DNA of 44,459 nucleotides. Source: Chloroflexota bacterium (lineage in GTDB: Bacteria; Chloroflexota; UBA11872; VXOZ01). The position numbers were made by a program, and so were the translations under genes. The notes under the pieces are model-generated. The model was not told the DNA's origin. It did not search any database and saw only the letters and a program-made list of their open reading frames with translations. Shown piece by piece: positions 1 through 44,459 of this stretch. The stretch's first letter is position 1. Each line of letters begins with the position of its first letter. The DNA lies in assembly GCA_028874195.1 (NCBI GenBank), contig JAPPLM010000081.1:1-44459 (forward strand), written 5' to 3'.

Positions 1-65
1 TGCCACGCCTGCTCTCATTTTATCTCCCTTTCCCTAAGATATAAGGGCGAACGGAGGAGAGGGAG

Positions 66-179
66 CCGTTCGATCCATCGTCAAGCTCAGAGCCTGCCCC
101 GTACTAGATACGGTGGCGAACGGAAAAGCGAGAAATCGCTCGTGCCGTAGGCTGAGCGAAGCTCTGTCGAAGCACGAAT
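66..179 (+). repeat. Dispersed palindromic repeat, copy 1
   Basis: This is an intergenic copy of a repeat family also seen at 2755-2864 and 8869-8977. Shared parts in order are a 'CAAGCTCAGAGCCTGCCCC' block, a short hairpin around 'GTACTAGATACGG', 'GGCGAACG', and a closing 'GTCGAAGCACGA' block. This copy is degenerate in its first arm. The flanking stretch 1-248 holds no gene I can support. It also carries a CT-rich/AG-rich inverted pair near 24-67. The family probably consists of non-autonomous mobile or REP-like elements, which is an inference. Confidence 0.7.
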
Positions 180-248
180 CGCACGTCGAGTCGTTCTGTG
201 AGTTAGCCTCTAGCTTGTTGTGAGGTTATCTCCCGCCTCAGACCCGTG

Positions 249-1205
249 TCACGCCGGTTGGTGAACGAGCTTCTGCAACGACCTGAGCTCCCGCGGCGGT
301 TCGAGATTCATGCCGTACTCGCTCCATGACACTTCAGCGACATAAATGTCGCCCTTTGAGTCGACGGCGAGGCTGTGGGGGGAATAGAAGCGGCCGGGCG
401 CGTCCCCATAGGATTCTCTGCCCAGTCGCGCCAGCACGTTGCCGGCGGTGTCCAGAATGGAAATGCGCGGGCCGAGGTCCATGCCCATCGCGTTTGAGTC
501 AATGCCGCCAAAGTACTCACCGACGTAGACCAGGTCTTCGCCGCGCGGGTCAGCGAGCACGCAGGCGGCCTTGGAAAGGTTTACCCACTGCGTGAGGTAC
601 GTGCCGTCTGCCGCGAAAATCTGCACGCGGTGGTTCTCACGATCGGCAATATACACGCGCCCGGCGGCATCCACCGCGATATCGTGCACGATGTTGAAGT
701 GCCCCTCCTCTGTGCCGGACGCGCCCCAGGAGTGCAGCAATTCACCGTCGCCTGAAAACCGGTGCACGTGGGCGTTGCTGTAGCCGTCCGCCACAAAGAA
801 GTCATCTGAGTCCGGCGCGAACGCGACCGTGGTCGGGCGATTGAACGGCGCGCCGCTCATAGGCGGCGGCGGTTCGTGGGGCGTGCCGAGCGTCAGGAGC
901 AATTCGCCCTCCGGGGTGAACTTGCGCACGGTAGAGTCGCCGCTATCGATGCAGTACACGGAGTCGTCAGGCCCAACCGCGACGCCGTGTGGAATGTCGA
1001 AGATGCCGTGCCCCCAGGTGCGCAGCACGTTGCCCTCAGAGTCGTAAACGACCATAGGATGGGTGCCACGATTGAAGACGTAGACGTTGTCTTGGGAGTC
1101 CACGGCTACCGACGTGGCTTCCTTGTAGTTCGCCCCCGCCGGCAAGTTGCCCCAATTCGCGCCCGTTGTAGCGTAGGTGTACTTTCCTTCGCCAAGTGTG
1201 ACCAT
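249..1205 (-). CDS. NHL-repeat beta-propeller protein
   Basis: A 318-aa protein built of repeated NHL-type blades, with recurring D-x-x-x-x-V-Y-x-x-D and 'G.L..TWG' patterns (for example 'DDSVYCIDSGDSTVRKF'). Such proteins are often annotated as peptidyl-alpha-hydroxyglycine alpha-amidating-lyase-like, but the propeller alone does not prove lyase activity. There is no signal peptide, so it is predicted to be cytoplasmic. ATG start at 1205 with AGGAG about 12 bases upstream. It stands alone, divergent from dinB. The fold call is secure; the substrate is unknown. Confidence 0.85.
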   Translation of the reverse strand: MVTLGEGKYTYATTGANWGNLPAGANYKEATSVAVDSQDNVYVFNRGTHPMVVYDSEGNVLRTWGHGIFDIPHGVAVGPDDSVYCIDSGDSTVRKFTPEGELLLTLGTPHEPPPPMSGAPFNRPTTVAFAPDSDDFFVADGYSNAHVHRFSGDGELLHSWGASGTEEGHFNIVHDIAVDAAGRVYIADRENHRVQIFAADGTYLTQWVNLSKAACVLADPRGEDLVYVGEYFGGIDSNAMGMDLGPRISILDTAGNVLARLGRESYGDAPGRFYSPHSLAVDSKGDIYVAEVSWSEYGMNLEPPRELRSLQKLVHQPA

Positions 1206-1295
1206 TGTGCGTATTCTGCTCCTGTGTTTAGGTTTTTCTCATTATACGCGCTCTTTGCAGAGTGGTGGCCGCAAGGGAAGAGAAGGCGCGCTTCA

Positions 1296-1364
1296 AACCT
1301 GCGCTACCTGCGAACTACCGGTTTCTTCACGCTCCGGTAGAGGCACGACATGTCGTGCCCCTAC
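1296..1364. repeat. Half-copy of a palindromic repeat plus a 28-bp palindrome
   Basis: The 308-base gap between the NHL gene and dinB has no convincing gene. It contains AACCTGCGCTACC (1296-1308), a half copy in reverse of the repeat that flanks the MFS gene at 19267 and 20864. Just after it, at 1337-1364, is an almost perfect 28-bp palindrome centred on GGCACGACATGTCGTGCC with GTAG/CTAC ends and one mismatched pair. It has no run of T after it, so I do not call it a terminator. Confidence 0.75.
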
Positions 1365-1513
1365 TCAGCACGAGTGGAGAAGAAGTTGAGCCCGCTGCAC
1401 TGTGTTGTTGTTGCGTTAAGCGTTGTGCATGGAATGCTACTTCGTGAAGCCGCGCAATGCATGCGGGTGGTGGGCAGTAGTCATGCACGGCCAGGGAAAC
1501 GAAGCGAAACGCA

Positions 1514-2719
1514 ATGGCCCCACGTTGGATCATCCACGCCGATCTGGATGCCTTCTTTGCCGCCGTCGAACAGCGGGACAACCCTGAGTTGCGCGGCAAG
1601 CCGGTAATGGTCGGCGGCCGCATGGGACGCGGCGTCGTGGCGGCGGCATCCTATGAGGCGCGGGCGTTTGGCATCCACGCCGCCATGCCCGCGGCGCGCG
1701 CCCAACGCCTGTGTCCGCACGGCATCTTCCTGAAAGGGAGCTACCGGAAGTACCAGGCTGAATCTGCGCGCGTCATGGACATCCTGTCCGACTATTCGCC
1801 GACGGTGGAGGCGCTCTCAATCGATGAGGCCTTTCTCGACGCCACGGGTCTGGAGCGCTGGAAAGGCGGCCCGGTGGTGGCCGCTGAGGAGATCAGGGAG
1901 CGGGTCCGCGAGGAGTGCGGCTTGACGATCTCCGTCGGTATCGCGAGTTCGAAGCTGGTGGCGAAGATGGCAACGAACACCGGCAAGCCCGATGGTCTGG
2001 TGCTCGTGCCGCAGGGCGGCGAGCGTGCCTTTCTCGCGCCGCTGCCGGTCGGCGATCTATGGGGCGTGGGACCGCACATGGCGGAACGTCTGCGCGTGTA
2101 CGGCATTCGCACCATCGGTCAGTTGGCGGCGTATTCCTGTGATGCTTTGCAGCGCGCGTTTGGCGTGTGGGGCGTGCAGGCCTATCAGTTAGCGAACGCG
2201 CGCGACACGCGCGCGGTGGTGCCGACACGGGTGGTCAAGAGCGTGAGTAATGAGTCCACGTTTCCCCATACGGTTTACGAGCGTACGACATTGCTCCACA
2301 TGCTCATGGCGCTTGCTGAGGAGGTCGGGAGACGGCTGCGCGCGAAAGGACTGCGCGGCCGCACGGTCGCGCTCAAGTTGCGCTCGGCCGACTTCGTGAC
2401 GCAATCGCGGCAGACGACGATTGCGCGCCCCACTGACGCGACCGACGTCATCTATGCCGAAGCGAAGCGGCTCCTATCAAGTTTTCAGCTGCATGCGGGA
2501 GGGTACCGGCTCATAGGCGTGGGCGTGCACGATCTCACGCCGGCGGTGGGCGGCCAGTTGCCGCTCTGGCTTGAGCCGGAGGACCGGCTGAGCCAACGCG
2601 ACCAAGCCGTGGACGCCATTCGAGAAAAGTACGGTATGGGGGCCGTGCTGCGCGCGCCGCTTGTGGCGCCCGCGGAGACATGGGTAACGCGAGTCTTTGC
2701 CGGTGGCGCCGGCGAATGA
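1514..2719 (+). CDS. dinB: DNA polymerase IV (Y-family translesion polymerase)
   Basis: A 401-aa Y-family polymerase that copies past damaged bases. The N-terminal catalytic motif 'HADLDAFFAAVEQ' gives D10 as metal ligand, and 'SIDEAFLD' gives D104/E105. The YEAR motif lies at 48-51. A helix-hairpin-helix region is near 175-205 and the little-finger domain covers about 240-350. A clamp-binding-like QLPLW sits at 348-352, internal rather than at the extreme C terminus. Length is slightly above the usual 350-400. The ribosome binding site is weak and the ATG is chosen because the conserved N terminus begins at once. It is monocistronic and no LexA box was recognised upstream. Confidence 0.95.
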   Translation: MAPRWIIHADLDAFFAAVEQRDNPELRGKPVMVGGRMGRGVVAAASYEARAFGIHAAMPAARAQRLCPHGIFLKGSYRKYQAESARVMDILSDYSPTVEALSIDEAFLDATGLERWKGGPVVAAEEIRERVREECGLTISVGIASSKLVAKMATNTGKPDGLVLVPQGGERAFLAPLPVGDLWGVGPHMAERLRVYGIRTIGQLAAYSCDALQRAFGVWGVQAYQLANARDTRAVVPTRVVKSVSNESTFPHTVYERTTLLHMLMALAEEVGRRLRAKGLRGRTVALKLRSADFVTQSRQTTIARPTDATDVIYAEAKRLLSSFQLHAGGYRLIGVGVHDLTPAVGGQLPLWLEPEDRLSQRDQAVDAIREKYGMGAVLRAPLVAPAETWVTRVFAGGAGE

Positions 2720-2754
2720 GAGGGTGTCTCCAAAGGTGTTGTCTGCACTAGCAA

Positions 2755-2864
2755 CGTTCGCCCCCGTATCGAGTACGGGGCAGGCTCTGAGCTTGTCGAA
2801 GGGCAGTTCATGCTTCGACAGGGGCTGCGCGCAGCCGGCTGCGCGCAGCCCTCGGCACGAACGG
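2755..2864 (-). repeat. Dispersed palindromic repeat, copy 2
   Basis: An inverted copy of the repeat at 66-179 and 8869-8977. It runs from 'GTTCGCCCCCGTAT' through 'GGCAGGCTCTGAGCTTGTCG' to 'GGCACGAACGG'. Inside it, 2822-2851 is a perfect 30-bp palindrome: GGGCTGCGCGCAGCC followed at once by its own reverse complement. The other copies have a single such arm, so this one looks like an internal duplication. It lies between dinB and tRNA-Arg. Confidence 0.8.
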
Positions 2865-2910
2865 TTTCTATGGGCTTTGCAAACACCCTCTGAGGAGCAC
2901 AAAGGAACAG

Positions 2911-2986
2911 TGGCACCCCCGGGGTGATTCGAACACCCGACCAACTACTTAGAAGGCAGTTGCTCTGTCCACTGAGCTACGGGGGC
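2911..2986 (-). tRNA. tRNA-Arg (anticodon TCT)
   Basis: A 76-nt cloverleaf read on the minus strand. The acceptor arm GCCCCCG pairs with CGGGGGT (the first pair is a G-U wobble). A GCTC/GAGC D stem, an anticodon stem ACTGC/GTAGT around the loop CTTCTAA, and a T arm GGGTG-TTCGAAT-CACCC follow. The anticodon TCT reads AGA. The 3' CCA is encoded. No intron or unusual loop is seen. Confidence 0.96.
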
Positions 2987-3063
2987 ATGAGAGGGTCGTT
3001 TCGCACCTAGTGAAGCCTGGAGAATCCGCTCGACTGCGTGCAGAAGAAACGGCCTCGTTTTCG

Positions 3064-3093
3064 ATTATACCAGCGGGTGGAAAGCGTGGTCTA
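3064..3093 (-). promoter_or_regulatory. Probable promoter of tRNA-Arg
   Basis: On the minus strand a perfect TATAAT (3064-3069) follows TAGACC (3088-3093) with 18 bases between them. This would start a transcript about 70 bases before the tRNA. The rest of the gap to the LysE gene shows no other gene. This is motif matching only. Confidence 0.45.
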
Positions 3094-3174
3094 TTGACGC
3101 TGCATTGCTTTTTGGGCACGCGGAGTGTTTGAATTACACTCGTGCATTTTTTCGCACAGCAGCCAACAGCGACA

Positions 3175-3834
3175 TCAGAGTAAAGCGAGGAAAACTCGGG
3201 CACCGTACCAAATGAAATAGAGCCCAAAGAGCGCGAGAATAGCACCGAAAAGGTAGAGCGCGGACCCATATACGCGGTCTGTGATGAATCGTCTCCCGGT
3301 TGCGAAGACTAGCGCAACCAGCGTAAACCAGAAGAAGTCGCTGGCAATGTGGCCAGTGGTGAAGGCAACGAGCCCGGTAGCGCCGCGCGGCAGCGCAAGG
3401 GTTGTCATCGTGGAGATGCCCACGGTGGCCCACCAGAACGACCAGTAGGGGTTGGCGAGACTGAGCACCGCTCCGCCGACCATAGGGTTGTCGGCGCGGC
3501 TTTCAGAGGCCGTTACGTCAATGGTAGCGCCTTGGCGCCGGACGCCGCTCACGATTTGCCAGCCCATCCAAATCATCACGAGGCCGCCGATCACGCCGAT
3601 TGCGCCAAGCGCGGGTTCCCATTGGAAGATGCGCGCAAGGCCAAGCCACAAGAGTACAACAAGAGCAATTTCCAACAGACCGTGTCCCAGCGCCGCCAGC
3701 GGACCGGCAATAACGCCGTGCCGCGCGCTTTGCCCCATGACGAAGACCGTCAATGGGCCGGGCGACATGGCCCCGGAGAGTCCGATGGAGAACGATGCGG
3801 CGAAGACGATTGCGAATGATTCGAGGGCTGCCAT
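3175..3834 (-). CDS. LysE-family amino-acid/metabolite exporter
   Basis: A 219-aa inner-membrane protein with about six hydrophobic segments. The N terminus carries the family signature 'SGAMSPGPLTVFVMGQS', as in LysE/RhtB exporters. These move amino acids or related small molecules outward, driven by the proton gradient. Length matches the family's 200-220 aa. ATG start at 3834. The SDR gene lies upstream on the same strand, but the gap of 74 bases does not force an operon. The substrate cannot be read from sequence. Confidence 0.9.
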   Translation of the reverse strand: MAALESFAIVFAASFSIGLSGAMSPGPLTVFVMGQSARHGVIAGPLAALGHGLLEIALVVLLWLGLARIFQWEPALGAIGVIGGLVMIWMGWQIVSGVRRQGATIDVTASESRADNPMVGGAVLSLANPYWSFWWATVGISTMTTLALPRGATGLVAFTTGHIASDFFWFTLVALVFATGRRFITDRVYGSALYLFGAILALFGLYFIWYGARVFLALL

Positions 3835-3908
3835 AGCGGTGTGATACGGGCAAGAGATGTTACAAAGTGTGCTGCACTACCGGCATACCACGCCGTTTAC
3901 CTGCTGAT

Positions 3909-4664
3909 TCAGTCCATGAGTATCCCGCCGTTGATGGCGAGCGTGTGGCCAGTGATGAAGGACGAAGCGTCGCTGGCGAGATAGAGCACGCCGTGGGCGA
4001 TTTCCTCCGGCTTGCCGAGGCGTTGCAGCGGCGTACGGTCGAGCACGGCGCGCAGGCGGTCTTCCGGAATGCGGCTCATGCCGGTATCGATCTGGCCGGG
4101 GGCTATGCTGTTCGCGCGGCCCCAAGGCGCCATTTGCCGGGCGAGGGCTTTGGTAAAGGCGATCATGCCGCCTTTCGAGGCGGCGTAGTGCACACGCGCG
4201 CTCTGGCCGCCATTCTGGCCGCTGATGCTCGCCATGTTGATGATATTGCCGCGCTGTTGTTTCTCCATTTCGGGAAAGACGGCCTTGGCGCACAGGAAGG
4301 AACTGCGCAAGTTGTTCTCCAGCAAGTCGTCCCAGTCCGCCGCCGTAGTCTCTGCCATTGCGCCATGCCTGCCAGACTCCCCCGCGTTGTTTACCAGCAC
4401 GTCCACGCTACCGAACGCCTGGGTTGTGCGCTCTACCACCATTTCCGTATCTTCAGGCACGTTTACGTCGGCTCGGATCGCCAGCGCCTTGCCGCCCGAC
4501 CTCAAGATTTCTTGGACCAGTGACTGCAGCGCACTCTCGGTGCGGGCAGCCACCACGACGTTTGCGCCCGCGGCCGCGAGCACTTCTGCCGTGGTGCGGC
4601 CAATGCCACGGCTCGCGCCGGTAACGATCACGGTCCGGCCGGAGAGATTAAATGCGTCGAGCAT
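3909..4664 (-). CDS. SDR-family NAD(P)-dependent oxidoreductase
   Basis: A 251-aa classical short-chain dehydrogenase/reductase, probably a soluble tetramer. The cofactor loop TGASRGIG lies at 15-22 and NNAG at 92-95. The catalytic set is N118, S146, Y160 and K164 (YAASK), and the C terminus 'FITGHTLAINGG' is typical of FabG/gluconate-dehydrogenase-like members. R41 at the end of the second strand ('VAARTES') suggests NADP(H). The ATG at 4664 has AGGAGA nine bases upstream. Likely a sugar, polyol or hydroxyacid dehydrogenase; fatty-acid FabG is less likely without fab neighbours. Confidence 0.92.
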   Translation of the reverse strand: MLDAFNLSGRTVIVTGASRGIGRTTAEVLAAAGANVVVAARTESALQSLVQEILRSGGKALAIRADVNVPEDTEMVVERTTQAFGSVDVLVNNAGESGRHGAMAETTAADWDDLLENNLRSSFLCAKAVFPEMEKQQRGNIINMASISGQNGGQSARVHYAASKGGMIAFTKALARQMAPWGRANSIAPGQIDTGMSRIPEDRLRAVLDRTPLQRLGKPEEIAHGVLYLASDASSFITGHTLAINGGILMD

Positions 4665-4848
4665 GATGAACGGTCTCCTATCTGAAATACGTGCAGGTCT
4701 GACATGCTTCGCGCGCTACGGCGCAAGGTCAAGCGGTGGACCCAATTTGCAGAATTCGTGACGCAGGATTCTCACAGCATAATCCGCGCGGCAATGGCGG
4801 GCGGAACTATCAAGTCCCGGAGCCCTGCTGAACATGGACTCGGCGCGA

Positions 4849-5196
4849 CTAGGCTTCCACCACTATCCGCTGGCCGCGGTCGAGCGTGATCTTATGATGG
4901 TCGGCAACTGCGCGACCCAGGACCGGTGCGTTGCCCAAGATGATAATCGTCGTCGTTACGGGCGGAAGGGAGCCGATACGCACTGTTCCCCGAAATGCGG
5001 GAGCGTGCACCAACGACCCATCAGCTAGGTATGCCCTGATCTTCCATGCGGCGCTTAGTCCGAACGCAATGGTGTCCTCGGGCACCGCCAGACCGCCGTC
5101 GAAACCGGTGTCGAGGAGAGCTTCAAACTCCAACCTATGACCGCGCAGCGACAGTGTGACGGGCAGGTAGGGAAAGTGACTGCTCTCAACCCGCAC
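4849..5196 (-). CDS. Clan AA (retropepsin-like) aspartic protease
   Basis: A 115-aa single-lobed protein with the active-site motif 'ALLDTGFDGG' (D29-T30-G31), followed by hydrophobic strands as in bacterial retropepsin-like folds. Such proteins must dimerise to form a catalytic site. The start is GTG at 5196, 15 bases after the stop of the 84-aa partner gene, so the two form an operon. There is no signal peptide. Family knowledge links such proteases to small partners in toxin-antitoxin-like pairs of unproven function. Confidence 0.82.
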   Translation of the reverse strand: MRVESSHFPYLPVTLSLRGHRLEFEALLDTGFDGGLAVPEDTIAFGLSAAWKIRAYLADGSLVHAPAFRGTVRIGSLPPVTTTIIILGNAPVLGRAVADHHKITLDRGQRIVVEA

Positions 5197-5211
5197 GACA
5201 CTGCCGCCCCT

Positions 5212-5466
5212 TCATCTCCACCTAAAGACGCTGCGGTCGGCGCCGAGCCTGAACACGTAGCTGCCTGGTCCAAGCTGCTCCAAAGACAAGTCGAGGACTT
5301 GCTGCAACGTGGGGGCGTGCACGACGACGCCCTGTGTCGAGATCGCCACGAATTCACCATAGTGTTCAGCTTCAAGTGGCTTGCCATAGCGAGCATAGAG
5401 CTCATCGGCCTGCCGGTTGGTTTCTCTCTGGGAAGTCTGGTGCGTGTCTTTGGTATTGACTACCAT
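5212..5466 (-). CDS. Small partner of the retropepsin-like protease (DUF5678-like)
   Basis: An 84-aa protein. A longer reading frame reaches 5574, but the ATG at 5466 has GGAGGTG about nine bases upstream and the conserved part begins after it. The recognisable core is 'YGKPLEAEHYGEFVAIS', with further text ending 'GPGSYVFRLG'. This resembles small DUF5678-type proteins commonly encoded just before retropepsin-like proteases. It lies 15 bases upstream of the protease gene. Its function is unknown; it could be a substrate, inhibitor or antitoxin-like partner. Confidence 0.72.
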   Translation of the reverse strand: MVVNTKDTHQTSQRETNRQADELYARYGKPLEAEHYGEFVAISTQGVVVHAPTLQQVLDLSLEQLGPGSYVFRLGADRSVFRWR

Positions 5467-5622
5467 TGCGTCTAACACCTCCGAGTGGATGATTAGCATA
5501 TGCCGTAGTGCGCACTGTTGACCGGAGAAGGCACACTCCAGCCATGCGCTCTTCGTAAGACACCAATCAGACAACTGCTACGCCTAGTATAGCACTGCTC
5601 GCTGCGCGGTAGTGTCCTATCA

Positions 5623-6924
5623 CTATGAAGCCGCGACGGCGGCGCCATTCCGCGTAGCTTGCGTAAACATGCCCCGCGCGTCGAACGCGATCTCCTCCAT
5701 CTCGCCCATGCGGTGCACGCGGCCCGTGGCCTCCAGTTGTGGCGCTAGCGGTTCGGAGACCCAGAGGTCTTCCAAGTGTTTCGTGTCCTGAATGCGCATG
5801 ATGCGCGCGGTCTCGTTCTCGATCTGGTGGCAGCAGGCCAGTGCTACGAAGAGCGCTTCGCGGTCGTTGGCGACCGTGAGCGGAATGCGCGCGCCTTCCG
5901 GCCCCTTGGCGGTGACGACATTCATGTAGGTCTGCACGGGGTCCAGCTTGTCGACGATCTGCTGCAAGACGACGTCGCCCAAGCCAATGCCGCAGGCGTT
6001 GCCTTCCGTGTCTTTGGTCAAGTCGCGCATGACGATCCGCTTGACGAGAGGAGGATGGGGCAAAGGACCGCTCCAGTAGCGGTTGATGACGTTGGTATCC
6101 GCGCCGATACCGCTAATATCCTTGCCCAGTTGGTCGACGATCAGCACGTCGACTTCTTCACCGGGCAAGCGCGCCATGCGCTCGCGGGCAACCTTGAGCA
6201 GCTCCTGCTCCTCTTCCAAGATGCGGTCGGCGGGAACCGCTTTTATCAACGACAGGCGGGAATGCCCATCTTCCACAAGCGCCAGGCCGAAGGGGATGTC
6301 CATGTGCTGGAGCGTAAACTGGCCCACCGCCGGAATGAGCGTGGGAAACTCGTCGAAGCTGCGGCCGTGAAAGGTGTCGGCGCCCTTCTGCTTGCCGAGG
6401 CCGATGGCGAGCATCTTCATCAGTCCCGATTCGATATTCCCGTGAAAATCGGTGTGCGGCTTGACGCGGTTCACGGGAATTGTGATGTCCGCCTCGGTAT
6501 AGGCCGTCTTGTCCACCCAGACCGGCACATTGTCCTTCACGTGACCGAGCAGTACCGTATCCATGCTTGAGCGAATGGGGCAGCCCATGGCCTCTTCCGT
6601 GACACCATAGTGTTCCAGGATCTCGATCTGCCCCTCTGCGGTGGCGCCGCCGTGGCTGCCCATAGCGGGCACGATGAAGGGTTCGGCGCCAAGCTGCTTG
6701 ATCTCGTGCGCCGCCGCTTCCAGCACCTGATCGATGCGATTGATGCCGCGGCTGCCGGCCGTAAGCGCCACGCGCTTGCCCGGCTGGATGGTCTCGCGAA
6801 TTTCCGGTCGCGCAAACTCCTCAGCAACAGCGGCAGCGACGTCTTCGATGGTGGCAGTGACAAGCTCTTGCCGCATCCGTACCCAGCGCGGGAGCTTTCC
6901 CCGCTCGAATATCTCCAGACCCAT
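5623..6924 (-). CDS. LarA-superfamily (DUF2088) protein, lactate-racemase-like
   Basis: A 433-aa protein of the nickel-pincer lactate racemase superfamily. 'VPAMGSHGGATAEG' (H91) fits the LarA active-site histidine region. 'NRVKPHTDFHGNIESG' (K155, H157, H161) and K170 ('GLMKML') fit the second His/Lys cluster. Family members isomerise 2-hydroxyacids, but many DUF2088 proteins have unknown substrates. No larB, larC or larE cofactor genes occur in this window. ATG at 6924 with GGGGAG nine bases upstream. Cytoplasmic. Confidence 0.83.
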   Translation of the reverse strand: MGLEIFERGKLPRWVRMRQELVTATIEDVAAAVAEEFARPEIRETIQPGKRVALTAGSRGINRIDQVLEAAAHEIKQLGAEPFIVPAMGSHGGATAEGQIEILEHYGVTEEAMGCPIRSSMDTVLLGHVKDNVPVWVDKTAYTEADITIPVNRVKPHTDFHGNIESGLMKMLAIGLGKQKGADTFHGRSFDEFPTLIPAVGQFTLQHMDIPFGLALVEDGHSRLSLIKAVPADRILEEEQELLKVARERMARLPGEEVDVLIVDQLGKDISGIGADTNVINRYWSGPLPHPPLVKRIVMRDLTKDTEGNACGIGLGDVVLQQIVDKLDPVQTYMNVVTAKGPEGARIPLTVANDREALFVALACCHQIENETARIMRIQDTKHLEDLWVSEPLAPQLEATGRVHRMGEMEEIAFDARGMFTQATRNGAAVAAS

Positions 6925-7135
6925 GGTTCACATCTCCCCTCTGCGGTGTGCCGCCGCGCAATTCCTCTCCAGAGTTTCAAAACGCGCCGTATCGTTCCAG
7001 CCTTATTTCATCTTGTTTAAGATACCACTGCCATGTGAATGTTGCCTGCTTGCGACCGCAAACGTGCCTGTTCATACGCAGTACTGCGAGCAACGTGGAC
7101 GTACTGTGCACTGGCCCGCACGTCCACCTCGGCGT

Positions 7136-8833
7136 TCATTGGGCGGGTGAGGAATTGTCCTCATCCGCATTCTCATAGGTGACAGTGCCCGGAAAGAGCT
7201 GCTGCGCCTTGCGCACCACGGGATCGTTTGCCGGGTCCTTCTCATAGGCGCTCGCCGGTGAATCTCTTTGCGCCAGCGTGCATTCGATGGAAAAATGCCG
7301 ACCGATGGTCTGGGCAACGGCCTTTTCAACCAGAATGAGATTGTCCGATTGGCGCACCTGGTCGCGGTGCCAGGCGTGGGCAAACTCCAGCGTTAAGACC
7401 CGATCCTGCACGGCAATCGGCGTGCAGTCGCGCAAAACGCCGCGCAGGTGCACGTTCGGTCGGCGGAAAGAGTCCACCACGGCATCCCAGCGCTGCTGGA
7501 TGTCCGCCAAAGGCGAACCATCCGTGCTCGCCGCCGGCGCATCCGCTGGCGGCGCATCAGATGGCGCTGCTGTGGGCGCGCTGCTCGCTTTCTCCACTGT
7601 TTCGGAGGTTTTCGGGCCATCCGCTGCCGGGCGCTCGACAGCGGCAGTGCTTGGCTCGGGGCCCGGTTGCGCCGCTTCCCGGCGCGGCGCCGCAGTCGCA
7701 GGTTGCCGTGGGCTAGGCGCGGGGGCTGCCGTAGTGCCGGTGGTTTCATCTTTGGCGCAGAATTCCACCAAGGCGAGTTCGACGGGGAGTTGGGGGAATA
7801 CGCCCAGGCGCAGCGCTTGCTCGGCCTCGGAGAAGAGCCTGATCGCTTGGACGATCTCGGAGAGGGAGATGCGCTCCGCTAGGCCGTCCATAAGCGCGGC
7901 TTCTTCCTCGCTCATTTCCAGCAGTTCGGCCGCTTCCATGCCACTCTTGTGGAGCAGGGTGCCCCGCAGGTAGCGGACGGTCTCCCGCGCGAATTGCCGC
8001 ATGTCCAGACCCTGGTCCGCGGCTTGAGAGAGCACGCGCAGGCCCTCCGTGGTGTCGCGGCGCGCCAGGGTGTCGACAAATTCAGCTACCACCGCAGTGT
8101 GCGCCAACCCCAGCATGTCGCGCACGTCGGTAGCGGTCACGCCGTCTTCCGCGTAGATAATGGCCTGGTCGAAGAGGCTCACGGCGTCGCGAGCGCTGCC
8201 GCCGGCCATGCGCGCGAGGATGTTCAAGGCTTCCGTTTCGGCGGTGACCTTTTCCGCCTCCGCGATTTCCTGCAGGCGTCCCACCAGCGAACGCACGGGA
8301 ATGCGGCGAAAATCGAACCGCTGGCACCGCGACAGGATGGTGGGCAGCACGCGATGAATCTCGGTGGTCGCCAGCACGAACACTGCGTGGTCCGGCGGTT
8401 CTTCCAGCGTCTTCAAGAGCGCGTTCGAGGCTTCCGGCGTGAGCTGGTGCACCTCGTCGATGAGGTAGAACTTGTAGCGTCCGCTCACCGGGGCGAAGTT
8501 CACGCGCTCGCGCAGGTCGCGGATGTCCTCGATCCCGCGATTGGAGGCGGCGTCGAGCTCCACGAGGTCGAGGAAGCGGCCTTCGAGGATGTCCGCGCAC
8601 GCCTCGCACTTGCCGCACGGCTCAGGTTGGACGCCCTGCAGGCAATTGAGGGCTTTTGCCAGAATGCGCGCCAAGGAGGTCTTGCCGGAGCCCCGCGGCC
8701 CCGCAAAGACGTAGGCGTGCGCCACCTGCCCCGCTGCCAGCGAGTTCTGCAGCGTGCGCACCGTCGGTTCCTGGCCGACGACGTCGCCGAAGGTCTGGGG
8801 CCGCCACTTGTTGTACAACACCACCCGCGACAC
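7136..8833 (-). CDS. dnaX: DNA polymerase III subunit gamma/tau
   Basis: A 565-aa clamp-loader ATPase. Walker A GPRGSGKT is at 45-52, the zinc module is C64/C73/C76/C79, Walker B DEVH is at 126-129, sensor 1 ATTE at 155-158, and SRC with the arginine finger at 168-170. A Pro/Ala-rich linker near 395-470 leads to a tau-type C-terminal domain. I choose the GTG at 8833 (GTG TCG CGG GTG) with AGGAGAA nine bases upstream, directly before the conserved 'YNKWRPQTF'. The frame stays open back to 8974, but those 47 extra codons translate a dispersed repeat. I see no A-AAA-AAG slippage site, so only the long form is predicted. Confidence 0.95.
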   Translation of the reverse strand: MSRVVLYNKWRPQTFGDVVGQEPTVRTLQNSLAAGQVAHAYVFAGPRGSGKTSLARILAKALNCLQGVQPEPCGKCEACADILEGRFLDLVELDAASNRGIEDIRDLRERVNFAPVSGRYKFYLIDEVHQLTPEASNALLKTLEEPPDHAVFVLATTEIHRVLPTILSRCQRFDFRRIPVRSLVGRLQEIAEAEKVTAETEALNILARMAGGSARDAVSLFDQAIIYAEDGVTATDVRDMLGLAHTAVVAEFVDTLARRDTTEGLRVLSQAADQGLDMRQFARETVRYLRGTLLHKSGMEAAELLEMSEEEAALMDGLAERISLSEIVQAIRLFSEAEQALRLGVFPQLPVELALVEFCAKDETTGTTAAPAPSPRQPATAAPRREAAQPGPEPSTAAVERPAADGPKTSETVEKASSAPTAAPSDAPPADAPAASTDGSPLADIQQRWDAVVDSFRRPNVHLRGVLRDCTPIAVQDRVLTLEFAHAWHRDQVRQSDNLILVEKAVAQTIGRHFSIECTLAQRDSPASAYEKDPANDPVVRKAQQLFPGTVTYENADEDNSSPAQ

Positions 8834-8868
8834 GGATGAAGGTTCTCCTACATTGCTCTGTGCAGATC

Positions 8869-8977
8869 CGCCCTTCGACAGGCTCAGAGCCTGCCCCGTA
8901 TTTGATACGGGGGCGAACGAAATAGCGAACAGTCCGTTCGTGCTGAGTGCTGCGCGAAGCCCTTGTCGAAGCACGAG
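8869..8977 (+). repeat. Dispersed palindromic repeat, copy 3
   Basis: The best-preserved copy of the family seen at 66 and 2755: 'CCCTTCGACAGGCTCAGAG', 'CCTGCCCCGTATTTGATACG', 'GGGGGCGAACG', then 'CCGTTCGTGCTGAGTGCTGC' and 'CCCTTGTCGAAGCACGAG'. It lies in the 665-base gap between dnaX and the thioesterase gene. That gap also holds a short remnant of a similar type at 9170-9212 ('CTCCGCTGCGCTCCGTTCGG') and a fragment of this repeat at 9308-9332, but no gene. The reverse strand reads through the copy into dnaX. Confidence 0.85.
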
Positions 8978-9307
8978 TTGGCACGTCGATCCGAATTATG
9001 AGATGGCTTCCAGTCATTTGGCGAACGCTGCACTGGCAAGAATTCACCGAAATCGTTCGAATGAAACCCTACTCATTCCCTGCATTGAATTGTACGTCAT
9101 TCCTGTAAGTGTCAGGTAATTCGTTGACAGATTTTGCAGGGCTGTGCCTTAGATTCCGCGCTCTTAGCTACACTCCGCTGCGCTCCGTTCGGAATGACAT
9201 GTGAGTCGATTATAGAATACATACCCCCTGTCAGTCTGGGAAGAGGGAGTTACCCTTGCACATTCGAGGAGGGTTGCGCAAGGGTCTCATCGAGGGAGAG
9301 GATAAGA

Positions 9308-9332
9308 ACCTGCCCGTACTCGATACGGGGGT
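9308..9332 (+). repeat. Fragment of the dispersed repeat
   Basis: The short block 'CCTGCCCGTACTCGATACGG' matches the middle of the repeat copies at 66, 2755 and 8869. It explains why the frame before the thioesterase appears open upstream of the true start. Confidence 0.65.
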
Positions 9333-9498
9333 GAGAGTGAATTCTCATCGATACAACCCAATACCACTCGCTTGGTCGCGTTATGGAAAGGTCTCCATTG
9401 CTATTGGGCCGTTTTTAATTGGTCGCCTGCGGCGCATACGCTATACTGAAGCCAGTGAAATCCGAGCACGCAAACGCTCTCTGATCAGCGCGCAATAC

Positions 9499-9936
9499 AT
9501 GACACTGGACGTCCCAATTCGCGTTCGCTACGCCGAGACCGACGCCATGGGCGTGGCGTATCATGGACATTACTTCACGTGGTTCGAAGTTGCGAGGGTT
9601 GAACTCATGCGCGCGATGGGACTGCGCTACCGAGACCTTGAAACGGAGGGCATCTACCTGCCGGTAGTTGAGTGTCGGGCGCAATTCCTGTCTGCCGCCC
9701 GGTACGATGCTTCATTGCAGATTCGCACCGCGCTCATGGCGGCCTCGCGCGCAAAAGTCGTGTTTGGCTACGAGGTGCGGGAAACGGAGGGGTCGTCGCT
9801 ACTCCTCGCGCGCGGCCAGACCACCCATGCGTTCACCGGCCGCCAGGGCCGCGCGACGCGCCTGCCCCAAACCCATCCCCTCTGGCAGGGCATGCGCCAA
9901 GCCGCCTACCTGCCTGAGTTTGTATCCTTTGCATAG
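9499..9936 (+). CDS. YbgC/FcbC-type acyl-CoA thioesterase (4HBT hotdog fold)
   Basis: A 145-aa hotdog-fold thioesterase that hydrolyses short acyl-CoA or aryl-CoA thioesters. The motif 'YAETDAMGVAYHGHYFTWFE' gives D15, the catalytic acid of the 4-hydroxybenzoyl-CoA thioesterase family, and H22. Length is typical. The frame extends upstream to 9256, but that part crosses a repeat fragment, so the ATG at 9499 next to the conserved domain is preferred even though its ribosome binding site is poor. A 54-aa membrane protein gene follows 15 bases after the stop. Confidence 0.9.
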   Translation: MTLDVPIRVRYAETDAMGVAYHGHYFTWFEVARVELMRAMGLRYRDLETEGIYLPVVECRAQFLSAARYDASLQIRTALMAASRAKVVFGYEVRETEGSSLLLARGQTTHAFTGRQGRATRLPQTHPLWQGMRQAAYLPEFVSFA

Positions 9937-9951
9937 GAGCAACCGCTACCA

Positions 9952-10116
9952 ATGACCCCTCAACCTCGGCGGCAAACGAGTTCCGTGCTCCGGCTCATCT
10001 TCTATGGGCTGGTAGTTCTCATTCTCGTCATCTCGTTCCTCTATGCGTACGAGCTGACCGGCGGGCTGATCGATGGCTTGCTGGAAGGAATTGGCGACAT
10101 CATCGGCCAATTCTAG
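9952..10116 (+). CDS. 54-aa single-pass membrane microprotein
   Basis: A short frame starting MTPQPRRQTSSVLR. A hydrophobic helix 'LIFYGLVVLILVISFLYAY' (about residues 15-33) follows, then a Gly/Ile-rich tail ending 'GDIIGQF'. The basic N terminus predicts N-in orientation. AGGAG overlaps the stop of the thioesterase gene, 12 bases before the ATG, which suggests coupling. I do not recognise a family. Similar tiny membrane proteins follow other genes in Chloroflexota, but I cannot prove conservation here. Confidence 0.55.
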   Translation: MTPQPRRQTSSVLRLIFYGLVVLILVISFLYAYELTGGLIDGLLEGIGDIIGQF

Positions 10117-10459
10117 CGCGAGAGCCTCAGGAGCGTGAAGGCCCGAATAGTTCCCCAGGCTTCCGTCGCAAAACTTGACAGCCTGTAAGCGAGATCATCT
10201 CTGTGCGCGCGTGGAGCCGGAGTACACGATAAGACGGCGCGCAACGGGTTCTGCACGGGCCATGACTAATCCCAGGGATCCTCAACCCAAATGCAGACTG
10301 TGCGGTCAGGATTACAGTACTCCTCGGCATCATCAGAGACATGGTCGGGTCGTGTTGCCGTGAGCAACGGAGGCGAGTCGACGCCGAGCGCCAGCTTGAG
10401 CAGCGCAGGGCTTTCCCGACGCCGAGGAGATAGTGGAGTACGTGGCTAACGGTCCGGGG

Positions 10460-11266
10460 CTACTCGGGGGGCATCAGCTCCAACTCGTCATAGCTCTCCA
10501 GGAGTGCCCGCAATTCCTCGCGGGTGATGTAGCCCGCCTTGTATCTTAACACGGCCCATTCTCCCCGGGTCAGGCGCTCAAAAATGAGGTCCCCCGTCGG
10601 TGTTGGTATCGGCGTCGCCATCGGTGTCGGCGTTGGCGTCGGTATGGGCGTGGGTGTCGGCGTCGGCGCTGGCGTGGGTGTGGACTGGGACCTTTGTGGC
10701 GCGGGTACTGGAACCGGTGTCGGTTCGGGTGTGGAAGCTCGCGGGGTTGCCGGGACAGATGTGGGCGTGGGTGTCAGAGCCACAACAGGTTCATCGCCGC
10801 CTTGGCTTGAACCGGAGATGACAGTCGGAAGCGGCGCCGGGCTCGCCTCGGTTGTTGGCGTTGCCTGTGGAGCAATCGGTTGCGGCGTTGGCGTAGGGGT
10901 TGCAATGCCGCCGCCTGGAGCGTAATCCGGTTCCCATGGAAAGCGCTCCGTATTCAAGCGCTTCTGGAGGCCGTTCGGCCCATTTATCCAAGTGCGGTAG
11001 CCATCGGTGAAAGCGGTGTGGTTATCGGCTTTGCGCCAGACCAGCAGCCCGCCGGTAGTAGCCTGGACGCTGTCGCCATTCTCGTTGTAGCGCTCATTCT
11101 CCAAGCACTCGCCCACAATCTCGTGGCCGATCAGGTCGCGCAGGGTCTTGAAGCCTCGGACGAACTCGCAGTCTACTGCCATTCCGGATGCGAGCGTTAG
11201 TGATGCAATGGCCAGACTGAGCAAGATTCCGATGAACGCGCGCCGCAAGCGCACAGACATTGCCAT
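10460..11266 (-). CDS. Secreted Thr-Pro-rich protein of unknown function
   Basis: A 268-aa protein with a cleavable signal peptide ('AFIGILLSLAIASLTLASG'). A compact domain of about 85 residues ('GGLLVWRKADNHTAFTDG', 'WINGPNGLQKRLNTERFPWE') follows, then a long Thr-Pro linker at about 120-225. The C-terminal helix-rich tail is 'LRYKAGYITREELRALLESY'. The first domain is a recurrent extracellular module of Chloroflexota secreted proteins, in my recollection; its function is unknown. Start at 11266, or two codons later at MSVRLRR. A perfect TTGACA lies upstream at 11351-11356. The 343 bases downstream of 10116 hold no gene I can support. Confidence 0.75.
   Translation of the reverse strand: MAMSVRLRRAFIGILLSLAIASLTLASGMAVDCEFVRGFKTLRDLIGHEIVGECLENERYNENGDSVQATTGGLLVWRKADNHTAFTDGYRTWINGPNGLQKRLNTERFPWEPDYAPGGGIATPTPTPQPIAPQATPTTEASPAPLPTVISGSSQGGDEPVVALTPTPTSVPATPRASTPEPTPVPVPAPQRSQSTPTPAPTPTPTPIPTPTPTPMATPIPTPTGDLIFERLTRGEWAVLRYKAGYITREELRALLESYDELELMPPE
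10596..10690. repeat. Low-complexity tandem repeat coding for Thr-Pro linker
   Basis: Degenerate tandem units of GGTGTCGGCGTT type within the secreted-protein gene encode the (TP)n linker on the minus strand. A similar but shorter array lies near 13018-13105 in the zinc-peptidase gene. Such arrays can vary in length between strains by slippage. Confidence 0.75.
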
Positions 11267-11327
11267 TTATCTTACCCTCGAGCGCTTCACCGGCCTTGGG
11301 GATTTAGCATGGCTACGTAACTCAATA

Positions 11328-11356
11328 TGCTTAAGTGTAGAAGTTTACACTGTCAA
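11328..11356 (-). promoter_or_regulatory. Possible promoter of the Thr-Pro-rich protein gene
   Basis: A perfect TTGACA (minus strand, 11351-11356) is followed after 17 bases by TAAGCA, a poor -10 element. It lies about 60 bases before the start codon. It also overlaps the end of the solute-binding remnant. Low certainty. Confidence 0.3.
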
Positions 11357-11805
11357 ACCGAAAGAGACAATCCAAGAATTGGCGTAAGCATGCAGCATTG
11401 AGACCAAGAGCGGCAAGTGAGAGGGAATAGCGTATGGGAAACTAAAACGCGTTGCTCAAGTTGCGCGAGGAAGCGCCTCCAGAAAGACACTTGCTCCGGC
11501 GCTGCGGTCGGCAGGGGTTTGGGAGTAAGGCGCTCTTCGGCAGGGTCGTGGGCGCTTTGCGCCGCTTCTTCAACGGGGAGTTGGCCGCGAGCCAAGGGCA
11601 GCGTGATCATGCTAAAGAGTTGTCGGTTCAGTTGCGTTGCCGTCGCCAAATGGGAAGACGCGCTATGTGCCGGCAGCTCCGGCAGCACGCCGCGCGCAAT
11701 AGGGTCCAGCAGCAACGACATGATGTAGCCCGCACCGCTACTCCGGCTGCCCGCAGGCGTCCAAAGAACGGGTTGAAAGTCATTGCGGCCCTGCAAGCGC
11801 CTCAA
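11353..11805 (-). pseudogene. 5'-truncated remnant of a solute-binding protein
   Basis: An open stretch of about 150 codons. Its first two thirds match the C terminus of the solute-binding lipoprotein at 13713-15125: 'YIMSLLLDPIARGVLPELP' against 'KYMSLLLDPVARDVLLELL', 'LPLARGQLPVEEAAQSAHD' against 'LPVARGQLSIEEAAQNAHD', and 'LTPKPLPT' against 'LTPKPPPT'. The N-terminal 300 or more residues and the lipoprotein signal are absent. The only start is a TTG overlapping the stop of the zinc-peptidase gene. I read it as the tail of a third paralogue left by deletion or by insertion of the peptidase gene. Confidence 0.75.
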
Positions 11806-13376
11806 CTTCCAGCGAGAAACGGCCCGCCATGGAACCGTCGATACACGTCGCGGAATGCTGCCGCGCGGTCTGCCGGGACGTGCTTGCGGAACACTTGATA
11901 TACCTCCTCCTCACTCGGATAGAACTCGAACCGCGTATATGACCGGTACAACTCCGCCATCGCCGAGGTGAACGCAGCCTCACCAATGGTGTTGAACAGG
12001 TGGGTCAGGAGGTAGTGGCCGAGATGGTAACTGCACGAGTTCTGGAACGTCGGGCCGGCCTCCGCGAGCGCTGCGACGTTGGAGACGCCGTTGTTCAGGC
12101 ACCACTGCCTGCCCGCATACTCGTTACCCTCGAACAGTGGCACCCGTCCGTCCCAGTCCTCCGCGTCGTCCCACGCCTGCCGGTAGGCCCGTACGAAGTC
12201 CGCGCCGCCCTCCACCAGCCAGAACGGTCCGATCTCGTGCGCCAGGTAGTAGTAGTGGGCGACCTCGTGGTACAGGAGGGCTGCGTGGGCGCTGTCCGGC
12301 CAGCCGCTCCCTGTGGACAGCACCATGGAGTCCGAGCGATTAACCCCGCCGAATCCGCCGCCGTACCGCTCGGGGTTGACCTGCAGCATGATGAGGTCGG
12401 TCACCGGAAGCGGGCTGGCCATCACCCGCTCGGCCGCCCGGGCGCCGTCTTCCATCGCCTCCAGGACGTTGCCCTCGATTGCGTCATGGCCGAAGGCCCA
12501 AAGGACTGTCTCGCCGCTCAACGGCAAGTCGACGGTCGCTTGCAGGGTGAACCGCTCTTGGAGCAGGTCGGGGTACAGGGTGTCATGATACGCCACCTTC
12601 TCCAAGACGATGACGAAGGCCCGCTCCTCCGGCGAGAGGCCGTCCGCAAACCACTCCTGGGCCTGCAGGAGTTCGAGGCTGGCCGGGTCATCCCGCGCCA
12701 TGTCGCCCAGGACATTGAGTATGTGGATGTTGCGGGTCCGCACCGGCTCCTCCGTGCTGTACGCCAGCATCCGGCGCGCCAGCGCCGGGTCGTGGTCGTA
12801 GAGGTTCCCCAGCCCGTAGGGCGCGTTGTGCTCCAACGGGGCGGTGATGCCGTCAATGACCCAGGGGGCTTGCGCCAGATCCCTGCCCAGGTCCGGGTCG
12901 CGCAGCCACACTTCCACGAACGGCAGGGCGGCCAGCGGGTAAGGCGGGTCGTCGTACCACGGGAGCAGTTGCGACAGCGCGGCGCGGGCCGCCTCCTCGG
13001 GAGCGAGGGGCGGTGTCGCCGTAGGCGTGAGTGAGGGTGTGGGCGTCGCTGTTGGCGTAGGAGTCGGCAAAGGCGTTCCCGTTGAGGTAGGCGGCGTCGG
13101 TGTGGGCGGAACGCGCGTTACCCTCGCGCCCGCGGGCACGGCCGCGTCCAACTCCGCTCGTTCCAGCGCCGCCACCGACAGGCCGTAGCGCGCGCCGTAG
13201 CGGGCATCCCACGCCTCCTTGCCCAACACGAAAGTTCCGTAATTATTGCTGTCAATGCCGAATATCTCCACATCCTCGATGGATTGGATGTGCAGCAGCT
13301 TGGGGCGCTCCCACTCGCTCTCCCACTTCACCAAGTAGATCGGATCATTGTCCTTAGCAGTCCCGCCGTCAGCCAA
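11802..13376 (-). CDS. Secreted gluzincin-type metallopeptidase, main frame of a frameshifted gene
   Basis: A 524-codon frame. It carries a short N-terminal domain ('LLHIQSIEDVEIFGIDSN'), a Thr-Pro linker near 90-120, and a helical region. The peptidase core is 'LLYHEVAHYYYLAHE' (HEVAH, zinc ligands and catalytic Glu) with 'FWLVEGGADF' supplying the third ligand, as in MA(E) peptidases. This frame has no signal peptide and its apparent TTG start is artificial. The signal peptide lies in the overlapping frame at 13328-13624. Adding one T at the CCTTGG near 13380 joins the two frames smoothly, so the gene is either broken or wrongly sequenced. Confidence 0.82.
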   Translation of the reverse strand: MADGGTAKDNDPIYLVKWESEWERPKLLHIQSIEDVEIFGIDSNNYGTFVLGKEAWDARYGARYGLSVAALERAELDAAVPAGARVTRVPPTPTPPTSTGTPLPTPTPTATPTPSLTPTATPPLAPEEAARAALSQLLPWYDDPPYPLAALPFVEVWLRDPDLGRDLAQAPWVIDGITAPLEHNAPYGLGNLYDHDPALARRMLAYSTEEPVRTRNIHILNVLGDMARDDPASLELLQAQEWFADGLSPEERAFVIVLEKVAYHDTLYPDLLQERFTLQATVDLPLSGETVLWAFGHDAIEGNVLEAMEDGARAAERVMASPLPVTDLIMLQVNPERYGGGFGGVNRSDSMVLSTGSGWPDSAHAALLYHEVAHYYYLAHEIGPFWLVEGGADFVRAYRQAWDDAEDWDGRVPLFEGNEYAGRQWCLNNGVSNVAALAEAGPTFQNSCSYHLGHYLLTHLFNTIGEAAFTSAMAELYRSYTRFEFYPSEEEVYQVFRKHVPADRAAAFRDVYRRFHGGPFLAGS

Positions 13377-13624
13377 GGATCGCCAATCGGATAGGCCGTC
13401 AACTCAGCGAAAGAAACCTCCCGCCGGTCGTTCCAGTTGATGAGCCTACCGGCGAGGGCGCGCGTATCACCGCCCCAGTGGAGCACACCGCGCTCATCCG
13501 CAATCCATAGGTGCGGCGTGCCGGCGAGGCCAACAACGGCACCGGGCGCGAGTGGAACCGGAGCGGAAGCAGTGAGAAGCAAAACCAGCAGTACGTGCGC
13601 AAGCAAAGCAAGCGGTTTCCGCAT
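13328..13624 (-). CDS. N-terminal fragment (signal peptide and first domain) of the frameshifted metallopeptidase
   Basis: A 98-codon frame starting MRKPLALLAHVLLVLLLTAS, a clear Sec signal peptide. A short domain ('GTPHLWIADERGVLHWGGD') follows. It runs to 'YPIGDPW', where the downstream frame should continue as 'LADGGTAKDNDPIYLVKW'; beyond that point this frame gives unrelated residues and stops. Together with 11802-13376 it would encode one secreted protein of about 600 residues. ATG at 13624. Confidence 0.75.
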   Translation of the reverse strand: MRKPLALLAHVLLVLLLTASAPVPLAPGAVVGLAGTPHLWIADERGVLHWGGDTRALAGRLINWNDRREVSFAELTAYPIGDPWLTAGLLRTMIRSTW

Positions 13625-13712
13625 AGGGCCCCTCTTTCCGGCGACAATACACTCCGACCGGAGTTCACCAGGTATCCTGCCGAACCGACATGCGCGGCAG
13701 CGGGAGATGAGA

Positions 13713-15125
13713 TTACGATTGCTCCGGCACCGGGGTCGGCGGCGGCTTGGGGGTGAGATACGCTTCCACTTCGTCGTGGGCGTTCTGCGCCGCTTCTTCG
13801 ATGGAGAGTTGACCGCGCGCCACGGGCAGCGTGAGCCGGCTAAAGAGCCGCCAGCTCAATACCGAGGAGCTTGCCAAATGGGACGGCACGCTATCCACCA
13901 GGAGCTCCAGCAGCACGTCTCGCGCCACGGGGTCAAGCAACAATGACATGTACTTGCCCGCCGGCTTGTTGATGAAGCCCTGCGCTTCCGTAACGGCCGG
14001 CACCAGGCGAATCTGGCCGATATGATGTCCCAGATGCAGCATGGTCGCAAAGCCCGCGTCGCCATTCTGGCTGCCCACAGGCATTACCAGCGCCTCTTGC
14101 AAGCCGAGGGGCACCCCGCTGCGGTCTTCTTTCGGAATGACCGCCGGCATCCGATCGGCCCGCAAACGACCGAAAAACGGCGTGAAAACCATCGCCGTTT
14201 GCAGGCGCTGGCCGTTGATGGTGCCGCGCAACGTATTGGAGTCTAAATCGGGGCCGTGGGGCATTGCCTTGTGCGTGCGGCCAAGTTCCTGCCAGAAGCG
14301 TATGCCGCGCTGGGCGGCCGGCTCCGTGAGCTTGATCGTGCCGGTATCCAAGTCTACGGCGTCGCCGCCTTCCTGCAAGACGAACGGCAGCCAGCCGGGT
14401 ATGCTCCATTCAGCGTAGCCCCAGAAGTCAATTGCCGTATCCCCGTCGACGTCGCGCGTCAACGACTTGGCCGTGACGATGAAGTCCTCGTGGTTCCACG
14501 TGTGTGTCGGCTCCTTTACCTTGAACTCCTTGAACTTGGTGCTGTTGTACATTACCATCGCCGGCAGCACCGCGAGAGGCACGGCCATGAGCTGACGCTG
14601 GTAGCGCGACAATTGCAGCGCATTTGCCGCAAAGGACTCGAGCCGGTCGCTGTCGTCCGCCAGGGCATAGCGGTCAAGCGGAGCGAGGATTTGGTGCGTA
14701 AAGGCGCGGGGAAAGTCGAGCGCGGAGTGCATCCAGGCGATATCGAGCGGCACGCCGCTCGCGTCGCGCGCCACCACGAACTCCCAAAATGCATCGCGCC
14801 ACGATTTACCGCTCGGCCGCGAGATCTCTACGGCTTCCAACTGAGCGCGCGGCGTGGGGCCGTCAATGTTCTCCGCGTGCCACGCGGCAATCGCATTACT
14901 GGCCTCGGTGGGGATGCCGGCGAGGCGCGCCATGTAGGCAAAAGTGAGCGTGACCGGCTCGGCCGCTTGACTGCCGTTTGCAGAGCGCGGGGCCTCACGG
15001 AAGGGGGCTTTACCTTCAAGCTCGGGCCTGGCGGGCGCGCGTCCCGGGCCCCCGCCGCAGGCCGCGAGCACTGCCGAACCACCGCTCAAAGCAGCCAGTG
15101 CCGCAATACACTCTCGTCTCGTCAT
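13713..15125 (-). CDS. ABC-transporter solute-binding lipoprotein (family 1, sugar type), paralogue 1
   Basis: A 470-aa extracellular binding lipoprotein. The signal is 'TRRECIAALAALSGGSAVLAACGGG' shortened here to its key parts: twin Arg near the N terminus and lipobox LAAC with the lipidated Cys at about 23. The body resembles UgpB/MalE-type proteins, with 'SALDFPRAFTHQILAPLD' and 'GGDAVDLDTGTIKL'. The C terminus is Pro/Thr rich. I choose the ATG at 15125 over the TTG one codon earlier. A second binding protein lies 47 bases upstream, and no permease or ATPase adjoins, so it depends on components elsewhere or has another role. Confidence 0.88.
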   Translation of the reverse strand: MTRRECIAALAALSGGSAVLAACGGGPGRAPARPELEGKAPFREAPRSANGSQAAEPVTLTFAYMARLAGIPTEASNAIAAWHAENIDGPTPRAQLEAVEISRPSGKSWRDAFWEFVVARDASGVPLDIAWMHSALDFPRAFTHQILAPLDRYALADDSDRLESFAANALQLSRYQRQLMAVPLAVLPAMVMYNSTKFKEFKVKEPTHTWNHEDFIVTAKSLTRDVDGDTAIDFWGYAEWSIPGWLPFVLQEGGDAVDLDTGTIKLTEPAAQRGIRFWQELGRTHKAMPHGPDLDSNTLRGTINGQRLQTAMVFTPFFGRLRADRMPAVIPKEDRSGVPLGLQEALVMPVGSQNGDAGFATMLHLGHHIGQIRLVPAVTEAQGFINKPAGKYMSLLLDPVARDVLLELLVDSVPSHLASSSVLSWRLFSRLTLPVARGQLSIEEAAQNAHDEVEAYLTPKPPPTPVPEQS

Positions 15126-15172
15126 CAAGCCTTTACCGGTCTTCCCTGTAATTTCGTCCTAAATCTCCGGCA

Positions 15173-16492
15173 CTAGCCGGGAGGTGAGCCCAACCACTCG
15201 CGTACGACTGCGGCGCCTCTCTCCAAAGCGGCGGCAGCATCCAGATTGCCCCTGAGCGCAGGCAAGGCCATATGCTCGGTTAAAGTCTTCCCTAATCCAC
15301 TATACAACGAGAGCGTGGTACCAATGCTGTATGAGAGACTTCGCAGGACGACGTCGGCTCGGTCCAGTCCCAAAGCAAGCTCAGGGTGCCGCCGATCGGG
15401 ACGCCGGATGAACTCGATGGCGTTGTTGCGCGGCGGGACGAGCAACTGTGATCCGAGTTGCGCTGCCAGCGGCTTGGCGACCGTATAGGCCGCGTCCAGA
15501 TCCCCACTTTGGGCAGAGACGCCCACCATGTCGGTAACCACCATGGGCACGGACTGCGCCGGACCATTTGGCGCACCAACAAATCCATAGGCCGGCGAAT
15601 ACGGCTCGATGTTTTGCCAGTTGATGAGATCGAGGCGCAGCGGCGCGCTGGATGCTCCCTGGCGCCGCCGCATGATAGCCTCCATGGTTATGCGCGGACC
15701 GCCCTCGAGCGCGCCATGCTGGTGCGCAAGGTCCAACCAAAACTGCAGCCCGCGCCGGGCCTCGGACTCAGCGAGTGTCGTCCTACCGGCACTGAGGTCG
15801 GCCACGCGCCCGCCGGTGCCGACAATGAAGAGCAACCACGCCGGAAACGACGTGGTGCCGAATCCCCAAACCGTATTGCCGTTTGCGGTACGAGTCAGCG
15901 CCGCAGCCTTGGCCGCAAATTCATCCCACGTCCAGCTTGAAAGCGGTGGCGGCACCTCATGCGCGGCCAGAACCTCAGTATCGTAACGTACCGCCAGCAC
16001 GCCGAGCGCCGCCGGGAGCGCCATCTGCCGTCCCCAATATTGTAGGGCGCGCAAGGACTCGGGGTGATATCCCTTGAGCGTGTTATCTGAATCGTTATCG
16101 AGAAAGGGATTCAGCGGTCGCAGCAAGTCGCCGCGCAGGATTTCGGGCAAGTCGTCGTGAAGACTAAACCAGACAACGTCAGGAGCCTCCCCGGCCGCAA
16201 CGCGCTGGCGCACGCCCGTTACAAAAGAGCGGCCGGGCGTGGAGACAATCTTCTGAATCTCCCGGATATTGGGCATGCCGCTGCGCGCGCCGGGCGAAAG
16301 CCCATAGCGAACGGGCGGCAACGCTTTTTCCAGGACAGCGTCCGTCCTATCGCTGGCTCGCACCGCAATCGTGACGGTGACATCCTGCGGCACCGGCGTC
16401 GGCACATCGGAGGCGCCGCGCTTTCCGCAGGCAAGCAGCAACGCGCTGCCAAGAACTGCACCGCCAGACCGTAGTAGCTGCCGTCGTGTCAT
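15173..16492 (-). CDS. ABC-transporter solute-binding lipoprotein, paralogue 2
   Basis: A 439-aa binding lipoprotein. MTRRQLLRSGG leads into a hydrophobic stretch ending 'LLLAC' (lipidated C22). The two arginines could also direct Tat export. The body has 'DLLRPLNPFLDND' and 'SSWTWDEFAAKAAALTR', typical of sugar-type solute-binding proteins. It is distantly related to the neighbouring 13713-15125 protein, and the pair is probably co-transcribed from a promoter at about 16530-16560. The ATG at 16492 is chosen over a GTG four codons earlier. Confidence 0.87.
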   Translation of the reverse strand: MTRRQLLRSGGAVLGSALLLACGKRGASDVPTPVPQDVTVTIAVRASDRTDAVLEKALPPVRYGLSPGARSGMPNIREIQKIVSTPGRSFVTGVRQRVAAGEAPDVVWFSLHDDLPEILRGDLLRPLNPFLDNDSDNTLKGYHPESLRALQYWGRQMALPAALGVLAVRYDTEVLAAHEVPPPLSSWTWDEFAAKAAALTRTANGNTVWGFGTTSFPAWLLFIVGTGGRVADLSAGRTTLAESEARRGLQFWLDLAHQHGALEGGPRITMEAIMRRRQGASSAPLRLDLINWQNIEPYSPAYGFVGAPNGPAQSVPMVVTDMVGVSAQSGDLDAAYTVAKPLAAQLGSQLLVPPRNNAIEFIRRPDRRHPELALGLDRADVVLRSLSYSIGTTLSLYSGLGKTLTEHMALPALRGNLDAAAALERGAAVVREWLGSPPG

Positions 16493-16526
16493 GCTCGCAC
16501 CCACCGCAAAGAGCTGCTATGACGCC

Positions 16527-16560
16527 ATTATACTACACGCCGCGTGCGCAAAAATGTCAA
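16527..16560 (-). promoter_or_regulatory. Possible promoter for the solute-binding protein genes
   Basis: On the minus strand a perfect TTGACA (16555-16560) lies 22 bases from a perfect TATAAT (16527-16532), or 19 bases from an overlapping TAGTAT (16530-16535). Both spacings exceed the ideal 17, so strength is uncertain. It lies in the gap between the glycosyltransferase gene and the binding-protein genes. Confidence 0.4.
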
Positions 16561-16583
16561 TCGTCTGAAAAATCAGATCCCGC

Positions 16584-17246
16584 CTACTTGCGCAGCGCGT
16601 ACTTCACGAGTGTCCAGAGCGCGTGCGGGCCGTCGGTCCACGGATTGAGCTTGCGCTCTCTGCGCGGGGTGTAGGCAATCGGCACTTCGACGATGCGGTA
16701 CCCTAGCTTCAGTATCTTTGCCGTAATCTCAGGCTCGATCTCAAATCCCGACGCCTCGATCGTGAACTGTTCGACGACCTCCTTCGCCATCATCTTGTAA
16801 CACGTTTCCATGTCATGCAACGGGACGCGAAATAGAATCCTCGTCATGAGCGACAGAAAAATGTTGCCAAGTCGCCGGATGAACTCTTGGTGGTCCAGCG
16901 AGCGTACGCCGTAGACTACCTTGCTTTCGCCACGTTCGATAGGTTCCAGCAACGCCACGAAGTCCGCCGGATCGTACTCCAGATCTGCATCCTGGATGAC
17001 GACTACATCGCCGGTGGCCGCTTCCAGTGCCGTGCGGATTGCAGCGCCTTTCCCCCTGTTTTCAGGATGAAAGATGGTGTGGCATTGCGCGTCCTCCAAG
17101 GACTGCAAGAGCGCGGTTGTACCGTCCGATGAACCGTCATCGACAACGATTATTTCCAGGTCCAGTGGGACTGAGGCGACCCGCTCTAAGACGGCACGTA
17201 CTGTCTCGCGCTCGTTATAGACGGGAATAAGAACAGAGAGCTTCAT
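16584..17246 (-). CDS. Family 2 glycosyltransferase (DPM1/polyprenyl-phosphate type)
   Basis: A 220-aa GT-A enzyme that transfers a sugar from an NDP-sugar, probably to a polyprenyl phosphate. The N terminus 'LSVLIPVYNERETV' and 'VVDDGSSDGT' (D36/D37) bind the nucleotide. D86-A-D88 ('QDADLEYDP') is the metal-binding DxD, and 'DMETCYKMM' at 145-153 is typical of the family. There are no membrane helices, as in soluble DPM1-like enzymes. The frame is open to 17336, but the ATG at 17246 begins the conserved domain. The 289-base gap to the hydrolase gene contains no supported gene. Confidence 0.9.
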   Translation of the reverse strand: MKLSVLIPVYNERETVRAVLERVASVPLDLEIIVVDDGSSDGTTALLQSLEDAQCHTIFHPENRGKGAAIRTALEAATGDVVVIQDADLEYDPADFVALLEPIERGESKVVYGVRSLDHQEFIRRLGNIFLSLMTRILFRVPLHDMETCYKMMAKEVVEQFTIEASGFEIEPEITAKILKLGYRIVEVPIAYTPRRERKLNPWTDGPHALWTLVKYALRK

Positions 17247-17535
17247 GGGGCCCCACTGCCAGTCTAAAGGTGAGAAGAAACCGAATCGCCGAGATTGTCG
17301 CCATACCGGCGCGGCCCACTGTGGGGCAGCTACCATGAACGTAGGCGCTGTCCCAAGCAGTGCTTGCCTGGTTGGTCTGGGAGCGCACCTACTATATCAT
17401 TGGCTCTGTAACGAAGTAAATGCCTGCGACAATGCGGCCCGGCTTGCGTCATACCACTCGAAGCTGAGATTAGAGGCAGGCCGTAATCGCATTGAGCCAC
17501 ACTGCCCACTATAGATAAGCGCCAAGGAGCACACC

Positions 17536-19248
17536 ATGGCCACCCCGCCGTACGCCGTCACACTGGAACGCAATGTCGTCTCGCCCATGCGCGATGGCGT
17601 CATCCTCCGCGCGGACGTTTACCGCCCGCAGGCGGAGGGGCCCTTTCCGGTCATACTCACGCGCACGCCGTACAACAAGAGTTCGCTGGACGGCAGCCCG
17701 TCACCTACCTACGAGACATTGGCCGCCGCCGGTTACATCGTTGTCGCCCAGGACGTGCGCGGCCGCTATGCCTCGGAAGGAGAGTTTACGCCGCTCTTCG
17801 CCTTTGGCTATCCGGATATCGAGGACGGTTACGATACGGTGGAATGGTGCGCCCAGCTTGCGAATTCAACCGGCGACGTGGGTATATTTGGCAATTCCTA
17901 CGGCGGTTTCACATCCTATTGCGCTGCTTTCAGCGCGGCACCCAGCCTGCGTTGCGTCTTTGCCGAAGGCATGACGCAGCGTCTCACTGACTTTGAGCCG
18001 CACTTCCGCCCTGGACGGCGCTTCGCCTGGTCAATGTGCACCATTGCGCCGGACATTCGTCTCAAGCAGGGTCTCGGCGAACCGCATACGAAAGAAATAG
18101 CCGATCAACTCTGGGAACGGGAGCGGCACAAGTGGTTGTGGTACCTACCCCGTAAAGACATACCTGACGAGCTGTTTGGCGGCGAAGTACAGGCGGAGTA
18201 TTATCGCATTCTCATGACCGAGGCCGGTGTCGACACCTTTCAGTGGCAAGACCGCTACCCGGACGTGCGCGTGCCGGTAATGCACCGCGCGGGTTGGTAC
18301 GATCGCTTTGTCCGCGCCATCGATGGTTACACCCTAATGGCGCAGCAGGCCGCCACCCCGGAAGCGCGCGCCGGCCAGCGTGCCATGATCGGTCCGTGGG
18401 GGCACACGAGCGCCCTCAATGTCTATGAAGGCGAGCTTGACTTTGGCGCAGCAGGTCTCATAGAGCAAACCGACCTCTTCCTGCGCTGGTTCGACTACTG
18501 GTTGAAGGGTCGCGCTACCGGCATCATGGACGAGGGGCCGATTAGTCTTTACATCCTAGGCGCTAACACCTGGCGTAATGAGAACGAATGGCCGTTGGCG
18601 CGCACCCAGTACACCGACTACCATTTCCACAGCGACGGCAATGCGCAGACGCCCCGCGGCAATGGTTTCCTTTGTACCGACCTCCCTGGTGAGGAAACTC
18701 CCGATCAGTTTGTATACGATCCCCGGGATCCGGTGCCTTCCGTGCATCTGATGCATGATCAAGATGGCGTGTTCGACCAAGGGGTGCTGGATTCGCGTCG
18801 CGACGTGTTGGTCTATCGGACCGAGCCTTTGACTGCGCCGTTGGAGGTGACAGGCGAACCGATTGTACACCTCTACGCAGCCTCTAGCGCCGTGGATACC
18901 GACTTCACGGCCAAGCTGGTAGACGTGCATCCCAACGGCTTTGCGCAAAACCTCAGTTACGGTGTCGTGCGCGCCCGCTACCGCAATGGCTACGAATCAC
19001 CGCAACTGCTGACGCCAGGACACGTGTACGAGTTCACCATCGCCCTGAACCCTATCGCCAACGTGTTCCAGCCCGGTCACCGCCTGCGCCTCGACATTTC
19101 CAGCAGCGACTTTCCTAACTGGGACCGCAATCTAAACACCGGCAGCGATGGCTATTCTGATGCGACGATGGTCAGCGCCCGCCAGACCGTGCTCCACGAT
19201 GCGAGTCACCCCACGCGCATAACTCTCCCTGTGATTCCCAGCGGTTAA
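17536..19248 (+). CDS. CocE/NonD-family hydrolase (alpha/beta hydrolase)
   Basis: A 570-aa serine hydrolase of the X-Pro dipeptidyl-peptidase S15/cocaine-esterase family. 'MRDGVILRADVYRP' opens the catalytic domain. The nucleophile elbow GNSYGG gives S121. 'GWYDRFVRAIDGY' and 'GPWGHTS' mark the acid and histidine regions. The C-terminal jelly-roll domain ends 'FQPGHRLRLDISSSDFPNWD'. No signal peptide. Length is typical. The ATG at 17536 has AAGGAG six bases upstream, a strong site. The substrate is unknown; it may be an ester, amide or peptide. Confidence 0.93.
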   Translation: MATPPYAVTLERNVVSPMRDGVILRADVYRPQAEGPFPVILTRTPYNKSSLDGSPSPTYETLAAAGYIVVAQDVRGRYASEGEFTPLFAFGYPDIEDGYDTVEWCAQLANSTGDVGIFGNSYGGFTSYCAAFSAAPSLRCVFAEGMTQRLTDFEPHFRPGRRFAWSMCTIAPDIRLKQGLGEPHTKEIADQLWERERHKWLWYLPRKDIPDELFGGEVQAEYYRILMTEAGVDTFQWQDRYPDVRVPVMHRAGWYDRFVRAIDGYTLMAQQAATPEARAGQRAMIGPWGHTSALNVYEGELDFGAAGLIEQTDLFLRWFDYWLKGRATGIMDEGPISLYILGANTWRNENEWPLARTQYTDYHFHSDGNAQTPRGNGFLCTDLPGEETPDQFVYDPRDPVPSVHLMHDQDGVFDQGVLDSRRDVLVYRTEPLTAPLEVTGEPIVHLYAASSAVDTDFTAKLVDVHPNGFAQNLSYGVVRARYRNGYESPQLLTPGHVYEFTIALNPIANVFQPGHRLRLDISSSDFPNWDRNLNTGSDGYSDATMVSARQTVLHDASHPTRITLPVIPSG

Positions 19249-19266
19249 CCACAGCGAGGTCTTCCC

Positions 19267-19342
19267 GGTAGCGCAGGTTTGTAACCTGCGTGGTAGGGCC
19301 AGGTTCGCAGCCCGCGCCGCCGTCCGGCTGGGGGTATGCCGG
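19267..19342 (+). repeat. Palindromic repeat upstream of the MFS gene
   Basis: GGTAGCGCAGGTTTGTAACC opens a block of about 76 bases whose counterpart lies at 20864-20942. The core CGCAGGTT-TGT-AACCTGCG forms a hairpin. The later part shares 'CGTCCG.CTGGG.GTA' with the second copy. It occupies much of the 306-base gap before the MFS gene. Confidence 0.75.
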
Positions 19343-19418
19343 AATCATCATGCCCTTGGGCAGAGCAGATGAGAGGATGAGAATGACGGCCGGTTTCTTG
19401 ATCGTCACTCCGGCGAAA

Positions 19419-19469
19419 AGCCTGCCCCGTACCCGATACGAAGTATCGACTGATTCGGGGCCGGATTCC
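19419..19469 (+). repeat. Fragment of the dispersed repeat
   Basis: 'AGCCTGCCCCGTACCCGATACG' shortened to its matching core GCCTGCCCCGTACCCGATAC resembles the middle of the copies at 66, 2755 and 8869. It is followed by GTATCGACTGATTCGGGGC, an inverted counterpart. It is a degenerate remnant within the gap before the MFS gene. Confidence 0.6.
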
Positions 19470-19554
19470 AAGAGACGCGGCCTCCTTTTCACAGCAATGC
19501 CCGGCAGAGGCTGGGTTGCGATTGGCTGAACGGAGACAGAGAGAGGATTGGTAT

Positions 19555-20838
19555 ATGGCGGGCGCAGCCGCGGGCTTCAAGGAGAAGCTGCTCTACGTCT
19601 CTGCGGGCCACCGCCGCCTCTTCCGCAACCGCTCGTTCGTACTGCTCTGGAGCGGACAGACGATCTCTGTCTTTGGCGACGCCTTCTTCAATCTCGCCGT
19701 CATGTGGGTAGTCTGGTCGGAGACCCAGTCGACTCTGCAGACCGCAATCATCCAAGCAATCTGGCATCTCCCGGACGTCATCTTTGCGCCTCTGGCCGGC
19801 GTTCTCGCCGACCGTTGGGACCGCAAGGCGATCATGGTGACGTCCAATTTGGCCGCCGCAGCCGTGGTAGGTGCGGTGGCCCTGCTGGTGATACTGGTCG
19901 GTTACCTGCCCCCAGTCATTGCGTTCATAGCAATCTTCAAGCTGAACAGCCTGACTACGTTCATGAGCCCGGCGCGGGCATCGGTCATGCCTTCAGTCGT
20001 AGGAAAAGACCTCTTGACCACGGCGCAGGGCCTCTTCTCCACTGCGAGAGAGACGGCGTCTTTGGTTGGCAGCGCGCTCGGCGGGCTGCTGATCGCGGCT
20101 GCGAACGCAGTGTGGGCGCTGGCGGTTGATGCGGCGACGTTTCTGATCGTGGCGCTGTGTATCGCGTTCGCCCACCTGCCGGGCAGGGCTGCCCCATCTA
20201 TTGCCACAAACGAAACACGCATCCGGATCTCCCCTTGGTCGGTCGCCCGCGACCTGCGCGAAGGGTGGCGGACGGCCTCCGGCGTGCCGGTGGTTTGGGC
20301 GTTGCTGTGGCTTGGCGTCCTCATCAACATCGGCTCTTTCATGGGCCCGCTGTTGCCGGCTCTCGTGCAAGAGCGATTGGGCGGCGGGGCGGGTTCCTTT
20401 GGACTGCTGCTGGCGGCTGGTACGGTTGGCGGCTTGCTCGGCGGGCTGGCAGCAGGACCACTGGAGCGGCGCTTCGGCGCGGGGCGTGTGCTGGCAGCGG
20501 GCTGGAGTTTGGCGGGCGTGTGCATTTTGGGCATAGCCATCTCCATCTGGCAGCCGGTCACGATGGTCTTAGAATGCGTCGAGACCGCTTCCCTTACCGC
20601 CAGCATGGTAGCAACCAGCGGGATCATGGTTACGTCCGTACCCGAGGAGTATCGCGGCCGGGTGTTCGGAATACTGCGCAGTCTGTCGGTAGTCCTCATA
20701 CCCGTGAGTGCACTCGTGGGAGGTTGGATCGCGGAGTTCGTGGAAATATGGATCATGTTCGCCGCCGGCGGGGCGCTAACCCTCGCCCTCGCCCTCGCGG
20801 CCTGGATAAATCCCCACGTCAGAACCGTGCGCATCTGA
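19555..20838 (+). CDS. MFS transporter (MefA/EntS-like efflux type)
   Basis: A 427-aa membrane protein with about twelve helices. The N terminus 'RNRSFVLLWSGQTISVFGD' and the loop 'GVLADRWDRKAIMV' (motif A type) fit MFS_3 exporters related to macrolide and siderophore efflux proteins. The ATG at 19555 has GAGAGG eight bases upstream; an open frame from 19516 is not needed. It stands alone between two copies of the GGTAGCGCAGG repeat and converges with vapC. The exported compound cannot be deduced. Confidence 0.92.
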   Translation: MAGAAAGFKEKLLYVSAGHRRLFRNRSFVLLWSGQTISVFGDAFFNLAVMWVVWSETQSTLQTAIIQAIWHLPDVIFAPLAGVLADRWDRKAIMVTSNLAAAAVVGAVALLVILVGYLPPVIAFIAIFKLNSLTTFMSPARASVMPSVVGKDLLTTAQGLFSTARETASLVGSALGGLLIAAANAVWALAVDAATFLIVALCIAFAHLPGRAAPSIATNETRIRISPWSVARDLREGWRTASGVPVVWALLWLGVLINIGSFMGPLLPALVQERLGGGAGSFGLLLAAGTVGGLLGGLAAGPLERRFGAGRVLAAGWSLAGVCILGIAISIWQPVTMVLECVETASLTASMVATSGIMVTSVPEEYRGRVFGILRSLSVVLIPVSALVGGWIAEFVEIWIMFAAGGALTLALALAAWINPHVRTVRI

Positions 20839-20863
20839 GAAGCGATGGGAGAATTCGAGTCCA

Positions 20864-20942
20864 GGTAGCGCAGGTTTGCAACCTGCGCCGGTATGACCAC
20901 ATTTGAAACCTATGCTCCCGTCCGCCTGGGTACCGCCACAAT
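20864..20942 (+). repeat. Palindromic repeat downstream of the MFS gene
   Basis: A second copy in direct orientation of the block at 19267-19342. Its core at 20868-20888 is a perfect hairpin with 9-base arms: GCGCAGGTT, loop TGC, AACCTGCGC. It could end transcription from the MFS and vapC genes, which converge here, but no T-run follows. Confidence 0.78.
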
Positions 20943-21005
20943 GCCCCCCAACGTTAACCGCTCGGAGCCGCGCAGTTAAGCGGAACCGTGCAAGCGCTCA
21001 CTTCT

Positions 21006-21410
21006 TCACGTCGGCACGATTCTGTTGACCCCCTCGATCTTGTCGAAGTCGGTATCCCAGCTATAGATCTCGGTGATTCCACGGGAACGCATATGAACCG
21101 CCGTGTATGCGTCAGCGAAAGAGATGTTTTGCCGTACGAACAGGGCAAGAGCGTCTAGGCACAGTCGCTTCTCGGCAAACCGGATTCCCGGCAGGGAGAT
21201 GATGGCGCTCACCATCGCCCCTATCCTCTCTCTAGAAACTCCATACGTACGCTGGAGCGTGAAAACTGTTTCGAACACAACCAATGGCGAGGTGACAACC
21301 TTTTCCTCCCCCCGCTCGACTTTCGCCAGCAGGCGCCGCGCGGCCTCTGCCATTTCCAAGTTATCACCCGTGAAATAGCGCAGAAGAATATTGGTATCAA
21401 GAAAGCGCAT
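21006..21410 (-). CDS. vapC: VapC-type PIN-domain toxin
   Basis: A 134-aa PIN-domain endoribonuclease. The four acidic residues are present: D5 ('FLDTN'), E47 ('VVFET'), D100 ('SFADAY') and D119/D121 ('SWDTDFD'). Family members cut tRNA or rRNA when released from the antitoxin. The ATG at 21410 overlaps the end of the antitoxin gene by 14 bases, so translation is coupled. Length is typical. Confidence 0.93.
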   Translation of the reverse strand: MRFLDTNILLRYFTGDNLEMAEAARRLLAKVERGEEKVVTSPLVVFETVFTLQRTYGVSRERIGAMVSAIISLPGIRFAEKRLCLDALALFVRQNISFADAYTAVHMRSRGITEIYSWDTDFDKIEGVNRIVPT

Positions 21411-21678
21411 TGTCTTCGCTTTGCCGGACAGACTCTGCTTCTCTCGCTACTCCTTCTTCGAATGCTGCGCGTTCTTCACGCCACGTCAAGGCCTTTCGCG
21501 AACTTGCTGCGGCGCCAAAGTAGCGGTCCACCCGTGAAGGAACCGGCAGCAAGCGAACTCCATCCGGTGTAAATTCAAACCGCACGAAGTCTCGTGGCTT
21601 GATGCCTAGCTCCTTTCGTATCTCAGCCGGCACGGTTACTTGGCCTTTCTGCGTTACGCGCGTTTCGTATACTCGCAT
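21397..21678 (-). CDS. AbrB/MazE-type antitoxin
   Basis: A 93-aa antitoxin. The swapped-hairpin DNA-binding domain is at the N terminus: 'ETRVTQKGQVTVPAEIRKEL' followed by 'GIKPRDFVRFE'. The acidic, flexible C terminus (about residues 55-93) should bind the toxin. The ATG at 21678 has GGAG seven bases upstream. It is first in the operon with vapC, probably autoregulated through the inverted repeat at 21715-21740. Confidence 0.92.
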   Translation of the reverse strand: MRVYETRVTQKGQVTVPAEIRKELGIKPRDFVRFEFTPDGVRLLPVPSRVDRYFGAAASSRKALTWREERAAFEEGVAREAESVRQSEDNALS

Positions 21679-21714
21679 CGTAATACTCCAACACTTATTA
21701 CTGCGTTTTCCTTT

Positions 21715-21740
21715 AGTAATACTACATTAAGTATATTACT
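21715..21740. promoter_or_regulatory. A+T-rich inverted repeat, likely antitoxin operator
   Basis: AGTAATACT and AGTATATTACT form an imperfect inverted repeat around ACATTA. Related TAATACT/ATTACT pieces occur at 21681-21702. On the minus strand TATACT (about 21750) could be a -10 element for the antitoxin gene. The placement fits autoregulation by an AbrB-type antitoxin. The sequence 21741-21869 before alaS contains TACAAT and TATACT boxes without a good -35. Confidence 0.45.
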
Positions 21741-21869
21741 TCTACATATAGTATAGCACTCGAGTTGCCTCTGCCGAATCCCGCCGCATTCGCTACAATA
21801 GACGGTACTAGCTATACTTTGCGCTATTGAAAGACACAACCCAATCCAATTGCGAGGCAAGATTCAACC

Positions 21870-24527
21870 GTGCGCACTGACGAAATTCGCCAGAGATTTC
21901 TCGACTACTTCGCGGAAAAGAACCATCTTGTCATGCCGGGATCCTCGCTGATTCCCCAGGGCGATCCCAGTGTTCTGCTCACCAGCGCCGGCATGCAGCA
22001 GTTCAAGGACTACTATCTCGGCCTTGCCGACCCGCCGCGGCCGCGCATTGCCACTGTGCAGAAGTGCCTGCGCACCGACGATATCGACGAGGTGGGCGAC
22101 CAGTCCCACCTCACGTTCTTCGAGATGCTTGGCAATTTCGCTTTTGGCGACTACTTCAAAGAAGAGGCCATTGCCTTTGCCTGGGAACTCGTGACCGAGC
22201 GATTCCCCTTTGCCAAAGACCAGGTGTGGGCAACCGTATTCGGCGGCCAGGACGATCTCGCCCCCGATGAAGATGCCGAGCGGGCCTGGCTGGCGGTCGG
22301 CGTGCCGCCGGAACGAATCGTGCGCTACCCGGGCTGGGAAGAAAACTGGTGGGGCCCCACCGGTGATTCCGGTCCCTGCGGTCCGTGCTCGGAGATCCAC
22401 TTGGAACTCGCCCCAAATGCCGACGGACATGACTGCCTGGGGCCCGCCTGCCCGTGCGGCCGCTTTCTCGAAATCTGGAATCTCGTTTTCAATCAGTACT
22501 ACTCGTCCGTCGGCCTCAGCCAGATTAGCGCAGACTCGCTAACGCCCTTGGACCGTGCCGGCGTAGACACCGGCGCCGGATTGGAGCGCTGGGCAGTGGC
22601 CCTGCAGGGCGTAGCCACTATCTTTGAAACCGACCTCTTTCAGCCTGTCGTGCAGCAGGCGGCGGAGTTGCTTGGCTGCACCTACGGCGAGAACAACGAG
22701 CAAGACATCGGCATTCGCATCATCTGCGAGCATACCCGGGCGGCCGTTTTTCTCATTGGAGACGGAGTCTTGCCGGGTAATGCGGAGCGCAGCTACGTGG
22801 TGCGGCGTCTGATCCGCCGCGCCATGCGCCACGCCTATCTGCTCGGACGGCGCGAACCCATGCTGGCCGGTCTGGGCAAGACTGTTATTGCGTGCATGGG
22901 CGCCGCGTATCCTGATTTGCGCTCCCGACAAGACTTCATTCTGCGCACCATTACCCAAGAAGAAGAGGGTTTCTTGCGCAACATCAGCCAAGGTCTCCCC
23001 ATCCTCAACACCATGCTGGAAGACGTAGCCCAAGCCGGCAGCGCGGCCCTTGCCGGTGCTGATGCCTTCTTGCTCCACGATTCGTACGGCTTTCCCATCG
23101 AGCTCACACGCGAGGTTGCCGGCAGCCGCGGCATTAGCGTGGACGAAGAGGAGTATCAAGCGGCCCTCCGGGAGCAGCAGGAGCGCAGCCGGCAAAGCGC
23201 CCAGTTCGAGATTGTGCAGAACTTGCCGGTCGACTTTGCCGGCGTGACATTCACCGGATATGAGACCACCAGCGATACCGGCACAGTCGTCGGCATTCAG
23301 CAAGGAGATGAGCGCACTGGCAGGCTGGAGGCCGGAGAAGAGGGACTAGTCGTGCTCGACCGCACACCCTTCTATGCGGAAGGCGGCGGCCAAGTAGGAG
23401 ACACGGGGCGCATTGAGAGCGCGGACGGCGTTTTCAAGGTGGAGACCACCTATTCGCCGCAGCCCGGCCTCATCATTCATCAGGGAAAGGTCACGGCAGG
23501 CGCGCTTGAAACCGACACCTCCGTTACGGCTACCGTAGACGCCGAACGCCGGGCGAATACGGCGCGCAATCACACGGCGACCCACCTCTTGCACGCGGCC
23601 CTGCGCGGCCTGCTCGGCGACCACGTTCAGCAGTCCGGTTCTTTGGTCGCTCCCGACCACTTACGCTTCGACTTTGCCCATCCCGAGGCCCTCACGCGCG
23701 AGCAGATTCAAGAGGTCGAGCAGCGCGTAAACGCACACATTCAAGCCAACGTGCCGACAGAAGTGACGCATCTCGAAACTTCGGAGGCCGTCGCCGCCGG
23801 AGCGCTCGCCCTATTTGGCGAAAAATACGGCGAAACGGTGCGCGTCCTCAGCATCGGCAGCGTGAGCAAGGAACTCTGCGGCGGCACACACGTCTCGGCT
23901 ACCGGTACCATCGGTCTGCTTGTAATCGAGAGCGAGTCCAGTATTGGGGCCGGCTTGCGCCGCATCGAGGCCCTCACCGGCCCCGCCGCCGTTCGTCACA
24001 TCCAGCAGCAGAACGCGCTGTTACTCGATCTCTCCAATACGCTGGAAACGCCTCCCCAAGAGCTTGTGGACCGCACCGCTGCCCTGCGCGAGGAAATCGT
24101 GCAGCAACGTCGGCAGATCACGCGTTTGGAACGCGGCCAAGCGGGGCAGCAGGTGGAGAAGCTTATCGGCTCTGCCGAGGAAGTCAACGGCGTGAAACTC
24201 GTGGTTGGCAGTGTTGACGTCCCGAATGTGGACACGTTTCGCGAGTTGGGCGACAGAATCAAAGACCGGCTCGGTGACTCCGGGGCATTGTTGCTCGGCT
24301 CAGTCCTCAATGACCGTCCCCAGTTCCTCATTATGACAACCAAGGGCTTGTCGAAACGGGGCGTGCACGCGGGCAACCTCGTACGCGAGGTCGGCAAAGC
24401 GGCCGGCGGCGGCGGCGGTGGCAGTCCGGAAACCGCCCAAGCCGGCGGCCGGGACGCCGCCAAACTTCAGGAAGCCTTGGACAGCGGCGCAGAACTCCTA
24501 AGAGTTGCGATAACCGGCGCTACGTAG
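21870..24527 (+). CDS. alaS: Alanine-tRNA ligase
   Basis: An 885-aa class II synthetase that charges tRNA-Ala. Class II motif 1 and the active site lie in the first 400 residues ('TSAGMQQFKDYYLG', 'FFEMLGNFAFGDYFKEEA'). The editing domain has zinc ligands H568 and H572 (HTATH) with C670 and H674 (CGGTH). A coiled coil near 690-760 and a C-Ala domain with a Gly-rich stretch follow. Full length. The start is GTG at 21870 with a weak GAGG upstream. It is divergent from the toxin-antitoxin pair. No T-box leader was seen. Confidence 0.97.
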   Translation: MRTDEIRQRFLDYFAEKNHLVMPGSSLIPQGDPSVLLTSAGMQQFKDYYLGLADPPRPRIATVQKCLRTDDIDEVGDQSHLTFFEMLGNFAFGDYFKEEAIAFAWELVTERFPFAKDQVWATVFGGQDDLAPDEDAERAWLAVGVPPERIVRYPGWEENWWGPTGDSGPCGPCSEIHLELAPNADGHDCLGPACPCGRFLEIWNLVFNQYYSSVGLSQISADSLTPLDRAGVDTGAGLERWAVALQGVATIFETDLFQPVVQQAAELLGCTYGENNEQDIGIRIICEHTRAAVFLIGDGVLPGNAERSYVVRRLIRRAMRHAYLLGRREPMLAGLGKTVIACMGAAYPDLRSRQDFILRTITQEEEGFLRNISQGLPILNTMLEDVAQAGSAALAGADAFLLHDSYGFPIELTREVAGSRGISVDEEEYQAALREQQERSRQSAQFEIVQNLPVDFAGVTFTGYETTSDTGTVVGIQQGDERTGRLEAGEEGLVVLDRTPFYAEGGGQVGDTGRIESADGVFKVETTYSPQPGLIIHQGKVTAGALETDTSVTATVDAERRANTARNHTATHLLHAALRGLLGDHVQQSGSLVAPDHLRFDFAHPEALTREQIQEVEQRVNAHIQANVPTEVTHLETSEAVAAGALALFGEKYGETVRVLSIGSVSKELCGGTHVSATGTIGLLVIESESSIGAGLRRIEALTGPAAVRHIQQQNALLLDLSNTLETPPQELVDRTAALREEIVQQRRQITRLERGQAGQQVEKLIGSAEEVNGVKLVVGSVDVPNVDTFRELGDRIKDRLGDSGALLLGSVLNDRPQFLIMTTKGLSKRGVHAGNLVREVGKAAGGGGGGSPETAQAGGRDAAKLQEALDSGAELLRVAITGAT

Positions 24528-24606
24528 CACGGGCACCCTAACGGCACGAACATCCTTTGACCTTCTCTGCTTTAATGTCGGCACAAATCCATTCTCGCAA
24601 GAAATT

Positions 24607-26676
24607 ATGGACTACATCACAAGAAGAGCGCTTGAGTTACTTCGCCTAGGCACTGGCATTTCCGATGCGACCTTTCGCGAGGGGCAGGAAGAGGCCATCC
24701 GTTATGTTGTGGAAGGCAGAGGCAGGTTGCTCGTCGTCCAGAAAACCGGATGGGGCAAGAGCAACGTCTACTTCATAGCCACCAAGCTGCTACGGGAAGC
24801 CGGCGCTGGTCCAGCCTTGCTCATTTCGCCATTGCTTTCGCTCATGCGCAACCAGATTGAAGCTGCGGAACGAATGGGTGTGCGGGCGCTAACAATCAAT
24901 GCAGGCAATAAAGATGAGTGGACTTGTGTGGAAGGTCGGCTAGAGAACGATGAAGTGGACATTCTTCTCATATCTCCCGAGCGGCTTGCCAACGACGACT
25001 TTCGGGAACGAGTCCTTGCTGGCATAGCAGCGCGCATTGCAATGCTCGTTATTGATGAAGCTCATTGCATCTCCGACTGGGGTCACGATTTCCGTCCTGA
25101 CTACCGTCGGATCGAGAGGGTGGCGCGGACACTGCCAGCAAACATCCGTCTGCTTGCAACGACCGCGACGGCAAACGATCGCGTAATGGATGATCTAAAG
25201 GCGGTGCTCGGCCCCAATCTTCATGTTCTGCGTGGAGAGCTTAATCGGCCGTCTCTCTTGTTGCAAACTATCTTGCTCCCTAGTCTAGGGGATCGGTTAG
25301 CCTGGCTTTCAGACCAACTTGCATCAATTTGTGGGTCAGGCATCATCTATGCCTTGACGATTCGCGATGCTGAGCAGGTAGCCCGTTGGCTTAGATCAGA
25401 AGGACTGAACGCCCAGTGTTACACAAGCAGATCAAGGAACCGGAAAGGGTTAGAGCAAGCGCTCTTAAGAAACCGGGTAAAGGCACTAGTCGCTACAACT
25501 GCCCTGGGCATGGGCTTCGATAAGCCCGATCTGGCATTTGTCATTCATTACCAAACACCGGGATCAGTGGTGCACTACTATCAGCAAGTCGGACGAGCAG
25601 GCCGTGCGTTGAAATCCGCCTACGGCGTGCTACTCAGCGGGACCGAAGACACGGAAATCACGAGCTACTTCATCAATAGCGCCTTTCCAACAAGAGATGA
25701 GGTTGGTGAAGTGATTGCTGCCCTGGAGAACGAACCAAATGGGCTTTCCATTTCTCAACTCTGTGGCGCAATAAACGTCAGCAAGAAGCGCATCGAACAG
25801 ACCACAAAACTTCTGTCGCTCGAGTCACCAGCTCCCATTGCAAGGCAGGGATACAAATGGCAGTTGACTGCGGCGCAACTAAGCGACGAATTCTGGGAGC
25901 GCGTGGAACGACTCACTGCTTTGCGCCGAGGAGAACAGCGCCAGATGCAAGAGTTCGTGGCCCTAAAATCAGGCCATATGAACTTCCTAATTCAAGCACT
26001 GGACGGTAATCCGGAAACCACAGAACTGCCTGATATACCACCGCTGCCCACAAAGCCGCAACAGGAGACGGTGCGGAGGGTAGCTGAATTCCTGCGTCGT
26101 ACTCGTCTGCCAATCAAGCCACATAAAAAGTGGCCGGATGGTGGCCTACCACGGTACGGCTTGCGCGGATTCGTTCGGATTGAGCATTGGGCAGAAACGG
26201 GGCGGGCGCTTTACCAATGGGGAGATGCCCACTTGAGCCGCCTCATTCGCATCGGAAAATACGAACATAATTACTTTGCAGACGATCTAGTTTCAGAATC
26301 TTTCCAATTGCTTCTTGAGTGGAATCCACAGCCGACACCTACTTGGGTAACCTGCATTCCATCACGGCGTCATCCCACACTGGTCAGGGATTTTGCCTCG
26401 CGGCTGGCAACTGAATTGGGACTGCCATTTCGGGATGCTCTCGTAAAGATAGACAACCGACCACAACAAAAAGGCATGGCCAACAGCATTCAACAGGCAC
26501 GCAACGTTGATGGCTCACTCGACGCAGTGTCAGATCTCATTATTCCTGGACCCGTTCTGCTTGTGGATGACATGGTAGACTCGCGGTGGACTCTTACGAT
26601 CGCAACGTGGCTACTACGTACCCATGGTTGCGGGAAAGTATTCCCCTTTGCGCTTGCTACCACTGCAACGGATTGA
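24607..26676 (+). CDS. RecQ-like helicase fused to a C-terminal phosphoribosyltransferase domain
   Basis: A 689-aa protein. Helicase part: motif 0 'FREGQEEAI' (F23, Q27), Walker A 'KTGWGKS' ending K51-S52, DEAH at 150-153 with the RecQ aromatic loop 'CISDWGHDFRPDY', and motif VI QQVGRAGR at 326-333. A winged-helix-like segment is near 365-420. Where RecQ proteins carry four zinc cysteines, this one has 'SGHMNFLIQALDG' and none. Residues from about 575 form a ComF-like phosphoribosyltransferase with PRPP loop 'VLLVDDMVDSRWTL' (650-663). The stop is three bases before the DprA-like gene. Not ordinary recQ; a DNA-processing or defence role is inferred. Confidence 0.9.
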   Translation: MDYITRRALELLRLGTGISDATFREGQEEAIRYVVEGRGRLLVVQKTGWGKSNVYFIATKLLREAGAGPALLISPLLSLMRNQIEAAERMGVRALTINAGNKDEWTCVEGRLENDEVDILLISPERLANDDFRERVLAGIAARIAMLVIDEAHCISDWGHDFRPDYRRIERVARTLPANIRLLATTATANDRVMDDLKAVLGPNLHVLRGELNRPSLLLQTILLPSLGDRLAWLSDQLASICGSGIIYALTIRDAEQVARWLRSEGLNAQCYTSRSRNRKGLEQALLRNRVKALVATTALGMGFDKPDLAFVIHYQTPGSVVHYYQQVGRAGRALKSAYGVLLSGTEDTEITSYFINSAFPTRDEVGEVIAALENEPNGLSISQLCGAINVSKKRIEQTTKLLSLESPAPIARQGYKWQLTAAQLSDEFWERVERLTALRRGEQRQMQEFVALKSGHMNFLIQALDGNPETTELPDIPPLPTKPQQETVRRVAEFLRRTRLPIKPHKKWPDGGLPRYGLRGFVRIEHWAETGRALYQWGDAHLSRLIRIGKYEHNYFADDLVSESFQLLLEWNPQPTPTWVTCIPSRRHPTLVRDFASRLATELGLPFRDALVKIDNRPQQKGMANSIQQARNVDGSLDAVSDLIIPGPVLLVDDMVDSRWTLTIATWLLRTHGCGKVFPFALATTATD

Positions 26677-26679
26677 TCT

Positions 26680-27960
26680 ATGGTGTTAGATGCAGAGTTG
26701 TCAGCCAACACAAAAGCTATACTCCTGCTGACCGCTCCATTGGTCGTCGGCAAGAGTGAGAACTCAGTACGGCCATTGTCGCCAGCAGAATACTATCAAT
26801 TGGTGTATTGGCTCAGGCAGCACGGCCGCGAGCCGGCCGATTTGCTCGAGCGCCAGACAGGCGATGCGTTGGACAAGTCTGAGCTCCGACTTGACCACGA
26901 ACGAATAGGTCAACTGATCCAACGAGGCTTTTTGCTCAGCCAAGCGCTGGAACACTGGCAAGCCCGGGCAATATGGGTGGTTAGCCGAGCAGACCCAAGG
27001 TATCCAAATCGATTCAAGCGACGGCTCGGCAAGAATGCGCCGCCTGTCCTGTACGGCTGTGGAGATGCCGAATTGCTAGACAGCGGTGGGCTGGCCGTGG
27101 TGGGATCCCGTGAGGTCCCTAAAGCATTACTAGGATACTCCGAGGGAATTGGTCAGTTGGCGGCAGCAGCCAAATGTATCATTGTGTCCGGCGAGGCGCG
27201 GGGCGTTGATCAGGCAGCAATGCGTAGGGCATTGGCGGAGGGCGGAAGAGCTATTGGCGTTCTGGCAGGTGGCTTGGAAAACGCTGCAATGGCCCGCAAG
27301 TATCGTGACGCGCTGCTAGATAGGCGGCTTCTTCTAGTTTCTCCATATGATCCACGGGCGCGCTTTAATGTGGGAAACGCCATGCAGCGCAATAAGCTGG
27401 TGTACGCATTGTCCGATGCCGGACTGATTGTGGAATCCGATTACAACAAAGGCGGCACGTGGACTGGAGCCATCGAACAATTGAATCGTCTGCGCTTCGT
27501 ACCAGTTTTTGCTCGCTCCGATGGACAAGCCAGTCAGGGCATCGAGGCTTTGCTACGAAAGGGAGCTCACCCTTGGCCAAATCCCCAAACTCCCTCAGAT
27601 TTTCAGCAGGTTCTAGACGGCAAATTCCTGGCTTGGCAGACTGAGTCTCCAAGGCAAGCAGCGTTGCTGCCAGAAGAAGAGGATGCTGTCCCACCCAGCG
27701 CTGTAGACGAAGCAAGGGAAGTCACGATTCGAGAAGCACAGGCCAAAGACGCCTATGCTCCAGCAGAGACCCCTTCCGATCAACTCTTTTCCAAGGTAGA
27801 GCAGCTACTAGCCTCGATAAATACTCCCACGTCAGAATCTGAGGTAGCAGCATACCTTCACGTTACTAAAACCCAAGCAAGGGACTGGCTAAAGCGACTA
27901 GTCCGCGATGGGAAATACAAGCGGCTAGAGAAGCCCGTTCGTTACGACAGGATCCTTTAG
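26680..27960 (+). CDS. DprA-like SLOG-domain protein with C-terminal winged helix
   Basis: A 426-aa protein. An unrecognised N-terminal region (1-95) precedes a DprA Rossmann fold: 'LAVVGSRE' (138-145), '[12 protein letters not shown]' (169-180), 'VLAGGLE' (194-200), R237-N238 and 'GGTWTGA' (258-264). A variable linker (about 310-365) leads to a winged helix (368-425), also found in DprA. True DprA loads RecA on single-stranded DNA during transformation. The pairing with a RecQ-PRTase, three bases upstream, and the long N terminus suggest a specialised partner. SLOG folds can also bind nucleotide-derived signals. Confidence 0.87.
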
Positions 27961-28101
27961 GAACATCCTTGGTGAAGTTGATCTGCTCAGCCAATTGAGC
28001 CCCCAACTCACAACACCTAGTTTCTTGTCAAATCCTGTCAGTTTCAGGCATCGTATAGAGTGAGCTAAATGACTAGCATCCCATATCTAAGGAGTAACGG
28101 T

Positions 28102-29322
28102 ATGTCACTGACTGCAGAAGAACAAGCATTGTTGAATGGTGAGAAGCGCAACCTGCCTTTTCTGCCCGCTCTCGGCGGGTGGTACAACGAGGAAGAGGTG
28201 GAGGCGCTGACGCAAGCGCTTCGCGAGAGCATGGACTGGAAAGCGGGCTTCACCGGCAACGACATCTCCGAATTCGAGCGAGAATTCGCAGAATACTGCG
28301 ATGTGAAGCATGCCTTTGCCGTGAATTCGTGCGGCACCGGCCTCGACGGCGCGATGCAGGCCCTCAACCTCGGCCCGGAAGACGAAGTTATAGTGCCGGC
28401 CATTACGTACATAGCGACGGCACAAGCAGTCGTCGGCGTCGGCGCCAAGGTCGTGCTGGCAGAGTGCCATGCCGACACGTTTAATATCGACCCCAATGAC
28501 GTGGAACGCCGCATGACGGCAAATACCCGCGCGATCTTGCCCGTGCACAATAACGGCCTCTCCGCCGATATGGATGCCTTGGCCGACATCGCCGAACGGC
28601 ATCCCCACGCTATCCACGGGCCGCCTCCCGTCATTGCCGACGCCGCCCGCGCCGCCGGCGGCGGCTACAAGGGCACGAAGGTCGGCAAGAAAGGCGCCAT
28701 GACCATCTTCAGCTTCCAGACCACCAAGAACATGACGACGCTCGGCGAAGGCGGCATGGTGACGACGGATGATGACGACTACGCCGCCTACATCAACAGC
28801 AGCCGCTCCTTTGGCTGGGGTCTGCAGGGCTGGGGCACCAACTACCGCCTGACCAAGCTGCAGGCCGTCGCCGGTAGAATCCAACTCGCACGCCTCGACC
28901 AAATGAACGACCTGCGCCGCGACCGCGCGCTGCTGCTCTCCGATTGCTTGGCCGATGTGCCCGGCGTCATCGTGCCGCAGACGCCCGAGGGCTACGATCA
29001 CGTGTGGTACGGCTACACGGTGCTGCTGGCGCCCGAGTGGGCCGGTGAGCCGCGCGATAAGGTCAACGAGCACATGAAGTCGGAATACGGCGTTGGCAGC
29101 GGTGTCATGAATTCCGCCCTTCCCGACTACGATTCCGTATTGAACAAGATGGGGCACACGCCGGAGGACGTGCCGGTTTCCACCGACATTGGTCGCCGCC
29201 TCTTCTGCCCGTCGCTCCATCCGTTGATGAGCGACGACGACGTACGCTATGTCGCGGCTTCCATCAAGGCAAGCATGGCAACAGTGGCGGGCAAAGTTGG
29301 CGCTGCTGCCGCTGCTCGCTGA
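28102..29322 (+). CDS. DegT/DnrJ/EryC1/StrS-family aminotransferase
   Basis: A 406-aa PLP enzyme of the sugar-aminotransferase fold. The ligand-binding start 'NSCGTGLDGAMQALNLG', 'PAITYIATAQAV', 'IADAARAAGGG' (the PLP aspartate) and 'FSFQTTKNMTTLGEGG' (Schiff-base lysine, about K209) are all present. The frame is open eleven codons further, but the ATG at 28102 has AAGGAG seven bases upstream. Members aminate keto-sugars or make aminohydroxybenzoate-type products. No nucleotide-sugar genes adjoin, so the substrate is open. Confidence 0.92.
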   Translation: MSLTAEEQALLNGEKRNLPFLPALGGWYNEEEVEALTQALRESMDWKAGFTGNDISEFEREFAEYCDVKHAFAVNSCGTGLDGAMQALNLGPEDEVIVPAITYIATAQAVVGVGAKVVLAECHADTFNIDPNDVERRMTANTRAILPVHNNGLSADMDALADIAERHPHAIHGPPPVIADAARAAGGGYKGTKVGKKGAMTIFSFQTTKNMTTLGEGGMVTTDDDDYAAYINSSRSFGWGLQGWGTNYRLTKLQAVAGRIQLARLDQMNDLRRDRALLLSDCLADVPGVIVPQTPEGYDHVWYGYTVLLAPEWAGEPRDKVNEHMKSEYGVGSGVMNSALPDYDSVLNKMGHTPEDVPVSTDIGRRLFCPSLHPLMSDDDVRYVAASIKASMATVAGKVGAAAAAR

Positions 29323-29628
29323 GATCCCACTCCCTTAAGTAGCGGATCCTGCAGCAAACAGACCTAAGCTTCGTGGCTGGGTGTGGTGTGCTGACAGTTG
29401 TGCACCTCACCCAGTCGTTTCCTTACCGCTGCAACTCACGGTGGCGTGTGTCACAGGGCTTTCAAGCGCTTGTTCCCGCAGTTGCGTCCCCATACCATAT
29501 CCTCTACATTTGGGAACTAGAGAGCGTTTTCTCTACCATCTACCAAGAGAGTGACGTAGAACCTGTGAGAGAAACACGTTTTCCCAATCCAATGCAAAAG
29601 ATGATTAGTAGGACGACTTGATCCTTTG

Positions 29629-30387
29629 ATGCTCGTATTCAATGTCTGGCGCCGGGCGCTGGGCATGCACTACTTTGAGTTCTTTACTGTCATTAGAGGC
29701 AACATCCTCTGGGCGCTGCTCTGCCTGCCCTACCTGCTCTACAGCTACGTGGCCCTCTTGCCGTTGCTTACTGATTCCGCTGAGACCGCCCAGGACGCGC
29801 CGCCTATTTTCCTGGGCATCTCGTACATGATCGCGTCGCTGGTACCTCTCACACTTGCCGGGCCGGCCACGGCGGCCTTATACGACTTCGCCGCCAAGAA
29901 CCTCGCGGGCGAGGCCGTAAGCATGCAGGTCTACGTACAGAGCTTCCGCACGCACTTCATCAGGGGCTATCTGGTGGCGGCGCTCGACCTCTTGATTCTT
30001 GCCGCGCTCGTGCTCAACACCTGGTTCTACCTAACGGCAGATATACCCCAACTCATGCGCATTCTCAGCATCCTCTTCTTCTGGGGCATCGTGTTCTGGG
30101 TTGCTATTCAGCCGTACTTGTTCTCGGTCATGATTCGGCTTGACACGTCTGTGCTGCAGACCTTTCGCAACGCAGTCCTGCTGGCCTTGGACAACCTCGG
30201 TGTCACCATCAGCCTGATCGGCGTACAAATCGTCATGCTGTTCTTCTTCATTCCCCTCATTGCCATAGCCTATCCGGTCTTGGGCGGATCTATCTTTGCC
30301 CATACGCACGTAGGCGTCCTAAACGAACTCCTGGACCAATATGACGCGAAGCGCAGCGCCGATGAGGCCGCGCAGAGCGACTCGTAA
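29629..30387 (+). CDS. YesL-like (DUF624) integral membrane protein
   Basis: A 252-aa protein with about five to six hydrophobic helices, for example 'ALLCLPYLLYSYVALLPLL' and 'IGVQIVMLFFFIPLIAI'. The pattern 'GNILWALLCLP' near the N terminus fits the YesL/DUF624 family, often encoded beside sugar ABC-transporter genes. The ATPase gene starts ten bases after its stop. I use the ATG at 29629; a TTG one codon earlier is possible. The 306 bases upstream hold no gene I can support. Its role in transport is inferred from context only. Confidence 0.75.
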   Translation: MLVFNVWRRALGMHYFEFFTVIRGNILWALLCLPYLLYSYVALLPLLTDSAETAQDAPPIFLGISYMIASLVPLTLAGPATAALYDFAAKNLAGEAVSMQVYVQSFRTHFIRGYLVAALDLLILAALVLNTWFYLTADIPQLMRILSILFFWGIVFWVAIQPYLFSVMIRLDTSVLQTFRNAVLLALDNLGVTISLIGVQIVMLFFFIPLIAIAYPVLGGSIFAHTHVGVLNELLDQYDAKRSADEAAQSDS

Positions 30388-30397
30388 AGAGACTGCA

Positions 30398-31561
30398 ATG
30401 GCAAGCCTCACCCTAGAGGGCGCAACCAAGACATACAAGAAACCCAGCCCGCTCTCCTGGAAGAACCTGATCGGGAGGTTCAGGGGTGGGGAAGCTGCCG
30501 ATGACGTAGTTGCCGACACTGAAGACGATCTAATCCACGCGCTCAATGGGATTGATCTCCAGATCGATGACGGTGAATCGCTGAGCGTGCTCGGCCCGTC
30601 GGGGTGCGGCAAAACGTCCCTACTGCGCGTTCTCGCCGGTCTCGACCATCTGGATAGCGGCAAAGTGCTCTTCGACGGGGAAGACGTGACCACTGTCGGC
30701 CCGCAGGACCGCAACGTTGCCATGGTGTTCCAGGACTACGCCCTCTATCCCCACTGGCAGTCGGAGGACAACCTGGGCTTCTTCTTCCAGATGCACCAGC
30801 GTAAGCATGAGATTCCGGAGCGGGTGCGCATTACGGCGCGGGTCATGGGACTTGGGTTCGAGACGCTGCTCAGCCAAAAGCCCCCCAAGCTCTCCGGCGG
30901 CCAGCAGCAGCGCGTCGCCATCGCGCGCGCCATCATTCGCGATCCACGGACATTCCTCTTCGACGAACCGCTGTCAAATCTTGACGCGAAAGTGCGCGCG
31001 CGCACCCGCGTGGAGATAAAGAGACTCATCCAGCGGTTCGGCATTACGTCGGTCTACGTCACCCACGATCAGTCCGAGGCATTTACCATGGGCGACCGCA
31101 TCGCCGTAATGCATGACGGACGCATCTTACAGGTAGACACCCGCAAGCGAATTGTCGAGCGCCCGCTCAATCTCTTTGTAGCCGACTTCATCACCGTGCC
31201 GGCGATGAATCTAATGCCCGGTGTCGTGCATAGAGAGTACGTCGACATTCACGACCGCAAGGTCGAACCGCCGCCTGTCGTGCTCCAGCAATACCAGGCC
31301 GAGCGGGTCACTATCGGCGTCCGCCCAACGGACGTCGTGCTGCGCTCGGAGAACGAGGAAGATACGATCCCGGCCAAGATCGAGATCGTGGAGCCGCTCA
31401 TGAGCGAGCGGTCGGTGCTGCTGACGGTGCGCGTGGGGCGCTACTCCTACCGCATTCAGCGCCCACAGACCGAGCACCACGAGCCCGAAACGCTCATCTT
31501 CATGGAACTGCCCGCCCACTGCCAACACGTCTTCGATAGCAAAGGCCGGCGCGTGAACTAG
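30398..31561 (+). CDS. MalK/UgpC-type ABC-transporter ATPase
   Basis: A 387-aa ATPase of carbohydrate importers. Walker A GPSGCGKT is at 66-73, Q-loop Q112, signature LSGGQ at 165-169, Walker B 'FLFDE' at 186-190 and H-loop H223. A C-terminal TOBE/OB-type regulatory region starts near 255 ('NLMPGVVHREY', 'TIGVRPTDVVL'). An insertion of about 30 residues ('KPSPLSWKNLIGRFRG' to about residue 45) lies between the first strand and the usual 'ALNGIDL' segment, which is unusual. ATG at 30398. It is coupled to the YesL-like gene, but no permease gene is near; such ATPases can serve several importers. Confidence 0.92.
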   Translation: MASLTLEGATKTYKKPSPLSWKNLIGRFRGGEAADDVVADTEDDLIHALNGIDLQIDDGESLSVLGPSGCGKTSLLRVLAGLDHLDSGKVLFDGEDVTTVGPQDRNVAMVFQDYALYPHWQSEDNLGFFFQMHQRKHEIPERVRITARVMGLGFETLLSQKPPKLSGGQQQRVAIARAIIRDPRTFLFDEPLSNLDAKVRARTRVEIKRLIQRFGITSVYVTHDQSEAFTMGDRIAVMHDGRILQVDTRKRIVERPLNLFVADFITVPAMNLMPGVVHREYVDIHDRKVEPPPVVLQQYQAERVTIGVRPTDVVLRSENEEDTIPAKIEIVEPLMSERSVLLTVRVGRYSYRIQRPQTEHHEPETLIFMELPAHCQHVFDSKGRRVN

Positions 31562-31667
31562 CGACCGCAGCGTGGATGTTTGGTTTTGGGGATCTCTGGG
31601 TCAAGGCATTCCGCTACAGCTTGGGGCCCAGCCAATTGCACCCGACCCAGTGTGCCTTGGTGGGATC

Positions 31668-32660
31668 TCAGTCTTCCGGATACTCCAAAAGCACGCCCAG
31701 GAATTCATCCTTGCGGTCGCGCAGACCCTCGTATGCCTTTTGTCCCTCTGTGTAGGGCAGCACGTGCGAGATGAGCGGCTCCACGTTGATCCGGCCCGTA
31801 GCCAGCAGCGACCAGAGGAACGGCATATCCTGCTCGCGCGTGGCGGCATCGACCGTGCTCGCATGCGCACCGATGACGTGTACGCCGGTCCGGTGGATAT
31901 CGAAGTAGGGATCAAGCTCCAGCTTATCGCGCGGGCTGCCCAGCAGCACAACACGCCCGTGTCTTGCCGCAGCTTTGAGCGCGAGGTCGATTGTCGGACC
32001 ACTCCCCACGGCCTCCACCACATAGTTCGCGCCGCGCGGCCCAAATTCCGGCAGCCAGTCGGCAAGCGGCTTCTCGCTCAAGTCAAACACCACGTCCGCA
32101 CCGCACGCCAGTGCCTGCGCCAGCCGCGGCGCCGCCAGATCCGCAGCCGCCACCCGACCGGCTCCCGCCGAGGCGCAGAGCTGCGCGCAGAGATTACCCA
32201 CCAGACCCATGCCGATCACGAGCACGTTCTCGCCAAAATACACCGGCGCCTGCCGCGGCGCAGACATGGCGATCTGCAGCATTGCAATGAACGGGACGTG
32301 TGAATCAGGAACGCCCTCCGGCACCGGCAGCACGACATCATGACTGAGAAGCGCGTGGGTGGCGTGGCGGCTCCGGTGGAAGACACGCGTACCGGGCGCT
32401 AGATCGGACACGCCGTCGCCGGCCGCCACCACCTCGCCAACCACGGCGTATCCCGGCCGAAACGGATAACTGGCATAGCTAAAGTCAGCCTCTGCGAACC
32501 CCCGGTGCGTCTCCGTGAACATGGCAAGTTCCGTTCCCGCGCTAATCAACGACAGCCGGTTGCGAATCAAGACCTCACCTGTCCCTGGGTTGTCCGGGAT
32601 AGTCGTGGCTTCCACAAGACACTGATCTTTGCCGGGAAAGACAAGACTTTGGATTTTCAT
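31668..32660 (-). CDS. Zinc-type MDR alcohol/polyol dehydrogenase-like protein
   Basis: A 330-aa medium-chain dehydrogenase/reductase. The GroES-like N-terminal domain has 'GYAVVGEVVAAGDGVSDLAP', and the Rossmann part has 'VLVIGMGLVGNLCAQL' for NAD(P). The usual catalytic Cys/His zinc pattern near the N terminus (G-H-E) is replaced: 'AGTELAMFTE' and 'FRPGYAVVGE' lack the GHE core. This recalls the Zn-less or bacteriochlorophyllide-type MDR branch. The ATG at 32660 has AGGAGG eleven bases upstream. Substrate unknown. Confidence 0.87.
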   Translation of the reverse strand: MKIQSLVFPGKDQCLVEATTIPDNPGTGEVLIRNRLSLISAGTELAMFTETHRGFAEADFSYASYPFRPGYAVVGEVVAAGDGVSDLAPGTRVFHRSRHATHALLSHDVVLPVPEGVPDSHVPFIAMLQIAMSAPRQAPVYFGENVLVIGMGLVGNLCAQLCASAGAGRVAAADLAAPRLAQALACGADVVFDLSEKPLADWLPEFGPRGANYVVEAVGSGPTIDLALKAAARHGRVVLLGSPRDKLELDPYFDIHRTGVHVIGAHASTVDAATREQDMPFLWSLLATGRINVEPLISHVLPYTEGQKAYEGLRDRKDEFLGVLLEYPED

Positions 32661-32804
32661 GACGTGTCGGGCCTCCTGTAAGTGCAAACCGCGTAGGCGA
32701 AATCTGTCTGTGACTGTTCATTGTCAGCGAGCATTGCCTGCTGGACTTTCAATTTCGAAGGCGTTTCGACGCAGTTTCGCTCGCTCGCCGCCGTCGCACT
32801 AAGC

Positions 32805-34610
32805 CTAATGAATAACGCTCTCCACGTACTCCAAGGACTGATGCCGGAAGTAGGTGTCATAGAGTTCAGCGTAGTGGCCGCCTGCGGCCAGCAGCATTTC
32901 GTGCGTGCCTTCTTCCAGGATGCGGCCGCTGTCCAGCACGAGGATGCGGTCGGCGCGCTGCACCGTGTATAAGCGGTGAGCAATGACGATAGACGTGCGG
33001 TCGCGCATGATGGCTTCGACGCCGTCTTGAATTTGGATTTCAGTGAAGGGATCCACGCTTGCCGTGGCCTCGTCCAGAATGAAGACGGCCGGATCGTGCA
33101 GCATGACGCGCGCCAAGGCCACGAGTTGCCGCTGGCCCATGGAGAGGCGTCCGCCGCGCTCCCCAACGTCCGTATCCAGCCCATTGGGCAAGTCGGCCAG
33201 CCAATTACCTCCCGCAATATGCTCCACCGCGCGCAGCACATCCGCCTCTTTGGCGTCAGGCCTGCCGTAGCGGATATTCTCACCCACGGTGCCGCTGAAG
33301 AGGAACGGCGATTGCGGCACGATGCCAATCTGACGGCGGTACGATGGCAGGTTGAATGCGCGGATGTCACGACCGTCGACGAGCAGTTGCCCCTCCTGAA
33401 ACTCATAAAAGCGCGCCACAAGACGCACGATGCTCGTCTTGCCGGAGCCGGTGTGCCCAACCAAGGCAACGGACTCACCCGGAGGTATCGTCAAGCTGAA
33501 GTCCGGCAGCACCGTCTCCGTCGGTTGGTAGCTGAAACGCACGTCCCTAAATTCAAATCCGCCTTGCAGGTCGTCCGCGGGAGCGTCGCCCGTCTGCACC
33601 ACGCGCGGCTCAGCATCGATCAGACCGAACACCCGCTCGCTGGCGGAAAGGCCGTTTTGGAACTGGCTCCAGAACGAGGCGATTTGGGTCAGCGGAAACC
33701 AGAAGAACATGAGCGCCTGGATGAAGAGATACCAATCGCCCACGGACATCGCGCCCGACGCGGTGTTCAAGCCCCCGAAGTAAACGACGATAGCCGTGCC
33801 TATGCCGGCGGTGGCGTTGAAAACGGGGAAGAAGGTATTGAGCACGATGCCTTGCCGAAAGTTCACCCGGTATGCCTGCCGGTTGATCCGCACAAAGTCG
33901 TCGTGTACTGCCTTTTCTTGGCGAAATACCTTAGCGACGGCGATGCCGCTGATGGACTCCTCGATGTGCGCGTTTACCTGCGCCATGATACGCCGCGAGT
34001 GCAGCGAGGTCTCCCGCGCAATGCGCCTGAACACGAGCGAGATCGCCGCCACGAAAGGCGCCATCGCTATCGTAATCAGCCCGAGTTGCCAGTTGATCAC
34101 AAGCAGAACACAGCCCATCAGTACTACCAGCATCACCTGGCTGATGAGATTCATGGTCAGGGAGACCGTCTCGGCGAAGCCGTCGGTGTCCGAGGAGACG
34201 CGGCTGACGAGTTTGCCGGTCGGCTGATCGTCGAAGAACGAGAGGTCGTGCCCCATAGTGGCATTGAAGGCATCCTCCCGAATCTGGAGCGTCACGTTGC
34301 CAATGGCTACGGCGCTGAGCCACTGGCGCAGGAAGTTGAGGCCCCAGGATACGCTGCTCAACACCAGAATAGCGATGACGAGCAACACCATTATCTGGGT
34401 AGCGGGATTAGCGACTACCAAGTCGATGCCGCGAGATATGAGGATCGGCACCGCCGTATCTGTAAGCGCGCCTGCAAAGATGGCAATCGCTACCAGGAGC
34501 ATGGGGCGTGCTTGCGGACGAAAGTACGTGATGATGCGGCGCAGCAGCGCGCGATCGCTATACTCGCGATCGTACGCGTCTGCGTCCAAGCCGTCCATCA
34601 CAAAGCCCAT
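32805..34610 (-). CDS. ABC exporter half-transporter with degenerate signature motif
   Basis: A 601-aa type I exporter. Six membrane helices (about 35-320) are followed by a nucleotide-binding domain: Walker A GHTGSGKT, Walker B 'VFILDEATASVD' with the catalytic Glu, and H-loop 'IVIAHRLYTV'. The signature reads LSMGQ rather than LSGGQ. It is the downstream member of a same-strand pair with 34865-36667. The 34865 protein has the opposite defect, so together they should form one active and one degenerate ATP site. Efflux of lipids or drugs is likely. Confidence 0.93.
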   Translation of the reverse strand: MGFVMDGLDADAYDREYSDRALLRRIITYFRPQARPMLLVAIAIFAGALTDTAVPILISRGIDLVVANPATQIMVLLVIAILVLSSVSWGLNFLRQWLSAVAIGNVTLQIREDAFNATMGHDLSFFDDQPTGKLVSRVSSDTDGFAETVSLTMNLISQVMLVVLMGCVLLVINWQLGLITIAMAPFVAAISLVFRRIARETSLHSRRIMAQVNAHIEESISGIAVAKVFRQEKAVHDDFVRINRQAYRVNFRQGIVLNTFFPVFNATAGIGTAIVVYFGGLNTASGAMSVGDWYLFIQALMFFWFPLTQIASFWSQFQNGLSASERVFGLIDAEPRVVQTGDAPADDLQGGFEFRDVRFSYQPTETVLPDFSLTIPPGESVALVGHTGSGKTSIVRLVARFYEFQEGQLLVDGRDIRAFNLPSYRRQIGIVPQSPFLFSGTVGENIRYGRPDAKEADVLRAVEHIAGGNWLADLPNGLDTDVGERGGRLSMGQRQLVALARVMLHDPAVFILDEATASVDPFTEIQIQDGVEAIMRDRTSIVIAHRLYTVQRADRILVLDSGRILEEGTHEMLLAAGGHYAELYDTYFRHQSLEYVESVIH

Positions 34611-34706
34611 TTAATCAGTCCTCGTTCGGTGTGTGCGGTGCCGGACATCCTGTAGCGCGGGGGCTTGTCCTCCGCTCATGACCCCTCGCACGCCGCACAG
34701 CCAAGA

Positions 34707-34734
34707 TGGATTCCCGCTTTCGCGGGAATGACGG
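34707..34734 (+). repeat. Short hairpin repeat
   Basis: ATTCCCGC-TTTC-GCGGGAAT (34710-34729) is a perfect hairpin with 8-base arms in the gap between the two exporter genes. The unit is of a kind found dispersed in many genomes. No T-run follows. The rest of the 254-base gap holds no gene. Confidence 0.75.
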
Positions 34735-34864
34735 ACGACGCGCCCCTCACATTATCCGCTACATTCGCTCATTTGCACGCCTTCTTCAACATACAAATGA
34801 CGGATAGCGGTATCGCTGCTCCACGTCTTATGCACGACTCTTCGTGCCAGATGCAGTTCATCTT

Positions 34865-36667
34865 CTATTCCCCCACAAGGGTCGCCGGCAGCGCAGCCGT
34901 GTAGCGCTCGTCCCGGTGGGCGAAGATGTTGCGGTAGGCCGGGCTGCGCGCCATGAGTTCATCGTGCGTGCCTTGATCCTCCAGTTCGCCGCCGCGCAGC
35001 ACGAGGATGCGGTCGGCCCAGCGGATTTGCGAAAGACGGTGGGTAATCAAGAACGTCGTCCTGCCGTGCAGGATGTTGCGCAAGGCGCGTTGAATCTGGT
35101 CTTCCGTCGCGCTGTCGATGGCGCTGGTCGAATCATCCAGCACTAGAATGCGCGGGTCTGCCAGGAACGCGCGGGCGATGGCGATGCGTTGGCGCTGCCC
35201 GCCGGAGAGCGTCACGCCGCGCTCGCCGACCACCGTATCGTACCCATCCTTGAAGCTCATGATGAAGTCGTGGGCCTGCGCCTGTTTCGCAACCGCCTCA
35301 ATCTCTTCCCGGTTCACCGGTCGGCGCACGCCAAAGGCGATGTTCTCCGCCAACGTGCGCGAAAAGAGGAAGACATCTTGGTCTATCGTGGCAATTTGCG
35401 AGCGCAGCGATTCCATCGACCACACCCGCACGTCTACGCCGTCGATGAGCACGCGCCCATCTGAAACCTCGTAGATGCGGTTGATCAAGCGGGTGAGGGT
35501 GGATTTCCCCGATCCGGTCTGGCCCACAATCGCGATCGTTTCGCCCGGCTTGGCCTGAAAGCTGATGTTCTTAAGGGTATTGGCGCCGTGGTAGGCAAAC
35601 GAGACGTTGTCGAAAACGACCTCACCCTCGATCCGCTGCTCAATACCGGCCCGGTTCTCGTCGATCTCAGTCTCCGCGTTCAGGATAGCGAGGATACGCT
35701 CTGCTCCGGCGGTGCCGAGCTTGACGAGAGAGAACGCAAATATGGAAACAAATGTGGGGAAGCGCAGCATAGCCAAGAACCCCATGAACGTAATCACCTG
35801 CCCGATTGTCAAAGCGCCATTCGTGTAGAGATAGAGCGAATGTGCAAGGCCCAGCGCCAAACAGAACGAAAACATGAGCAACGGCAGGTAGAGCGCCTGA
35901 ATCTTGCCCTGCTTGACAAAGAGATCACGGTAGTCTTCCGCTTTGACGCGAAAACGGTTATGTTCCTGTTCTTCCTGGGCATTCGACTTCACCACTTCAA
36001 TGCCGGCAATCGACTCGGTAAGGGTAGCGTTGAGCGCGCCAAATTGCGCGCGGAGCGCGCCCGCGACCGGCGTTAACCGTCGCAAGTACCCACGCAGTGC
36101 AATGAGGAAGAGGATGAGGAAGAGAACGGGTATCGGCAGGAGGTCTACACTCAGGAAAATGCCTATGGCGGCAATCGGGGCCACCATGTTGACGAGCCAC
36201 TCCGATAGCAGGAGCAGACCGGGGTTGACCATATAGTTGAGCTGCTTCACGTCGTTGGTGGCGCGCGCCATGATGTCGCCGACCCGCTGTTGGCCGTGGT
36301 AGGTCTGGCTCTTGCCCAGCAAGTTAACGTAAAGTTCGTCGCGCACGTCGCGTTCCATGCGCAGCGCCACAATCTCTGCCGTGTAGTTCGCCAGCAATTG
36401 CAGCGCGCCTCTGAGCACGCTGATACCGAGAATAGCCAGGCCAAAACCCAGGAGCACACTGGCCTCGGCATTTGCTTGCGCCACGGCGTCGAAAGCATCC
36501 CCCATCAACTTCGGCACCTGCACCGCCGCCACCACGACACCGGCCCGAAAGAGCGTGCCGACCACCACGTGCATGGGGTAGCGCATGGCGTGACTGACGA
36601 GCCACCGCCAGACGGAAGACCGGTCATAGGTGTATTCGGATTCGGGCGTAAACTCGCGATTGTTCAC
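34865..36667 (-). CDS. ABC exporter half-transporter with non-catalytic Walker B (Asp for Glu)
   Basis: A 600-aa type I exporter with six membrane helices and a nucleotide-binding domain: Walker A GQTGSGKS, canonical signature LSGGQ, Walker B 'ILVLDDSTSAID', H-loop 'FLITHRLSQI'. The usual catalytic Glu after the Walker B Asp is Asp, as in the degenerate half of TM287/288- and BmrCD-like heterodimers. ATG at 36667. The gene lies upstream of 32805-34610 on the same strand with a 254-base gap, and is divergent from the lipoprotein gene. Confidence 0.94.
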   Translation of the reverse strand: MNNREFTPESEYTYDRSSVWRWLVSHAMRYPMHVVVGTLFRAGVVVAAVQVPKLMGDAFDAVAQANAEASVLLGFGLAILGISVLRGALQLLANYTAEIVALRMERDVRDELYVNLLGKSQTYHGQQRVGDIMARATNDVKQLNYMVNPGLLLLSEWLVNMVAPIAAIGIFLSVDLLPIPVLFLILFLIALRGYLRRLTPVAGALRAQFGALNATLTESIAGIEVVKSNAQEEQEHNRFRVKAEDYRDLFVKQGKIQALYLPLLMFSFCLALGLAHSLYLYTNGALTIGQVITFMGFLAMLRFPTFVSIFAFSLVKLGTAGAERILAILNAETEIDENRAGIEQRIEGEVVFDNVSFAYHGANTLKNISFQAKPGETIAIVGQTGSGKSTLTRLINRIYEVSDGRVLIDGVDVRVWSMESLRSQIATIDQDVFLFSRTLAENIAFGVRRPVNREEIEAVAKQAQAHDFIMSFKDGYDTVVGERGVTLSGGQRQRIAIARAFLADPRILVLDDSTSAIDSATEDQIQRALRNILHGRTTFLITHRLSQIRWADRILVLRGGELEDQGTHDELMARSPAYRNIFAHRDERYTAALPATLVGE

Positions 36668-36716
36668 CTGAGACTCCGGGGAATGCCAAGCAACCCTGTC
36701 ACTTCACTATAGCATT

Positions 36717-36738
36717 CCAAATACCATGCGATATTTGG
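36717..36738. promoter_or_regulatory. Inverted repeat between divergent genes, possible operator
   Basis: CCAAATA-CCATGCGA-TATTTGG has perfect 7-base arms, 50 bases upstream of the exporter start and in the divergent gap to the lipoprotein gene. It is the shape of a dimeric repressor site. No regulator gene is nearby. Confidence 0.4.
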
Positions 36739-36879
36739 TCTACGCTGTTCGCCTATTCTGATGCCCCAAGTTGAACGCGCTTAGGTAATTGAAGCATGAA
36801 ACCGCGGCTAGGCACTTGTTCAATTGCGCACAATATAGGAACATTAGACTGTAGAATGTATTACACGCGAAGGATGGGA

Positions 36880-37467
36880 ATGGGGAGTGCCGTGAAGATT
36901 TGGGATGTGCCAAGCCGTTGGCCGCAAGCCTGGCAAGTGCTGCTTGGTCTGCTGATGTGTGCGATCGCGCTGGGCGGATGTATCGCGCAACCGCAAGGTG
37001 TCGTCATCAACACCAAGCCTACCCCCACACCCACGCCGATTGTGGGCGACCCAAACAACCCAATGATCATCGAGGTCACGTTAGCGGATAACACCGTGCC
37101 GCCTGAGGGCGTCGGCATTGTCTGGGTCAATCGGAGTGAAGGCTGGGCGCCGTATGAGAGCCCGGGCGACGGACGCTTGCCGCCGGACGAGTACAGCATT
37201 CAGATCTTCATCGATGACAAGCGTATTGGCGTTGTTTGGCCGGATGAGACCGGAGGGTTGGGCCCGCGACCGCTTGCCGTGCCGCAAAACGTCTGGGGAT
37301 TTGAACTGGGTCAACACACCTTGAAATTCGTCCAACAGGGGCCGGAAGTCTGGCGGGAGTCGGCGCCAATCATCATCGTCGTAACGGAAAACTTCAAGCC
37401 CACGCCGACAGTTCCCCCAACCGCCACACCAGAACCACCGCCCACACCTTCGCCGAGACCGTCGTAG
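36880..37467 (+). CDS. Lipoprotein of unknown function
   Basis: A 195-aa protein. The hydrophobic signal 'VLLGLLMCAIALGGC' ends in a lipobox. A short Thr-Pro spacer, a beta-rich domain of about 110 residues ('NNPMIIEVTLADNTVPPEGV' to 'PIIIVVTENF'), and a Thr-Pro-rich tail follow. Frames open further upstream, but the ATG at 36880 has GAAGG six bases before it and gives a normal signal length. The nucleotidyltransferase fusion gene starts three bases after its stop. I do not recognise the domain. Confidence 0.75.
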   Translation: MGSAVKIWDVPSRWPQAWQVLLGLLMCAIALGGCIAQPQGVVINTKPTPTPTPIVGDPNNPMIIEVTLADNTVPPEGVGIVWVNRSEGWAPYESPGDGRLPPDEYSIQIFIDDKRIGVVWPDETGGLGPRPLAVPQNVWGFELGQHTLKFVQQGPEVWRESAPIIIVVTENFKPTPTVPPTATPEPPPTPSPRPS

Positions 37468-37470
37468 CCT

Positions 37471-38727
37471 ATGTCAGAGTCAGTGGACGCTGATATCGGT
37501 GTAGTGCTGCTGGCCGCGGGTGAGTCGCAGCGCATGGCGATTTCGTCGAAAACGACGTCTCCGAAGGCGCTGCTGCCGTGGTTCGGGCGTCCGTTGATCC
37601 AGTACCAGCTTGAACAGCTTGCGGCAGTCGCCCCCGCGCACATTGCTCTTGTCACCGGCTTTCATGCCGAGCGCGTAGCGCCGTATGTCAACACTGTGGC
37701 CGGGGTCTATGTTGTGCAGAATCCGGACCCCGCGCGCGGAAGATCATCCTCCATCGTGCACGGTGTGCAGTCTCTTCCCGATACGCTATCTGCTTTCGCC
37801 ATAGTCAATGTGGACCAGCCCTGCACCGCCTCGATTCTCACACAACTCATCGCTGCAAGCGCCACAGGAAGCAAGCTGATTACGCTTCCCCGCTACCGGG
37901 GAAAACGGGGGCATCCTCCGCTCTTCGCAAACGCCCTGCGGAGTGCATTGCTGCGCGTGCGCGAGGAGACCCAGGGCCTGAAAGCGGTCACCCGCTCCCA
38001 CCGCGCAGACACGGCGTACGTGGACATAGACGACCCCAGCGTCGTGTGGAACCTCAACACTCATGCCGACTATGAGCGAGCACAGCAACAGCACATCCTG
38101 CTTGCTACCACGAATAGCGCTAAGACCGAGCATCTTGCCTGGCTACTCGAGGACGTGCCGCTGCGGCGTCTCACGCTGGCAGAAGCGAACCTCAGCCAGG
38201 TTTCCCCGCCGCCCGAGACTCACACAACACTGCAAGCCATAGCCGAGAGCAAAGCGCTCGCGTGGTCGCGGGCCTTTGGCGGGCTGGCGATCGCCTCAGA
38301 CGGCGGCATTGCTATCCCGGCGTTAGGCGACGCCTGGGAAGAGCGGCTCACGGCCCGCTTTGCGGGCAGCCACGCCACAGACCAGCAACGCGTAGAGGCG
38401 CTGCTGGCGTTGCTGCGGCCTCACAAGGGTAATGAGAGGCGCGCGTACTTCCGCGAATGTGTGTCCCTGGCAAACAACGGAACTCTCTTACAGTCATGGA
38501 GCGCCGAAAGCACGCCGGGCATGATCACCGCATCCTACCGACCGGAGCAGCTTGTCCCAGGATTCTGGCTGCTCACGTTGTGGTGCGACCCCCAAACCGG
38601 CAGACGCTTTGGCGGGCTTGCGCCTGATGATCCGGCGTACCTGGACGGCGCTTGGGGCCGCATCAAGCCCAAGGTCCAGCAGTTCCTCAAAAGCTACGTC
38701 GAGCGTACCCTTAACCCGGCAACCTGA
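37471..38727 (+). CDS. Fusion of MobA/MocA-like nucleotidyltransferase and HAM1/RdgB-like domain
   Basis: A 418-aa two-domain protein. Residues 8-205 form an NTP_transf_3 domain: 'LLAAGESQRM' (13-22), K32 and 'NVDQP' (D115), with 'GHPPLF' as in MocA molybdenum-cofactor cytidylyltransferases. Residues 208-415 resemble non-canonical purine NTP pyrophosphatases: 'ILLATTNSAKTEHL' and 'IASDGGIAIPAL', matching the family's ATxNxxK and ADDSGLxVdAL. The first Asp of that acidic pair is Ser here, so activity is uncertain. It is coupled to the lipoprotein gene (three bases) and overlaps mutY convergently by 17 bases. Confidence 0.82.
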   Translation: MSESVDADIGVVLLAAGESQRMAISSKTTSPKALLPWFGRPLIQYQLEQLAAVAPAHIALVTGFHAERVAPYVNTVAGVYVVQNPDPARGRSSSIVHGVQSLPDTLSAFAIVNVDQPCTASILTQLIAASATGSKLITLPRYRGKRGHPPLFANALRSALLRVREETQGLKAVTRSHRADTAYVDIDDPSVVWNLNTHADYERAQQQHILLATTNSAKTEHLAWLLEDVPLRRLTLAEANLSQVSPPPETHTTLQAIAESKALAWSRAFGGLAIASDGGIAIPALGDAWEERLTARFAGSHATDQQRVEALLALLRPHKGNERRAYFRECVSLANNGTLLQSWSAESTPGMITASYRPEQLVPGFWLLTLWCDPQTGRRFGGLAPDDPAYLDGAWGRIKPKVQQFLKSYVERTLNPAT

Positions 38728-39724
38728 CCGCAGCGCCGGACCACGAATCTTGATCACCGGCGATCACCACCAACCCATCGCGCTCGAGGTCCTGCACCAA
38801 TCCCCACAGCCATGCTACGGACACGTCTTCATCAGCCTGCGTTCTAACGTAGGAGACGAGCGCTTCAAAGGAAAGAGCGCCGCTCCGCGGAGAGTCGCGC
38901 AACGCAGCGATGATGCGTCCCCGGTAGTACCGTCGCGAGCCGCTGAATTTGCCCTGGCCCTTTGGACGTAGCGAAGGCAAGTCTGTGACTTGTGTTGCCC
39001 GCCGCGCCTGACACCAGGTAAAAAACGGACAGCGCGGGCACTCCGGCTGGCGCGAAGTGCAGACGGTTGAACCAAGGTCCATGAGCGCCTGGTTCCAGCG
39101 CGCGGAGCGACCGTCCGGCACGAGGCCATCGGCCAACGCCTGTACCTGCCGCTCCGTCGGTCCTCTTTCCCCAAACAGCGCTTGGAGTTCATCGCGGAAC
39201 ACGCGGCCGAGCACGCGCCGCACGTTGGTGTCCACCACCGCAACCGGCGCGTTGTTCACAAAGCTCAACAGCGCCCGTGCCGTATATGCGCCAATTCCGG
39301 GAAGCCGTAGCAACTCCCGCAAGCACATCGGAAATTTGCCGCCATGCTCCCGCACGACAGCCTGCGCGGCACGGTGCAGGTGGACGGCGCGACGGTTATA
39401 GCCAAGCCCGGCCCAGAGGCGGATAACGTCCGCCAAGGGCGCCGCTGCGAGCCGCCGGATGGTGGGATATTCTGCGAGGAAGGCATGATACTTCGGAATG
39501 ACACGCTCGACCTGGGTCTGCTGCAACATCATCTCTGAGAGAAAGACGCGGTAGGGACTCTTCGAATTGCGCCACGGCAGCGTACGACGATGCGCGCGGT
39601 ACCACCCGAGTAGCGCGCGCTGAACAGCCTGCAACGTCTCACCCCGTTCCACGCGCATGGTGCCGTCGGGTGAGAGCAACCACGTGTCGTCGCCTTGTTG
39701 TTCGCATTGACGTTGAGATTGCAT
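38711..39724 (-). CDS. mutY: A/G-specific adenine glycosylase
   Basis: A 337-aa DNA-repair enzyme that removes A paired with 8-oxoguanine. 'FLSEMMLQQTQV' gives catalytic E64, the helix-hairpin-helix LPGIGAYTA is at 141-149, and D165 ('VVDTNV') is catalytic. The 4Fe-4S cluster has C222, C229, C232 and C238 (C-x6-C-x2-C-x5-C). The C terminus is a short winged-helix-like domain rather than the usual MutT-like 8-oxoG-reading domain. ATG at 39724; M23 at 39658 is an alternative nearer the conserved start. Confidence 0.94.
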   Translation of the reverse strand: MQSQRQCEQQGDDTWLLSPDGTMRVERGETLQAVQRALLGWYRAHRRTLPWRNSKSPYRVFLSEMMLQQTQVERVIPKYHAFLAEYPTIRRLAAAPLADVIRLWAGLGYNRRAVHLHRAAQAVVREHGGKFPMCLRELLRLPGIGAYTARALLSFVNNAPVAVVDTNVRRVLGRVFRDELQALFGERGPTERQVQALADGLVPDGRSARWNQALMDLGSTVCTSRQPECPRCPFFTWCQARRATQVTDLPSLRPKGQGKFSGSRRYYRGRIIAALRDSPRSGALSFEALVSYVRTQADEDVSVAWLWGLVQDLERDGLVVIAGDQDSWSGAAVRLPG

Positions 39725-39759
39725 ACGCCAAGTGAATTACTCTTCAGTAAGGGCCGCTT

Positions 39760-39778
39760 CTACACTCCGCCAGTGTAG
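39760..39778. promoter_or_regulatory. Short perfect hairpin between mutY and radical SAM gene
   Basis: CTACACT-CCGCC-AGTGTAG has perfect 7-base arms in the 112-base divergent gap. It could be an operator or a 5'-leader hairpin. No T-run follows. Confidence 0.35.
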
Positions 39779-39836
39779 GACACCCCTCTCAGAACCATAG
39801 ATTTAGCGTTGCCGGAAGCAGCGGTTCAGGACGAGT

Positions 39837-40733
39837 ATGCCACAGGCGCTCTATGAGGAAGTGGAATGCAAGACCGCACTCACACGGGTGCGGGGCATGG
39901 CGTTTGGCTGGAGCCTCAATCCCTACCGGGGGTGTACCCACGGCTGCCACTACTGTTTCGCCCGCAGCACGCACTTCTACTATGATCTCAATGCCGACGA
40001 AGAGTTCTCTTCGATCATCTTCGTCAAAAAGAACATAGCCGAGGTGCTGCGCTTGGAACTCTCGTCGCCGCGCTGGCGGCGTCACCGCGTCGTCATGGGC
40101 ACGGCCACGGACCCCTATCAGCCGATTGAAGGCAAGTACCGTCTGAGCCGCGCCGTTCTCGAGGCCTTCCTCGCCTTCCGCACGCCGGTGTCCATCATCA
40201 CCAAGTCGTCTCTTGTCGTGCGCGACGCGGACATTCTAGCCGAAATTGCGCAGCGTCTCGGGTGTACCGTGAACTTCAGCATCACTACGCTTGATCGCAC
40301 ACTGTGGCGGCAACTTGAACCGGGCACGGCCCCGCCGCTGCAGCGGCTGCGTTCAATGCAGCGGCTCGTCGCCGTCGGTGTACACGCCGGGGTGCTCCTC
40401 GCTCCCATCATACCGGGTATAACCGCGACGAAAGAGAACCTGGAAGTGGTGGCGCGCGCCGCCGCCGATCATGACGCCTGCTTCCTGGGCACGAACATGC
40501 TCAACTTGGGTATCGGCGTAAAAGAGCATTTCTTGAAATTCCTCCAGCGTGAGTATCCCTGGCTTCTGGGCGCCTATCGGCAGCTCTACCCCGGCCGCTA
40601 CGCGCCCAAGAGCTATGCCGAACCAATTCACGATTATGTAAATCTACTACAGCAGCGCTACGCCCTCAACCGGCGGGAACTCACACACTCGCCTGTGCCC
40701 GAACCGCAGCAGCTATCCTTAAGCAACTTCTAG
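39837..40733 (+). CDS. Rv2578c-like (SPL-type) radical SAM protein
   Basis: A 298-aa radical SAM enzyme. 'NPYRGCTHGCHYCFARSTHF' holds the 4Fe-4S cysteines C33, C37 and C40 (CxxxCxxC), followed by the 'GTATDPYQPIE' pattern typical of this spore-photoproduct-lyase-like subfamily. Its substrate is unknown; the family is found widely in bacteria including actinobacteria. ATG at 39837 with AGGA upstream. It is divergent from mutY, so a DNA-repair link is possible but unproven. Confidence 0.92.
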   Translation: MPQALYEEVECKTALTRVRGMAFGWSLNPYRGCTHGCHYCFARSTHFYYDLNADEEFSSIIFVKKNIAEVLRLELSSPRWRRHRVVMGTATDPYQPIEGKYRLSRAVLEAFLAFRTPVSIITKSSLVVRDADILAEIAQRLGCTVNFSITTLDRTLWRQLEPGTAPPLQRLRSMQRLVAVGVHAGVLLAPIIPGITATKENLEVVARAAADHDACFLGTNMLNLGIGVKEHFLKFLQREYPWLLGAYRQLYPGRYAPKSYAEPIHDYVNLLQQRYALNRRELTHSPVPEPQQLSLSNF

Positions 40734-40904
40734 AAGCTTGCGCCTGCTCGTCAGCGTCCGACAAGAGTCATTGCGTGGGGCTTGCAATCCACCACGGTTC
40801 AGGAACGGTAGACAATGCGCGCGAGAATGCCTTCAGTGTTTTTCCACAGTTTGCAGGTACTGCCTAAGCAAGACTGGATCAGAGTCTCATCCCAACTGAA
40901 TTGG

Positions 40905-41020
40905 CAATTTTTTAATAATGAAATAGAATTCTATGCTAGAATAGCCAATTTACTGTTTATAAGAAAAGAATACTATTCTATACTATAAATATTTGTTTGT
41001 ATCTAGCTGAAGTCAGAAGG
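40905..41020 (+). promoter_or_regulatory. A+T-rich promoter/operator region of the 50-aa gene
   Basis: The gap 40734-41027 contains no gene. Its second half is far more A+T rich than the surrounding DNA. TTTATA (40956-40961) and TATACT (40979-40984) are 17 bases apart and could be -35/-10 boxes. ATTCTA-TGC-TAGAAT (40928-40942) is a perfect inverted repeat and TAGAAT also repeats directly at 40924 and 40937, giving a likely operator. Confidence 0.5.
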
Positions 41021-41027
41021 AGCTAAC

Positions 41028-41180
41028 ATGGGTAAACAGAGTGATCTCGACAACCACGCCGATCAGCTAAACCCGAACAACGACGCCTTTTGGGAATCGC
41101 GCGGCTGGGATGAACGACCGGACGACTGGGAGGATCGCGCAGAAGACGACAACACACTTCCGGAGGGTGACGAAAACTAG
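41028..41180 (+). CDS. 50-aa acidic small protein of unknown function
   Basis: A short frame: MGKQSDLDNHADQLNPNND, continuing 'FWESRGWDERPDDW' and an acidic tail. By count it has 17 Asp/Glu, 4 Lys/Arg and 3 Trp in 50 residues, with no membrane or signal segment. The ATG at 41028 is preceded by AGAAGGAG at seven bases, one of the best ribosome binding sites in the window, and an A+T-rich promoter region lies just upstream. The 'HADQLNPNN' core looks like a conserved small-protein motif, but I cannot name the family. Highly charged proteins of this kind can be stress proteins or DNA mimics; neither is shown. Confidence 0.72.
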   Translation: MGKQSDLDNHADQLNPNNDAFWESRGWDERPDDWEDRAEDDNTLPEGDEN

Positions 41181-41291
41181 CGGGGAACTCCCTGGCTCAG
41201 CAAGCGGGGGCACGTATCGCAACTAGCAGTCTTGGGCTTGGGTAGGCCAAGCAAGATACGTGACCGTCTCTAGGTCTGAGCCAACTCCCAA

Positions 41292-41372
41292 CTGTCATCC
41301 TGAGAAGCCCTTCGGAAAGCCTGTCTTGAGCCTGCCGAAAGGCTCAGAATAGACTCCGCGACGAAGAATCTA
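41292..41372 (+). repeat. Remnant of dispersed repeat
   Basis: 'TGTCATCCTGAG', 'GAGCCTGCCGAAAGGCTCAG' and 'GACGAAGAATC' are pieces of repeat units related to the family at 66, 2755 and 8869. The GAGCC-TGCCGAAA-GGCTC core is a hairpin. The rest of the 390-base gap before the FN3 gene has no gene I can support. Confidence 0.6.
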
Positions 41373-41570
41373 GAATCGGGAGCTGCTTAGATTCCTCCCC
41401 GTGCAAAGCGCGGGGCTGCTGCCCGCTCGAAATGGCATGAACCGCTGCCCTGCCAAGACTGCAAGCCTATATCTACTAATTTCCTCTCTTGCTATGTTTG
41501 CAAGGGCGCGCGCCTGTGATAATTTGTTCTCGTTTGTCGACACAGCAACTCAGCATGAGCCCGTTTCTTG

Positions 41571-44309
41571 ATGTTTGGCTACACGTTTCTGAATCGCGGC
41601 GGCACCACCTACTCCTTCCGCGTCAGCGGGCGCGGCGACGGCGTCCTGTATAGCACCTCCTACGGCAGCACGACCTCCACCTCCGGCAGCACCTACTCAT
41701 GCCCGCGCCCCACGCCCACACCGGTACCACCGCCACCAACGCCTGTCCTTGAGGTAAGCGCTACCTCCCAGACCAGCATCACGCTGCGGTGGGAGGCGCG
41801 CGCCGGCGTCAACTACACCCTGCAGTACTCCAGCGACGGCGGCAACACGTGGCATTCCGCCGGAAACTCCATCGCGGGGAGAGACGGCAAGGTGAGCAAA
41901 GAGGTGACGCTGGCCTGCGGCACGGCATATACCTTCCGCGCCAGGGGCAGGGGTACCGGCTCACCTTTTAGTACAGCCTATAGCGCGTGGTCGTCGTCGG
42001 AATCCGGACGCACCACCGGCTGCGACCCGCCGCAGCCTATTATGAACGCCATCGGCGCTACCACCCAGACCAGCATCACCGTCAGTTGGACACTGCCACC
42101 CGGCTCTGGCGCCGTCGCCTCCTACAAGCTGGAGCGCTCCGCCGATAACGACAACACCACCTGGCCGCAGCCTAACAATGATAATTTCCCCAACTATGAC
42201 GGGCACGTCATAGAGGGCATCACGGAAACCATGCAAGAGGTGACCGGCCTCACCTGCGGCGTCACCTACTACTTCCGCGTCAGCGCCAAGGGTGGCGGCA
42301 GCACGACCTACGCCGACACCCACGGCCCAACGTCCGACCCACCGGCATCGGGCAGCACGCTGCCGTGTCTCACCCCGCCGCCTGCGCCCAGTAATGTGAG
42401 TGCTTCGATCATCGTGGGCACCGGCGCCAATACGTACGGTGTCGACTTGCTATGGGGACTGCTGCCAAGGGCCGCCTCCTTCAAGGTGGAGCGTTCTGAC
42501 GATAATGGTGTCACTTGGCCGCAGCCTAACGACCCTGGCTATGACGGGCACGTCGCAGAAGGCATTACGGGGACGCTGCACTCGGTCACGGGGCTGGTGT
42601 GCGACAACGACTATGTCTTCCGCATCAGCGCGTTGGGTGACGGCACAAAGTACCTAGCGGTCTACGGCCCTACCACGCTTGTGACCCGGTACGTGTCAAT
42701 CGCAGGCCAAAGCGCCAGCAGCGATGTAGACGATTTTCCTTGCACGACGCCCACTCTTTCTGTTATCCCTCTATCTGTTTCACCTCATCTGGGACGCAGA
42801 GTAAGGATCGAGTGGGAGTATAGGATGGGTTCGAGGTATTTTCCGGAATACAGACCGATCCAAGAAGATGGAACCGAAGCTGGCTGGAAGAACTTGTACA
42901 TCAATGGAACCGTTGGAGAATTTATTGTACTGGACTTTGACGATGACACTGATCTTGGTGGCTTTTTCAACGAAAAAGAGGGATTTGGCTTTCGTGTCAA
43001 GGCAAGTTTGGGCGGACAGGAAACCGACTATAGGGAGATAATACTCATAGATACCCCCATTCTAAGGACCGAGGTAGATTCGTCCGGTACAGTTAAGCTC
43101 ACCTGGACGGATATCGATACCGTCCTCGGTGGAAATGGACTATACACGGTCGGTGCGTATACAGCCCATGTGCGCAAGTTTGGCGAGTCGCCTGCAGACG
43201 TCCCACACATTGCAGGAAACGTGCCGCACACGAGCAGGTATTGGCACCCGACACAATTTGTAGAATCGAAGGTTTATCCCGTTGACGCCGACACCTTGGA
43301 TGACCCCAACACCATGGATATCTCCGGTCTAGCGGCTAACGAGGTCTATGCCGTTCAATTGGTTGCTGCGGTGACGAAAAAGGGGAATGCAATCCCGACG
43401 GCCGTATTTGCGGTTCGAGACTCGTATGTGTGGACTTCGCATCGTGCTGTCACGGACGGCAACCGGGTAGCTTCCTTTCCTCTAGAGGCTAGGCTGAAGA
43501 AGGACGCGCAAGGCAATTTCACCTACGCCTACCACATTTGCGAAGACACGTTCACCTTTACAACCAAGTGGAGCGAATGGGAAAAGCTGATTGTGCATGC
43601 TATGGGCCAGTGGCAATTGGCAACGGACAACCTGATCACAATGAGCTACCTGGAGGATATGGACTGTGCCAACTATAGCGACGTTTTTACAGATGTAGCA
43701 GCCGAAATTATAGCGAGTGGGCACACACCGGACATTTTACATGTGCGCAACTTTGTAACAGGCCTCAGCTACTATGGGAACTTCACTGAGGAGGACAAAG
43801 CCAAGAATGAGATCATCCTAGTGGATACAGGCGCACTCTTGTTTAACGACGCTATACAGAGTGCTGCGACATTCCCAGAACTTGCTAGAGAGATTGGATT
43901 GTCCCTGTGCGTATTTGGAAATGCATTCGGGTGCGCAATTTCCGGAGGCCAAACTCGGGATATACTGCTGAACTACGACAAATTTACATCCGACGCACTG
44001 GCGATCCCTGGCGGAGCTGGCAGTGACCCCGAACCCCCTGACAGAGGCGACGCGCCTTTCAACAAGTGCGCGCACCACAATACAAGGAATGCAGACAATG
44101 CATACTTGACAGTGGTTCACGAAGGCGGACACGTCGTCGGCATTGGTGGCGCCAATGATAGAGACCCGATGGACCCCAAAGAATCGGAGCACAACGGTCA
44201 CCCCAACTACCGATTGCTTAATTCTATTGTGAATAAGAGAGATAGGGCGGGTTGTACGCCCAATCCGCTGGACATCATGGCGATATTCGCAATTTACCAG
44301 GCGCGATAG
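41571..44309 (+). CDS. FN3-repeat protein with C-terminal metzincin-like domain, N terminus missing
   Basis: A 912-aa protein. It opens inside a fibronectin-III-like domain ('TYSFRVSGRGDG') followed by a Thr-Pro spacer. About three more FN3-like domains follow ('TSITLRWEARAG', 'TSITVSWTLPPG', 'VSASIIVGTGAN'), then beta-rich domains. The C terminus holds 'VVHEGGHVVGIGG' (HExxHxxG, zinc site near residue 850) with Gly where metzincins have the third His, and 'HPNYRLLNSIVN' in the Met-turn position. No signal peptide: the 5' end is probably lost by deletion, frameshift or rearrangement next to repeat remnants. Confidence 0.8.
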   Translation: MFGYTFLNRGGTTYSFRVSGRGDGVLYSTSYGSTTSTSGSTYSCPRPTPTPVPPPPTPVLEVSATSQTSITLRWEARAGVNYTLQYSSDGGNTWHSAGNSIAGRDGKVSKEVTLACGTAYTFRARGRGTGSPFSTAYSAWSSSESGRTTGCDPPQPIMNAIGATTQTSITVSWTLPPGSGAVASYKLERSADNDNTTWPQPNNDNFPNYDGHVIEGITETMQEVTGLTCGVTYYFRVSAKGGGSTTYADTHGPTSDPPASGSTLPCLTPPPAPSNVSASIIVGTGANTYGVDLLWGLLPRAASFKVERSDDNGVTWPQPNDPGYDGHVAEGITGTLHSVTGLVCDNDYVFRISALGDGTKYLAVYGPTTLVTRYVSIAGQSASSDVDDFPCTTPTLSVIPLSVSPHLGRRVRIEWEYRMGSRYFPEYRPIQEDGTEAGWKNLYINGTVGEFIVLDFDDDTDLGGFFNEKEGFGFRVKASLGGQETDYREIILIDTPILRTEVDSSGTVKLTWTDIDTVLGGNGLYTVGAYTAHVRKFGESPADVPHIAGNVPHTSRYWHPTQFVESKVYPVDADTLDDPNTMDISGLAANEVYAVQLVAAVTKKGNAIPTAVFAVRDSYVWTSHRAVTDGNRVASFPLEARLKKDAQGNFTYAYHICEDTFTFTTKWSEWEKLIVHAMGQWQLATDNLITMSYLEDMDCANYSDVFTDVAAEIIASGHTPDILHVRNFVTGLSYYGNFTEEDKAKNEIILVDTGALLFNDAIQSAATFPELAREIGLSLCVFGNAFGCAISGGQTRDILLNYDKFTSDALAIPGGAGSDPEPPDRGDAPFNKCAHHNTRNADNAYLTVVHEGGHVVGIGGANDRDPMDPKESEHNGHPNYRLLNSIVNKRDRAGCTPNPLDIMAIFAIYQAR
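42164..42575 (+). repeat. Internal FN3 domain repeats
   Basis: Two stretches, about 42164-42236 and 42516-42575, share 'GCCGCAGCCTAAC', 'CTATGACGGGCACGTC' and 'GGCAT.ACGG' in the same order. They mark duplicated FN3-like domains. G+C content falls after about 42,700, where the repeat section gives way to the peptidase section. Confidence 0.75.
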
Positions 44310-44326
44310 GTTTGGGAGTGGGATAG

Positions 44327-44459
44327 ATGGACGATTCTGTGACGGGATTTCAGCCGCTACGTATCGGGCTGTTACTGCTCGTACTCGCGCTGGGCCTTGC
44401 GGGATGTGCAGTGTCCTTGCAAGAAGGGATGCTGACCGAGGAAAAAGCCACCAAGGAAG
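44327..44459 (+). CDS. Lipoprotein, cut by the window end
   Basis: The first 44 codons of a gene with ATG at 44327 and GGGAG eight bases upstream. The signal 'IGLLLLVLALGLAGC' ends in a lipobox. It starts 17 bases after the FN3/metzincin gene, so the two may be one operon. The mature part visible is too short to classify. Confidence 0.7.
   Translation, partial: MDDSVTGFQPLRIGLLLLVLALGLAGCAVSLQEGMLTEEKATKE

Follow-up and report, generated by a model that had tools for sequence, protein, structure and literature searches.

Active-site change in the putatively ComF-like phosphoribosyltransferase of RqlH accompanies absence of RqlI: a comparative analysis starting from a PsyrTA/RqlHI operon in a Chloroflexota genome

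The two genes at 24607 to 27960 of the window (the whole stretch of 44,459 nucleotides that was analysed) almost certainly form a PsyrTA/RqlHI operon, a family already described in 2013-2015. Taken alone, one more intact PsyrTA from an uncultured lineage contributes little; of greater weight is what the comparison of relatives shows: across RqlH homologues, loss of the antitoxin gene is coupled to change in the active site of the phosphoribosyltransferase (PRTase) that forms the C-terminal part of the toxin.

An earlier note, made from the letters of the sequence, had described a RecQ helicase with a C-terminal PRPP-loop domain, a gap of three bases and a DprA-like gene with an extra N-terminal region and a winged helix. 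Open reading frames, Pfam and AlphaFold agree with this description, and both additions to the second protein are seen in its AlphaFold model. Both frames lie where they had been placed, on the + strand, with ATG starts and 3 bases (TCT) from stop to start. The features are as follows.

21870..24527, +, alaS, left flank of the insertion site (Pfam tRNA-synt_2c, E 2e-163; dS between G000 and G002 1.15)
24490..28020, +, inserted cassette, approximate extent (comparison with the empty-site congeners G001, G003, G004 and G005)
24607..26676, +, rqlH/psyrT, RecQ-like SF2 helicase with a C-terminal, putatively ComF-like phosphoribosyltransferase (predicted toxin), 689 aa (PADLOC, Pfam, NCBIfam)
24607..25716, +, RqlH helicase core, residues 1-370 (family alignment; PDB matches to RecQ)
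26104..26673, +, RqlH PRTase domain, residues 500-689 (AlphaFold; structure match to ComFC; comF HMM matches of homologues)
26257..26259, +, K551 of RqlH (Lys in 108/111 loci with rqlI, 2/42 without)
26467..26505, +, RqlH loop Q621..K622..Q630..N633 (almost invariant in loci that have rqlI; lost in solo Actinomycetes)
26554..26598, +, RqlH PRPP loop VLLVDDMVDSRWTLT, residues 650-664 (D658 is the counterpart of D663 in E. coli F11 RqlH)
26680..27960, +, rqlI/psyrA, DprA/SLOG-family protein (predicted antitoxin), 426 aa (PADLOC PsyrA, fold match)
26680..26964, +, RqlI N-terminal helical domain, residues 1-95 (kept where SLOG motifs decayed, in L099 and L100)
26956..27570, +, RqlI DprA/SLOG domain, residues 93-297 (Pfam, alignment)
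27769..27957, +, RqlI winged helix, residues 364-426 (AlphaFold)
28069..29322, +, DegT/DnrJ aminotransferase gene, right flank (Pfam, E 3e-90; dS 0.92)

The first gene product matches the PADLOC PsyrT model PDLC03928 over residues 5-688 of 689 (E 2.8e-263, 873 bits), and the second matches the PsyrA model PDLC03927 over residues 7-423 (E 5.4e-133, 442 bits). The next-best PADLOC system for RqlI is ShosA, and a placement there instead of in PsyrA failed on score (95 bits). PsyrTA belongs to the defence/toxin-antitoxin class, in line with the defence role that had been considered. The earlier note had not recognised the described system, to which both genes belong, and a novel defence cassette was rejected as a candidate, PADLOC naming both of them. 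PsyrTA is one and the same as RqlHI of extraintestinal E. coli. RqlH consists of a RecQ-family helicase, a middle region and the PRTase domain. Pfam finds a DEAD helicase (E 3e-23) and Helicase_C, the Walker A motif TGWGKS (47-52) and DEAH (150-153) are invariant in the family alignment, and the protein falls in the RecQ family (TIGR00614, 230.5 bits, cutoff 219.8) and below the NCBIfam RecQ equivalog cutoff (TIGR01389, 259 bits, 640 required). Its C-terminal Pribosyltran match (E 2e-4) is under Pfam's own cutoff, and the domain is modelled by AlphaFold at pLDDT 94. RqlI matches DNA_processg_A/DprA (E 2e-38) and stays below the DprA equivalog cutoff (TIGR00732, 99 bits, 191 required). Its SLOG motifs are GSR (142-144), SGxARGxD (170-177), MxRN (235-238) and GGTWxGA (258-264), and the model shows an extra N-terminal helical domain joined to the DprA/SLOG fold. 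The C-terminal winged helix is a weak match by sequence and is modelled at pLDDT 91; 36 of 103 rqlI homologues lack this region, contig ends having cut a few of these.

The earlier note had read the pair as a module that senses or makes a nucleotide ligand and processes DNA. The literature assigns the roles otherwise, with toxicity residing in the PRTase domain and the second protein acting as antitoxin. In E. coli F11, RqlH without RqlI is genotoxic through its PRTase domain, and D663A, which replaces the aspartate of the PRPP pocket, abolishes toxicity (Russell & Mulvey 2015, PMC4670107). RqlI binds RqlH physically and rescues by way of its N-terminal part and the DprA region, not the HTH (PMC4670107); truncated after residue 250 it still rescues partly, and for its function as antitoxin it relies on the N-terminal domain. 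Removing only rqlI is toxic, whereas deletion of both genes gives no fitness phenotype. The PRPP loop of the present RqlH is intact (DDMVDSRWT), D658 included. Russell & Mulvey had drawn attention to the comF operon and to DprA (PMC4670107), and the same pair was grouped with ComFA/ComFC in a study of polyvalent proteins from 2017 (PMC5512222); the pair and its general likeness to competence proteins are both already known.

On the structural model, the PRTase of RqlH is ComF-like, an assignment that is new here. The best solved match of the model (VIA) is Helicobacter pylori ComFC (7p0h, Z 15.5, 158 residues, rmsd 2.7), followed at lower scores by ShosT (8zvc/8zvd, Z 11.7/11.4) and by APRT/PurF (about 11). 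ComF family models (TIGR00201/GntX) match 52 of 69 homologous PRTase domains, at best with 2e-8, and give no match at E 0.1 to the domain of the studied RqlH itself; a detached fragment of E. coli rqlH is annotated by NCBI as a ComF family protein. A search of the PDB with the PRTase sequence returned weak matches only, most of them to PRPP synthetases around the PRPP loop, with ComFC not among them, and the ComF assignment therefore rests on structure together with the HMM matches of homologues. The PRPP loop has the family form DDxxDSxWT, with W661 invariant. K551 may correspond to a conserved ComF lysine.

Russell & Mulvey found that 55% of rqlH-bearing strains are without rqlI, and no large difference in sequence was apparent to them that would explain the lack of RqlH toxicity there (PMC4670107). 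We classed RqlH loci as having rqlI present, having it absent or degenerate, or being unknowable (contig end), and followed a PRTase core of six residues (K551, Q621, N633, D654, D655 and D658). This core is intact in 102 of the 111 loci with rqlI and in 1 of the 42 without it, with the reservations that absence from a draft genome is never certain and that the positions were picked with the data already known, apart from the Pseudomonadota set given below. When the Actinomycetes are left out, the proportions are 102/111 and 1/13 (Fisher p 2e-10). As a control, positions conserved in proteins with rqlI are retained at 0.93-1.00 in the helicase domain of proteins without it, compared to 0.67-0.97 in their PRTase domain (outside L062; Actinomycetes mean 0.69). 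The difference between the two classes sits in the PRTase active-site region, not in the helicase, and this is new here.

The changes differ from locus to locus. Among the loci without rqlI, L051 carries D658L, L083 carries K551E, Q630R and D658E, and L096 carries K551R and D655E; K551R, a mild change, is also found in L105, L174 and L183. For L083 and L105, 1.0-1.4 kb of downstream sequence was at hand. The two Planctomycetota loci L099 and L100, where RqlI has no SLOG motifs and keeps its N-terminal part, show K551V/F and D658N. Three Pseudomonadota loci were found after the pattern had been set; no rqlI was present within the 13.5-18 kb fetched, and position 551 is Y, Y and T, compared to K in 8/8 new loci with rqlI. 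Profile searches for a hidden RqlI gave only DprA-type matches in the solo Actinomycetes, L083, L096 and G984, and no match in L051 and L105; in G853 an RqlI-like fragment interrupted by a stop lies on a different contig. Five loci of the first set have rqlI together with D658 changed to G, A or N, as is expected if the toxin decays first. There is one exception, L062 (a Parabeggiatoa MAG), with a canonical toxin and no antitoxin detected.

Kinship has to be considered, as the solo Actinomycetes fall into a single clade. A tree was built from the helicase region only; it requires at least 8 changes of rqlI status, 6 of them on branches with good support. Among randomly drawn independent pairs, the core goes with rqlI status in 5.2, against it in 0.0 and shows no difference in 0.8; the sign test (median p 0.06, range 0.03-0.38) is consistent with the pattern and underpowered.

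E. coli populations served as a natural test case. There the cassette in its main chromosomal form is found between gntU and yhgN. The antitoxin gene is found in 1,629 of 5,426 genomes, with coverage of at least 80% in all 1,629, and rqlH reaches this coverage in 1,621 of them, so that 8 toxins and 0 antitoxins are broken (counts are of raw genomes, uncorrected for clonality, and a coverage test misses small frameshifts in rqlI). In the O157:H7 strain that was looked at, the annotation gives rqlH as a pseudogene with a frameshift, and in strain g1-11 rqlH has lost its N-terminus; rqlI is whole in both. Another form, located within a type I restriction locus, occurs in 53 genomes and is always paired; one of these genomes has an IS within rqlH, again with rqlI whole. 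E. coli populations break the toxin, not the antitoxin, which is also new here.

On balance we favour the view that cells can afford to lose the antitoxin only once the ComF-like PRTase has been disarmed; lone RqlH proteins would then be domesticated toxins whose helicase is intact. We lean to the same degree towards disarming by change of K551, of the Q621-N633 loop or of the PRPP-loop aspartate in these proteins, the near-universal actinobacterial one included. If true, this would account for the many bacteria in which rqlH occurs without rqlI, and would name the catalytic residues; K551, Q621, Q630, N633, D655 and D658 (numbering of the studied RqlH) are singled out for mutation.

The history of the present copy could be followed within its genus. 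The source assembly comprises 3.5 Mb in 81 contigs, with the cassette on contig C26. The helicase region of a relative sampled from the host's phylum (G835, locus L172) is the same as in a named Chloroflexi record (L093), which indicates Chloroflexota as the host phylum. The hand counts of G+C in the earlier note (29, 38 and 34 of 60) are exact, and by gene G+C is 0.533 for rqlH and 0.549 for rqlI, compared to 0.623 for alaS and 0.617 for degT; at third positions it is 0.53 for rqlHI and 0.73-0.77 for alaS/degT, and the gap between cassette and flanks is far above chance. In two of the six genomes of the genus (G000 and G002, the host among them) the cassette occupies the alaS-DegT site, where a gap of about 3.5 kb is filled by rqlHI. 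The site is empty in the other four, with 258 to about 550 bases between alaS and degT and nothing between them. G004 is nearer to G000 than G002 is (89% alaS DNA identity compared to 79%), yet it is without the cassette. Between G000 and G002, dS is 1.15 for alaS and 0.92 for degT, compared to 0.48 for rqlH and 0.37 for rqlI (codon constraint could account for part of this difference). The lower values of the cassette indicate that it moved after the flanks had diverged, and transfer between lineages would be the simplest reading. Since G000 and G002, but not G004, share the end of alaS and the bases immediately following, the route was probably recombination in the flanks. The transfer that had been suspected from base composition is thus borne out by the empty sites in four of six congeners and by the low dS, in addition to the low G+C.

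The nearest 80 loci in the genome collection span over 20 phyla and are nearly all pairs, so that the pair is conserved across genomes, as had been anticipated. In paired loci rqlI is always downstream of rqlH on the same strand. Family loci were found in 36/400 sampled genomes of the host phylum, 6/398 of Bacillota, 9/392 of Planctomycetota and 16/398 of Pseudomonadota. No full-length relative was found in phage records (n=50,697), and 4 plasmid records carry an RqlI relative. An expected defence context is absent at this locus, where the neighbours are housekeeping genes and not a defence island; elsewhere the expectation holds in part, as some relatives adjoin restriction, BREX or SoFic genes (this neighbour scan had no matched control, and no enrichment is claimed).

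The probable and best explanation of the cassette is a PsyrTA/RqlHI toxin-antitoxin operon with a likely anti-phage (abortive) role. Toxin-antitoxin behaviour is to be expected with good confidence in the present host, and phage defence would be, with a modest preference, the selected role. In this scheme RqlH would bind DNA and translocate on it by its RecQ-like motor, bringing the PRTase to DNA; an unrestrained PRTase would use PRPP or a nucleotide and cause a DNA lesion or a toxic product, leading to SOS and growth arrest. RqlI would bind RqlH directly through its N-terminal domain and restrain the PRTase, and its DprA fold may read unusual phage-made ssDNA, upon which the toxin would be released during phage replication or DNA damage. 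DNA targeting and restraint by RqlI rest on published genetics plus the conservation seen here; the substrate of the PRTase, triggering by phages and activity in the present host are inferred. Sensing of ssDNA by RqlI is a tentative proposal, and direct action of the PRTase on DNA a slightly more doubtful one.

A purely selfish addiction cassette, bringing no anti-phage benefit, would fit the horizontal spread, the finding that the antitoxin is not the first to be lost in E. coli, and the one systematic test in a native host, in which E. coli PsyrTA gave no protective activity. It is nevertheless unlikely, as the system is listed as a defence system, a DprA-PRTase pair related to PsyrTA acts against T7 and lambda, and some relatives sit in restriction loci. 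Both the PRTase and SLOG folds handle nucleotides, and SLOG domains sense ADPR isomers in Thoeris (PMC11204291), which would suit a signalling module whose PRTase makes a nucleotide sensed by the SLOG protein. We hold this to be quite improbable, given that RqlI truncated after residue 250 rescues partly, with the antitoxin role carried by the N-terminal domain, and that the two Planctomycetota partners lacking SLOG motifs keep precisely that part.

A housekeeping repair operon, with a second RecQ and DprA and no toxicity, draws on the Actinomycetes, where rqlH is nearly core (123/198 genomes) and stands alone, rqlI being neither adjacent nor elsewhere in 29/29 inspected; the helicase by itself can therefore have a domestic role. 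The studied copy, however, is of the type with rqlI and has an intact PRTase core, and its cassette is missing from 4 of 5 other congeners and was recently exchanged, which makes this reading very improbable here. The host genome encodes a separate, higher-scoring DprA (contig C41) and three further RecQ-like helicases; the cassette as sole recQ and dprA of its host was rejected, as the earlier note had foreseen. Least credible is a role in competence or DNA uptake, in which a fusion resembling ComFA-ComFC would work with a DprA on incoming ssDNA in transformation: the ComF-like PRTase, the DprA-like partner and the ComFC-DprA contacts described in the literature speak for it, but the distribution of the pair is patchy with horizontal movement, the motor is RecQ-like and not ComFA, the host retains a separate DprA, and the pair is found in E. 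coli, a species not ordinarily competent, in which rqlI loss is toxic and the double deletion silent.

The operon is best compared with four known systems. PsyrTA, reportedly described by Sberro et al. in 2013, and RqlHI share with the present locus both genes, their order and strand, the domain make-up, the PRPP-loop residue and a tight operon with genes overlapping or closely spaced; the present locus differs in its Chloroflexota host, where it is known from sequence, and no distinguishing structural feature was found. The solo RqlH of Actinomycetes (that of M. smegmatis is said to have been treated by Ordonez et al. in 2012) has the same helicase-PRTase architecture at about 43-46% identity, but is without rqlI and has K551, Q621, Q630 and N633 replaced. 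ShosTA likewise joins a PRTase toxin, the second-ranked structure above, to a DprA-like antitoxin, ShosA (8zva) being the best fold match of RqlI ahead of DprA (3uqz); in contrast, RqlI is PsyrA by PADLOC score (442 compared to 95 bits), and ShosT, with a solved chain of about 420 residues, is not known to be fused to a RecQ helicase. ComFA, ComFC and DprA of natural transformation also combine a helicase, a ComF-type PRTase and DprA, and ComFC (7p0h) is the nearest structure to the RqlH PRTase. They differ from RqlHI in that the RqlH motor is RecQ-type and fused to the PRTase, in the PRPP loop (D-S-R-W-T in RqlH, T-T-G-T-T in ComF), and in the toxin-antitoxin behaviour of RqlHI. A toxic domain whose nearest structural match is ComFC ties competence-type handling of ssDNA to a toxin.

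At the left flank of the rqlHI insertion site, the final bases of alaS and those right after its stop codon (24500-24550, ACCGGCGCTACGTAGCACGGGC) are identical between the two cassette-bearing genomes of the genus, G000 and G002. G004, a congener with an empty site, differs from both over these bases, even though it is closer to G000 than G002 is. It looks as if the cassette and the alaS tail had arrived together. Immediately upstream of alaS, and about 3 kb from rqlHI, lies a VapBC-like pair on the reverse strand (21006-21678), made of a PIN-domain toxin and an AbrB/MazE-type antitoxin; G+C around this pair is low too (0.53).

Two other ORFs of the window, both on the forward strand, were singled out. 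The first (418 aa, 37471-38727) has both a MobA-like NTP-transferase domain and one that is Ham1-like (ITP/XTP pyrophosphatase), in what looks like an unusual fusion. The second (913 aa, 41568-44309), at the window end, carries a fibronectin type III domain and lies in a stretch of low G+C (0.51-0.56).

Among the loci from other genomes, degenerate RqlI partners were found in Planctomycetota:

L099, 8082-8882: RqlI partner
L100, 6049-6885: RqlI partner

Both retain the N-terminal domain, but their DprA fold no longer has its GSR and SGxARGxD motifs; the toxins paired with them carry D658N and lack K551 (window RqlH numbering). The Parabeggiatoa RqlH (L062, 5974-8079) has a fully canonical PRTase, and no rqlI was detectable in that assembly; this locus is an exception.

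Two forms of rqlHI were encountered in E. coli. In O157:H7 TX 265-1 (L230, 1601-4927), the annotation marks a frameshift and an internal stop in rqlH, and rqlI is intact; the same two-piece rqlH alignment recurs in the other O157-type genomes among the matches listed. The second form, in E. coli 1283 (L223, 2700-12779), lies within a type I restriction locus, flanked by its S and R subunit genes.
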